Positions 1 to 43,295 of a DNA stretch of 43,295 nt are shown here, piece by piece. Each line of letters opens with the position of its first letter. Position 1 is the first letter of the stretch. Below the pieces are notes generated by a model. It searched no databases. It worked only from the letters and a program-made list of their open reading frames with translations, and had not been told where the DNA came from. Position numbers and translations under genes: made by a program. The DNA comes from Alcaligenaceae bacterium (GTDB taxonomy: Bacteria > Pseudomonadota > Gammaproteobacteria > Burkholderiales > Burkholderiaceae_B), in contig JAJUGB010000004.1 in the NCBI GenBank assembly GCA_029268595.1, forward strand, positions 1 to 43,295, written 5' to 3'.

Positions 1-2895
1 AAGGCCGGCAATTCGCCCTCCAGCAAATGGCAAAACTTCAGCATCATCCGGCGCAATGGGGCAGTCGTGGGGTTCGAACCCAGCAAGATCGCCATCGCCA
101 TGACAAAGGCGTTTCTAGCGGTCAACGGCGGCCAGGGCGCAGCGTCGGCTCGCATTCGTGAACTTGTTGAACAACTCACTTCTCAGGTCGTCTCTGCCCT
201 GATGCGCAACCGCCCCAGTGGCGGTACTTTCCATATCGAAGAAATCCAGGACCAGGTTGAACTGGCCTTGATGCGTTCGGGCGAGCACGACGTGGCTCGC
301 GCCTACGTCCTGTATCGTGAAAAGCGCGCGCAAGAACGCGCACGCAGTACCGAACAGCAAGCCCCCGTGCAAAAAAGCGCAATCAACGTCAACGACAATG
401 GTGTAATGCGCCCGCTGGACGTGGCGCGCCTGCGCACCACCATTGCCGAAACGGCCACCGGCTTGCCCATCGAAATCGATGTAGACGGCATCCTGGAAGA
501 AACCATCAAGAACCTCTACGACGGCGTCCCAGTCGATGAAGTCTATAAGTCGGCGATTCTGGCTGCTCGCGCCCGGGTCGAAACCGATCCCGCCTACAGC
601 AATGTCACGGCCGGGCTGTTGCTGCACACCATCCGCAAGGAAGTCCTGGGCGAGGAAATCGCTCAATCGGCGATGGAAACGGTATATGCCGAGTACTTCC
701 CCAAATTCATCAAGACCGGCATTGAAAGCGGTTTGCTGGACAGCAAGCTGGGCCAGTTCGACCTGCGCAAGCTGGGCCAGGCGCTGGACGCCAAACGCGA
801 CCTGCAGTTCAACTACCTGGGCCTGCAAACCCTGTACGACCGCTATTTCCTGCACGTGCGCGGTCGCCGCATCGAGCTGCCCCAGATTTTCTTCATGCGG
901 GTCGCCATGGGTCTGGCCCTGAATGAAATCGAACGCGAAGCGCGCACCATCGAGTTCTATGAAATCTTGTCTTCTTTTGATTTCATGAGCTCGACCCCCA
1001 CGCTGTTCAATTCCGGCACGGTGCACTCGCAGCTGTCGTCCTGCTACCTCACCACAGTCTCCGACGACCTTGAGGGCATCTACGACGCCATCAAGGAAAA
1101 CGCCCTGCTTGCCAAGTACGCTGGCGGACTGGGCAACGACTGGACGCCGGTGCGCGCCTTGCGCAGCCATATCAAGGGCACCAACGGCGAAAGCCAAGGC
1201 GTCGTACCCTTCCTTAAGGTTGTCAACGACACGGCGGTGGCGGTCAACCAGGGCGGCAAGCGTAAAGGGGCTGTCTGCGCCTACCTTGAAACCTGGCACC
1301 TCGATATCGAAGAGTTCCTGGAGTTGCGCAAGAACACCGGCGACGAGCGCCGTCGCACCCACGACATGAACACGGCCAACTGGATTCCCGACCTGTTCAT
1401 GAAGCGCGTCATGGAAAATGGCGAATGGACCCTGTTCTCGCCCTCCGACGTACCCGATCTGCACGATAAGTACGGCAAGGATTTTGAGCAGGCCTACACC
1501 GCCTACGAAGCCAAGACGCAAACCGGCGAAATCACGCTGTTCAAGACGGTGCCCGCCGTTTCGCTATGGCGCAAGATGCTTTCCATGCTGTTTGAAACCG
1601 GCCACCCCTGGCTGACTTTCAAAGACCCGTGCAATATCCGTTCGCCGCAACAACATGTGGGTGTGGTTCACAGCTCCAACCTGTGCACCGAGATCACGCT
1701 TAACACCAGCGACACCGAAATTGCGGTGTGCAACCTTGGCTCGGTGAACCTGGCGGCTCATTTGAAGCAAGACGCCAACGGCCAGTACGTGCTCGACCAC
1801 GAGAAGCTGCAACGCACGATCGACATTGCCATGCGCATGCTGGACAACGTCATCGACATCAACTATTACGCTGTCGCCAAAGCACGTAACTCCAACGTAC
1901 GGCATCGCCCCGTCGGCATGGGCATCATGGGCTTCCAGGACTGCCTGCATCTCATGCGCGTGCCCTTTGCCTCTGAGGACGCCGTAGAATTTGCCGACCG
2001 GTCGATGGAAGCCGTGTGCTACTACGCCTACTGGGCATCCAGCAAGCTGGCGATCGAGCGCGGCGCTTATTCAAGCTTCAAAGGTTCGCTATGGGATCGT
2101 GGCATCTTGCCGCAAGACACCATCGCCATGCTGCGTGACGAGCGCGGCGGCTATGTAGAAGTGGACGACAGCTCCACCCTCGATTGGGACACCTTGCGCG
2201 CACATATTCAACAGCATGGCATGCGCAACTCCAATTGCATCGCCATTGCGCCGACCGCCACCATTTCCAACATCATTGGCGTCTCGCCGTGCATCGAGCC
2301 CACCTACCGCAACTTGTACGTCAAATCCAATTTGTCGGGCGAGTTCACCGTGGTTAACGATCACCTCGTGCGCGACCTGAAAGAGCGCGGTCTCTGGGAT
2401 GAAGTCATGGTGGCCGACCTCAAATACTTCGATGGCAGCCTGGCTCGCATCGACCGCGTCCCAAGCGATTTGCGCGAGCTCTACGCCACCGCATTCGAGG
2501 TCGACCCCAGCTGGGTTGTAGAGTGCGCCGCGCGCCGCCAGAAGTGGATAGACCAGGCTCAGTCGCTCAACATCTTCATGGCTGGCGTATCCGGCAAAAA
2601 GCTGGACGAGACCTACAAGCTCGCCTGGCTGCGTGGCCTCAAGACCACCTATTACTTGCGCTCCAGCGGCGCAACCAACGCAGAAAAATCCACTGGCCGC
2701 GGTGGCGAACTGAATGCTGTGCCCATGGGTGGAATGTCCACCTCAGCCGCCGCATCCAGCAGCGCTGCAGCACCCGCGCCCGCCGTGGCGGCAGCACCGG
2801 CTGCCCAGATGGCCCCCGAACCCGAAATCGTCGGCGCGGTATGCACCATGCGCCCAGGTGATGACGGCTTCGAAGAGTGCGAAGCCTGCCAATAA
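1..2895 (+). CDS. nrdA: Ribonucleoside-diphosphate reductase, alpha subunit (class Ia), 5'-truncated by the window edge
   Basis: Catalytic large subunit that reduces ribonucleoside diphosphates to deoxyribonucleotides in the cytoplasm, with NrdB as radical-generating partner. The frame is open from base 1, and the codons before the GTG at 67 read as the usual N-terminal ATP-cone sequence, so the true start lies upstream. In visible codons there are two ATP-cone-like segments (about 15-105 and 130-230), then the catalytic barrel. The radical-site residues are present: Cys348 (SSCYL), Asn560/Cys562/Glu564 (NLCTE), Cys577 (VCNLG), the tyrosine pair Tyr884-Tyr885, and the C-terminal CxxC Cys960/Cys963 (CEAC) that takes electrons from thioredoxin or glutaredoxin. 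An Ala/Pro-rich linker precedes the C-terminal tail. nrdB follows after 21 bp in an evident operon. Identification is secure; regulatory sites such as NrdR boxes would lie outside the window. Confidence 0.97.
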   Translation, partial: KAGNSPSSKWQNFSIIRRNGAVVGFEPSKIAIAMTKAFLAVNGGQGAASARIRELVEQLTSQVVSALMRNRPSGGTFHIEEIQDQVELALMRSGEHDVARAYVLYREKRAQERARSTEQQAPVQKSAINVNDNGVMRPLDVARLRTTIAETATGLPIEIDVDGILEETIKNLYDGVPVDEVYKSAILAARARVETDPAYSNVTAGLLLHTIRKEVLGEEIAQSAMETVYAEYFPKFIKTGIESGLLDSKLGQFDLRKLGQALDAKRDLQFNYLGLQTLYDRYFLHVRGRRIELPQIFFMRVAMGLALNEIEREARTIEFYEILSSFDFMSSTPTLFNSGTVHSQLSSCYLTTVSDDLEGIYDAIKENALLAKYAGGLGNDWTPVRALRSHIKGTNGESQGVVPFLKVVNDTAVAVNQGGKRKGAVCAYLETWHLDIEEFLELRKNTGDERRRTHDMNTANWIPDLFMKRVMENGEWTLFSPSDVPDLHDKYGKDFEQAYTAYEAKTQTGEITLFKTVPAVSLWRKMLSMLFETGHPWLTFKDPCNIRSPQQHVGVVHSSNLCTEITLNTSDTEIAVCNLGSVNLAAHLKQDANGQYVLDHEKLQRTIDIAMRMLDNVIDINYYAVAKARNSNVRHRPVGMGIMGFQDCLHLMRVPFASEDAVEFADRSMEAVCYYAYWASSKLAIERGAYSSFKGSLWDRGILPQDTIAMLRDERGGYVEVDDSSTLDWDTLRAHIQQHGMRNSNCIAIAPTATISNIIGVSPCIEPTYRNLYVKSNLSGEFTVVNDHLVRDLKERGLWDEVMVADLKYFDGSLARIDRVPSDLRELYATAFEVDPSWVVECAARRQKWIDQAQSLNIFMAGVSGKKLDETYKLAWLRGLKTTYYLRSSGATNAEKSTGRGGELNAVPMGGMSTSAAASSSAAAPAPAVAAAPAAQMAPEPEIVGAVCTMRPGDDGFEECEACQ

Positions 2896-2916
2896 ATAAT
2901 TAGTAAAGGTACGACT

Positions 2917-4071
2917 ATGCTTAATTGGGACGATACCCCCCAGACACAAACCCCTTCCAGCCGCCCGGCTCAACAGCCCGCCGGGAGCACGTTCGACGAT
3001 ACGGCCATGAACCCCACAGTGGCCGCTTCGGCCGCGCCCGAGCCGGCTGCAGGCTCGCGCGTCCGGGTGGCAGACAAGCGCATCATCAACGGCAAGACCG
3101 ACGTCAACCAATTGGTCCCGTTCAAGTACAAGTGGGCCTGGGAGAAATACCTGGCCACTTGCGCCAACCACTGGATGCCGCAAGAAATCAATATGTCGCG
3201 CGACATCGCCTTGTGGAAGAACCCCAATGGGCTGACCGAAGACGAGCGCCGCATCGTCAAGCGCAATCTGGGCTTCTTTGTCACGGCCGACTCACTTGCC
3301 GCCAACAACATTGTGTTGGGCACCTACCGTCATATCACGGCTCCGGAAGCACGCCAATTTCTGCTGCGCCAGGCGTTTGAAGAAGCCATCCATACTCATG
3401 CTTATCAATACATAGTCGAGAGCCTGGACCTGGATGAATCAGAAATCTTCAACGCGTACAACGAAATTCCGTCCATACGCGCCAAAGACGAGTTCCTGAT
3501 TCCGTTTATCGACGCTATTGCCGACCCGAATTTCCAGACCGGCACACCCGAGGCCGACCAGAAACTGCTGCGTTCGTTGATCGTGTTCGCCTGCCTGATG
3601 GAAGGCCTGTTTTTCTATGTGGGCTTTACGCAGATTCTTGCACTGGGCCGGCAAAACAAGATGACCGGGGCGGCCGAACAATACATGTACATCCTTCGTG
3701 ATGAATCCATGCATTGCAACTTCGGCATCGACCTCATCAACACCATCAAACTCGAGAACCCTCATTTGTGGACGGCCGAATTCCGCGAAGAAATACGCGA
3801 CCTGTTCCGTCAGGCAGTCGATCTTGAATACGCCTACGCAGAAGACACCATGCCGCGCGGCGTCCTGGGTTTGAACGCCGCCATGTTCAAGTCTTATTTG
3901 CGCTTCATCGCCAATCGGCGCTGCCAGCAAATTGGCATAGAACCGCTGTTCCCCCAAGAAGAGAACCCATTCCCCTGGATGGCCGAAATGATCGATCTCA
4001 AGAAGGAACGCAACTTTTTTGAGACACGAGTGATTGAATATCAGACTGGAGGCGCCTTAAGCTGGGAATAA
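2917..4071 (+). CDS. nrdB: Ribonucleoside-diphosphate reductase, beta subunit (class Ia)
   Basis: Small subunit that holds the di-iron centre and tyrosyl radical used by NrdA. The 384-residue product has an unusually long Pro/Ala/Thr-rich N-terminal extension (about residues 5-55) before the ferritin-like helical domain. Metal ligands and the radical residue can be placed by motif: Asp125 (TADS), Glu156 and His159 with radical Tyr163 (ExxHxxxY), Glu229 (EGLFFY), Glu263 and His266 (DESMH). The tyrosine is kept, which argues for a normal class Ia enzyme rather than a class Ic or Id variant. The start at 2917 follows the nrdA stop by 21 bp, with an AAAGGT ribosome-binding site. The C-terminal tail that docks on NrdA is present (GGALSWE end). 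Confidence 0.97.
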
Positions 4072-4107
4072 TGCTTGGAGCCGGATACCGCTTACGTTAG
4101 ACTCTAG

Positions 4108-4136
4108 GCGTGCATGACGCAGTGCGTTATGCACGC
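4108..4136 (+). terminator. Strong stem-loop after nrdB
   Basis: GCGTGCAT (4108-4115) pairs with ATGCACGC (4129-4136). Inside it, ACGC/GCGT pairs around a 3-base loop, with one G-T wobble joining the two helices, giving a stem of about 13 bp. It lies 36 bases after the nrdB stop. There is no clear T-run after it, so it may be a Rho-independent terminator of weak type, an mRNA 3'-end stabiliser, or a structured leader for the next gene. The pairing is seen directly; the role is inferred. Confidence 0.5.
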
Positions 4137-4228
4137 TTGCATCATTTGAAATGGGTCGCGCCCTTTTCTGTGCGGGCCATATCAAATGGTTGGATGATCT
4201 CGACGACTCGACCTTTAGGAGCCCGACC

Positions 4229-5407
4229 ATGGCAACAGCCAAAAAAACCGCAAAAAAGGCGGTTGCAAAGAAAGCTGCACCAAAAAAAGATACTGCCACC
4301 AAGAAGACAGCCACCACGGTTCAAGACCCTATAGTCGACGCTCCAGCCGCAAAGAAAGCAAGTACAAAAAAGACGTCGTCAACGTCCTCCCCGGCCAAGT
4401 CGGCAAGCAAGAAAACAGCAAGCAAGACCGCTACAAAAACGGCCACAGCGGCAAGCAAATCTACAACTAAGACAGCCAGCAAAGCGGCAGGCAAGACAGC
4501 CGCCAAACAGGCGGAAACCACTGGCACTGCCAGCAAAGCCACAGCTAAAAAGGCAGCAACAAAGGCAAGCACCAAGTCGGCCACAAACTCTGCCACCAAG
4601 ACTCCGGCTACTAAGTCAGCAACGGGCAAATCCACAGCCGCCAAGTCAGCAGGCGCCAAATCGGCCAGCACGCCCACGGCTAGTGAATCGTCTCAAGCTC
4701 AAGCACCGGCTGCCAAGAAGGCCAGCCCCACTGGCGCCAAGAAAGCTACGGCCAGCAAGACCGCTTCAAAGAAGTCGGCGGCTACTAAAGCGTCCACCTC
4801 TGGAAGCGCTGCCACCGATACTGCTGCAACAAAGTCGGCCACCGACTCCAATACTGCGACCAAGAAATCCACCGCTAAAAAAGCAAGCAAGACTGCTGCA
4901 GCCAAAAAGGTAAGCGCCAAATCGGCTGGCGCAGCCAATTCATCCGAGACGGCTACTCCGGCCAAAGCTGCCTCGAAGAAGGCCGGCACGTCCTCACGCG
5001 CCACCAGCGCTTCCGTAAGCAAATCCGCAACCAAGGCGGGCAGCAAAACGGCTAGCCAAGCCCCGGGTGAATCGGCCCAGGCCGGTTCCGACCTGTCGGC
5101 TACAGACAAAACCGCCGCAAAGTCGGCAAAGACAGGTAAGTCTGGCGCCACCGATTCGACAGCCGCCGCCAAATCTGCTACGGCATCGGTAGAAGCCTCT
5201 GAAAATAACGGCGAGCAGACACTAACAGGCAAGTCGAAGGGCGCCGCTAAAGCGGCCGACAAGTCAGGTTCGTCTAAAAAGAGCGCCAAAAAAAGCGACT
5301 CTAAAGCGGCGGCCAAGGCCAAAAAGGCCAAGACAGAAGCGTCCCCAGCTAATAAAACCGTCAATCCGGCAGCTTCCTGGCCTTTCCCAACTGGAAACCG
5401 GCCCTAA
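4229..5407 (+). CDS. Histone H1-like, Lys/Ala-rich nucleoid DNA-binding protein
   Basis: The 392-residue product is almost entirely Lys, Ala, Ser and Thr, built from degenerate AAKK / KKAS / SKTA repeats like the C-terminal tail of eukaryotic histone H1 and the BpH1 proteins of Bordetella. Such proteins bind DNA non-specifically through charge and help condense the nucleoid. No folded domain is apparent apart from a short non-repetitive C-terminus (NPAASWPFPTGNRP). The start at 4229 is chosen because it follows TAGGAG at about 7 bases and opens MATAKKTAKKA; the frame is open further upstream (from 4151) but that extension is not Lys-rich. It is clearly longer than the roughly 180-residue BpH1. 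The long open frames on the opposite strand here are by-products of the repeat composition. It stands alone between terminator-like hairpins. Confidence 0.85.
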   Translation: MATAKKTAKKAVAKKAAPKKDTATKKTATTVQDPIVDAPAAKKASTKKTSSTSSPAKSASKKTASKTATKTATAASKSTTKTASKAAGKTAAKQAETTGTASKATAKKAATKASTKSATNSATKTPATKSATGKSTAAKSAGAKSASTPTASESSQAQAPAAKKASPTGAKKATASKTASKKSAATKASTSGSAATDTAATKSATDSNTATKKSTAKKASKTAAAKKVSAKSAGAANSSETATPAKAASKKAGTSSRATSASVSKSATKAGSKTASQAPGESAQAGSDLSATDKTAAKSAKTGKSGATDSTAAAKSATASVEASENNGEQTLTGKSKGAAKAADKSGSSKKSAKKSDSKAAAKAKKAKTEASPANKTVNPAASWPFPTGNRP

Positions 5408-5433
5408 ACAGCGCACTGCTTCAAGTCGATCGT

Positions 5434-5467
5434 CGATAAACTGCCCGGCTCGCCGGGCAGTTTGTTT
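5434..5467 (+). terminator. Rho-independent terminator of the histone-like gene
   Basis: AAACTGCCCGG (5438-5448) and CCGGGCAGTTT (5453-5463) form a perfect 11-bp stem with a 4-base loop, followed by a T-rich tract. It lies about 30 bases after the histone-like stop codon, and flanking CGATAAA/TTTATCG sequences can extend the pairing. Confidence 0.9.
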
Positions 5468-5610
5468 ATCGCCTACGGTCCGCTTTGCTTGTAAGCGTTC
5501 GAGCGGGACTTTACGTTTGACGGGTTGTACAAAACCTTGAAGAACGTGCAGGCGCTGGGTAATGCACTCGTGCGACAATGGGTTCTTTTCTCGTTTACAG
5601 TTCCGTACAT

Positions 5611-6174
5611 ATGGGCAGCAACGTTCTACATTTCGTCATCAACATCGTTTTCTCGCTGTTTGGCATTGCGCTAATACTGCGGGCCTGGGCGTATGCGGCC
5701 AGATTGCACCCGTTTAATCCCTACTCGCAAGCGATGATCCGCATCACCGACTGGCTGGTGCAACCAATACGCAAATTGGTGTCGCCAAGCCGTCGTATCG
5801 ATTGGCCAAGCATTATTGCCACATGGTTGACAGCCTTTATCTACCTGCTGGTCACCTGGGTTGTCCTGACAGGACAGCTGCCATTGGTCAACAGCCTGCT
5901 GCCTGCCCTATTGGCAAGCGTTTTTACCGCTTTAAAGTGGCTCTTCAACCTGGTGTTGTGGCTGGTGCTTATACAAGCAATATTGTCGTGGGTGAATCCC
6001 ATGGCGCCCATAATGCCGGTATTGCGCACGCTCACCGACCCTTTGCTGGATCCCATCCGCCGCATCATGCCCAACTTGGGCGGTCTTGATCTATCGCCTC
6101 TTATTCTGCTTATTCTGGCTCAAGTGGCCATCATGGTATTGCAGAACTTCGCTTACGGCTTGTTTGGCGTTTAG
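5611..6174 (+). CDS. YggT family integral membrane protein
   Basis: The product has two tandem YggT repeats, each with two membrane helices: about residues 5-25 and 65-90, then 95-120 and 155-180 after the chosen start. Each repeat has the family's conserved Pro/Arg motif after the first helix (LHPFNPYSQ...LVQPIRKLVSP and VNPMAPI...LLDPIRRIMP). YggT proteins are inner-membrane proteins of poorly defined role; links to osmotic or potassium stress and, in other lineages, to division and thylakoid organisation have been reported. The start is uncertain. ATG 5578 in the same frame would add 11 residues, and neither start has a good ribosome-binding site. 5611 is preferred because family members begin a few residues before the first helix. 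Confidence 0.88.
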   Translation: MGSNVLHFVINIVFSLFGIALILRAWAYAARLHPFNPYSQAMIRITDWLVQPIRKLVSPSRRIDWPSIIATWLTAFIYLLVTWVVLTGQLPLVNSLLPALLASVFTALKWLFNLVLWLVLIQAILSWVNPMAPIMPVLRTLTDPLLDPIRRIMPNLGGLDLSPLILLILAQVAIMVLQNFAYGLFGV

Positions 6175-6210
6175 CACACGCCGGGCAGCCTGATTATTTC
6201 AGGCATGGAA

Positions 6211-6254
6211 AAGCGCCTCGGCAACTGGCCTAGAGGCCAACCAGCGAGGCGCTT
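6211..6254. terminator. Bidirectional terminator between convergent genes
   Basis: AAGCGCCTCG (6211-6220) and CGAGGCGCTT (6245-6254) are a perfect 10-bp inverted repeat that encloses a second perfect hairpin (TGGCCT/AGGCCA, 6226-6239). It sits between the converging yggT-family and glycine-zipper genes, and A/T bases flank both sides, as expected for a terminator used from both strands. Confidence 0.8.
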
Positions 6255-6299
6255 TGGCGGGGGTGGTTCACATACCACCCCATGATCGGCAGACGCCGA

Positions 6300-6800
6300 T
6301 TACATAGGCACTACGCGCGTCGGGCCACCACCACTAACCAAACGCACACGCTGCCCGGAGGTTAACTGCACGTCGTCCGCCTGGGCCACCACGCGAGTTT
6401 CTCCGGTATCGAGGCGAACGGTAATTTCAAGGCCTCGCGTCTTGCCCGCCTGGTTTTCGACAGTGTTTCCGAGCAGGCCACCCAAGATGACGCCGCCCAC
6501 CGTGGCGATGGCTCGCCCGGAGCCGCCGCCCACAGCGTTTCCTGCCACGCCTCCCAGGGCTCCGCCAGCCACCATGCCGGCGCCGGAGGACTTGTCGTTT
6601 TGAATGACTACGGGCCGCACAGATACCACAGTACCTGTTCGGACGACCTGTTCCTGTTGAGCTTGCCCGTAGCTATATACCGAGCTGGAGGCTGAGCGGT
6701 TGGCGCAGCCCGCCATGACCAGCATGGAGCCGGCTAACGCCACTACTGCGCCGGCCCGAAATACCCGGCTGCCAGTTAGCGTTGATAAAACTGATTTCAT
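6300..6800 (-). CDS. Glycine-zipper 2TM outer-membrane lipoprotein (SlyB/Pcp-like)
   Basis: Predicted 166-residue lipoprotein. The N-terminal signal peptide ends in a lipobox (VMAGC, Cys about residue 31), so the mature protein would be lipid-anchored. A Gly-rich segment (about residues 70-115, GxxxG/GxxxA repeats such as GGALGGVAGNAVGGG and GGVILGGLLG) matches the glycine-zipper 2TM domain of the 17-kDa antigen / SlyB / Pcp family. A short beta-rich C-terminal domain follows (LEITVRLDTGETRVVAQ). The start at 6800 is set by AAGGAG 7 bases upstream and by the signal peptide; the frame stays open to 6941, but that stretch overlaps the upstream kinase gene. It is the last gene of the minus-strand run. 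A role in outer-membrane integrity is inferred from the family. Confidence 0.88.
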   Translation of the reverse strand: MKSVLSTLTGSRVFRAGAVVALAGSMLVMAGCANRSASSSVYSYGQAQQEQVVRTGTVVSVRPVVIQNDKSSGAGMVAGGALGGVAGNAVGGGSGRAIATVGGVILGGLLGNTVENQAGKTRGLEITVRLDTGETRVVAQADDVQLTSGQRVRLVSGGGPTRVVPM

Positions 6801-6819
6801 GAAAGAACTCCTTAGCGGC

Positions 6820-7770
6820 TCATATGACCGGTTCGGCCAATTCGATGCCATAGTGCGTCTTGAGCGATTCGCCGATTTCGGCGCGGCTCGGCTTGTGGTT
6901 CTGAGGACCACGAGAACTAATTTTAAATGCGCCCATGACATTACCCAAGCGGCAAGCGTCCTGCAAGCTCCAATTGTTTACCAGACCATACAGGAGCCCT
7001 GCACGATGTGCGTCGCCGCAGCCTGTGGGATCGACTACGGCATCGACTCGGATAGCTTCAATGGGATGTTGAGCCCCGTCGGCATAGAGCGTTGCTCCGG
7101 CGGCGCCTCGAGTTACGACGACCGCCCGCAGATCGCGAGCAATGTCTTCAAGCGATCGGCCCGTTCGCTGTTCAATAACCGCAGCCTCGTAGTCGTTGGC
7201 CGTGATGACATCGGCCAGGTCAATCATTTGCTGCAGGTCTTCGCCCGAAAATAAGGGCATGGCTTGGCCCAAGTCGAAGACAAACGGGGTACCCTGCGCT
7301 TTGAGTCGGTGCGCATGCGCAAACATGCCTTCTTTCGAATCGGGCGCGACTATGGCCCACGCCGCCTCGGTCCCTGTCAGATCGTTCTCGGCCGAACGCG
7401 CCATTGCACCTGGGTGAAATGAGGCAATCTGATTGCTGTCCAGATCGGTGGTTATGAAACATTGCGGCGTGAACATATCGTCCAGCACACGAACCAGACG
7501 GGTGTCTATGCCAAGCTCTTGCAGGTATTGAAGATAATCGCCGGCATCCGCGCCGACCGTACCTACGGGGACCGGATCGGCCCCAAGCAACCGCAAGTTA
7601 TAGGCGATATTGCCGGCACAGCCGCCATACTCCTTGCGCATGGTCGGCACGAAAAACGATACGCTAAGCGACTGAATTGTGTCGGGCAGAATATGGTCTT
7701 TGAAATGCCCCTCGAATACGGCAATGGTGTCGAAGGCGACCGAGCCGCACACCAGTATTTTTTTAGACAT
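6820..7770 (-). CDS. PfkB-family carbohydrate/nucleoside kinase (adenosine kinase-like)
   Basis: The 316-residue protein has the ribokinase/PfkB fold. It has an N-terminal substrate-lid region with the paired Gly motif (YGGCAGNIAYNLRLLG, about 47-62) and the C-terminal PfkB signature DPTGCGDAHRAG (about 252-263), which carries the anion hole and the catalytic Asp. Related proteobacterial proteins are annotated as adenosine or ribokinase-type sugar kinases; the substrate cannot be read from sequence. The gene starts 10 bases after the DUF3426 gene stop and is followed after 19 bases by the lipoprotein gene, so it is probably cotranscribed with both. Confidence 0.88.
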   Translation of the reverse strand: MSKKILVCGSVAFDTIAVFEGHFKDHILPDTIQSLSVSFFVPTMRKEYGGCAGNIAYNLRLLGADPVPVGTVGADAGDYLQYLQELGIDTRLVRVLDDMFTPQCFITTDLDSNQIASFHPGAMARSAENDLTGTEAAWAIVAPDSKEGMFAHAHRLKAQGTPFVFDLGQAMPLFSGEDLQQMIDLADVITANDYEAAVIEQRTGRSLEDIARDLRAVVVTRGAAGATLYADGAQHPIEAIRVDAVVDPTGCGDAHRAGLLYGLVNNWSLQDACRLGNVMGAFKISSRGPQNHKPSRAEIGESLKTHYGIELAEPVI

Positions 7771-7780
7771 GCTGATCCTA

Positions 7781-9400
7781 TCAGGGATAGTATTTTCCGA
7801 GCTGATACCCGTTGACTTGATGGCCCTTCACCGCAACAGGTATTGACAGATGCATTTCGCTTTGCGGCGGAAAGGGCGTCTGAATAGCGGCGGTGGGCAG
7901 GTAGTCCTGCGGGGCCAGAATGCGCCGCGCCACCCGCGACCCAGACACATCCACCAAGTCTAGCGTAAGGTTGGGCCATTCTTGCGCATACCCGAATGTA
8001 TTGCGCAGCACGACATTGAGCGTAAGTTGGCGGTCGGCGCTGCCTGGGTCTTGGCCCGGCTGCGCCTGCAAAGACGAACTCATGATGGATATATGGTCGA
8101 TGCGACGGGCGTAGTCGACGGTACACCCCAAAGGCTGACACGCTTGTTGCAATATGGGGCGAGTCCAAGGCGCGGCTTGGGCCACCTGGTTTCTGTATAT
8201 ATAAGCCAGTTGGGCCGCCATGGCCATGAGGCCCACAACGACCAGCACCAGCCACATAGGCCCGCTCCAGCCCCGATCGCCAGCGTCCTCCAGAAAGTCC
8301 GGGGCGGGACGATCGACATCGTCGGCATGTCGTCGCGGCTCAACGTAAATAGGCGGCACCTGAGGGGCACGTGTCCCGCCACTGATGGGATCGGAAATGG
8401 TGGGTTCCTGTCCACGGCCAGCGCGCAAATAATGCGTCGACTCGAACTTTGGCTCGTGCCCTCGCGACACTCCTTCCGAGTCGTGCTCCTCGAATGTTGT
8501 CCTTGGCTCTGACCGGGGCAGATGCGGCGGCAGCTGAGGCGGCGGCGCCTCTTTGGTGGGCTCGTTCGAGGTGAGACGATCGCGCTGCTGACTTTGAGTT
8601 GATGAGGTCCAGCTGGAAACGGCTTCGCCACGCCGCTGGCCAGTCGAACCCGGGTTCGAGGTGGCGTGAGCGCGCAGCGGATTCGCGGCAGCCTGACTCT
8701 GGCTCGCATAGACCCGCTGATCCGTCGGCCCCCGGCTCTTTTCAGCGTGCTCCCCCTGTATCGCCGACGTCCGGCTGGAGGCGGCCTGATCGCGCTGCTT
8801 GACTACCGAGGGGCGATAGGCGGACTGAGTAGGGGCCAGGTCGCCGTCCCCAACTTCATTGGACCGCAGGGCGCCATCTTGGCCGACATCAAATACAGGC
8901 TCGGCCCTGGATGAGCCGGTCAGAACCCCTTCGTGCGGCTGTCCAAAAGACGGCTCGGGCCGCCACTGGGAAGGGTCTTCCATTGAGATGTGGTGCTCGT
9001 CCTCATCGCTCTGGATCTCCGGCACCCCGAACTCCGGTTCAGATCCGGCGCTGGGCAAGGCCGAGTCCGGAATGGTGAACGGCGCCGTTGTGCCTGATGT
9101 GGTGCCGGTCGGAACTGGAGCTAAAGTGCCCGGTCCAGCCGGGCTGGCAGGCGCTTGAGCAGGATGAGCAGGAGCGGGAGAAGCCGGCGCATAGCGCTTG
9201 GGTGGTTTGCGCAAGACTTGCGACGGTGCCGGCGCTGCAGCTTTGGGGGCGGACTTTTCGCCCGGCGGTACAACCGCCTCATAACCGTCGAAAATATTGG
9301 CGCAATTGATGCAACGAATGAAGCCCTTGCGCAGCTGCAGCTGTTGAAGGCTAGCCGAGAAAACTTCACCGCATTCAGGACACCGAGTGGTGAGATCCAT
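7781..9400 (-). CDS. Zinc-ribbon / DUF3426 single-pass membrane protein
   Basis: The 539-residue protein starts with an MJ0042-type zinc ribbon (CPECG at 8-12 and CINC at about 30-33). A long Pro/Ser/Gln-rich, probably disordered linker follows (about 45-370), then one membrane helix (WLVLVVVGLMAMAAQLAYIY, about 385-404) and a C-terminal periplasmic DUF3426 domain ending VNGYQLGKYYP. The topology (cytoplasmic zinc ribbon, periplasmic domain) suggests a membrane-tethered sensor or regulator, but no function is established. The gene is commonly next to prmA in Burkholderiales. It lies 21 bases after prmA and is oriented the same way. Confidence 0.85.
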   Translation of the reverse strand: MDLTTRCPECGEVFSASLQQLQLRKGFIRCINCANIFDGYEAVVPPGEKSAPKAAAPAPSQVLRKPPKRYAPASPAPAHPAQAPASPAGPGTLAPVPTGTTSGTTAPFTIPDSALPSAGSEPEFGVPEIQSDEDEHHISMEDPSQWRPEPSFGQPHEGVLTGSSRAEPVFDVGQDGALRSNEVGDGDLAPTQSAYRPSVVKQRDQAASSRTSAIQGEHAEKSRGPTDQRVYASQSQAAANPLRAHATSNPGSTGQRRGEAVSSWTSSTQSQQRDRLTSNEPTKEAPPPQLPPHLPRSEPRTTFEEHDSEGVSRGHEPKFESTHYLRAGRGQEPTISDPISGGTRAPQVPPIYVEPRRHADDVDRPAPDFLEDAGDRGWSGPMWLVLVVVGLMAMAAQLAYIYRNQVAQAAPWTRPILQQACQPLGCTVDYARRIDHISIMSSSLQAQPGQDPGSADRQLTLNVVLRNTFGYAQEWPNLTLDLVDVSGSRVARRILAPQDYLPTAAIQTPFPPQSEMHLSIPVAVKGHQVNGYQLGKYYP

Positions 9401-9421
9401 AGCTCAATACCAGATTGGCAA

Positions 9422-10348
9422 TTAAGGCCGCTTGCCGTGCAAGCACACCCATCCATCTCGCGCGCGCCACACCGACATCCGAAGCCACGGCGCGTAGGCC
9501 TGCGCCACTTCATCTGCTTGACGCTCAAGCACGCCTGACAGCACAAGATCGCCCCCGCTTGCCACTCGGTTAGCCAACATGGGCGCGAGCACCTTGAGCG
9601 GATTGGACAAGATGTTGGCCACGACAATATCGTACTGCCCTTCTGTCAATCCGTCCGGCAGTGTGGCGTCCAGGGCGGTATTGTTCACTTTTGCGTTATA
9701 CCGTGTGGCTTCCACGGCTTGTGCATCGATATCCACACCCACTACTCGCGCGGCGCCCAGCTTGGCCGCCGCAATAGCTAATATTCCCGACCCGCAGCCG
9801 TAATCGAGAACATTGGGCCGCCCAGTCATGCAGCTTTCCAACCACTCGAGACACAAATGAGTCGTCGGGTGACTGCCAGTACCAAAAGCCAAACCAGGAT
9901 CAAGCTCAATGCGTATTGCTGATGCGTCGTCCGGATCGTCCACTATCGTGTTCGGGACATCCGGATTGTCGCGATGCCAGCTGGGCACAATCCAGATGCG
10001 TTCGCCGATATGGATGGGTCCGAATTGTGATTGAGTGAGCCGAACCCAGTCAGCGTCCGGCACATCTCGCAAAAACCAGCCGCTTGCAAGGTGGTCTTGA
10101 CCGGACTCGATTCTGACTTGTTCGAGAATTTGCTGAGGGTCCAGGCCGTCTGGCAATAAAGCCACCAGCCTATTGCGATGCCAGGCGTGAACTTCCGGCT
10201 CTGTTCCTGGCTCGCCGAACAAGGCATTTTCTGCTTCGGTGTCGCGGTCCGCGTCTTCGACCGAGACGGACAATACGCCGGCTTCAAGCAAAGCGTCGGA
10301 TAGCGTTTCAGCCTGTGCCTCCAGGCAATGCAGCACGAGCTCGCGCAT
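9422..10348 (-). CDS. prmA: Ribosomal protein L11 methyltransferase
   Basis: SAM-dependent methyltransferase that trimethylates ribosomal protein L11. The N-terminal ferredoxin-like substrate-recognition domain (about 1-110) is followed by a Rossmann methyltransferase domain with the SAM motif LDYGCGSGILAIAAAKLGA (near residue 167), the acidic motif VVGVDID, and the PrmA-typical VANILSNPL. ATG 10348 (MRELVLHCL) is chosen because GGAAG lies just upstream; an in-frame TTG at 10363 would add five residues. The accBC operon precedes it by 57 bases, the usual betaproteobacterial arrangement. Confidence 0.96.
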   Translation of the reverse strand: MRELVLHCLEAQAETLSDALLEAGVLSVSVEDADRDTEAENALFGEPGTEPEVHAWHRNRLVALLPDGLDPQQILEQVRIESGQDHLASGWFLRDVPDADWVRLTQSQFGPIHIGERIWIVPSWHRDNPDVPNTIVDDPDDASAIRIELDPGLAFGTGSHPTTHLCLEWLESCMTGRPNVLDYGCGSGILAIAAAKLGAARVVGVDIDAQAVEATRYNAKVNNTALDATLPDGLTEGQYDIVVANILSNPLKVLAPMLANRVASGGDLVLSGVLERQADEVAQAYAPWLRMSVWRARDGWVCLHGKRP

Positions 10349-10405
10349 ATGGTCTTCCGTCAAGAAAAGCAGGAGCTATCCCCTGCGATGGTAGGCGTTG
10401 CCGCC

Positions 10406-11761
10406 TTATTTGGCCCCAGGGCGCTGTGACAATTTCTGCTCGAGGTAATGGATGCTCGTGCCGCCTTCGACAAAGCGTGCATCCTGCATCAGCTCGCGAT
10501 GCAAGGGGATGTTGGTTTGAATACCCTCGACCACCATTTCCGACAAGGCGATTTCCATGCGCGCGATAGCTTGGGTTCGGGTATCACCATACGTGATCAG
10601 CTTGGCGATCATGGAGTCGTAGTTGGAAGGCACGCGATATCCGGTGAACACGTGTGAGTCCATGCGCACACCTGGACCACCCGGCGTATGCCAGTTGGTG
10701 ATGAGACCCGGGCTAGGCGTAAATTTGTACGGGTCTTCGGCGTTGATGCGGCATTCAATGGCATGGCCACGGAACTGAACATCACGTTGACGCAGGGTGA
10801 ACTTCTGACCGGCCGCAATCAGTATCTGTTGGACCACCAGGTCGATGCCGGTCACCATTTCTGTAACGGTGTGCTCGACCTGGATGCGGGTGTTCATCTC
10901 GATGAAGAAGAACTCGCCGTTCTCGTAAAGAAACTCAAAGGTGCCGGCCCCGCGATAACCCATTTTCCGGCAGGCATCGGCGCACCGCTCTCCGATGCGC
11001 TCGACCAGCCGGCGCGGGATGCCAGGCGCGGGCGCCTCTTCGATAATCTTCTGGTGCCGTCTTTGCATGGAGCAATCGCGCTCGCCCAGCCATACAGCAT
11101 TACGGCCGCCATCAGCCAGCACCTGTATCTCGATATGGCGCGGGTTCTCGAGGAACTTCTCCATATACACTTCAGGGTTGTTGAACGCCGCGCCGGCTTC
11201 CGTGCGCGTCATGGCTACGGCGTTCAGCAGGGCGGCCTCGGTATAGACTACCCGCATGCCGCGTCCGCCGCCGCCCCCAGCCGCCTTGATGATGACCGGG
11301 TAGCCCACTTGTCGGGCCACACGCCGAATTTCTTCGGGGTCGTCGGGCAAAGCGCCGTCGGAGCCGGGGACCACCGGCACACCGGCTTCAATCATGGCCT
11401 TCTTGGCGCTGACTTTGTCGCCCATCATGCGGATGGTTTCCGGACGCGGACCAATAAAGACAAAGCCGCTCTTTTCGACCCGGTCCGCGAAGTCGGCGTT
11501 TTCAGCAAGAAAGCCATAACCCGGATGGATCGCCTCGGCATCGGTCACTTCCGCCGCCGAAATCAAAGCCGGCATATTGAGATAGCTGTCGCGCGCCGAC
11601 GCTGGCCCAATACAAACTGATTCGTCCGCCAAGCGCACGTATTTGGCGTCGCGGTCGGCCTCCGAGTGCACTACGACGGTTTTTACGCCAAGCTCACGGC
11701 ACGCGCGCTGAATACGCAGCGCGATCTCGCCGCGGTTGGCGATAAGAATTTTTTCAAACAT
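10406..11761 (-). CDS. accC: Acetyl-CoA carboxylase, biotin carboxylase subunit
   Basis: Carries out the ATP- and bicarbonate-dependent carboxylation of biotin on AccB, the first half-reaction of fatty acid synthesis. The 451-residue length is typical. The biotin carboxylase N-terminal domain opens [20 protein letters not shown]. The ATP-grasp glycine-rich loop is [11 protein letters not shown] (about 159-169), and the catalytic [14 protein letters not shown] stretch is present near residue 290. It begins 2 bases after the accB stop, so the two are almost certainly cotranscribed. Confidence 0.98.
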
Positions 11762-11763
11762 GG

Positions 11764-12210
11764 TTAACCGATAATGAATAGAGGTTGACCGTACTCGACA
11801 GGCTCGCCGTTTTCGACCAGGATTTCCTTCACTACCCCGGCTTTGTCCGCTTCGATTTCATTGAGCAGCTTCATGGCTTCGATAATGCAAAGCGGATCGC
11901 CTTCTTTGACGCTTTGGCCAACCTCCACAAACGGAGAAGCACCAGGGTTCGGTGCCCGGTAGAACGTGCCCACCATGGGCGCCTTGATCACGTGTCCCTG
12001 CGGAGCAGCCGGGGCTGCAGGGGCGGCTGGCGCGGTCGCCGGAGCAGCTGCTGCGGGCGCTGGCGCCGGCTCTGGCGCATAGGCCACCGGTTGCGTCGAC
12101 TGGGAGAATTTGACGATGCGCACCTTGCCTTCGCCTTCTGTAATTTCCAGCTCGGCGATGCCAGACTCGGCGACCAGATCAATGAGGGTTTTGAGTTTTC
12201 TCAGGTCCAT
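11764..12210 (-). CDS. accB: Acetyl-CoA carboxylase, biotin carboxyl carrier protein
   Basis: Carrier subunit whose biotinyl-lysine shuttles carboxyl groups between AccC and AccAD. The 148-residue product has the standard layout: an N-terminal [12 protein letters not shown] segment, an Ala/Pro-rich flexible linker (about 50-75), and a C-terminal biotinyl domain with the thumb-bearing BCCP form. Lys114 in EAMKLLNEI is the biotinylation site. Start 12210 is preferred because family members begin MDLRKLK; an in-frame ATG at 12228 would add six residues. Confidence 0.97.
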
Positions 12211-12290
12211 ACAAATTTCCCATGCCATTACACCGCAGTCCGTAGTCCACAGTGAACGAATAATGATTGATAAAAATTAAAACGTGGCTG

Positions 12291-12725
12291 TCAGGTTTGA
12301 AGCGCATACCGTAGCGCCGCTTCGTACCCATACGAACCTAAACCCACGACGGCCCCGAGAGCGATATCCGCCAGATAAGAGTGATGACGGAACGCGTCAC
12401 GCGCATGCACGTTGGACAAATGCACTTCAATGAATGGAATCGTAACCGCCGCGAGAGCGTCGCGAATGGCCACACTGGTATGTGTGTATGCGGCGGCGTT
12501 GATAATGATGAAATCGGTGCCATCTTCTCGCGCGGCATGAATGCGATCGATTAGCGCACCTTCATGATTGCTTTGGAAAGCCGTACAGCGTGCTGCGTTC
12601 TGGGTAGCAATGTCGGCCAGGCGCTGGTTGATATCGGCCAAAGTCTGCCGCCCGTAGACCTCGGGCTCGCGCGTACCGAGCAAATTGAGGTTAGGGCCAT
12701 GCAAGACGAGTATTTGTTGCGCCAT
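12291..12725 (-). CDS. aroQ: 3-Dehydroquinate dehydratase, type II
   Basis: Converts 3-dehydroquinate to 3-dehydroshikimate in the shikimate pathway. The 144 residues match the small dodecameric type II family. The N-terminal motif [20 protein letters not shown] carries the lid Arg and catalytic Tyr; [16 protein letters not shown] and EVHLSN carry the other active-site residues, including the catalytic His. It sits upstream of accB by 80 bases, a conserved betaproteobacterial order. Confidence 0.97.
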
Positions 12726-12749
12726 TATGGGTTTTACTATTGTGAGACC

Positions 12750-12789
12750 GCCTTTTTAAGCGAAAAGGCCGTATTTGTCCATAAATACG
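12750..12789 (-). terminator. Two adjacent hairpins between tlpA-like gene and aroQ
   Basis: GCCTTTT/AAAAGGC (12750-12756 and 12763-12769) and CGTATTT/AAATACG (12770-12776 and 12783-12789) are two perfect 7-bp inverted repeats lying back to back in the 95-base gap. Neither is followed by a convincing T-run on the minus strand, so they may attenuate or process the transcript rather than end it. Pairing is seen directly; the role is inferred. Confidence 0.4.
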
Positions 12790-12820
12790 CGGATTTGCGC
12801 ACGGAAAACCGTCGGTGCCA

Positions 12821-13327
12821 TCAGGCCTTGAAACCTTCCAGCGTCGCGGCCAGATCCTCTGGCTTGATCTGTCCCAAGACACTTTCCACGACCTTGCCCT
12901 GTTCGTCCAACACAACGGTGAACGGCAGGCCGCCCTTCGTATTACCTAAAGTGCGCATCAGCGAGATGCCCTGATTACCTATCAGCAGTAGTGGATAGGA
13001 CACCTGCACTTTGTCGAGAAACTTCTCTACGTTGGACCGAGTATCCACCGCCAACCCTACAAAACCGACATGCCGGAACTGATGATGCAGGGCATCGAGG
13101 TCCGGCATTTCTTTTACGCAAGGGGCGCACCATGTGGCCCAGAAATTCACCACCAAGGGCCGGCCCGCCCACTGCCTGAGCGGCTGCTCAGTCCCCTTGG
13201 TGTCGGGCAAAATCTGATCAAACAGCGCCTGGGTGGAACTGGCAAGAGCGGGTAGAAAAGGAAGAGAGGCAAGGCCGGCATACCCGGCGCAAGCCATAGT
13301 GCGCAACAGGAAGTCTCGGCGGTTCAT
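12821..13327 (-). CDS. TlpA/ResA-type thioredoxin-fold protein, Tat-like signal
   Basis: Periplasmic thiol-disulfide oxidoreductase of the TlpA/ResA/DsbE group. The N-terminus MNRRDFLLRT followed by a hydrophobic stretch ending near ALAS resembles a twin-arginine signal peptide. The thioredoxin domain carries the redox motif WCAPC after VVNFWAT (about residues 62-73) and the cis-proline segment GGLPFTVVLD. Start 13327 is preferred because it puts the twin arginine at residues 3-4; the frame remains open to 13348. The partner is unknown. Cytochrome c maturation or general periplasmic reduction are possible roles. Confidence 0.88.
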   Translation of the reverse strand: MNRRDFLLRTMACAGYAGLASLPFLPALASSTQALFDQILPDTKGTEQPLRQWAGRPLVVNFWATWCAPCVKEMPDLDALHHQFRHVGFVGLAVDTRSNVEKFLDKVQVSYPLLLIGNQGISLMRTLGNTKGGLPFTVVLDEQGKVVESVLGQIKPEDLAATLEGFKA

Positions 13328-13553
13328 GGCACGGCGTGGAAATGTCAAAGATGGGGCAAGAAGATGTTCGTCTGCCGATCAATTCTAACATCGCGACCGC
13401 TATGGGCGTGCCGGCGCTGTCGTTCCCCCTGCAAATGTCCAAGGCAGATTCGCCCCTTACCCTAAGGCTAGTCGTTTGGCCGTGCGTTGATTTGGGCCAA
13501 CTTTTGGCAAACGGCCGACGGGCGGCAACTACAATACCAACCAGGAGGAATTC

Positions 13554-14927
13554 ATGCACATACACATACTGGGGATTTGCGGGACCTTTATGGGCGGACT
13601 AGCCCTTATTGCTCGAGCCGCCGGCCATACCGTGACGGGTTGCGACACTGGCGTGTATCCCCCTATGAGCACCCAGCTGGAAGAACAAGGCATTGCCCTA
13701 GTTGAAGGCTTTGACGCGCAGCAGACGTCCTTGCGACCCGATCTTTATATCGTGGGCAACGTGGTGACGCGCGGTAATCCACTGATGGAAGCCATTCTCG
13801 ACCAGGGCCTGCCCTATATATCAGGGCCGCAATGGTTGGGTGAACAGGTCTTGCAAGGGCAACACGTACTGGCCGTGGCAGGCACCCACGGAAAGACCAC
13901 CACCAGTTCCATGCTTGCATGGGTCATGCAGGAGGCCGGTATGTCGCCCAACTTTTTAATTGGCGGCATTGCACCCGGGCTGAAGGTGTCCGCTCGGTTC
14001 AGTCCGGCGGTTAAGCACTTCGTTATTGAGGCTGACGAGTACGACACGGCATTTTTCGACAAGCGATCCAAGTTCGTTCATTATCGACCCCGCACCGCCA
14101 TACTAAACAACCTCGAATACGACCACGCCGATATTTTCCCGGACCTGCCGGCCATTGAAACCCAGTTCCATCATTTGGTGCGCACCATCCCGGCGTCGGG
14201 ACTGATTGTGCGCCCCAGCCAGTGTGCAGCTCTAGACCGTGTGCTCGAGCGTGGCCTGTGGACTCCCGTGGAGTCGTTCGGTGAATCCGGCCGATGGCAG
14301 GCAATCGCGCATGAGGACGGCAGTTTCACCGTGCGTCGGGATGAACGAGACATTGGTACTGTTGCATGGACGTTAAGCGGCGAGCACAATCGAATGAATG
14401 CACTGGCGGTGTTGGCTGCCGCTGAACATGTCGGTGTACCTGCGGAGGAAGGCATCAAGGCCTTGACGCGGTTCCAGGGCGTAAAACGGCGCATGGAGTT
14501 ACGCGGCACTATCGCAGGCGTTAAAGTGTACGACGACTTCGCCCATCATCCGACTGCCATACGCACAACCCTGCAAGGCCTGCGCAAGCAAGTGGGCGCA
14601 AACCGCATTCTGGCCGTGCTCGAGCCGAGGTCCAACACCATGAAGCTGGGCACCATGGCAGCGCAATTGCCGAATGCTCTACAGGAAGCCAACCTGGTGT
14701 TCTGCTATGCGGAGACCCACGGTAAACACGCACTGGGATGGGATCCGGCGCAGGTGCTGGCCCCGCTACAAGTACCCACCTGCTGCGAGGATAGCGTGAC
14801 CGAGCTGGCCGCGGCGGTGATCGCCGCGGCACGCCCGGGAGACTCAATAGTAGTCATGAGCAACGGCAGCTTTGGCGGCATACACGAACGTATTCTTGAA
14901 GGCTTGCACGCCTCAGTCCCACTCTAA
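13554..14927 (+). CDS. mpl: UDP-N-acetylmuramate:L-alanyl-gamma-D-glutamyl-meso-diaminopimelate ligase
   Basis: Murein-recycling ligase that joins recovered tripeptide to UDP-MurNAc. The 457-residue Mur-ligase architecture is clear: an N-terminal Rossmann-like domain (HIHILGICGTFMGGLALIA), the P-loop AGTHGKTTTSSML (about 108-120), the Mpl-typical EADEYDTAFFDKRSKF, and a C-terminal domain with DDFAHHPTAI. An excellent AGGAGG site lies 6 bases before the ATG. A TACAAT at 13530-13535 is a possible -10, but without a well-spaced -35. It opens the plus-strand run that reaches apaH. Confidence 0.97.
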   Translation: MHIHILGICGTFMGGLALIARAAGHTVTGCDTGVYPPMSTQLEEQGIALVEGFDAQQTSLRPDLYIVGNVVTRGNPLMEAILDQGLPYISGPQWLGEQVLQGQHVLAVAGTHGKTTTSSMLAWVMQEAGMSPNFLIGGIAPGLKVSARFSPAVKHFVIEADEYDTAFFDKRSKFVHYRPRTAILNNLEYDHADIFPDLPAIETQFHHLVRTIPASGLIVRPSQCAALDRVLERGLWTPVESFGESGRWQAIAHEDGSFTVRRDERDIGTVAWTLSGEHNRMNALAVLAAAEHVGVPAEEGIKALTRFQGVKRRMELRGTIAGVKVYDDFAHHPTAIRTTLQGLRKQVGANRILAVLEPRSNTMKLGTMAAQLPNALQEANLVFCYAETHGKHALGWDPAQVLAPLQVPTCCEDSVTELAAAVIAAARPGDSIVVMSNGSFGGIHERILEGLHASVPL

Positions 14928-14943
14928 GGCCGATGCTGGCGCC

Positions 14944-15561
14944 ATGAAAACAGTACTTTACCTACACGGGTTTCGGTCCTCGCCCCAGTCAACCAAAGCC
15001 ACACTCATGGCTCATGCCATCGCTGGATGTGGCGTGGTTGTTGCGTGGCATTGCCCACAATTGCCCGCCAGCCCTGCCCAGGCTCTTGCTCTGGCCAACA
15101 CGATTATTGAGTCTGCTTGCAACACCGGCACCGACCCTCGAACGGAACTGACCCTCATAGGATCGTCCTTGGGCGGTTACTATGCCACCTGTCTTGCCGA
15201 ACAGTGGCAATGCCACGCGGCGGTTTTGAACCCGGTCGTCAATGCGGCTCGCGACCTGGCCAGCCAGGTAGGTGAACACCGCCAATATCACTCGGACGAG
15301 CCGTTTGTCTTTCTGCCCGAGTATGTCGACGAGCTCAAGGCGATGGCGGTCACAACGCTTGCCGATCCCAGGCGGTATTACTTGCTTGCCACGACGGGCG
15401 ACGAGGTGCTCGACTGGCGAGAAATGTCGCGCTGGTATGCCGGCTCACAGGGCCGCATCGTGCAAGGCAGCGACCATGGCATTTCCGACTTTGCCAAGTG
15501 GTTGCCCGACGTACTTGCCTTTGCCCTAGGGCAGCCTCAAACCGACACGCAGCGCGCGTAA
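14944..15561 (+). CDS. YqiA/YcfP-type alpha/beta-fold esterase
   Basis: The 205-residue alpha/beta hydrolase of the YqiA (UPF0227) group opens MKTVLYLHGFRSSPQSTKA, the family's oxyanion-region motif. The nucleophile Ser75 sits in GSSLGG, an acidic residue in TTGDEVLDW, and the catalytic His in GSDHGISDF. These proteins hydrolyse small acyl esters in vitro; the physiological substrate is unknown. Start 14944 lies 16 bases after the mpl stop. The frame is open upstream inside mpl, but only this start matches the family N-terminus. Confidence 0.9.
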   Translation: MKTVLYLHGFRSSPQSTKATLMAHAIAGCGVVVAWHCPQLPASPAQALALANTIIESACNTGTDPRTELTLIGSSLGGYYATCLAEQWQCHAAVLNPVVNAARDLASQVGEHRQYHSDEPFVFLPEYVDELKAMAVTTLADPRRYYLLATTGDEVLDWREMSRWYAGSQGRIVQGSDHGISDFAKWLPDVLAFALGQPQTDTQRA

Positions 15562-15581
15562 CCACGCAACACTCACATACT

Positions 15582-17477
15582 ATGTACGTTCTCTACGAAG
15601 ACAGCGGTAACTTCAAGGCCGAGAAGATCTTTTCGGAAAGCGACTCGACCTTGCAGGTGGAGTCCGAGTCCGGCAAGCGCAGCAAAATTAAAAAGAACAA
15701 TGTTCTTTTTCGCTTTGACCAGCCCGCCGGGTCGGCCCTACTCGAGCAGGCTCAAGCAATGGCAGAGACCCTCGAGATCGACTTCCTTTGGGAGTGCGCT
15801 CCGCAGGAAGAATTCGACGCCGCTGAATTCGCCGAAGAATACTTCGGCCACCCGCCCACCGCGGTGGAAAAGGCCGCACTCATTTTTTGCCTCAACAGCG
15901 CTCCGGCCTATTTTCACCGGCGGGGCAAGGGGCGTTACCGGCCCGCGCCCCCCGAAATACTTCAGGCTGCCCTGGCGGCCATCGAAAAAAAGCGTTTGCA
16001 GGCGGCCCAGCAGCAAGAATGGACCGACCAAATGGTGGCCGGCCACTTGCCTGACGAAATTGCAAAGGTAACCGATACGCTGCTCACTCGGCCGGACAAG
16101 AACTCGATGCAATGGAAGGCGTTTGAAGCGGCTGTAACGCAGCTGGGCACGAGCCCCGAACGTCTGCTGCTGCGTCTGGGCGCATGGCCCCACCCGCTAG
16201 CCATGCATCGCTCGCGCTTTTTTGCGCAGAATTTTCCCCGTGGCACCGGCTTCCCTGACATCACGCTTCCCGCCTTGCCAGAGGAACTGCCCTTGGCTGA
16301 AGTGGAAGCGTACTCCGTCGACGACATCACCACCACCGAGGTGGACGATGCGCTGTCAGTCACCCCGCTGGATGCAGACACTGTACGCGTCGGCGTACAC
16401 ATTTCAGCACCGGCATTGGCTGTGACGCGCGGCTCAGAGCTGGATGACATCGCCCGTAGCCGCATGTCCACCGTGTATATGCCGGGGCAAAAAATACCCA
16501 TGCTACCCGACGAAGTCGTGCATGCCTTCTCGCTGGATGCCGGTATTGCCCGGCCCGCCTTGTCGCTGTATGCGGACATCGATCTGCGAACAGGCGAAGT
16601 GCTCCAAAGCGAAACCCGAGTGGAACGCATCCAGGTCCGCGAGAATCTTCGGCATAACGCGTTGGACGAACATGTAACGGAAGAGGCGCTGGACAATCCG
16701 GATGCCGACCTTCCTTACGGCCATTGGCTGCGCCCCCTTTGGGCAGCGGCTCAAAAGCTTAGTGCTCAGCGCGATGCCATCCGAGGCAAGACCGAATCCA
16801 ATACCCGCGTGGAGTATTCCTTTTATCTGGATGGCCCCCCGGACGATCCGGACAGCCCAGTGCGCATTATTCCCCGGCGTCGCAATGCCCCGCTAGATCG
16901 CCTGGTGGCAGAATACATGATACTTGCCAACAACCTCTGGGGCGGGCTCCTGGCACAGCACGGGGTGCCGGGCATTTACCGCTCGCAGCAGGCCGGACGC
17001 GTGCGCATGTCGACCCAGGCGTTGCCGCACGAGGCCATAGGCGTTCCCCAATATGTATGGTCCACCTCTCCACTGCGCCGCTACGTCGACCTGATCAACC
17101 AGGGTCAAATCATCACCGCCGCTCAGCATGGGGTTTCCGCAAGACTGGTCGCGCCCTTCAAGCCCAAAGAAGCCGACTTGTACGCGCTAATCGGCGCATT
17201 CGATACGCAATACTCTATCTGGAGCGACTTCCAGAACGATATGGAGCGGTATTGGGTCTTGCGATGGCTGCAGCAGCAGAAAAAAGATCGGGTGCAGGCA
17301 AGTGTGCTGCGCGACGACCTCGTGCGCCTGTCGTGCGTGCCCCTTGTCACTCGCGTAACCGGGCTGCCGGAGCTTGAGCGTGGACGGCAGGTAGAACTGG
17401 CCATTGCAGGCTTCGACGAACTCAGCCTCGAGCTGGAGTGCCGTTTCATCGGCACTTTAGATACGATAGAGACTTGA
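15582..17477 (+). CDS. RNB-domain exoribonuclease (RNase II/R-like)
   Basis: The 631-residue protein has an RNB catalytic domain (about 240-540). The metal-binding motif reads VDDITTTEVDDA. Asp247, Asp255 and Asp256 align by spacing with E. coli RNase II Asp201, Asp209 and Asp210, while the Asp207 position is Glu253. The phosphate-clamping motif SPLRRYVDLIN matches the conserved SPxRxYxDxxN. The N-terminal 60 residues resemble a small nucleic-acid-binding barrel, and the C-terminal region (about 570-631) is a degenerate S1-like segment. Expected action is processive 3'-to-5' degradation of single-stranded RNA in the cytoplasm. Start 15582 lies 20 bases after the esterase stop. It is not obviously rnr or rnb, so no symbol is given. 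Confidence 0.9.
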   Translation: MYVLYEDSGNFKAEKIFSESDSTLQVESESGKRSKIKKNNVLFRFDQPAGSALLEQAQAMAETLEIDFLWECAPQEEFDAAEFAEEYFGHPPTAVEKAALIFCLNSAPAYFHRRGKGRYRPAPPEILQAALAAIEKKRLQAAQQQEWTDQMVAGHLPDEIAKVTDTLLTRPDKNSMQWKAFEAAVTQLGTSPERLLLRLGAWPHPLAMHRSRFFAQNFPRGTGFPDITLPALPEELPLAEVEAYSVDDITTTEVDDALSVTPLDADTVRVGVHISAPALAVTRGSELDDIARSRMSTVYMPGQKIPMLPDEVVHAFSLDAGIARPALSLYADIDLRTGEVLQSETRVERIQVRENLRHNALDEHVTEEALDNPDADLPYGHWLRPLWAAAQKLSAQRDAIRGKTESNTRVEYSFYLDGPPDDPDSPVRIIPRRRNAPLDRLVAEYMILANNLWGGLLAQHGVPGIYRSQQAGRVRMSTQALPHEAIGVPQYVWSTSPLRRYVDLINQGQIITAAQHGVSARLVAPFKPKEADLYALIGAFDTQYSIWSDFQNDMERYWVLRWLQQQKKDRVQASVLRDDLVRLSCVPLVTRVTGLPELERGRQVELAIAGFDELSLELECRFIGTLDTIET

Positions 17478-17505
17478 CCTTCCCTTTGTCCCGCGAGGTA
17501 AGTTC

Positions 17506-18399
17506 GTGCCCGTTGCCAGCGCTCCCGACCGGCCATTGCCCGATCCGCTCGTAGGAGAGCAAAGGAATCTTCTCATTGCGCTGATCCTGTCCTTGCTGGC
17601 GCATGGGGCGCTCTTGGCCATCAAGGCGTCTTCAACCGCCCCCGCTATAGCTCCGGCCGCCACACTCGAGGTGACACTGGTCAACACACGCACAGAGGCC
17701 GCACCTATTGCGCCTCAGGTGGTGGCTCAGCAAGACGTGAATGCGGGCGGTAATGCGAACCAAGGGGTGGCGGCCTCCCCGCTACCTTTTACGTCTGCCG
17801 ACGCCCCTGACGAGGTGGTCCTGGAAGCCCTGCGCAAACGGCAACAACAGCTAGAGCAAGAGCAGCTACGTTTATTGCACCAACTGGAGTCGCAAGAAGA
17901 AACGTGGGAAGCACGAAATCGGCCCGATCTGTTCCAGGACGCTCAAGACCCAGGAGACGACAACCTTGAGCAGGACAGCGCGGTGCTCAGCGCCCGCATT
18001 GCCGCCCTGAAGGACGAAGTCGAACAATACAACAAGCGCCCGCGCCAGCATTTCGTCGGCCCCTCTGCTCAGGCGGTAGACTATGCCGAGTACGTGGAGG
18101 CTTGGCGGGAAAAAGTCGAGTTGCTGGGGACCCAACATTACCCGCCGCAAGCGCGCGGCAAGGTTTATGGCTCGCTACAACTGACCGTCTATATCGATGC
18201 ACAGGGGCAATTGCTTCGAGTAGAAATTGACCGGCCGTCCGAGCACGCCATACTGAATGCCGCTGCCCGGCGCATCGTCCAGTTGGCGGCGCCCTTCGCG
18301 CCCCTGCCACCTGCGCTCGCCGCCAAGACCGACGTACTGGCCATTACGCGCACCTGGCACTTCACTCGTAAAAACACTTTAAGTACCGACTCACCGTGA
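17506..18399 (+). CDS. TonB-family energy-transducer-like protein
   Basis: The 297-residue protein has one N-terminal membrane helix (LLIALILSLLAHGALLAI, about 22-39), a periplasmic Gln/Glu/Leu-rich coiled coil (about 105-135), and a C-terminal TonB-like domain (about 195-285) with YPPQARGKVYGSLQLTVYIDAQGQLLRVEI, the standard TonB/TolA beta-beta-alpha start. The Pro-rich spanning region typical of true TonB is short, so it may serve a specialised transporter or an envelope-spanning role. The GTG start has GAGG 7 bases upstream. The stop overlaps the aroE start by 4 bases (GTGA), implying translational coupling. No exbB, exbD or receptor is in the window. Confidence 0.85.
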   Translation: MPVASAPDRPLPDPLVGEQRNLLIALILSLLAHGALLAIKASSTAPAIAPAATLEVTLVNTRTEAAPIAPQVVAQQDVNAGGNANQGVAASPLPFTSADAPDEVVLEALRKRQQQLEQEQLRLLHQLESQEETWEARNRPDLFQDAQDPGDDNLEQDSAVLSARIAALKDEVEQYNKRPRQHFVGPSAQAVDYAEYVEAWREKVELLGTQHYPPQARGKVYGSLQLTVYIDAQGQLLRVEIDRPSEHAILNAAARRIVQLAAPFAPLPPALAAKTDVLAITRTWHFTRKNTLSTDSP

Positions 18400-19247
18400 A
18401 CTCTGACGTCCATCTCAAAGAATTTGCCGTTGTAGGCAATCCCGTTGCACACAGTCGCTCGCCGGCCATTCACCATCATTTCGGGCAGCAAACAGGTATC
18501 GCACTGCATTACCGCATCATCGAAAGCCCGCTGGACGCCTTCACGAGTGTCGTCAGGCGCTTTTTTGAAGAAGGCGGGAGCGGTTTGAACGTCACCGTCC
18601 CGTTCAAGCAGCAGGCGTGGGAGCTGGCTCACAACCATCTGAGCCAGCGCGCCTTACTTGCCGGCGCGGTCAACACCCTTTGGATGAAGGACGGCGAACT
18701 GCATGGTTGCAATACGGACGGAATCGGCTTGCTTGCCGATCTTCGACGCTTGGGCAACGACCCGGCTGGCAAGCGCATCCTGCTCGTCGGTGCAGGAGGC
18801 GCTGCGCGGGGAGTCATCTTTCCCTTACTGGAAGCCGGCGCGAGCCGGCTACACATTGTCAATCGTAGCCCACGTAAAGCCGTCGATCTCGCCGGTCAGA
18901 TGGCAGAACAATTACCGGATTTTGCCCACCAGCTTTCCGGGGGGGGACTGCATGAGGCGTCGGGCAATTGGGATATTGTCATCAACGCGACTTCCAGCAG
19001 CCTCAGTGGTGAAACGCCACCGCTTCAGGGCGTGCAATACGCTCCCGAGGCCTTGGCCTACGATATGGTGTACGCGGCGACTCCCACTCCCTTTATGCAA
19101 GCCGCAAGCGCACAGGGGGCGCGAATTGCGGATGGTTTGGGCATGCTGGTGGCTCAAGCCGCCGCCAGCTTCGCTATCTGGAATGGTATCCAGCCAGACA
19201 TCGAGCCGGTCTTGCCGGAACTGCGCAAGCAGCTGCTTGCTTCCTGA
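18396..19247 (+). CDS. aroE: Shikimate dehydrogenase (NADP+)
   Basis: Reduces 3-dehydroshikimate to shikimate. The 283-residue product carries the substrate motif SRSP (about 22-25), catalytic Lys71 (NVTVPFK) and Asp108 (NTDG), and the NADP-binding GAGGAARGV with NRSPRK after the second strand. The GTG start overlaps the upstream stop by 4 bases. Together with aroQ on the other strand, the window holds two steps of the shikimate pathway. Confidence 0.97.
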   Translation: MNSDVHLKEFAVVGNPVAHSRSPAIHHHFGQQTGIALHYRIIESPLDAFTSVVRRFFEEGGSGLNVTVPFKQQAWELAHNHLSQRALLAGAVNTLWMKDGELHGCNTDGIGLLADLRRLGNDPAGKRILLVGAGGAARGVIFPLLEAGASRLHIVNRSPRKAVDLAGQMAEQLPDFAHQLSGGGLHEASGNWDIVINATSSSLSGETPPLQGVQYAPEALAYDMVYAATPTPFMQAASAQGARIADGLGMLVAQAAASFAIWNGIQPDIEPVLPELRKQLLAS

Positions 19248-19250
19248 TCA

Positions 19251-19976
19251 ATGGCTGAAACGTATCGCCGTTTCTCCTGGCTTAAACTGACCGCGGCCGG
19301 CCTGCTGCTCGCCCTGTTCGGTTTTCTGCTGTATCAGTTTGGTCTGCTGGTGATGGTGGTCTGGCTCAACTTCCGCAACCCCAGCAGCAGCGCCTTCATG
19401 AAGCAGACCCTTACGGAACTGAGGGTAAAAGAGCCCTCCGCCAGCCTGAAATACCAGTGGGTCCCGTACGAACAGATCAGCGACAACTTGAAGCGTGCGG
19501 TCATCGCCTCTGAGGACTCCAATTTTTTAGAGCACGGCGGAGTGGAATGGGAGGCGATACGCAAAGCCTGGGAGTACAACCGGCGGCAGGCGGCGCGCGG
19601 CAGCAATCGCATGCGCGGGGGCTCCACCATTTCCCAGCAGTTGGCCAAGAATCTTTTCTTGTCCGGCGACCGGTCTTATGTGCGTAAGGGTCAGGAACTT
19701 ATCCTTACCTACATGATAGAAACTGTCATGACCAAGCAACGCATACTTGAGCTCTATCTGAACCTAGCCCAATGGGGAGAGAATGTGTTTGGCGCCCAAG
19801 CCGCTGCGCAGCACTACTTTGGGCGGTCGGCAAGCCGTTTAAGCAACGCACAAGCAGCTCAGTTGGCCGCCATGCTGCCCAACCCCGCCTATTACGACGA
19901 ACGGGGGGTGACGTCCTATTTAAGATCTCGCACCTCGACCATCATGCGCCGCATGAGATTAGTTACGGCGCCATAG
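19251..19976 (+). CDS. mtgA: Monofunctional peptidoglycan glycosyltransferase
   Basis: GT51 enzyme that polymerises lipid II into glycan strands without a transpeptidase domain. The 241-residue protein has one N-terminal membrane helix (about 11-40), then the GT51 motifs: EDSNFLEHGG (catalytic Glu), RGGSTISQQLAKNLFL, the RSYVRKGQEL motif and ILELYLN. Length is typical of MtgA. It starts 3 bases after aroE. Confidence 0.96.
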   Translation: MAETYRRFSWLKLTAAGLLLALFGFLLYQFGLLVMVVWLNFRNPSSSAFMKQTLTELRVKEPSASLKYQWVPYEQISDNLKRAVIASEDSNFLEHGGVEWEAIRKAWEYNRRQAARGSNRMRGGSTISQQLAKNLFLSGDRSYVRKGQELILTYMIETVMTKQRILELYLNLAQWGENVFGAQAAAQHYFGRSASRLSNAQAAQLAAMLPNPAYYDERGVTSYLRSRTSTIMRRMRLVTAP

Positions 19977-20041
19977 CGCAACCGCGTTTTTGTTACTCTT
20001 ACGACTGCGCTTACATCGCCCCATTTTCAGGCATTCAATCG

Positions 20042-21220
20042 ATGCGTACTGCCCGCCGCTATCTCGCTCGCGAGATTTATCGCTCCAGCTTTGTCGTGTT
20101 GCTGGCCCTGATCGGCCTGTTTTCGTTTTTCGCCCTGATCGAAGAGCTGGACAATGTCGGTAGCAAATTCACACTGCTTAATCTGTTTTATCTCCAGGCT
20201 CTGCAATTACCCACTCGCCTGTACGATTTGCTGCCCATAGGTCTGCTGATCGGCGCCATCCTGGCGCTGGCAAGCCTGGCTCAGCGTAACGAGCTCGTCA
20301 TACTGCGCGTATCGGGTGTTAGCGGCATGAAGCTGCTGGGCATGCTGTGGATCATCACCATTCCCTGGGTCTTGGCGGCCTTCTTCTTGTCGGAAGTGGT
20401 GACGCCGGCCGCTGAAGTCAAAGTCAGCGAAGCCAATCTGCTGCTACTCGGCCATGCAGGCGGAGGGCGGCTGAGTAGCGGCTATTGGTTCAAAGAAGAA
20501 GGACCGGAAGGCGGTACGCGCATCATCAATATCGAGCGGCTGCAACCCAACGGGGGAGTGGCCGGCATCAACTTATACGAGTTCAACAAGAGTCAGGAAC
20601 TTACCGCCTTGTCTCAAGCCGAGCAAGGCTATTTCGGCAACGATAATCTGGTAATGACCGGCGTAGTGGAAACTCAGATAGACGCCAACGCAGTATCGGC
20701 GCTGGCCGATGCACAAGAGCCCAAATCACCCATTACCGAGGTAAACAATATTGCGGAGCGCAGCATCGGCACGACATTGACCCCGGAGCGCCTTATCGCC
20801 CGCATCCTGACCCCCGAGCGCATGTCCATGTCGGTGCTGCTTGACTACATCAGTTATTTAAAGAACAACAGCCTGGAAACCGACCGGCAAGTTGTGGCCC
20901 TCTGGCGGAAGATTGCTTATCCGTTCACTCTGCTGGTCATGATCACCATTGCCGCGCCCATCGGATTTATGCAGACTCGTCGAGGAGGCGTTGGCGGCAA
21001 GGTCTTCATAGGCATACTCTTGGGTGTGGGCTTCTTCATGGTGAATCAGTTAGCGCTTAACGTGGGCATGCTCAGCAAGTGGGCGCCCTGGATTACCGCT
21101 TTGGTGCCCAACCTTGGCGCATTGGCGTTGGCCTTCGGAGCTCTCATCCTGATGGAGAACCGCCATACCTTGCGCGGGTTCTCGCTTCCAAAAATCTCGG
21201 GTACCGGGCGCTCGGCATGA
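20042..21220 (+). CDS. lptG: LPS export ABC transporter permease LptG
   Basis: Inner-membrane subunit of the LptB2FGC complex that extracts lipopolysaccharide. The 392-residue YjgP/YjgQ-family protein opens [16 protein letters not shown]. It has three N-terminal helices (to about 115), a large periplasmic beta-jellyroll domain (about 130-285), and three C-terminal helices. LptG is favoured over LptF because of the N-terminal motif and the coupling-helix region [18 protein letters not shown]. Start 20042 removes a long upstream open frame that only overlaps mtgA. The usual neighbour lptF is absent here. The stop overlaps the apaH start (ATGA). Confidence 0.93.
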
Positions 21221-22068
21221 CACGATCTATTTGGGCAGTCGGCGACCTTCAGGGCTGCTGCACGCCTTTGGAACAACTACTTTCTCATCCTGAAATTGCG
21301 CAAGACGAGCAGGCCCAGTTCTGGTTTGCGGGAGACCTGATCAATCGAGGTCCGGAATCGCTCCAGACAATTCGACGCGTCATGGCTTTGGGGGACCGGG
21401 CGGTATCTGTGCTGGGCAACCACGATCTGCATCTTCTGGCCGTCTCGGCCGGCATACGCAAATCGGGCAAGTCCGACACCCTGCTCGGGATCTTCGATGC
21501 TCCGGACGCTCAGGATATCTTGAACTGGATGCGCCACAGACCGCTGGCACATTACGCTCAGGGCCATCTGCTCGTACATGCAGGCGCTCATCCCAGCTGG
21601 ACCCTGGCGCAAACCTTGCAGCTATCACAGGAGGTTGAAGCCGCTTTACGTTCGCCAGACTGGCACGAGCGGCTGGCCAAGATGTATGGCAACGAACCGG
21701 CACAATGGGACAACCACCTACAGGGCGCAGACCGGCTACGTGTAATTATCAATGCCACAACACGGATGCGCATGTGCGAAGTCGATGGGACCATGGACTT
21801 TTCGCATAAGCGTCATCCAGCTGATGCCCGCCCGGGCTTGCTCCCCTGGTACGACGTGCCGCAGCGTCCCCTGGCTCAAGAAGCCGTGGTGGTCTGCGGC
21901 CACTGGTCGACTTTGGGGCTACTGATGCGGGACGATGTGCTCAGCCTCGACACCGGTTGCGTGTGGGGGGGCAAGCTGACTGCCGTCCGTTTGCAAGACC
22001 GTAAAGTCATACAGATACCGTGCACGCAATACAGCAAGCCCAAAGAAGAACGAACGTTGCTGCAGTGA
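21217..22068 (+). CDS. apaH: Bis(5'-nucleosyl)-tetraphosphatase, symmetrical
   Basis: Hydrolyses diadenosine tetraphosphate to two ADP and can decap dinucleotide-capped RNA. The 283-residue calcineurin-like phosphoesterase shows the metal motifs GDLQGC (9-14), GDLINRG and GNHDLH, plus a distal VVCGHWS. The ATG overlaps the lptG stop by 4 bases, so translation is probably coupled. It is the last gene of the plus-strand run and converges with the acyltransferase gene 44 bases away. Confidence 0.96.
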
Positions 22069-22112
22069 AGTTGTGCCGGGCCATAGTGGCGTGCAGGCCC
22101 GTGCGTACCGAG

Positions 22113-22931
22113 CTAGACTTTGCGACCCTCTGCAACGGCCACAGGCTGTTCTAACGCCACCCCAGCTTGCGTTTCTTCTGCAGCCTTACCTGTCTCTCGA
22201 ACGGCATCCCCTATGACTTCATGAGTGTGGCGCGCCACACCGACCCTGCCCAGCGCTTTAGCGGTCTCGGCGGAAATCATAGGGAGGAACTCCACCTCGA
22301 CTTCCACACCGGTGAGCCTTAACAGCACCCATAAGTTTCCAACCAGGCTTTGCTCGCCTACAAAGGCGACCTTGGCGCTACGCCGTCCCTGATGAAAGAA
22401 TCTGAGCGCCACCGGCTGGATATCCACGCCTGTGCGAATGGCGGGGTCAAATAAGCTGGAATGAAACGGCAATACATCATTTCCAGGCGAAGTGGTTCCT
22501 TCCGGAAACAAGCCCAATACTTGCCCTTGGGCGAACCGGGCCTGCATTTGATCGGCCACCTTTTTCAACGAGTGGCGTTCGCCGCGCGAGACGAACACTG
22601 CGCCGACATTGGCGACCAGCCATCCAATGACAGGCCAGCTACGAATTTCGGCTTTCGCAATGAAGATGACAGCGCGGACACTGGACAACACATAGATGTC
22701 GATCCAGGAGACGTGGTTAGCGACCCAAAGCGCAGTACCCGAAGGAGGCGGCGCCCCTTTGACAGTAATTCGGACGCCGCACAGGAACATAATGGCCCTT
22801 GACCAGGCTCTGTTCATGGCCGCACGGACCTCCACCGAGCAGAGCGGATAGACGGTGGCGACAGTAATTAAACTTGACAGCAACCAAAGCAGCACGCCCG
22901 GCAGGCGCAAGACAAACAGCAACAGGCCCAA
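22113..22931 (-). CDS. PlsC-type 1-acylglycerol-3-phosphate acyltransferase
   Basis: The 272-residue membrane-associated acyltransferase of phospholipid synthesis has an N-terminal hydrophobic segment (about 1-25). The HX4D catalytic motif is seen in NHVSWID (about 72-78), with the substrate motif FPEGTTSPG (about 142-150). The family includes PlsC and lyso-ornithine lipid acyltransferases, so the precise acceptor is not certain. It lies 20 bases after ruvX in the same orientation. Confidence 0.9.
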   Translation of the reverse strand: MGLLLFVLRLPGVLLWLLSSLITVATVYPLCSVEVRAAMNRAWSRAIMFLCGVRITVKGAPPPSGTALWVANHVSWIDIYVLSSVRAVIFIAKAEIRSWPVIGWLVANVGAVFVSRGERHSLKKVADQMQARFAQGQVLGLFPEGTTSPGNDVLPFHSSLFDPAIRTGVDIQPVALRFFHQGRRSAKVAFVGEQSLVGNLWVLLRLTGVEVEVEFLPMISAETAKALGRVGVARHTHEVIGDAVRETGKAAEETQAGVALEQPVAVAEGRKV

Positions 22932-22951
22932 TCTAAGCTTCTCCGGATAGA

Positions 22952-23353
22952 TTATCGAGCAGGTAAGGCGTCGAGATACCGCTGCAAAATCACAGCGGCT
23001 GCAACAGCGTCGTCCGCGGCGTTGGTTCCTAATAGTTGTTGTGCTTCAAGGCTGGACCCGCGCTCGTCGACCAGCTCCACGGGCAAACCGTAACGTCCAT
23101 GCAATTGATTAGCGAACCGCCGCGACTGCATGGAAGCGTACTGTTCCTCGCCGTCGAGGGTCAAGGGCAGCCCGACCACCAGCCGGTCGGGCTGCCAAGC
23201 CTGCAATAACCCAGAGATAGCTTCAAAACGCTGCTGACGCGTGACTGGCATGAGGATTTGCAGGGGCCGCGCCTGACAAGTCAGTGTGTTTCCTATGGCG
23301 ACCCCGATTTTCTTCAAACCGTAATCAAACGCCAACAGGGTTTCTTCAGGCAT
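22952..23353 (-). CDS. ruvX: Putative pre-16S rRNA nuclease / Holliday junction resolvase homologue YqgF
   Basis: The 133-residue RNase H-fold protein is involved in 16S rRNA 5'-end maturation. The family motif AFDYGLKKIGVAIG near the N-terminus carries the first catalytic Asp; VVGLPLTLDG, VDERGSSLEA and the C-terminal DAVAAAVILQRYLD complete the set. The start overlaps the yqgE stop by 8 bases, the conserved yqgE-yqgF arrangement. Confidence 0.95.
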   Translation of the reverse strand: MPEETLLAFDYGLKKIGVAIGNTLTCQARPLQILMPVTRQQRFEAISGLLQAWQPDRLVVGLPLTLDGEEQYASMQSRRFANQLHGRYGLPVELVDERGSSLEAQQLLGTNAADDAVAAAVILQRYLDALPAR

Positions 23354-23936
23354 GGCCGGCTTCGCCCGCCAGCATGGAAGAGTTTATGCCCAATAAGCCC
23401 AAGGCGGCCTCATAGCGTTCTTCCGGCGGCACCCGGAACAGAATATCATTGGAGGCCGTGACGTTAAGCCAGGCGTTTTGCGCCATTTCGCTCTCGAGCT
23501 GGCCTGCGCCCCACCCTGCATAACCCAGGGTGACAAGCAGCTGTGACGGCCCTTTACCCTGTGCCACCTCCTGCAAGACGTCGCGAGAAGTAGTCAGAGC
23601 AAGATCGCCCAAATGAATGCTGGAGCTGTACTCCCCAACCGGGGCGTGCAGGACAAAGCCTCGGTCTGTCTGCACAGGCCCTCCGAAATAGACCGGGGTG
23701 TCTTGCACCGGCCCGATCTCGAGCGATAAATCGAGGTCTATTCGTTGCAGAAGATTGCCCACCGTGAGGTCGGTGGGGCGGTTTATGACCAGACCCAGCG
23801 CCCCATGTGCAGTGTGCTCGCAGATGTAGATGACTGTATTGGCCAGGTTGCCAGCGACCATGCCGGGCATGGCCAAAAGAAACTGCCTGGACAAGTCCAC
23901 ACTACGCATCTCGCTTGTATCTTTAATCGTTGCCAT
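23346..23936 (-). CDS. YqgE/AlgH family protein (UPF0301)
   Basis: The 196-residue YqgE/AlgH protein shows the typical FLLAMPGM, GALGLVINRP, GGPVQTDRGFVLH and GYAGWGAGQLE motifs in order. The molecular role is unknown; the name AlgH comes from an alginate-related phenotype in Pseudomonas. A GGAGGG site precedes the ATG by 6 bases. It overlaps ruvX downstream and follows rubredoxin by 46 bases. Confidence 0.94.
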   Translation of the reverse strand: MATIKDTSEMRSVDLSRQFLLAMPGMVAGNLANTVIYICEHTAHGALGLVINRPTDLTVGNLLQRIDLDLSLEIGPVQDTPVYFGGPVQTDRGFVLHAPVGEYSSSIHLGDLALTTSRDVLQEVAQGKGPSQLLVTLGYAGWGAGQLESEMAQNAWLNVTASNDILFRVPPEERYEAALGLLGINSSMLAGEAGHA

Positions 23937-23982
23937 GACTTGCCCTCCGCGACTTGCTAGACCTATTGGCCATTAGATGGGG

Positions 23983-24147
23983 TCAGACCTCGATCAGTTC
24001 AAAGTCTTCTTTACGCGCCCCACATTCTGGACAGACCCAGTTAGGCGGGACATCTTCCCATTTAGTTCCTGGGGCGATGCCTTCTTCAGGCACCCCCGCT
24101 TCTTCATCATATATCCAACCGCAAATCAAACACATCCACGTTCGCAT
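23983..24147 (-). CDS. Rubredoxin
   Basis: The 54-residue small iron protein reads MRTWMCLICGWIYDEEAG at the start and VCPECGARKEDFELIEV at the end. The two CxxC pairs (Cys6/Cys9 and Cys39/Cys42), with the Gly-Trp-Ile-Tyr and PPNWVCPECG contexts, are the canonical Fe(Cys)4 site. It is a one-electron carrier; partners in this organism are unknown. It heads the minus-strand group rubredoxin-yqgE-ruvX-plsC, with a divergent gap of 133 bases to the thiD-like gene. Confidence 0.96.
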   Translation of the reverse strand: MRTWMCLICGWIYDEEAGVPEEGIAPGTKWEDVPPNWVCPECGARKEDFELIEV

Positions 24148-24280
24148 CTTTTGTTACTCACTGAAAGTTTCCGCCTAAATCCGGACGATTGGCGGAGCTT
24201 CTATTAGAATGGGGCAATCTTACTAGACGGCCCTCGGTCCGTACCTTGATATTAACCAAAGAAGTCGTTTAGCCTGGCAC

Positions 24281-25096
24281 ATGCATTCCGTGCAACCTTC
24301 CGCACCTACTCCCATCCTGTTGTTCAGCCCGTACGACCCTAGCGGTGCGGGCCATCTGCCTGCCGACGCCATTACTTGTGCCGCATGCGGCGCACATGCA
24401 GTAAGCGTCCTGACGGCCCTGCATGTGCAAGATACAACTGGCATCCTGGAGATTCAGGATCTGGCCCCGGAGTTCATCAACGAGCAGGCGCGGGCCTTAT
24501 TGGAAGACATCAGCGTCCGTGCCATCAAGGTCGGTCCTCTTTATACCCTAGAGTCCGTCAGCGTTCTGGCCCAGATCGCTGCCGACTACAGCGACCTTCC
24601 CTTGGTACTGCAACTGGCGGCCCTGCCCGATCAGGGCCGCTTCGAGGACAACGATCCGGAAGAAGTGCTGGCGGCCATATTCGAACTGCTTCTGCCCCAG
24701 ACGGACGTCATCATCGTCGAACACGCCATGCTCGAGCAGTGGCACACCGAGGGTTTGATTTCCGCCGCACCTGGCGTGCCCACACCGCAAGTACTCATAC
24801 ACCATGGCGCTGATTGGGTGCTGACGACCGCATCACCCATGCGACCGGGCCACTCAGCCTACGTGCTGCATGGCGGAGAAAATGCGGTCTTTTCCTGGTC
24901 AGCAGGGCCGGCCCCCGTGCGGGTGGCCCATACCGACGGCCCTCTAGCCTGCGCTGTAGCTGTTAACCTGGCCCGCGGGCTTCCCATGGCTCAAGCAGTA
25001 GAAACGGGCATTAAACAAACCGAGCCCATGCTGGCGTCGTCCTATCAGGCCGGCATGGGTTACCGCCTTATCAACCGAAGCTTATCGCATCAATAA
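24281..25096 (+). CDS. Divergent hydroxymethylpyrimidine/phosphomethylpyrimidine kinase (ThiD-like)
   Basis: The 271-residue ribokinase-fold protein is related to ThiD, which phosphorylates HMP and HMP-P for thiamine synthesis. The N-terminal half is recognisable (DPSGAG, then ADAITCAACGAHAVSVLTALHVQDTTGI; ThiD has DPSGGAGIQAD). The C-terminal catalytic half is degenerate. Where ThiD has TPNxxEA there is VEHAMLEQWH, and where ThiD has the anion-hole GTGC the sequence is TDGPLAC, so the catalytic Cys position is Pro by eye alignment. It may be a diverged kinase, a non-catalytic binding protein, or a regulator. The stop overlaps the thiE start by one base (TAATG), which ties it to thiamine synthesis. 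No TPP riboswitch was seen upstream. Confidence 0.75.
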   Translation: MHSVQPSAPTPILLFSPYDPSGAGHLPADAITCAACGAHAVSVLTALHVQDTTGILEIQDLAPEFINEQARALLEDISVRAIKVGPLYTLESVSVLAQIAADYSDLPLVLQLAALPDQGRFEDNDPEEVLAAIFELLLPQTDVIIVEHAMLEQWHTEGLISAAPGVPTPQVLIHHGADWVLTTASPMRPGHSAYVLHGGENAVFSWSAGPAPVRVAHTDGPLACAVAVNLARGLPMAQAVETGIKQTEPMLASSYQAGMGYRLINRSLSHQ

Positions 25097-25749
25097 TGCG
25101 CGCCACCACTCGATTTCCTCGCGGCCTGTATGGCGTTACACCGGACTGGCCTGATACACAGCGTCTACTGACGGCAATAGGCGAAGCCGCGCAAGGCGGA
25201 ATGAAGGCTTTGCAGTGGCGGCGAAAATCAGGCGACGCCAGCGAACGACTGGCCCAGGCCCGGGAAGTCGGTCAGTTGTGCAAGCGGCTTGGGCTTGTCT
25301 ACATCGTCAACGACAGCGTCGAGACGGCTCTGGAGGTGGATGCAGATGGCGTGCATCTGGGCCGTGACGACGGCTCGTGGCTACAGGCGCGCCGCAAACT
25401 GGGACCCATCAAACTGCTGGGCTGCTCTTGCTACAACGAGCTGGATCTGGCCAATGAAGCACTGGAGGCCGGAGCCGACTACATCGCCTTCGGGGCCGTT
25501 TACCCCTCTACAGTCAAACCAGAGGCGGTCAAAGCCTCCCTTGACCATATACGACAAGGGCGCAAGCTGGCCGACCAGCTATGGCCCGAGGCCGCCGTGG
25601 TGGCCATAGGCGGCATCCACGCCGACAACGCCCTACCCGTGGTCCGTGCCGGCGCCGACAGCATAGCGGTCATTAGCGGCATATTCGAGTCCTCGGATAT
25701 TCGCGCTGCAGCGGCCGCTTGCGCGGCGGCGTTCACCGGCACGGTATGA
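25096..25749 (+). CDS. thiE: Thiamine-phosphate synthase
   Basis: TIM-barrel enzyme that joins HMP-pyrophosphate and thiazole phosphate to thiamine phosphate. Motifs in order: GVTPDW, ALQWRRKSGD (pyrophosphate-binding Arg/Lys), VNDSVETALEVDADGVHLGRDD, ADYIAFGAVYPSTVKPEA, VAIGGIHADN and GADSIAVISGIF. The 217-residue length is normal. It begins on the last base of the upstream ThiD-like stop codon. Confidence 0.95.
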   Translation: MRATTRFPRGLYGVTPDWPDTQRLLTAIGEAAQGGMKALQWRRKSGDASERLAQAREVGQLCKRLGLVYIVNDSVETALEVDADGVHLGRDDGSWLQARRKLGPIKLLGCSCYNELDLANEALEAGADYIAFGAVYPSTVKPEAVKASLDHIRQGRKLADQLWPEAAVVAIGGIHADNALPVVRAGADSIAVISGIFESSDIRAAAAACAAAFTGTV

Positions 25750-25782
25750 TGGCCTTTCTGCTTTCCCCTGTATTCCATTGCC

Positions 25783-27063
25783 ATGTCACGTAACTCCGAA
25801 CTTTTTGAACGCGCCTGTAAAACCATACCGGGCGGCGTCAACTCGCCCGTGCGCGCTTTTCGCTCTGTCGGCGGCACGCCGCGTTTCATAAAGCGGGCAA
25901 ACGGCCCTTATGTTTGGGACGAAGACGACGCCAAGTACATCGATTACGTCGGCTCGTGGGGCCCCGCCATACTCGGCCATGCGCATCCGGAAGTCATCAA
26001 GGCAGTGCAAGAGGCGGCGGTCAATGGCTTGTCATTTGGCGCCCCCACCGAGGGCGAAATACTGATCGCCGAAGCCATTTGTGAACGCATTCCGTCCATG
26101 GAAAAGGTGCGACTGGTCAGCTCCGGCACCGAAGCCACGATGTCCGCGATCCGGCTAGCCCGGGGCGCGACAGGACGGTCAAAAATTATCAAATTCGAAG
26201 GTTGCTATCACGGCCATGCGGACAGCTTGCTGGTGAAGGCGGGCTCCGGCATGCTCACCTTCGGGAACCCTACGTCATCCGGCGTTCCTCTGGAGTTCAT
26301 ACAACACACCCTTGTATTGGACTTTAATGACCTGCAAGCCGTAGAAACCGCATTCACCGAATACGGCAAAGAGATTGCATGTGTGATTGTCGAGCCCGTC
26401 GCAGGCAATATGAACCTGGTCAAGCCAAAAGCGGGCTTTCTCGAGGGTCTGCGCAAGCTGTGTTCAGATCACGGCGCGCTGCTCATTTTTGACGAAGTCA
26501 TGACCGGTTTCCGCGTTGGCCCGCAAGGCGTACAAGGGCTAACTGGCGTCACACCCGATATCACCACCTTGGCCAAGGTCATTGGCGGTGGCATGCCGGT
26601 GGGAGCTTTCGGCGGGCGGGCCGATGTCATGGAGCACATCGCCCCAGTAGGCGCGGTGTATCAGGCAGGGACTCTCTCGGGCAATCCCGTGGCCGTCGCG
26701 GCTGGCCTGACGACCTTGCGGCTATTGTCCGAGCCCGGCTTCTACGACAGGTTGGCTGAGCAAAGCAAAAAGCTTGTTCAGGGTTTGACAGAACGAGCCG
26801 GTAGCGCCGGTGTGCTCTTTGCCGCCGATAGCATCGGGGGCATGTTCGGCCTTTATTTCTCGCTCGAAGTGCCAACCTCTTTCGAAGAGGTCTCGGCGGC
26901 CGATGTCGATCTTTTCAGGCGTTTCTTCCATGAAATGCTGGAACGCGGCGTTTATTTTGCGCCCTCGGCATTTGAGGCCGGTTTTGTTTCAAGCACCCAT
27001 GACGACGAAGTTATCCAAGCTACCTTGGACGCAGCCGAGATTGCGTTCTCGCGCCTCGTTTAA
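25783..27063 (+). CDS. hemL: Glutamate-1-semialdehyde 2,1-aminomutase
   Basis: PLP enzyme forming 5-aminolevulinate from glutamate-1-semialdehyde in the C5 haem pathway. The 426-residue fold-type I aminotransferase has the PLP lysine Lys265 in [18 protein letters not shown], the phosphate-binding [15 protein letters not shown] and the internal-aldimine Asp in [10 protein letters not shown]-terminal [11 protein letters not shown] is family-typical. It follows thiE by 33 bases and is probably part of the same run with yaeQ. Confidence 0.97.
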
Positions 27064-27071
27064 AAGCAATC

Positions 27072-27614
27072 ATGGCCTTGCGAGCAACCGTCTACAAGGC
27101 GGACCTTCATATTGCGGATAACGATCGCAGTTACTACGCCAGCCACTCACTGACGGTTGCACGCCATCCTTCTGAAACTGACGAGCGCCTCATGGTGCGC
27201 TTGCTGGCGTACGCGCTATATGCTCAAGAAGACGAAAGCCTTGTGTTCACTCGCGGTCTATCGGAAACCGATGAGCCCGACCTGTGGCGCAAAGACCTGA
27301 CTGGCTCGATTGAGCAGTGGATAGAAGTGGGCCTGCCCGACGAGCGTCGCATTCTTAAAGCTTTCGGTCGCGCCGACGAGGTAATCGTGTTCGCCTACGG
27401 GCGCAATGTCGACGTGTGGTGGCAAGGCATTCGCGGCAAACTGAACCGCGCCAATAAGCTCAAAGCCTACTCGTTATCGGTGGACGGCACTTCGGCCCTG
27501 GCGGAGTTGGCCGAACGAAATATGGAGCTGAACGTGAATGTTCAGGATGCGACCGCTTGGGTAACGTCGCAACAAGGGGAGGCTAACATACAGCTAATAG
27601 GACTACCCCTGTGA
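27072..27614 (+). CDS. YaeQ family protein
   Basis: The 180-residue product matches the YaeQ family throughout: MALRATVYKADLHIADNDRS, HPSETDERLMVRLLAYAL, LWRKDLTGSIEQWIEVGLPDERRILKA and VFAYGRNVDVWW. The fold is a diverged PD-(D/E)xK nuclease. The E. coli protein was once proposed to rescue rfaH function, but the biochemical role is not settled. It starts 8 bases after hemL and ends the conserved plus-strand segment before the catabolic block. Confidence 0.93.
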   Translation: MALRATVYKADLHIADNDRSYYASHSLTVARHPSETDERLMVRLLAYALYAQEDESLVFTRGLSETDEPDLWRKDLTGSIEQWIEVGLPDERRILKAFGRADEVIVFAYGRNVDVWWQGIRGKLNRANKLKAYSLSVDGTSALAELAERNMELNVNVQDATAWVTSQQGEANIQLIGLPL

Positions 27615-27656
27615 AGAGCGGCCGGGTGGCCTCATCCCCCGAACTCGGGAGCGGAC

Positions 27657-28940
27657 TTATTTGACGAGGTTAGGCAACCACATGGAAATCGCAGGGACAT
27701 AAGTCACTACCAGCAGTGCCGCAAGATAGACAAAAATAAAAGGCACCACAGACCATACCACCTTGCTGGCTGGCACGTTAAACACGCTGGTGCTCACAAA
27801 CAGATTCATCCCGAATGGCGGTGTGAACATGCCTATGGCGAGGTTCACCGTCATGATGATGCCAAAATGTATGAGGTCCACTCCTGCTGCTAAAGCGACC
27901 GGCACCAACAACGGCACTAGTACCACAATAGCTGAATTCGGATCCATGAACATGCCGGCAATTAATAGAACCACGTTGAGCATGAGCAGGATCAGGAAGG
28001 GGCTCATATCCCACCCGAGTAGAACGGCTACGATGCTGTCAGGTATGTTGTTAATGACAAGCACTAAGGAAAACACTGAAGCCGCGGCCACGATTGTAAA
28101 AATCTTGCCGGTGAGCAGTGCCGACTCCAGCACCACGTCCCACACACCCCGCAAGGACAAATCCCTATAGATGAGGGTGGTTACCAGCAGTGCGTATACG
28201 CACAGCACGACAGAAGCCTCGGTGGGAGTAAAAAACCCAGAATAAATGCCACCGAATATGATGATTGGAGCACCAAGAGTCCATGCTGCGCCTCGAGTGG
28301 CGAGCCACAAGTTTTTGCCATCCCATTTAGCCTGCTGCGAGGCTATTGAGTTTCGCATCGCATACCAAACGCTATACGCCACAACCATGAGGCCTATAAG
28401 TACGGCCGGTCCGAAGCCCGCTAGAAAAAGCTCGCCTACGGAGGCCGAAGCGACGGCGCCGTAGAGAATCATGGTGATGCTAGGCGGCATGATGACGGCA
28501 ATAGCACCCATGGAGGTGATCAGACCAAGAGAAAAGTGTTCCGAGTACCCGCTTTGCCGTAGTCCGGGATAAAGTACTTTTCCTATGCCAGCCACAGTGG
28601 CGGTACTGGATCCAGAAATAGCGCCGAACACCTCGCTGGCGGCAATAGTGGTGACGGGTACGCCCCCTGGTACTCGCCCGAGCAGGACCGTTACCCAGTC
28701 GACAAGACGCCGCGACATGCCGCCCCTTACCATGAGCTCCGCCGCGAAGATGAAGCCAGGCACTGCCAACAGCGCATATACGTTCAAGCTGCTGAACATG
28801 CGGGAGGCCAGCATATCCGGCGGGATGCCTGCACCCGACAGCGTCAACAAGGTAAACCCGGCAAACAAAAACACCAACCACAGCGGGAAACCAAACAACA
28901 GCAGCAGTACCACTCCGAAAGTTGCGCCGGTCGCTACCAT
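27657..28940 (-). CDS. TRAP transporter large permease (DctM)
   Basis: The 427-residue multi-spanning protein with about 12 hydrophobic segments is typical of the DctM family. Characteristic motifs are FGAISGSSTATVAGIG, MPPSITMILYGAVASASVGELFLAGFGPAVLIG, GGIYSGFFTPTEASVV and GMFTPPFGMNLFV. It forms the Na+-coupled translocation channel for an organic acid delivered by the DctP-type binding protein. The start overlaps the small permease stop by 7 bases. It is the last gene of the minus-strand block and converges on yaeQ. The substrate is unknown. Confidence 0.94.
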   Translation of the reverse strand: MVATGATFGVVLLLLFGFPLWLVFLFAGFTLLTLSGAGIPPDMLASRMFSSLNVYALLAVPGFIFAAELMVRGGMSRRLVDWVTVLLGRVPGGVPVTTIAASEVFGAISGSSTATVAGIGKVLYPGLRQSGYSEHFSLGLITSMGAIAVIMPPSITMILYGAVASASVGELFLAGFGPAVLIGLMVVAYSVWYAMRNSIASQQAKWDGKNLWLATRGAAWTLGAPIIIFGGIYSGFFTPTEASVVLCVYALLVTTLIYRDLSLRGVWDVVLESALLTGKIFTIVAAASVFSLVLVINNIPDSIVAVLLGWDMSPFLILLMLNVVLLIAGMFMDPNSAIVVLVPLLVPVALAAGVDLIHFGIIMTVNLAIGMFTPPFGMNLFVSTSVFNVPASKVVWSVVPFIFVYLAALLVVTYVPAISMWLPNLVK

Positions 28941-29539
28941 GCTTTTTCCCCACCTTGAACAGCGTTCATACCGGTGTCGTCCCTTGCTTCCTGTATTGGG
29001 TCCTTTCTAGGCCGCACTAAGTCGATGAGCCACAGTAGATAAGCGACGGCGGTCAATCCGAGGCCTAATGGGATGGCCAGATACCCCATCCACGCAGGGA
29101 TGTATCCGCTCAGGCTCATATCGCCGAAACGATAGGCGGTGTAAGTGAAACTCCAGCCCATATAGGCAAGATATCCGATCACGCCTATACCGAGCACAGC
29201 CACCAACACATTTACCACCTTGCGTCCCCTCGTGGACAGATGCTCGTAGAAGATGTCCACGCTAATGTGCTGATTGCGGCGAGCCAGCACCGGTGCGCTG
29301 AGGAAGACTGACCACACCACGAGATAGCCGGAAGCTTCTTCGAGCCAAGGAAACGGCATATAACCCAACTCTCGCAACACCACCGACAGAAATACCGATA
29401 TGAGCATTGCGACAAATGCAATGCCCATAAGCGCTTTCAATAGGTGAAAGCAGATGCGATCGATGCCATCGGCAACGCTTGGCGCATCGGGTGCAGAGCG
29501 AGGGCCGACATGGTTTTTACTGGCGACAGGCGTCTTCAT
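28934..29539 (-). CDS. TRAP transporter small permease (DctQ)
   Basis: The 201-residue protein has four hydrophobic helices (about 35-60, 70-90, 110-135, 150-175) and the DctQ-family pattern WLEEASGYLVVWSVFLSAPVLARRNQHISVDIF. It pairs with DctM in the membrane. Start 29539 (MKTPVASKNH) is preferred; an in-frame ATG at 29602 would add 21 residues and run into the space next to the dctP stop. It lies between dctP and dctM, in the usual P-Q-M order. Confidence 0.9.
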   Translation of the reverse strand: MKTPVASKNHVGPRSAPDAPSVADGIDRICFHLLKALMGIAFVAMLISVFLSVVLRELGYMPFPWLEEASGYLVVWSVFLSAPVLARRNQHISVDIFYEHLSTRGRKVVNVLVAVLGIGVIGYLAYMGWSFTYTAYRFGDMSLSGYIPAWMGYLAIPLGLGLTAVAYLLWLIDLVRPRKDPIQEARDDTGMNAVQGGEKAW

Positions 29540-29617
29540 AGTTGCTGGCCTTGGACGATAGACCGGGTCTTTGTGCGCGAGTCGGATTCTATCGACACAC
29601 ACATCATCTATATGGCA

Positions 29618-30658
29618 TCAATTTGCCAGCTTTTGGATGTCCGCTTCGAGGAGCTTGAGCATTTCAGCCTTGCCCGGGTTGGAAGCGGCCGTTTTCCAGA
29701 CCCCGTTCTTGTTCAGCTCCGTGAGCTTTGCAATGTCTTCACTGCTCAGTTCAATGACATTGATCTTCGGGTCTGATCGCAACATTTCCAACGCTGCGTT
29801 TTGTTCGTTGACAAACTCGGTCGTCCCAAATTCCTCTGCCTCTTTGCCCGCCTCGTCCACAGCCTTCTGGAGCTCGGCCGGCAGCTTCTCGTACCACTCT
29901 TTGCTGACCGCAATGTATTCGGTCAACACTATGTGGTTGGTCATGACCACATTGGGAGCTTGCTCGTGGTATTTGAGTTTTACGGTGACTGCAGCAGGCA
30001 GGTCGAAGCCGTCCACCACACCTTGCTGAATAGATGTGTAAACCTCCGGAAGCGACATATGGACAGATCGAGCACCCCAGTCGTTAACTGTCTCCGTATG
30101 TTCGTGCCCGCCTATGGTGCGAATTCGTTTACCTTTGAGCATGTCGATGACGCTGGCGCCCTTATCGACTTCGCGGAGGTAAATCTGGTTTGGCCCTAGA
30201 CCGAATAGAGAGACCACTCGAAAACCCTTGGCATCCGCTAGCTCCCTGATCTTATTCCCCGCCTCGCCCTGCATTGCGCGGGTGATATTCCGGATTTGCT
30301 CCTCTGGAGTGGAGCCAGGGAAAACCCACGGTAGAGTCAAGACGCCTGCTTGGGGGACAAACTGATTCAAGTAGCCAGAGGGATTCGTTATTGCTTGGAC
30401 CGATCCAAGGCGCAACCCTCGCATTACTTCGTCGTTGCTGCCTAGCGACCCACCCGAAAAATGTTTGCCGACGATCTGCCCATTTGATTTTTCTTCAACC
30501 AACTTCAGAAACTTTTGGCCAATCCGCTCTTGTGCATCATTACTGGTTATGTTTCCGAGCCTCATCTCGATCGGCTTGTCTGCGGCTTGCGCCGACATTG
30601 CAAATGGCACGATAAGCGAAAAGCTCAACAACAACCGCGATATTAATTTTGTCCCCAT
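29618..30658 (-). CDS. TRAP transporter periplasmic solute-binding protein (DctP)
   Basis: The 346-residue extracytoplasmic receptor has an N-terminal signal peptide (MGTKLISRLLLSFSLIVPFAMSAQA, cleavage near AQA-AD). The DctP fold shows RLGNITSNDAQERIGQKFLKLVEEKSNGQI, then GGSLGSNDEVMRGLRLGSV, and the specificity segment GARSVHMSLPEVYTSIQQGVVDGFDLPAAVT, where family members bind carboxylates. Start 30658 is fixed by AAGGGGAAA just upstream. A small organic acid is expected as ligand; proximity to the aryl-CoA pathway makes an aromatic or alicyclic carboxylate possible, but this is inference. Confidence 0.93.
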   Translation of the reverse strand: MGTKLISRLLLSFSLIVPFAMSAQAADKPIEMRLGNITSNDAQERIGQKFLKLVEEKSNGQIVGKHFSGGSLGSNDEVMRGLRLGSVQAITNPSGYLNQFVPQAGVLTLPWVFPGSTPEEQIRNITRAMQGEAGNKIRELADAKGFRVVSLFGLGPNQIYLREVDKGASVIDMLKGKRIRTIGGHEHTETVNDWGARSVHMSLPEVYTSIQQGVVDGFDLPAAVTVKLKYHEQAPNVVMTNHIVLTEYIAVSKEWYEKLPAELQKAVDEAGKEAEEFGTTEFVNEQNAALEMLRSDPKINVIELSSEDIAKLTELNKNGVWKTAASNPGKAEMLKLLEADIQKLAN

Positions 30659-30707
30659 GGTTTCCCCTTGTGTACGTTTGGTCAACTACTTACCGGTTCA
30701 TGACGAT

Positions 30708-32354
30708 TCAAACCTTGGATACTGATCGAACCTTGTGAAACTGAAAACCTTTATAGCCTTCCCGAGCCACTTCCAGAATTTTGTTGTAGTAATTGCCCAC
30801 ACCTCCTACATAGGGCATAAAAGTGACCGGCTTGCCGGGAATATTTGCGCCGTGAAACCAGGTATTGCGGGACTTCGCGTATAGTGTTCGGCCTGCCGCC
30901 TCTGACACATGCTGCGTCCATTGTTCTTGTGCAACAAACGTTGCCTCGACAGCAGCGTAACCAGACGCCCTCATGTATTGGATGCAGTCGGCGATCCATT
31001 CAACATGTTGCTCTATTGAGGTGACCATGTTGCTGAATACCGAAGGACTCCCAGGACCAGTAATGACAAACATGTTGGGAAAATCGGCCATGCACAATCC
31101 CAGGTAAGTATGCGGGCCAGCGGCCCATGCCTCCTTCAGGGTGACGCCCCCCCTACCCCTGGGGTTGATGCGGTTCATAGCACCAGTCATTGCGTCGAAG
31201 CCTGTGGCAAAGATCAGAACGTCTAGCTCGTACTCGCGACCGTCAGTAAGTTGCACACCGGAAGCGGTGATGCATTCAATGGCGACGTCTTTCAAACTGA
31301 CCAGAGACACATTCTCGCGATTGAACGTCTCGTAATAGTGCGTTCCAGAGCACAAGCGCTTGGTGCCTATATAGAGATTTTGCGGACAAAGCGCCTCTGC
31401 CGTTTCAGGATCTTTGACGATGCTCCGTATCTTGTTCCGGACAAACTCCGCGGCCTCTTCATTAACCTCTGCGTCAGTCAAAATATCCTTGAATGCCCGC
31501 ATCATGTATAGGCCGCCCAACTGCCAACGGTTTTCCAACTCGGCGCGGCGTTCTTCCTCGGTCACTTCCTTTCCAGATCGGTGGTTGGTGACCTGGTTGT
31601 GCCCGAACCCCGATGCTCGCGCAAATCTGCGTCGCTCCGGATAATTTGCTTTCCAGTCTTTTTCCACCTCGGGCTTCATGGGGTGGTTCTGCGCCGGCAT
31701 TGTGTAGTTCGGAGTGCGCTGGAACACGTATAAATGACCGGCCTCCTCGGCGACTAACGGAATCAATTGCGTAGCGGACGACCCGGTTCCGATAACGCCG
31801 ACCCGCCGTCCAGCTACGTCGACTCCCTCCTCTGGCCAGTCGCCGGTGTGGAACCAGCGACCTCGATAATCTTCCAGCCCTGTCATTGACGGTACCTGCG
31901 CCACCGAAAGTACCCCCGTAGCCATCACGGCATAGTTGGCCACGTACGACTCACCGGTACTCGTTTCGAACACCCATACGTGCTCTTCTTCGTCGTACGA
32001 CGCTGCCACTACAGTAGTGTTCAGCTGGATATGAGGGCGTAGATCAAACCGATCTACCACATGATTGATGTAGCGGAGGATTTCCGGCTGACTGGCGTAA
32101 CGCTCTGACCAGCTCCATTCTTGTTGGAGTTCGTCAGAAAAAGAATAGGAATAGTCTAACGACTCAATGTCGCAACGGGCGCCGGGATAGCGGTTGTGAT
32201 ACCACGTGCCACCAACACCGCCGCCTGCTTCCAGGACCCGGACAGAGAGGCCTATTTGTCGAAGCTTATATACCGCGTAAACGCCTGCAAGACCCGCACC
32301 CACCACAATGGCGTCATACCTATGGGCACTACGGGTTACATCGTGTGCGTGCAT
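30708..32354 (-). CDS. Baeyer-Villiger-type flavin monooxygenase (cyclohexanone monooxygenase-like)
   Basis: NADPH- and O2-dependent flavoprotein expected to insert oxygen next to a ketone. The 548 residues show the FAD Rossmann motif GAGLAG (19-24), the class B motif GGTWYHNRYPGARCDIES, a second NADPH Rossmann motif GVIGTGSSATQ, and the BVMO fingerprint GxxxHxxxWP as Gly165, His169, Trp173 and Pro174; the usual leading Phe is Tyr163. This separates it from plain N- or S-oxidising flavin monooxygenases. An AGGAGG site lies 5 bases before the ATG. It precedes the TRAP genes by 49 bases in the same direction, so it may be their first cistron. The substrate is unknown. Confidence 0.9.
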   Translation of the reverse strand: MHAHDVTRSAHRYDAIVVGAGLAGVYAVYKLRQIGLSVRVLEAGGGVGGTWYHNRYPGARCDIESLDYSYSFSDELQQEWSWSERYASQPEILRYINHVVDRFDLRPHIQLNTTVVAASYDEEEHVWVFETSTGESYVANYAVMATGVLSVAQVPSMTGLEDYRGRWFHTGDWPEEGVDVAGRRVGVIGTGSSATQLIPLVAEEAGHLYVFQRTPNYTMPAQNHPMKPEVEKDWKANYPERRRFARASGFGHNQVTNHRSGKEVTEEERRAELENRWQLGGLYMMRAFKDILTDAEVNEEAAEFVRNKIRSIVKDPETAEALCPQNLYIGTKRLCSGTHYYETFNRENVSLVSLKDVAIECITASGVQLTDGREYELDVLIFATGFDAMTGAMNRINPRGRGGVTLKEAWAAGPHTYLGLCMADFPNMFVITGPGSPSVFSNMVTSIEQHVEWIADCIQYMRASGYAAVEATFVAQEQWTQHVSEAAGRTLYAKSRNTWFHGANIPGKPVTFMPYVGGVGNYYNKILEVAREGYKGFQFHKVRSVSKV

Positions 32355-32381
32355 CCCTGCCTCCTGGCAAGCCTGTAGGCT

Positions 32382-32428
32382 CGCCCTGTAATAGTCTGGT
32401 TAGCTTACCATCGACAATATACAGGGCG
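32382..32428 (-). promoter_or_regulatory. Candidate promoter with nested dyads upstream of the BVMO gene
   Basis: On the minus strand a TTGTCG box (plus positions 32412-32417) and a TATTAC box (32388-32393) are 18 bases apart, resembling a sigma-70 promoter. The same stretch holds a perfect 9-bp inverted repeat, CGCCCTGTA (32382-32390) with TACAGGGCG (32420-32428). A second near-palindrome, TGGTTAGCTTACCA (32397-32410), lies at almost the same centre. No T-run follows, so an operator is more likely than a terminator. The sequence differs from the MarR-linked sites near 40959. Function is inferred. Confidence 0.45.
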
Positions 32429-32475
32429 CCTTTGCCACACACATCAGGGATGACCCGCAATCAGAAGTATGAGAA

Positions 32476-33393
32476 CTATTGCCGCTTCGCGCTATATGTT
32501 TGCAGCACTGCATTGGCGACCGTAAGCATAGGACACTGCAACCCTGCCTCTTGACCGCGGCGTAACATGTCGCCAACCAGATGATCCCCTTCCACCGGCA
32601 GGCCGGCTTGCATGTCCCGATACATGGATGAGCTGAAGGTGGACGCGGGATTTGTCAACACGCGTTGAAACCCTGCTATGTCCGCGGGGGCCATAGGATA
32701 GCCAGCGGCCTGGGCGGTGTCGGTGCATTCTTTAAACAGCTGCAGGGCAATTTGCCCGCCGGCATCGCTGCGCATGTACTCGCCCACGGTGCCGTTAAGC
32801 AGGCAATTTGCCGCGCCCACTGTGGCCATGCGACAGAACTTGTCCCACATATCGACCATGATGGCGTCGCTAAGCTCTGCATGAATGCCTGCATTGACGA
32901 GCTCTTGCCATACCGCCTCGGCTTTGCTTTGCTGCTCGGCAAGACGCGCCCCGACGGTGATGCTGCTATAGGCGTTGTTCACTTGAATGGTGGTTGGCGC
33001 AGACTGCGTGGCTATGGTTTTTGCAACGCCGCCCAAGACACGAGCCTGGCCATAAGCTGAGTCGAGCCTGTCGAGATGCCGCATGCCGTTAAGCAGCGGC
33101 AGAATATGCGTTTGCGGCCCCACCGCGGGGGTGATGTCCGCAATAACACTCTCAAGAGAGTAGGCCTTATTGGTGAGGATAATGAGGTCGAAGGTGTCCT
33201 GTAGTTGTGCGCTGCTAAGCGTACGGGGCTGCACATTTACCTGACCAATGGGCAGCTCTAGCGTAATGCCCTCGGCGTCAACCAGCTCTTTACGCGCCGG
33301 GCGCAATAAGAAGTGCACATCGGCGCCATGCTCGTGCAAACTGGCCCCGAATACTGCGCCTACTGCACCGGCGCCCACAATTAATATTTTCAT
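32476..33393 (-). CDS. 2-Dehydropantoate 2-reductase family protein (ApbA/PanE-like)
   Basis: The 305-residue NADP-dependent reductase has the N-terminal Rossmann motif MKILIVGAGAVGAVFG, the family segment DLIILTNKAYSLESVI, and a C-terminal domain with DKFCRMATVGAANCLL and MYRDMQAGLPVEGDHLVGDML. The last of these holds the E-x-D-x-L signature of ketopantoate reductases (VEGDHL). It could be PanE for pantothenate synthesis or a paralogue acting on another 2-oxo acid; several such paralogues occur in catabolic clusters. Start 33393 is set by the Rossmann motif and GAGG 9 bases upstream. A terminator separates it from the upstream catabolic operon, and the BVMO gene follows after 121 bases. Confidence 0.87.
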   Translation of the reverse strand: MKILIVGAGAVGAVFGASLHEHGADVHFLLRPARKELVDAEGITLELPIGQVNVQPRTLSSAQLQDTFDLIILTNKAYSLESVIADITPAVGPQTHILPLLNGMRHLDRLDSAYGQARVLGGVAKTIATQSAPTTIQVNNAYSSITVGARLAEQQSKAEAVWQELVNAGIHAELSDAIMVDMWDKFCRMATVGAANCLLNGTVGEYMRSDAGGQIALQLFKECTDTAQAAGYPMAPADIAGFQRVLTNPASTFSSSMYRDMQAGLPVEGDHLVGDMLRRGQEAGLQCPMLTVANAVLQTYSAKRQ

Positions 33394-33413
33394 TTCATGC
33401 AGCCTCAAATAAA

Positions 33414-33443
33414 CGAGGACACGGCTTGGAAGCGGTGTCCTCG
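33414..33443 (-). terminator. Rho-independent terminator closing the aryl-CoA operon
   Basis: CGAGGACAC (33414-33422) pairs perfectly with GTGTCCTCG (33435-33443); inside, GCTT/AAGC pairs around a 2-base loop with one mismatch between the helices. On the minus strand the stem is followed directly by TTTATTTGAGG. It lies 85 bases after the Rid-protein stop and just before the ketopantoate-reductase-like gene, so it marks the end of the operon that starts at 40909. Confidence 0.75.
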
Positions 33444-33528
33444 AATTGATGTAGGCATCGTCGGGTCACCTTGCTTCTTGCGAAGCGGTTCGCCGACAGT
33501 TTACTGCTTACCTACGCGCGCCAGGCTA

Positions 33529-33939
33529 TCAGGCGCGAGCGGGGGCCACGGCGGTGACTTCGATTTCCACCTTGGCGCGATCTTCAATCAGGTCGGCGAC
33601 CTCAACCGCTGTCATGGCCGGAAAGTTCTTGCCCAAGATGTTGCGATACTGCTCGCCGATGCCCTTGAGGGACGCCAGATACTCTTGCTTGTCGCGCACA
33701 TACCAGGTCATGCGTGCAATATGCTCGGGGCCGGCTCCGCCTTCACGTAGCACTTCGACAATGTTGCGCAGGGTTTGACCAACCTGTTCAACGAGATCGT
33801 CCGTTTCAAACTGCATCTGGGCGTTCCAGCCGATCTGGCCCCCAACAAAAATGATGCGGCTGCCCACTTCGAGCTCGGCCATCATGCCGTTTGCATAGCC
33901 GCGGGGTTTATCCCAGCTAGGCGGTTGCAAGGTTTTCAT
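33529..33939 (-). CDS. Rid-family (YjgF/YER057c/UK114) protein, catalytic Arg replaced
   Basis: The 136-residue trimeric Rid-fold protein reads IIFVGGQIGWNAQ near the start and AVEVADLIEDRAKVEIEVTAVA near the end. Canonical RidA enamine/imine deaminases have PARxxVEV with the catalytic Arg (E. coli Arg105). Here the stretch is PAMTAVEV with Met109 in that place. It therefore falls outside the archetypal RidA group, and its chemistry is open. In this operon it would meet the amino-cyclohexene (enamine) CoA product of the flavoprotein, a plausible substrate for deamination or ring hydrolysis. A GAGGTGA site precedes the ATG. It is the last gene of the operon, 89 bases after the CoA ligase stop. 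Confidence 0.88.
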   Translation of the reverse strand: MKTLQPPSWDKPRGYANGMMAELEVGSRIIFVGGQIGWNAQMQFETDDLVEQVGQTLRNIVEVLREGGAGPEHIARMTWYVRDKQEYLASLKGIGEQYRNILGKNFPAMTAVEVADLIEDRAKVEIEVTAVAPARA

Positions 33940-34028
33940 TTTCACCTCTAATAATGAACGGCCAGGCTTGAGGCCCGGCCGGAGAATGGGCCAAGAAGGG
34001 TTCGCACACCTTCCAGGTTGATAAAAAT

Positions 34029-35672
34029 CTACTTTTGTCTCAGAACAAAGCGCTGCAGTTTGCCGGTTTCCGTGCGGGGCAAGGTATCGACAAACTCGAT
34101 GGCGCGCGGGTATTTGTACGGCGCGATATTGTTCTTGACGTGCTCCTGCAATGTCTTGACCATGGCTTCGTCCCGGGCATAACCCGGCTTGAGCACGACG
34201 AAGGCCTTGACGATATTGCCGCGCTTCTCGTCCGGTACACCGACCACTCCGCATTCGGCCACCGCTTCATGCGTAAGCAAGCAACCTTCCACCTCGGGTC
34301 CGGCAATGTTGTAGCCGGCCGAAATAATCATGTCGTCGTTGCGCGCTTGGTAGTAGAGGTAACCATCTTCGTCCATGGCGAAGGTGTCGCCAGGCAAGTT
34401 CCAGCCGTTTTGCACGAAGACGCGCTGACGTTCGTCGTCCAGATAACGGCATCCAGTGGGGCCACGAACAGCCAATCGACCGACGGTTCCCGGGGGTACG
34501 GGCTGGAAGTCGTCGTCGACCACCTGGGCCACATACCCTGGCACCACCTTGCCGATAGCGCCGCGCCGAACTTCTTCGGGAGGGCTGGACACATAGACGT
34601 GGATCATCTCGGTGCCGCCTATGCCGTCAATCATCTCGATACCGCTGGCCTGCTTCCATAACTGCCTGGTCGCGTCGGGCAAGGCCTCGCCAGCCGATAC
34701 CGTCTTCTTCAAAGAAGATATGTCGTGTTTATCAACCAACTCGGCCATCTGCCTGTAGAAAGTCGGCGCGGTAAACACCATGGTCACGGCGAACTTTTCC
34801 ACCTGCGCCAATAGTTCGTCCGGTGTGAGTTTTTCGATCAATACCGTCGAAGCGCCGACCCGCAAAGGGAAGCACAATAGACCGCCCAATCCGAAAGTAA
34901 AGGCCAGGGGCGGTGTTCCGCAGATGATGTCGTCAGGGTGAACCTTTAATGTGTGGCGGGCGAAGGTATCGCACATGGCGAGAACATCGCGATGAAAGTG
35001 CATGCAGCCCTTGGGCTTGCCGGTCGTACCGCTGGTGAAAGCGATGAGGCACACATCGTCGACGGCGGTGTCGCAAGCTTTGAATTCGGCAGACTTGCCT
35101 TCAGCAAGCTTGTCGAGTGAATCACTGGAGTCGTCATGAAAGTAGCGCACTTCTTTCAATTCCGGCGAGTACGCCGGGTGATTCGGGTCCAGACAATGCT
35201 CGAGCTCGTCGGCCAGGCGCTTGTCACAAAGCACCGCCTGGATCTTCGCCTTTTCGATAATGGTCTGCAACTCTTTGGCGCGTAACAAGGGCATGGTGGG
35301 CACTGTGACCAGACCCGCCTTGATAGCGGCCAGCCACGAAGCGGCCATCATCATGTTGTTCGGGCCACGCAATAGAATCCGGTTGCCCGGTTGCAGCTTC
35401 ATGTCCTCGACCAACACCCGCGCGATGCGGTTGGTCAGCTCCATGAGCTCGCGGTAGGTCAGCGAAGCCTTGCCTGTTACCGGATCCGGCCACCACAAGG
35501 CGACGCGTTCACCGTTCCCTTTTTCAACGTGCGAGTCGACGAGCTCGACTGCGCAGTTCAGTCGGGCCGGATAGTTTACGTCCGGATTGCCATCCAGCAG
35601 AAACACCGGCCATTCGGATTCGGGCGGCAGGTGATCGCGAGCAAAGGTGTCAATATGCGCAGAGCTTTCCAT
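34029..35672 (-). CDS. Aryl-CoA ligase, probable 2-aminobenzoate-CoA ligase
   Basis: AMP-forming ligase that activates an aromatic acid as its CoA thioester. The 547 residues carry the AMP-binding motif FTSGTTGKPKGCMH, the aryl-acid pocket region SAGEALPDATRQLWKQ...GIGGTEMIHVYVSS typical of benzoate/2-aminobenzoate-CoA ligases, the DGYLYYQARNDDMIISAGYNI hinge and the C-terminal PRTETGKLQR with the catalytic Lys. Start 35672 (MESSAHIDTF) has AGGAGA 8 bases upstream. The operon partners (monooxygenase/OYE fusion, Rid protein) favour anthranilate as substrate; benzoate or salicylate cannot be excluded from sequence. Confidence 0.88.
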   Translation of the reverse strand: MESSAHIDTFARDHLPPESEWPVFLLDGNPDVNYPARLNCAVELVDSHVEKGNGERVALWWPDPVTGKASLTYRELMELTNRIARVLVEDMKLQPGNRILLRGPNNMMMAASWLAAIKAGLVTVPTMPLLRAKELQTIIEKAKIQAVLCDKRLADELEHCLDPNHPAYSPELKEVRYFHDDSSDSLDKLAEGKSAEFKACDTAVDDVCLIAFTSGTTGKPKGCMHFHRDVLAMCDTFARHTLKVHPDDIICGTPPLAFTFGLGGLLCFPLRVGASTVLIEKLTPDELLAQVEKFAVTMVFTAPTFYRQMAELVDKHDISSLKKTVSAGEALPDATRQLWKQASGIEMIDGIGGTEMIHVYVSSPPEEVRRGAIGKVVPGYVAQVVDDDFQPVPPGTVGRLAVRGPTGCRYLDDERQRVFVQNGWNLPGDTFAMDEDGYLYYQARNDDMIISAGYNIAGPEVEGCLLTHEAVAECGVVGVPDEKRGNIVKAFVVLKPGYARDEAMVKTLQEHVKNNIAPYKYPRAIEFVDTLPRTETGKLQRFVLRQK

Positions 35673-35722
35673 TTCGTTGTCTCCTGGGTGATGCGCAAGC
35701 GGCTTGGCGCCGCTGTTTCGCA

Positions 35723-36895
35723 TCAGGAATTTTTAAGCAGTTCTCGTGCAATGATGAGTTTTTGAACTTCGGTCGCACCCTCGTAGATGCGCAGGGCCCG
35801 AATTTCACGATAAAGTTTTTCGACCGGCATTCCGGACATGACGCCTGCGCCTCCGAACATCTGGAGAGCGCGATCGATTACCCGTTGGGCCGACTCGGTG
35901 GCAGCCATTTTTGCCATCGCTGCTTCGCGTGTTGTGCGCACTTTCTTGACGTCACGTAGCCAGGCGGCCCGATAAGTCAGCAAAGCCGCGGCATCGATTT
36001 CGGTCGCCATGTCGCCCAGAGCCGCCTGGGTCAGCTGCAAATCGGCCAGGGTCTGGCCAAACATGCGGCGAGACTGCGCACGGCTGACGCCTTCGTCCAG
36101 GGCCCGACGCGCAAAGCCCAATGCGGCCGCGGCCACTGAGGCACGGAAAATATCCAAGGTCATCATGGCGATCTTGAAGCCCTGTCCTGCTTCGCCCAAT
36201 CGCTGCGATACCGGTATGCGGCAGTTTTCAAACTTCAACCGGGCCAAAGGGTGTGGCGCGATGACGTCTATGCGCTCTGCAATGGTGAATCCCGGCGCAT
36301 CGGCATCGATGACAAAGGCCGAAATGCCACGTGCACCCGGGGCTTCGCCCGTGCGGACAAACACGCAGTAAAAGTCGGCAATGCCACCATTGGAGATCCA
36401 GGTCTTTTCACCGTTCAGCACGTAGCTGTCGCCATCAAGTACCGCTTCACAAGACATGGCGGCCACGTCTGAGCCGGCATCCGGCTCAGACAAGGCAAAC
36501 GCAGCTATGGCTTCCCCACGAGCAACGCGCGGCAGGTACCGTTGGCGCAACTCGTCGCTGCCGGCAATAGAGATGGCCCCGCTGCCCAGGCCTTGCATTG
36601 CAAAGGCGAAGTCGGCCAGCCCGTCATGACGGGCCAGCGTTTCGCGCATGATGCACACGGCGCGGGAATCGATCTCTGGCCACCGGCCGCCCCAACTGCC
36701 GTCTGGGCCTGCCGGCACGGCGATTTGGGTCCAACCGCCTTCGCCCAGCGCTCGGACAAGCCCGCGGCACGCCGCGTCTGTATCGCTATGATCGACGTGG
36801 GCCAGATTTGCCTGGCACCAACTTTCCAGCTCTTGCGCCATCTGGCGATGACGATCCTCGAAAAAGGGCCAGTCGAGCCAGGTCATATCGCTCAT
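35723..36895 (-). CDS. Acyl-CoA dehydrogenase
   Basis: The 390-residue FAD enzyme forms 2,3-enoyl-CoA (or an alicyclic equivalent). The family signatures [37 protein letters not shown] and [33 protein letters not shown] are all present; the Glu in YEGATE is in the place of the catalytic base of medium-chain-type enzymes. It starts immediately after the crotonase stop (0-base gap) and sits 50 bases before the CoA ligase. In context it would oxidise a ring or ring-opened CoA intermediate. Confidence 0.92.
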
Positions 36896-37747
36896 TTAGT
36901 CGCCCTCGAATACGGGATTTTGTTTTGCGACAAACGCCTCATAGGCGCGCCGGAAATCCTGGGTCTGCATGCAGATAGCCTGTGCCTGGGCTTCGGATTC
37001 AATGGCTTCATCGACACCCATGGCCCACTCCTGATGCATCATCTTCTTGGTGACGCTGTGAGCAAAAGTAGGTCCGGAGGCGAGACGAGCCGCCAGCGTC
37101 TGAGCTTGTTCAAGCAAAGACTCGGAAGGATGCAGAGCGTTGAAGAAGCCCCAGTTCAGCCCTTCCTGGGCGTCCATGGCTCGGCCGGTGTAAAGCAGTT
37201 CGGCAGCACGGCCTTGCCCGATGACGCGCGGCAGCATGGCGCACGCCCCCATATCGGAGCCTGCCAGCCCGACTCGGGTGAACAGGAAAGCAGTGCGGGT
37301 CTGTTCGGTGCCCACACGCATATCAGAGGCGAGAGCCAAAATGGCGCCAGCACCGGCGCAAACACCATCAACAGCAGCAATAATGGGCTGAGGGCAATTG
37401 CGCATGGCCTTGACCAAATCGCCCGTCATACGGGTGAAGTCCAGTAATTGCGGCATCGTCATCTTGGTGAGAGGCCCGATAATTTCATGGACATCTCCGC
37501 CCGAGCAGAAGTTGCCGCCGGAACCGGTAATGACAACGACTTTGATGTCGCTGGCGTAGTTGAGGCTGCGGAACAAATCACGTAGCTCGGCGTACGAATC
37601 GAATGTGAGCGGGTTTTTGCGATCGGGGCGATTGAGCGTAATGGTGGCGACTTTACCGTCGTCGGACACCGACCACAAAAAATGCTTGGGCTCGTATCCG
37701 GCCATGGGGCGCGTGTGGTGCGCCATCGTGTGTACTGCGTTATCCAT
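36896..37747 (-). CDS. Crotonase-superfamily protein (enoyl-CoA hydratase-like, both catalytic Glu absent)
   Basis: The 283-residue crotonase fold has the CoA/oxyanion-hole motifs [11 protein letters not shown] and [16 protein letters not shown]. By eye alignment with rat enoyl-CoA hydratase, the Glu144 position is Ile136 (GAGAIL) and the Glu164 position is near Arg158 (FLFTRVGL), so it is unlikely to be a simple hydratase. The nearby GLAGSDMGA with Asp165 suggests another crotonase reaction, for example hydrolytic ring cleavage of a 2-oxocyclohexane-carboxyl-CoA as BadI-type enzymes do. AAGGAG lies 7 bases before the ATG. It is tightly coupled to the acyl-CoA dehydrogenase gene. Confidence 0.88.
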
Positions 37748-37790
37748 TAGAAAGCTCCTTTGAATGCAGGGCGCGGGCTGCTCAGCCGCG

Positions 37791-38573
37791 TCAGCCCACC
37801 ATCACTTCCCCGCCATCGACGGGAATCGATTGACCATTGACCGCATCGGCGCCGGCCTGACATAGCCATGCGACAGCATGAGCAACCTGCTCGGGCTGAA
37901 CCAAGCGACCCTGCGGGTTTGATTCGGCTAGCTTGGCTTTGGCCTGATCGGCGGTCATGCCGGTTTTTTTCATGATGTTGTCGATGGCCTCTTGCACGAT
38001 GTCGGTCTCGGTGTAGCCAGGGCACACGGCATTCACCGTAATGCCCTTGCGCGCTACCTCAAGCGCCAGCGAACGGGTCAGCCCCACGACCCCGTGTTTG
38101 GCGGCGCAGTAGGCCGACACATAGCCATAGCCCTTCAAACCCGCCGTGCTCGCCACGTTGACGATACGTCCCCATTGCGCCTCGAACATGTCGGGCAAAG
38201 CCGCCTGGATGCAATGAAAAGTGCCGTTGAGGTTGACGGCGATCATTTGATTCCAGGCGTCTTCCGACAGACGGTCGAAGCGTTCGCTGACCGCCTGCCC
38301 AGCGTTGTTGACCAAAACGTGGACCGGACCGAAGCGTTCACGAGCTTGCGCAAAAGCCTGTTGCACATCGGCGCGGCTGCCTATGTCGCCGGTGACATAC
38401 GCGACCTCGCCCAACGAGGCCAGCTGCTGGCAAGCCGCCTGCAAGCCCGACACCCCACGTCCCATGAGCGTGACCCGCATACCCTGAGTGAGCAGGCAAC
38501 GAGCGATCTCCAGCCCGATGCCGCGCGATGCGCCGGTGACCAGCGCATGGCGCTTGACGTCCGGGCCCGTCAT
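37791..38573 (-). CDS. Short-chain dehydrogenase/reductase (3-hydroxyacyl-CoA dehydrogenase-like)
   Basis: The 260-residue classical SDR has the cofactor motif TGASRGIG (about 13-20), NNAG (about 90-93), the catalytic Ser in VNVASTAG, YxxxK as YCAAK and the C-terminal [10 protein letters not shown]. Closest by pattern are acetoacetyl-CoA reductase / 3-hydroxyacyl-CoA dehydrogenase types, fitting oxidation of a hydroxy-CoA intermediate or reduction of the oxo group. The start overlaps the flavoprotein stop by 4 bases (ATGA), so the two are translationally coupled. Confidence 0.9.
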
Positions 38574-40909
38574 TTGACCAACTGCTCTGCGTATGCGGCA
38601 GCACGCTCGAAGTTGGTTTCCAGCTGACGCTTGGCCGGGAAGTACTGCTTGGGCCAGGTGATGTCGGTGTATCCAATACGAGCCGCTTCACGCAAAGTCC
38701 ATGCGGCGTCGGCCAAGTGTGGTCGAGCCAGGGCACAAAGGTCGGCACGGCCGGAAGCGATGATGCTGTTGACGTGGTCGGCATCGAATATGGCGCCCAC
38801 GGCAATGGTGGGGATTCCGGCTTCGTTGCGCACGCGGTCGGCAAAAGGCGTCTGGAACATGCGGCCGTAGACGGGCTGTTCAGCTTTGCTGACCTGACCG
38901 GACGAGCAGTCGATCATATCGGCGCCGGCAGCCTTGAAGCGTTTACCAATTTCTACCGCGTCATCGGGAGTAATACCGCCTTCCACCCAGTCGTGCGCTG
39001 AAATACGTACTGAAATGGGCTTGTCCTGCGGCCACACTTCGCGAATGGCCTTGAACACTTCCAGCGGGTAACGCAAGCGGTTCTCAAGCGACCCGCCGTA
39101 TTCGTCGGTACGCACGTTGGTAAGGGGGGATATGAAGCTGGACAGCAAGTAGCCGTGCGCGCAATGCAGCTCTAGCCAGTCGAAACCTGCCGCGGCCGCA
39201 CGCTTGGTTGCCGCAACGAAATCGTCGCGCACCTGATCCATTTGCTGGCGGGTCATTTCCTGGGGTACCTGCGACACGCCCTCAATATAAGGCAGCGGCG
39301 AAGCCGAAACGATGGGCCAATTGCCCTCGTCCAGCGGCATATCAGTACCTTCCCAGCTTACCTTGGTAGACGCTTTACGGCCGGCGTGCCCAAGCTGCAT
39401 GCCAATCTTCGCCGTCGTATTCTGATGTACGAAGTCGACAATGCGTTTGAACGCTTCACCTTGCTCGTCATTCCATAGCCCGGGGCAACCCGGGGTGATG
39501 CGCGCTTCTGGTGAAGTGCATGTCATTTCGACCATGACCAGACCCGCGCCGCCCATGGCGCGTGCGCCCAAGTGCACCAGATGGAAGTCGCCCGGCACCC
39601 CGTCTGTGCAGGAATACATGGCCATCGGGGAGACCACAATGCGATTCTTGAGCGTAGTGCCGCGAACCGTGAAGGGAGTGAGCATGGGAGGTACTGGCCG
39701 GTCTGAGGACGAAGCCGCTTTAGCCCGCTCAGCCATCCAGCGCTCGTAGCCCTCGAGCCATTCGGAATCGCGCAACCGCAGGTTCTCGTGCGAAATGCGT
39801 TGCGAGCGGGTCAATAAGGAATAAGCAAACTGCTCGGGCTCGAAATCGGCGTAACGCGCTACATTTTCAAACCATTCCGTGGAGTTGCGAGCCGCGTTCT
39901 GAATCTTGAGGACCTCGACACTGCGGACTTCCTCGTAATGCTTGAGACCGGCCTCCAGGTCGTAGTTTTGTGCCAGAATGGATTCGCGTAGCTCGATGGC
40001 GTCTTCCAGTGCCAGCTTGGTGCCCGAGCCAATGGAGAAGTGCGCCGTGTGGGCCGCGTCGCCCATGAGCACGATGGGCACTTTTCGACCATTAGGCAGG
40101 GTTTGATAATGCACCCAGGTGTCGCAAATGACTCGTGGGAAGCGAATCCAGATGGCGGAACCGCGTAAATGGGCAGCGTTGCTGACCAGTTTGTGCCCGC
40201 CCAGCCAGGGAGCGAACAGCTTTTCGCAATAAGCAATGCCTTCTTCCTGGCTCATGGTATCGAGGCCGGCCGCCTTCCATGTGGCATCGGGCGTCTCGAC
40301 AATGAATGTCGACATGCCCGGCTCGAACTGGTAGGCATGAGCCTGGAACCAGCCGTGTTCCGTTTCCACGAAGGCGAAGGTAAAGGCGTCAAACGTCTGC
40401 TCTGTACCGAGCCATACAAAGCGGCAGTCGCGCACGTCGATGTCGGGACGGAATGTGTCGGCATAACGCGTGCGGACGCGGCTATTGAGGCCGTCGGACG
40501 CGATGACCAGGTCGGCGTTGTACTGTTCGGCAATAGCCTGGTCGTCGGTGACGTCGGTTTCGAACACCAGTTTGACGTCGAGCTCTTCGCAGCGCTCTTG
40601 CAATATGTTCAACAGCTTCTTGCGGCCAATTCCAATGAAGCCGTGCCCACTGCTGCGGATGCTTTTGCCACGATAGTGGATTTCGATGTCATCCCAGTGG
40701 TTGAAGGCCTTGGCAATCTGCTCGGCAGAAACTGGGTCTGCTTCACGCAGGTTGTCCAATGTTTTGTCGGAAAACACGACGCCCCAACCGAAGGTGTCGT
40801 ACGGGCGGTTGCGCTCGATGACGGTAACTTCATGCTGCGGGTCGCTAAGCTTCATCAGCAGGCCAAAGTAAAGGCCTGCAGGACCTCCGCCAATACAAAC
40901 AATCTTCAT
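38570..40909 (-). CDS. Fused flavin monooxygenase / Old Yellow Enzyme: 2-aminobenzoyl-CoA monooxygenase/reductase (or salicylyl-CoA 5-hydroxylase/oxidoreductase)
   Basis: The 779-residue two-domain flavoprotein. The N-terminal half (1 to about 395) is a class A aromatic hydroxylase: GGGPAGL (7-13), [10 protein letters not shown] and [15 protein letters not shown] (282-296). The C-terminal half (about 408-770) is a YqjM-type Old Yellow Enzyme: SPMAMYS with Tyr432, substrate-binding His582 and His585 in HCAHGYL, and [18 protein letters not shown]. The YqjM redox-tuning Cys position is Ala430. This fusion defines 2-aminobenzoyl-CoA monooxygenase/reductase of Azoarcus evansii, which hydroxylates C5 and then reduces the ring; homologues are also annotated salicylyl-CoA 5-hydroxylase. 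AAAGGAG lies 7 bases before the ATG. It is the first gene of the operon, opposite the marR gene. An anthranilate-type substrate is favoured by context. Confidence 0.9.
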
Positions 40910-40958
40910 GAGTGTTCTCCTTTACAAGGAAGCCGGCCGCTGCCGCGAGCAGCCGATT

Positions 40959-40976
40959 TAGTTTAGGCTTAAACTA
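40959..40976. promoter_or_regulatory. Operator-like palindrome 1 at the catabolic promoter
   Basis: TAGTTTA (40959-40965) and TAAACTA (40970-40976) form a perfect 7-bp inverted repeat with a 4-base spacer. It overlaps the predicted -10 box of the minus-strand operon and is the right size for a MarR dimer. The core TTTAGGCTTAAAC recurs once, with one mismatch, at 41041-41053. Confidence 0.7.
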
Positions 40977-41001
40977 TATCCCCATTGACTACGTCGTGCA
41001 A
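40973..41001 (-). promoter_or_regulatory. Predicted sigma-70 promoter of the aryl-CoA operon
   Basis: On the minus strand TTGCAC (plus 40996-41001) and TATAGT (plus 40973-40978) are separated by 17 bases. The -10 matches five of six consensus bases; the -35 is weaker. Transcription would start about 55 bases before the flavoprotein ATG, inside or just past palindrome 1. Prediction from sequence only. Confidence 0.6.
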
Positions 41002-41040
41002 CACTTTTTTAGCTGTTCCCACCCGGTCATTTCGAGTATC

Positions 41041-41053
41041 TTTAGGTTTAAAC
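41041..41053. promoter_or_regulatory. Operator-like site 2 upstream of the marR gene
   Basis: TTTAGGTTTAAAC differs at one base from the core of palindrome 1 and contains the perfect 8-bp palindrome GTTTAAAC (41046-41053). A TATCTT directly before it could be the -10 of marR, so the site would occupy the start point as palindrome 1 does on the other strand. Autoregulation is inferred. Confidence 0.55.
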
Positions 41054-41115
41054 GGTTTTCACTTCAACAACTCAAAAAAGGTTCGATTAGTCTTGTGATC
41101 GAGGAGGGCCACCAC

Positions 41116-41631
41116 GTGAACGACATCCCTGCCAACGCCATGCTTAACGCGATGCCTGACTTGGAAACCCGCACCGGTCCGGAAGATCATCAAAACCTGC
41201 GCCTTTGGCTACGGCTGCTGACTTGCTGCACGCTCATCGAAAGCGATATACGCACGCGGCTGCGTCAAGAACACGGCACCACGCTGCCGCGCTTTGATCT
41301 CATGGCGCAGTTAGAGCGTGCACCGCAAGGGATGAAAATGAGTGAACTGTCGCGCCATATGATGGTGACCAATGGCAATATCACAGGCATTACCGACCAG
41401 CTCGAAAAAGAAGGCCTGGTGGTACGCAATAAAGTGGCCACCGACCGTCGCAGCTCCATCATAAAACTGACGCCCAAAGGTCGCCGCGCATTCAAGAAAA
41501 TGGCCGATTCGCACGAAGCGTGGATACAAGAACTGTTCTCTCACGTATCCGATAAAAGTCGTAAGGCCATGTTTGAAGCTTTAGGAGAATTAAAGCTGGT
41601 GGCGCAGACCCGGCTTACTCCCCGCGGCTGA
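41116..41631 (+). CDS. MarR-family transcriptional regulator
   Basis: The 171-residue winged-helix repressor shows MarR landmarks in order: LLTCCTLIESDIRTRL (dimer helix), LPRFDLMAQLERAPQGMKMSELSRHMMVTNGNITGITDQLEKEGLVVR (recognition helix) and the wing ATDRRSSIIKLTPKGRRAF. The GTG at 41116 is chosen because GAGGAGG (41101-41107) is 8 bases upstream. The frame stays open to 40912, but that would leave no room for the promoter region and has no ribosome-binding site. Divergence from the aryl-CoA operon and two matching operator-like sites suggest it represses that operon and itself. The effector would probably be an aryl-CoA, as for related CoA-pathway regulators, but this is not shown. Confidence 0.9.
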   Translation: MNDIPANAMLNAMPDLETRTGPEDHQNLRLWLRLLTCCTLIESDIRTRLRQEHGTTLPRFDLMAQLERAPQGMKMSELSRHMMVTNGNITGITDQLEKEGLVVRNKVATDRRSSIIKLTPKGRRAFKKMADSHEAWIQELFSHVSDKSRKAMFEALGELKLVAQTRLTPRG

Positions 41632-41857
41632 AATTCACATCAGGGGCCGCTGCCGTGATCGGAAAATCCGGCCCACAGCGGACCAGCTATGGCCGTCGTG
41701 TGCGTTCATCGCGGAATAGCGCCCCAAACACCGCTCACTGGGTATAAGCCGTTGCCGGACACATGCCCCGAGAGTCAGCGTCATGGGCCAGCGCCATTCC
41801 TCCGCGACTACATTAAACTGACGAATTGCTTCTCGGACCTTTCAATTCAAGGCAGCT
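41632..41857. other. 226-base intergenic region between marR and argJ
   Basis: No convincing gene or terminator was found. The segment includes a 14-base exact copy (CAGCTATGGCCGTC, 41684-41697) of the argJ translation start region at 41853-41866. An open frame begins at the first copy (41689) and overlaps argJ out of frame; its Arg/Ser/Gln-rich translation looks like a shadow. A promoter for argJ is expected here but none stands out. Confidence 0.5.
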
Positions 41858-43084
41858 ATGGCCGTCAATCTGCATATTCCCACTCAAGACAGCATCCACC
41901 CTGTGGCCGGCATCGAGATCGGCATTGCCGAAGCCGGCATACGCAAAGCCAACCGCAAAGACGTCACCCTGTTCCGGCTCGCGCCCAATACAGCGGTAGC
42001 AGGCGTGTTCACGCAAAACCGATTCCGGGCGGCGCCAGTTCAGGTGTGCGAGGCCCATTTAGCCAGCGGACAGTCCATTGCTGCGCTGGTGGTGAATACA
42101 GGCAATGCCAACGCGGGCACAGGGGCTTCAGGCCTGGCCGCCAGTCAAAAAACCTGCGAAGCCGTGGCCAGCCTGCTGCAACTGACCCCGCAACAAGTCT
42201 TGCCATTTTCCACGGGGGTCATCCTTGAACCCCTGCCCGTCGACCGCCTCATTGACGCCCTGCCCCAAGCCATTGACAACCTCCGCCCAGACAACTGGTT
42301 CAATGCTGCCCACAGCATCATGACCACCGACACCCAGCCCAAAATCGTGTCGCGCCAGCTGACGCTGCAAGGGCATACCATCACAATTACCGGCATCAGC
42401 AAAGGCGCCGGGATGATCAAGCCCAATATGGCCACCATGCTGGGCTACCTGGCCACCGACGCCGGACTGGCCCCCGAGTTACTTCGCGAAGTTACTCAAG
42501 ACCTGGCCAACCAGTCTTTCAATCGCATCACCGTGGATGGCGACACCTCCACCAACGACTCCTTCATCGTCATGGCCACCGGCCAAAGCGGCCTGCAGGT
42601 AGACAACCGCCAACACCCAGCCTTCGCTCCGCTAATCCAGGCCCTAACCGAAGCCGCCGTCGAGTTGGCTCAGAAGATCGTTCGCGACGCCGAAGGCGCC
42701 ACCAAGTTCATCACCATCAACGTAGAGCAGGCCCAGTCCTCGGAAGAAGCATTGAAGGTCGCCTACGCAGTGGCCCACTCCCCCCTCGTCAAGACCGCCT
42801 TCTACGCCTCCGATCCTAACCTCGGCCGCATCCTTGCGGCCATCGGCTATGCCGGCGTAACGGATCTGGACGTGTCAAAGGTAAACCTGTGGCTCGGCGA
42901 TGTATTGGTGGCCAGCGAAGGCCAACGCCACCCTCAGTATGAAGAAGCGGACGGCCAACGCGTCATGAAAGAGGCCGAAATAAGCATGCGAATTGCCCTG
43001 GGCCGCGGAGACGCCTCTGAAACCGTTTACACCTGCGACTTCTCGCACGAATACGTGAGCATCAACGCCGATTACCGTTCGTAG
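41858..43084 (+). CDS. argJ: Bifunctional ornithine acetyltransferase / N-acetylglutamate synthase
   Basis: Transfers acetyl from N-acetylornithine to glutamate in the cyclic arginine pathway. The 408-residue proprotein is cut by itself into two chains at Ala192-Thr193 in [20 protein letters not shown], with Thr193 as nucleophile. Other family motifs are [32 protein letters not shown] and the C-terminal [17 protein letters not shown]. The N-terminal [22 protein letters not shown] is typical. An AAGG site lies 6 bases before the ATG. Whether it also has acetyl-CoA-dependent synthase activity cannot be read from sequence. Confidence 0.97.
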
Positions 43085-43103
43085 GCCAGTACACTTTTCC
43101 GCA

Positions 43104-43240
43104 GCCGGGAGGCGGGCGAGAGTGCGGGGCGCCGACCTCGGTATGCGCGACGTTTTTGCCGCCCGGCAAAAACGGCGGTACCCCGCCACAGACGGGGCGC
43201 AGGACGGGGAGGAGCCACGCACTCTCGCCCGCCTCCCGGC
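43104..43240. repeat. 137-bp structured element with perfect 23-bp inverted ends
   Basis: The first 23 bases (43104-43126, beginning GCCGGGAGGCGG) are the exact reverse complement of the last 23 (43218-43240, ending CGCCTCCCGGC). The 91 bases between hold further hairpins: CGTTTTTGCC/GGCAAAAACG (43151-43160 and 43165-43174) and GGCGG/CCGCC (43174-43178 and 43183-43187). No target-site duplication or coding sequence was seen. It begins 20 bases after the argJ stop. It could be a dispersed intergenic repeat (REP/MITE-like), a structured RNA, or a long bidirectional terminator. The pairing is certain; the class is not. Confidence 0.75.
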
Positions 43241-43295
43241 GTTTCAAGAACTCGAAAACGCTCCTCTCGCAAAGCAACGCCCCCTAATACAAAAC

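Follow-up and report, generated by a model that had tools for sequence, protein, structure and literature searches.

What is the perfect palindrome that follows argJ near the end of this contig, and does it belong to that gene alone? The window, i.e. the whole stretch of 43,295 nucleotides that was analysed, carries the argJ gene on its forward strand (41858..43084, from open reading frame and profile matches; NCBIfam NF003802 at 526 bits against a cut-off of 351, TIGR00120 at 400 bits). Its stop codon ends at 43084, 19 bases separate it from the start of the element, which lies on the same strand, and the contig ends at 43295, 55 bases past the element. An earlier reading made from the sequence only had described a compact, non-coding intergenic element with perfect 23-bp inverted arms and an interior that folds further, and each part of this description is borne out: the arms (43104-43126 and 43218-43240) form a perfect 23-bp reverse-complement match with 91 bases between them, or 30 nt long and 93% complementary when mismatches are allowed, an inner inverted repeat lies at 43148-43161/43164-43177, and the RNA fold, at -107.6 kcal/mol, lies far below the -69.0 averaged by shuffled sequences (z -8.7; 0/200 shuffles as low). 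A count of perfect inverted repeats whose arms lie no more than 200 bp apart gives 8 in the window at the 16-mer level and 4 at the 20-mer level, which is exactly the yield of the single 23-bp repeat after argJ, and none of 16 bp or more turned up in 30 sequences simulated from a first-order Markov model of the window.

The sequence-only reading had proposed a BLASTN search for further copies, a single copy conserved only as the argJ terminator being the outcome that would speak against a mobile repeat. That outcome did not occur: the element is a repeat with many intergenic copies in its own genome and in relatives, and congeners differ in copy number or orientation at orthologous sites. Blastn of the assembly with the window copy gave a second element on contig C15, between rapZ-like and hprK-like genes (labelled by eye). 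The arms of this second element differ in sequence from those of the window copy but pair equally well, and it shares the inner strands GACCTCGGTATGCGC and GCGCAGGACGGGGAGG with the window copy letter for letter. A covariance model of these two copies (R1) retrieved a third copy, and further ones weakly; a search with this third, longer copy gave 17 places in the own genome at E <= 2.7e-5, query included, and a model of 13 copies (R2) gave at least 19 matches there at E <= 0.01, all at different places. Over the whole window, R2 and the later model R3 find this one copy only. Six genomes were searched with R2, with 150 candidates scored per genome so that the counts are lower bounds: besides the own genome (G000), four relatives gave at least 17, 8, 27 and 18 matches, the at least 27 matches of G034 amounting to 24 different places as 3 are antisense to another, and G003 gave none.

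How far does the family extend? Across the taxonomic family of the host, R2 matched 38/268 genomes and 20/43 genera, and R1 matched the own genome only (1/268), a near-blank scan that reflects the sensitivity of this narrow model, since the broader R2 did find matches. Across the order of the host, R3 matched 114/399 genomes and 55/159 genera at E <= 0.001, with a best E of 1e-6 or lower in 84 of the 114; in both scans 6-10 candidates were scored per genome, E-values are rough, no negative-control genomes stand behind the counts, and matches in other genomes were inspected solely for the fetched loci. The window element almost certainly belongs to a dispersed, structured intergenic repeat family. 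By tblastn, argJ was not found beside any other fetched copy. Two matches of the first search of relatives with the short window copy (L007 and L008) were set aside as chance-like by eye; a sequence-pattern scan of genome contigs gave 22 single matches, mostly in unrelated taxa, of which the inspected one (L094) held no element and the rest were taken as chance, and the same kind of scan on viral contigs gave 0 matches.

The collection used below holds 101 copies, which is what is left of 121 model matches once 15 antisense overlaps, 4 partial copies and 1 locus that had been fetched twice are removed. A full copy is about 215 nt long (median outer span 217.5 bp in 88 copies). Its outer stem P1, of about 30 bp (median arm alignment 32.5 nt), is separated by an internal loop from the short helix P1b, beyond which the long P2/P3 arm and the small hairpin P4 meet in a junction. 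An A precedes P1 in 65/88 copies and a G follows it in 59/87, with a tail near TTAAGAAC; upstream of the copies, little sequence is conserved besides this A at -1. The most conserved part is the tip of the long arm (approximately CUGUYYGAG, a hairpin, CGAGUU, a stem and GCCGCCC), conserved in 87 copies of the host's family as well as in 48 order-search matches, which suggests that it would have a binding partner; the tip may also resemble a hammerhead core or a tRNA T-loop. The outer stem has a narrower range: of the 48 order-search matches, 3 were too close to an edge to count, and a test for a long P1 arm was passed by 4 of the remaining 45, 3 of these 4 being loci of the host's family, so that the ~30-bp P1 belongs mainly to the host's family.

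The window copy can be read part by part against this plan, all on the forward strand. The 5' arm of P1 (43104..43133, the first 23 nt perfectly paired) was delimited by inverted-repeat search and fold; it is followed by the conserved left strand GACCTCGGTATGCGC (43134..43148), made of GA, CCTCG, the internal-loop GTA and the TGCGC of P1b, and placed by its identity in the C15 copy and by alignment to R3. P2 (43149..43177) is cut down to a short hairpin, the apical module of full copies being absent from the R3 alignment. P4 is the small side hairpin CCCCG...CGGGG (43181..43197), supported by the fold, by the R3 alignment and by covarying helices in the 87-sequence alignment A6, where its pairs (helices 8 and 9) show both-sided changes. 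The conserved right strand GCGCAGGACGGGGA (43197..43210; C15 comparison and R3 alignment) holds the P1b partner, the GGA internal loop and CGGGG, and leads to the 3' arm P1' (43211..43240; inverted-repeat search and fold) and to the 3' tail GTTTCAAGAACTC (43241..43253), which is close to the tail GTCTTAAGAACTC of other copies. The copy thus has the A of the family before its outer stem, at 43103, and the tail after it, and lacks the conserved apical module of the long arm: the whole R3 model aligns to it except for 83 positions holding the conserved tip, in place of which it has 2 bases. Its core is the shortest of the 101, the next-shortest belonging to copies cut by contig ends or to partial model matches. 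It scores 49.9 bits with R2 and 40.6 bits with R3 (E 8.6e-7 over 82,644 bases; 15.7 bits on the opposite strand), and was included in neither of the alignments from which these models were built (A4 for R2, A6 for R3). The window copy is a short derivative of the repeat family, not a full member.

The copies share a common fold whose pairs covary. A raw count on 13 sequences, without shuffle control, gave 30/48 pairs changed on both sides. In A6 (87 sequences), the core covariation score is 0.629; shuffled alignments give 0.168 (0/500 reached the observed value), sliding the strands gives 0.095 at most, and both-sided changes affect 38/48 pairs against 33.0 in the shuffles. A further alignment, A7, holds 48 matches that the order search gave at 29 loci (26 lying outside the host's family); its score is 0.567 against 0.140, with both-sided changes in 41/48 pairs against 32.0. 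Alignments A6 and A7 were fitted to a covariance model, which flatters pair counts, and the P1 arms were therefore aligned separately, with no bonus for wobble pairs. In 88 of the 101 copies (13 were dropped for a missing flank or a weak arm), these arms show 2915 matches, 81 mismatches of G.T type, 24 of A.C type and 81 of transversion type; copy by copy, G.T is in excess in 40, A.C in 10, and both are equal in 38, and an earlier version of the count on 15 copies had given 27 G.T against 3 A.C. The mismatches are thus strand-asymmetric, and in 71/88 copies the more stable fold is that of the sense strand, not of the antisense strand. Together, the G.T excess and the stability of the sense fold suggest that folding takes place on the strand that runs 5' to 3' towards TTAAGAAC, strand-biased C-to-T mutation being a possible alternative source of the G.T-type excess. 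The ratio of G.T to A.C is 60:15 where the upstream gene is co-oriented and 12:6, a weak asymmetry, where it is not; the difference between the two contexts is not significant (Fisher p 0.23). On this evidence from sequences, the fold is probably selected on the sense strand.

Where do the copies lie with respect to genes? The gaps holding the 101 copies are convergent in 49 cases, tandem in 37 and divergent in 1, with one side lacking a neighbour in 14; these are raw counts from a home-made gene caller, with both members of pairs included and no baseline of the genomes' own gap mix. This placement resembles that of REPs, to which a role as roadblock or boundary at the 3' ends of mRNAs is ascribed. 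In tandem gaps the copies have no orientation preference (18 same/same, 19 opp/opp), which is unexpected if every copy served the upstream mRNA.

Taken together, the reading that we favour, with a fair degree of probability, is that the window element is a short derivative of an order-wide, chromosomal, dispersed and structured repeat with REP-like placement, acting through its folded strand, probably as RNA at gene 3' ends. The functional form would be the folded sense strand, most likely RNA produced by read-through from the upstream gene, and this folded RNA would act at mRNA 3' ends as a boundary or compact roadblock; such a 3'-end function is put forward tentatively, as clearly less probable than not. 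The complementarity of the stem would be kept by selection on the sense strand and by arm-to-arm copying (template switching) in DNA synthesis, and copies would multiply rarely, often as inverted neighbours, via some enzyme or host recombination. The window copy, which has lost the tip and kept the stem architecture, may be a relic, or may have retained the roadblock role alone.

Could the arms instead be complementary for reasons that have nothing to do with RNA? The outer stems change fast and in a coordinated manner. Where two copies from the same genome have near-identical cores (66 such pairs), 24.0% of P1 pairs had changed, and 328 of the 516 differences were coordinated double changes in which pairing is preserved; the figure for P2 was 10.0% (95/360 being pairing double changes), and unpaired bases differed at 8.6%; the odds ratio of double over single changes in P1 versus P2 is 5.6, with a p-value uncorrected for non-independence. 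The cores of these pairs are at least 90% identical, a choice that itself favours a slow core, and 42 of the 66 come from G034 and are non-independent. The same contrast is seen in four subfamilies (14, 6, 5 and 5 copies), where mean column entropy is 0.23-0.78 bits in the P1 arms against 0.11-0.28 in the middle and where both arms vary together; in the 5-copy subfamily of G238 the variation is concentrated in a few adjacent letters, and in the other three it is more spread. Between orthologous copies of congeners, with flanks included, 4 both-sided changes stand against 7 broken pairs (L152/L157) and 8 against 10 (L191/L174), further pairs in this comparison being either not orthologous copies or too diverged.

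Stepwise selection alone should not speed a stem above its surroundings, from which we infer arm-to-arm copying in DNA synthesis: the excess of double over single changes in P1 points to a DNA copying process rather than to stepwise selection on RNA, and homogenisation of arms by template switching is a process described in the passages concerned of PMC8604942 and PMC7202029. An origin of P1 from the insertion target gained no useful support, the longest P1 match being 6.57 nt in the copy's own flanks and 6.39 (sd 0.13) in the flanks of others. The rapid, coordinated change of P1 relative to the core, together with the published template-switching process, also fits a palindrome maintained at the DNA level and lacking any RNA role, i.e. 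a selfish or neutral repeat whose arms are complementary solely because template switching in replication repeatedly rewrites one of them from the other. Template switching should nevertheless be strand-neutral, yet G.T-type mismatches exceed A.C-type ones by 81:24, and the sequence of the tip is conserved both in the copies of the host's family and in the order-search matches, which makes such a purely DNA-level palindrome rather unlikely. A further reading, in which each copy owns a private near-perfect stem, parts of which are rewritten in both arms together and faster than the rest, with the branched fold and the tip fixed, is more doubtful still. If such a class were real, the arms would be templated on each other in copying (hairpin-primed or foldback propagation) or, alternatively, the private duplex itself would be used, for example as a copy-specific double-stranded RNA.

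A second set of data concerns the way copies are arranged. Copies pair head-to-head: where the cores of two copies are separated by no more than 1000 bp, which gives 34 close pairs (16 in the host's family, with 4 partial copies counted, and 18 outside), 31 have this arrangement with tails outward, against 1 tail-to-tail and 2 tandem. At one orthologous site of two congeners, G034 has a head-to-head pair and G238 a single element (L174/L191, flanks ~84% identical); at another the pair is in G238 and the single element in G034 (L189/L186); at a third (L187/L199) the two elements come from different subfamilies and face opposite ways with respect to the genes; and other orthologous sites, such as L192/L188, have one element each. 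These differences fit gain, loss or replacement alike. In L188 (2305-2550), about 76 nt extra are found within the tip region compared with the orthologous copy L192.

Does the head-to-head pair represent the unit that moves? In a miniature transposon of the MITE or foldback kind, the two halves of the pair would be long folded terminal repeats, with the TTAAGAAC tails outermost and a transposase supplied in trans. The predominance of head-to-head pairs with outward tails, the two orthologous sites that alternate between pair and single element, the third that differs in orientation and subfamily, and the identity of subfamily cores inside one genome (about 91-97%), which suggests recent amplification, all fit this idea. 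An ordinary MITE with terminal inverted repeats is not supported, as the arms differ between copies and pair within each copy, and they offer no transposase site common to the copies. The flanks looked at showed no evident target duplication (by eye, without statistical test), and no longer copy with a transposase was seen, the domain search being for Y1_Tnp only. Blastn with the window copy and with one full copy gave no match on 72,556 plasmids or on 50,697 phages, and one outgroup pair, compared with the plasmids, had none either. A mobile unit of this type is quite unlikely. The small non-autonomous mobile repeat proposed earlier holds as regards dispersed copies that vary at orthologous sites, and fails as an ordinary terminal-inverted-repeat element since the arms vary between copies.

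Returning to the folded RNA of the favoured reading, would it come from read-through, or would each copy be a small RNA gene with its own promoter, the tip serving as a protein- or RNA-binding site? A tip conserved over the order while stems vary, and the strand asymmetry, would be expected of such genes. However, a search for a sigma-70-like promoter gave none at the window copy, the sequence upstream of the copies offers little beyond the A at -1, a single genome (G034) holds up to 24 different places, and the window copy has no tip, so that a family of small RNA genes appears very unlikely. A known Rfam RNA was also rejected: Rfam 15, scanned with the window from 42000 to 43295 and with 18 loci holding copies, gave no score near the gathering threshold. 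Sub-threshold hits were to two microRNA families and one Pseudomonas sRNA on the window element, the weak microRNA hits being taken as generic long hairpins, and to a staphylococcal sRNA and an archaeal RNA at other loci. The element resembles Rfam 15 families in being structured and non-coding, and differs from them in this lack of a match near gathering score.

The two remaining explanations are scarcely credible. A single-copy argJ terminator unrelated to other loci would fit an element that starts 19 bases past the argJ stop on the same strand, but many copies exist elsewhere, the R3 match of 40.6 bits ties this one to them, and the possible terminator function suggested earlier finds no counterpart in the window, with 0 sites of G+C-rich stem plus T-run, i.e. 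of the intrinsic terminator type, at 42900-43295. A REP/BIME element mobilised by a RAYT transposase would share with REPs, as the passages concerned of PMC3733652 describe them, intergenic palindromes, an unpaired end motif and HH dimers (taken as head-to-head), one class of REPs bearing CGTC and lacking a dedicated transposase; REP/BIME are hairpins of 20-40 bp in these passages, against a branched fold of ~215 nt with a conserved tip here. The BIME-like unit of the earlier reading was ruled out on size (median span ~217 bp, and 137 bp for the window element) and on the absence of a Y1 transposase from 4/5 element-bearing genomes: PF01797 (Y1_Tnp) is absent from G000, G238, G239 and G034 and present in G242, and is absent also from G003, the genome without an element match. 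No GTAG tag is found either; CGTC occurs at the 3' end of many own-genome copies and is not general, as most of the copies of other genera that were looked at do not have it there.

The repeat family is apparently not yet catalogued, Bor-1/Bor-2 and BRE having been set against it by description only. ERIC and NEMIS/Correia elements are palindromic intergenic repeats of about 100-160 bp that can fold in transcripts and whose ends are common to copies, unlike the present family, in which outer stems are copy-specific. In the parts of the literature on palindromic or structured intergenic repeats and toxic small RNAs that were covered, no description of the element was found, and a term search of the PMC11109978 text covered gave no occurrence. 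Bor-1 and Bor-2 are stem-loop repeat families of Bordetella, the Bor-2 model being 167 bp long with 17 members, 6 of them full length (PMC2267715); they are likewise repeated, intergenic and structured, and the passages concerned of that paper contain neither this fold nor copy-specific stems, a comparison made by description and not by sequence. Another example is BRE, the Betaproteobacterial repeat element, which like the present family is a G+C-rich, mostly intergenic repeat, is suspected to be mobile, and occurs in Bordetella, Polaromonas, Delftia and others; according to the passages concerned of PMC3110155, again compared by description, it is ~90 bp long and partly arranged in tandem arrays (variable number tandem repeats), against single or head-to-head copies of ~215 bp here. 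Either Bor-1/Bor-2 or BRE may be relatives of this family.

With model matches in 114/399 genomes of the order and no Rfam model, the repeat would be among the commoner unannotated non-coding features there. The rule that emerges, of a conserved fold and tip, a fast and coordinated outer stem, head-to-head pairs and convergent gaps, would make of its copies natural compensatory-mutation experiments, and the family offers a direct way to ask whether it is RNA selection or template switching that maintains the arms of a palindrome.

There is also a practical side, as 7/19 own-genome matches lie at or within ~60 bases of a contig end (the end of C4, C82, C118 and C194; the start of C27, C148 and C235), which is expected if hairpins break short-read assembly. 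Elsewhere in the same genome, one locus (L053, on contig C195 of G000) holds three successive copies at 15-64, 381-466 and 590-817, two of them truncated, with the same upstream flank; this triple is a local tandem duplication including flanking DNA. In the 3' flank of the copy on C79 (L048), the tail AAGAACTC recurs several times downstream in units of ~20 bp. Outside the host's family, the head-to-head pairs at L239 (1210-1720), L241 (1180-1720), L244 (1430-2010) and L246 (1440-1920) each lie inside a nested palindrome of ~480-580 bp, which has inverted sequences such as GGCCGGGGGCGCCCGGCAGCGCG at its outer ends and contains motifs of the type AAAGAAAGTAACC.
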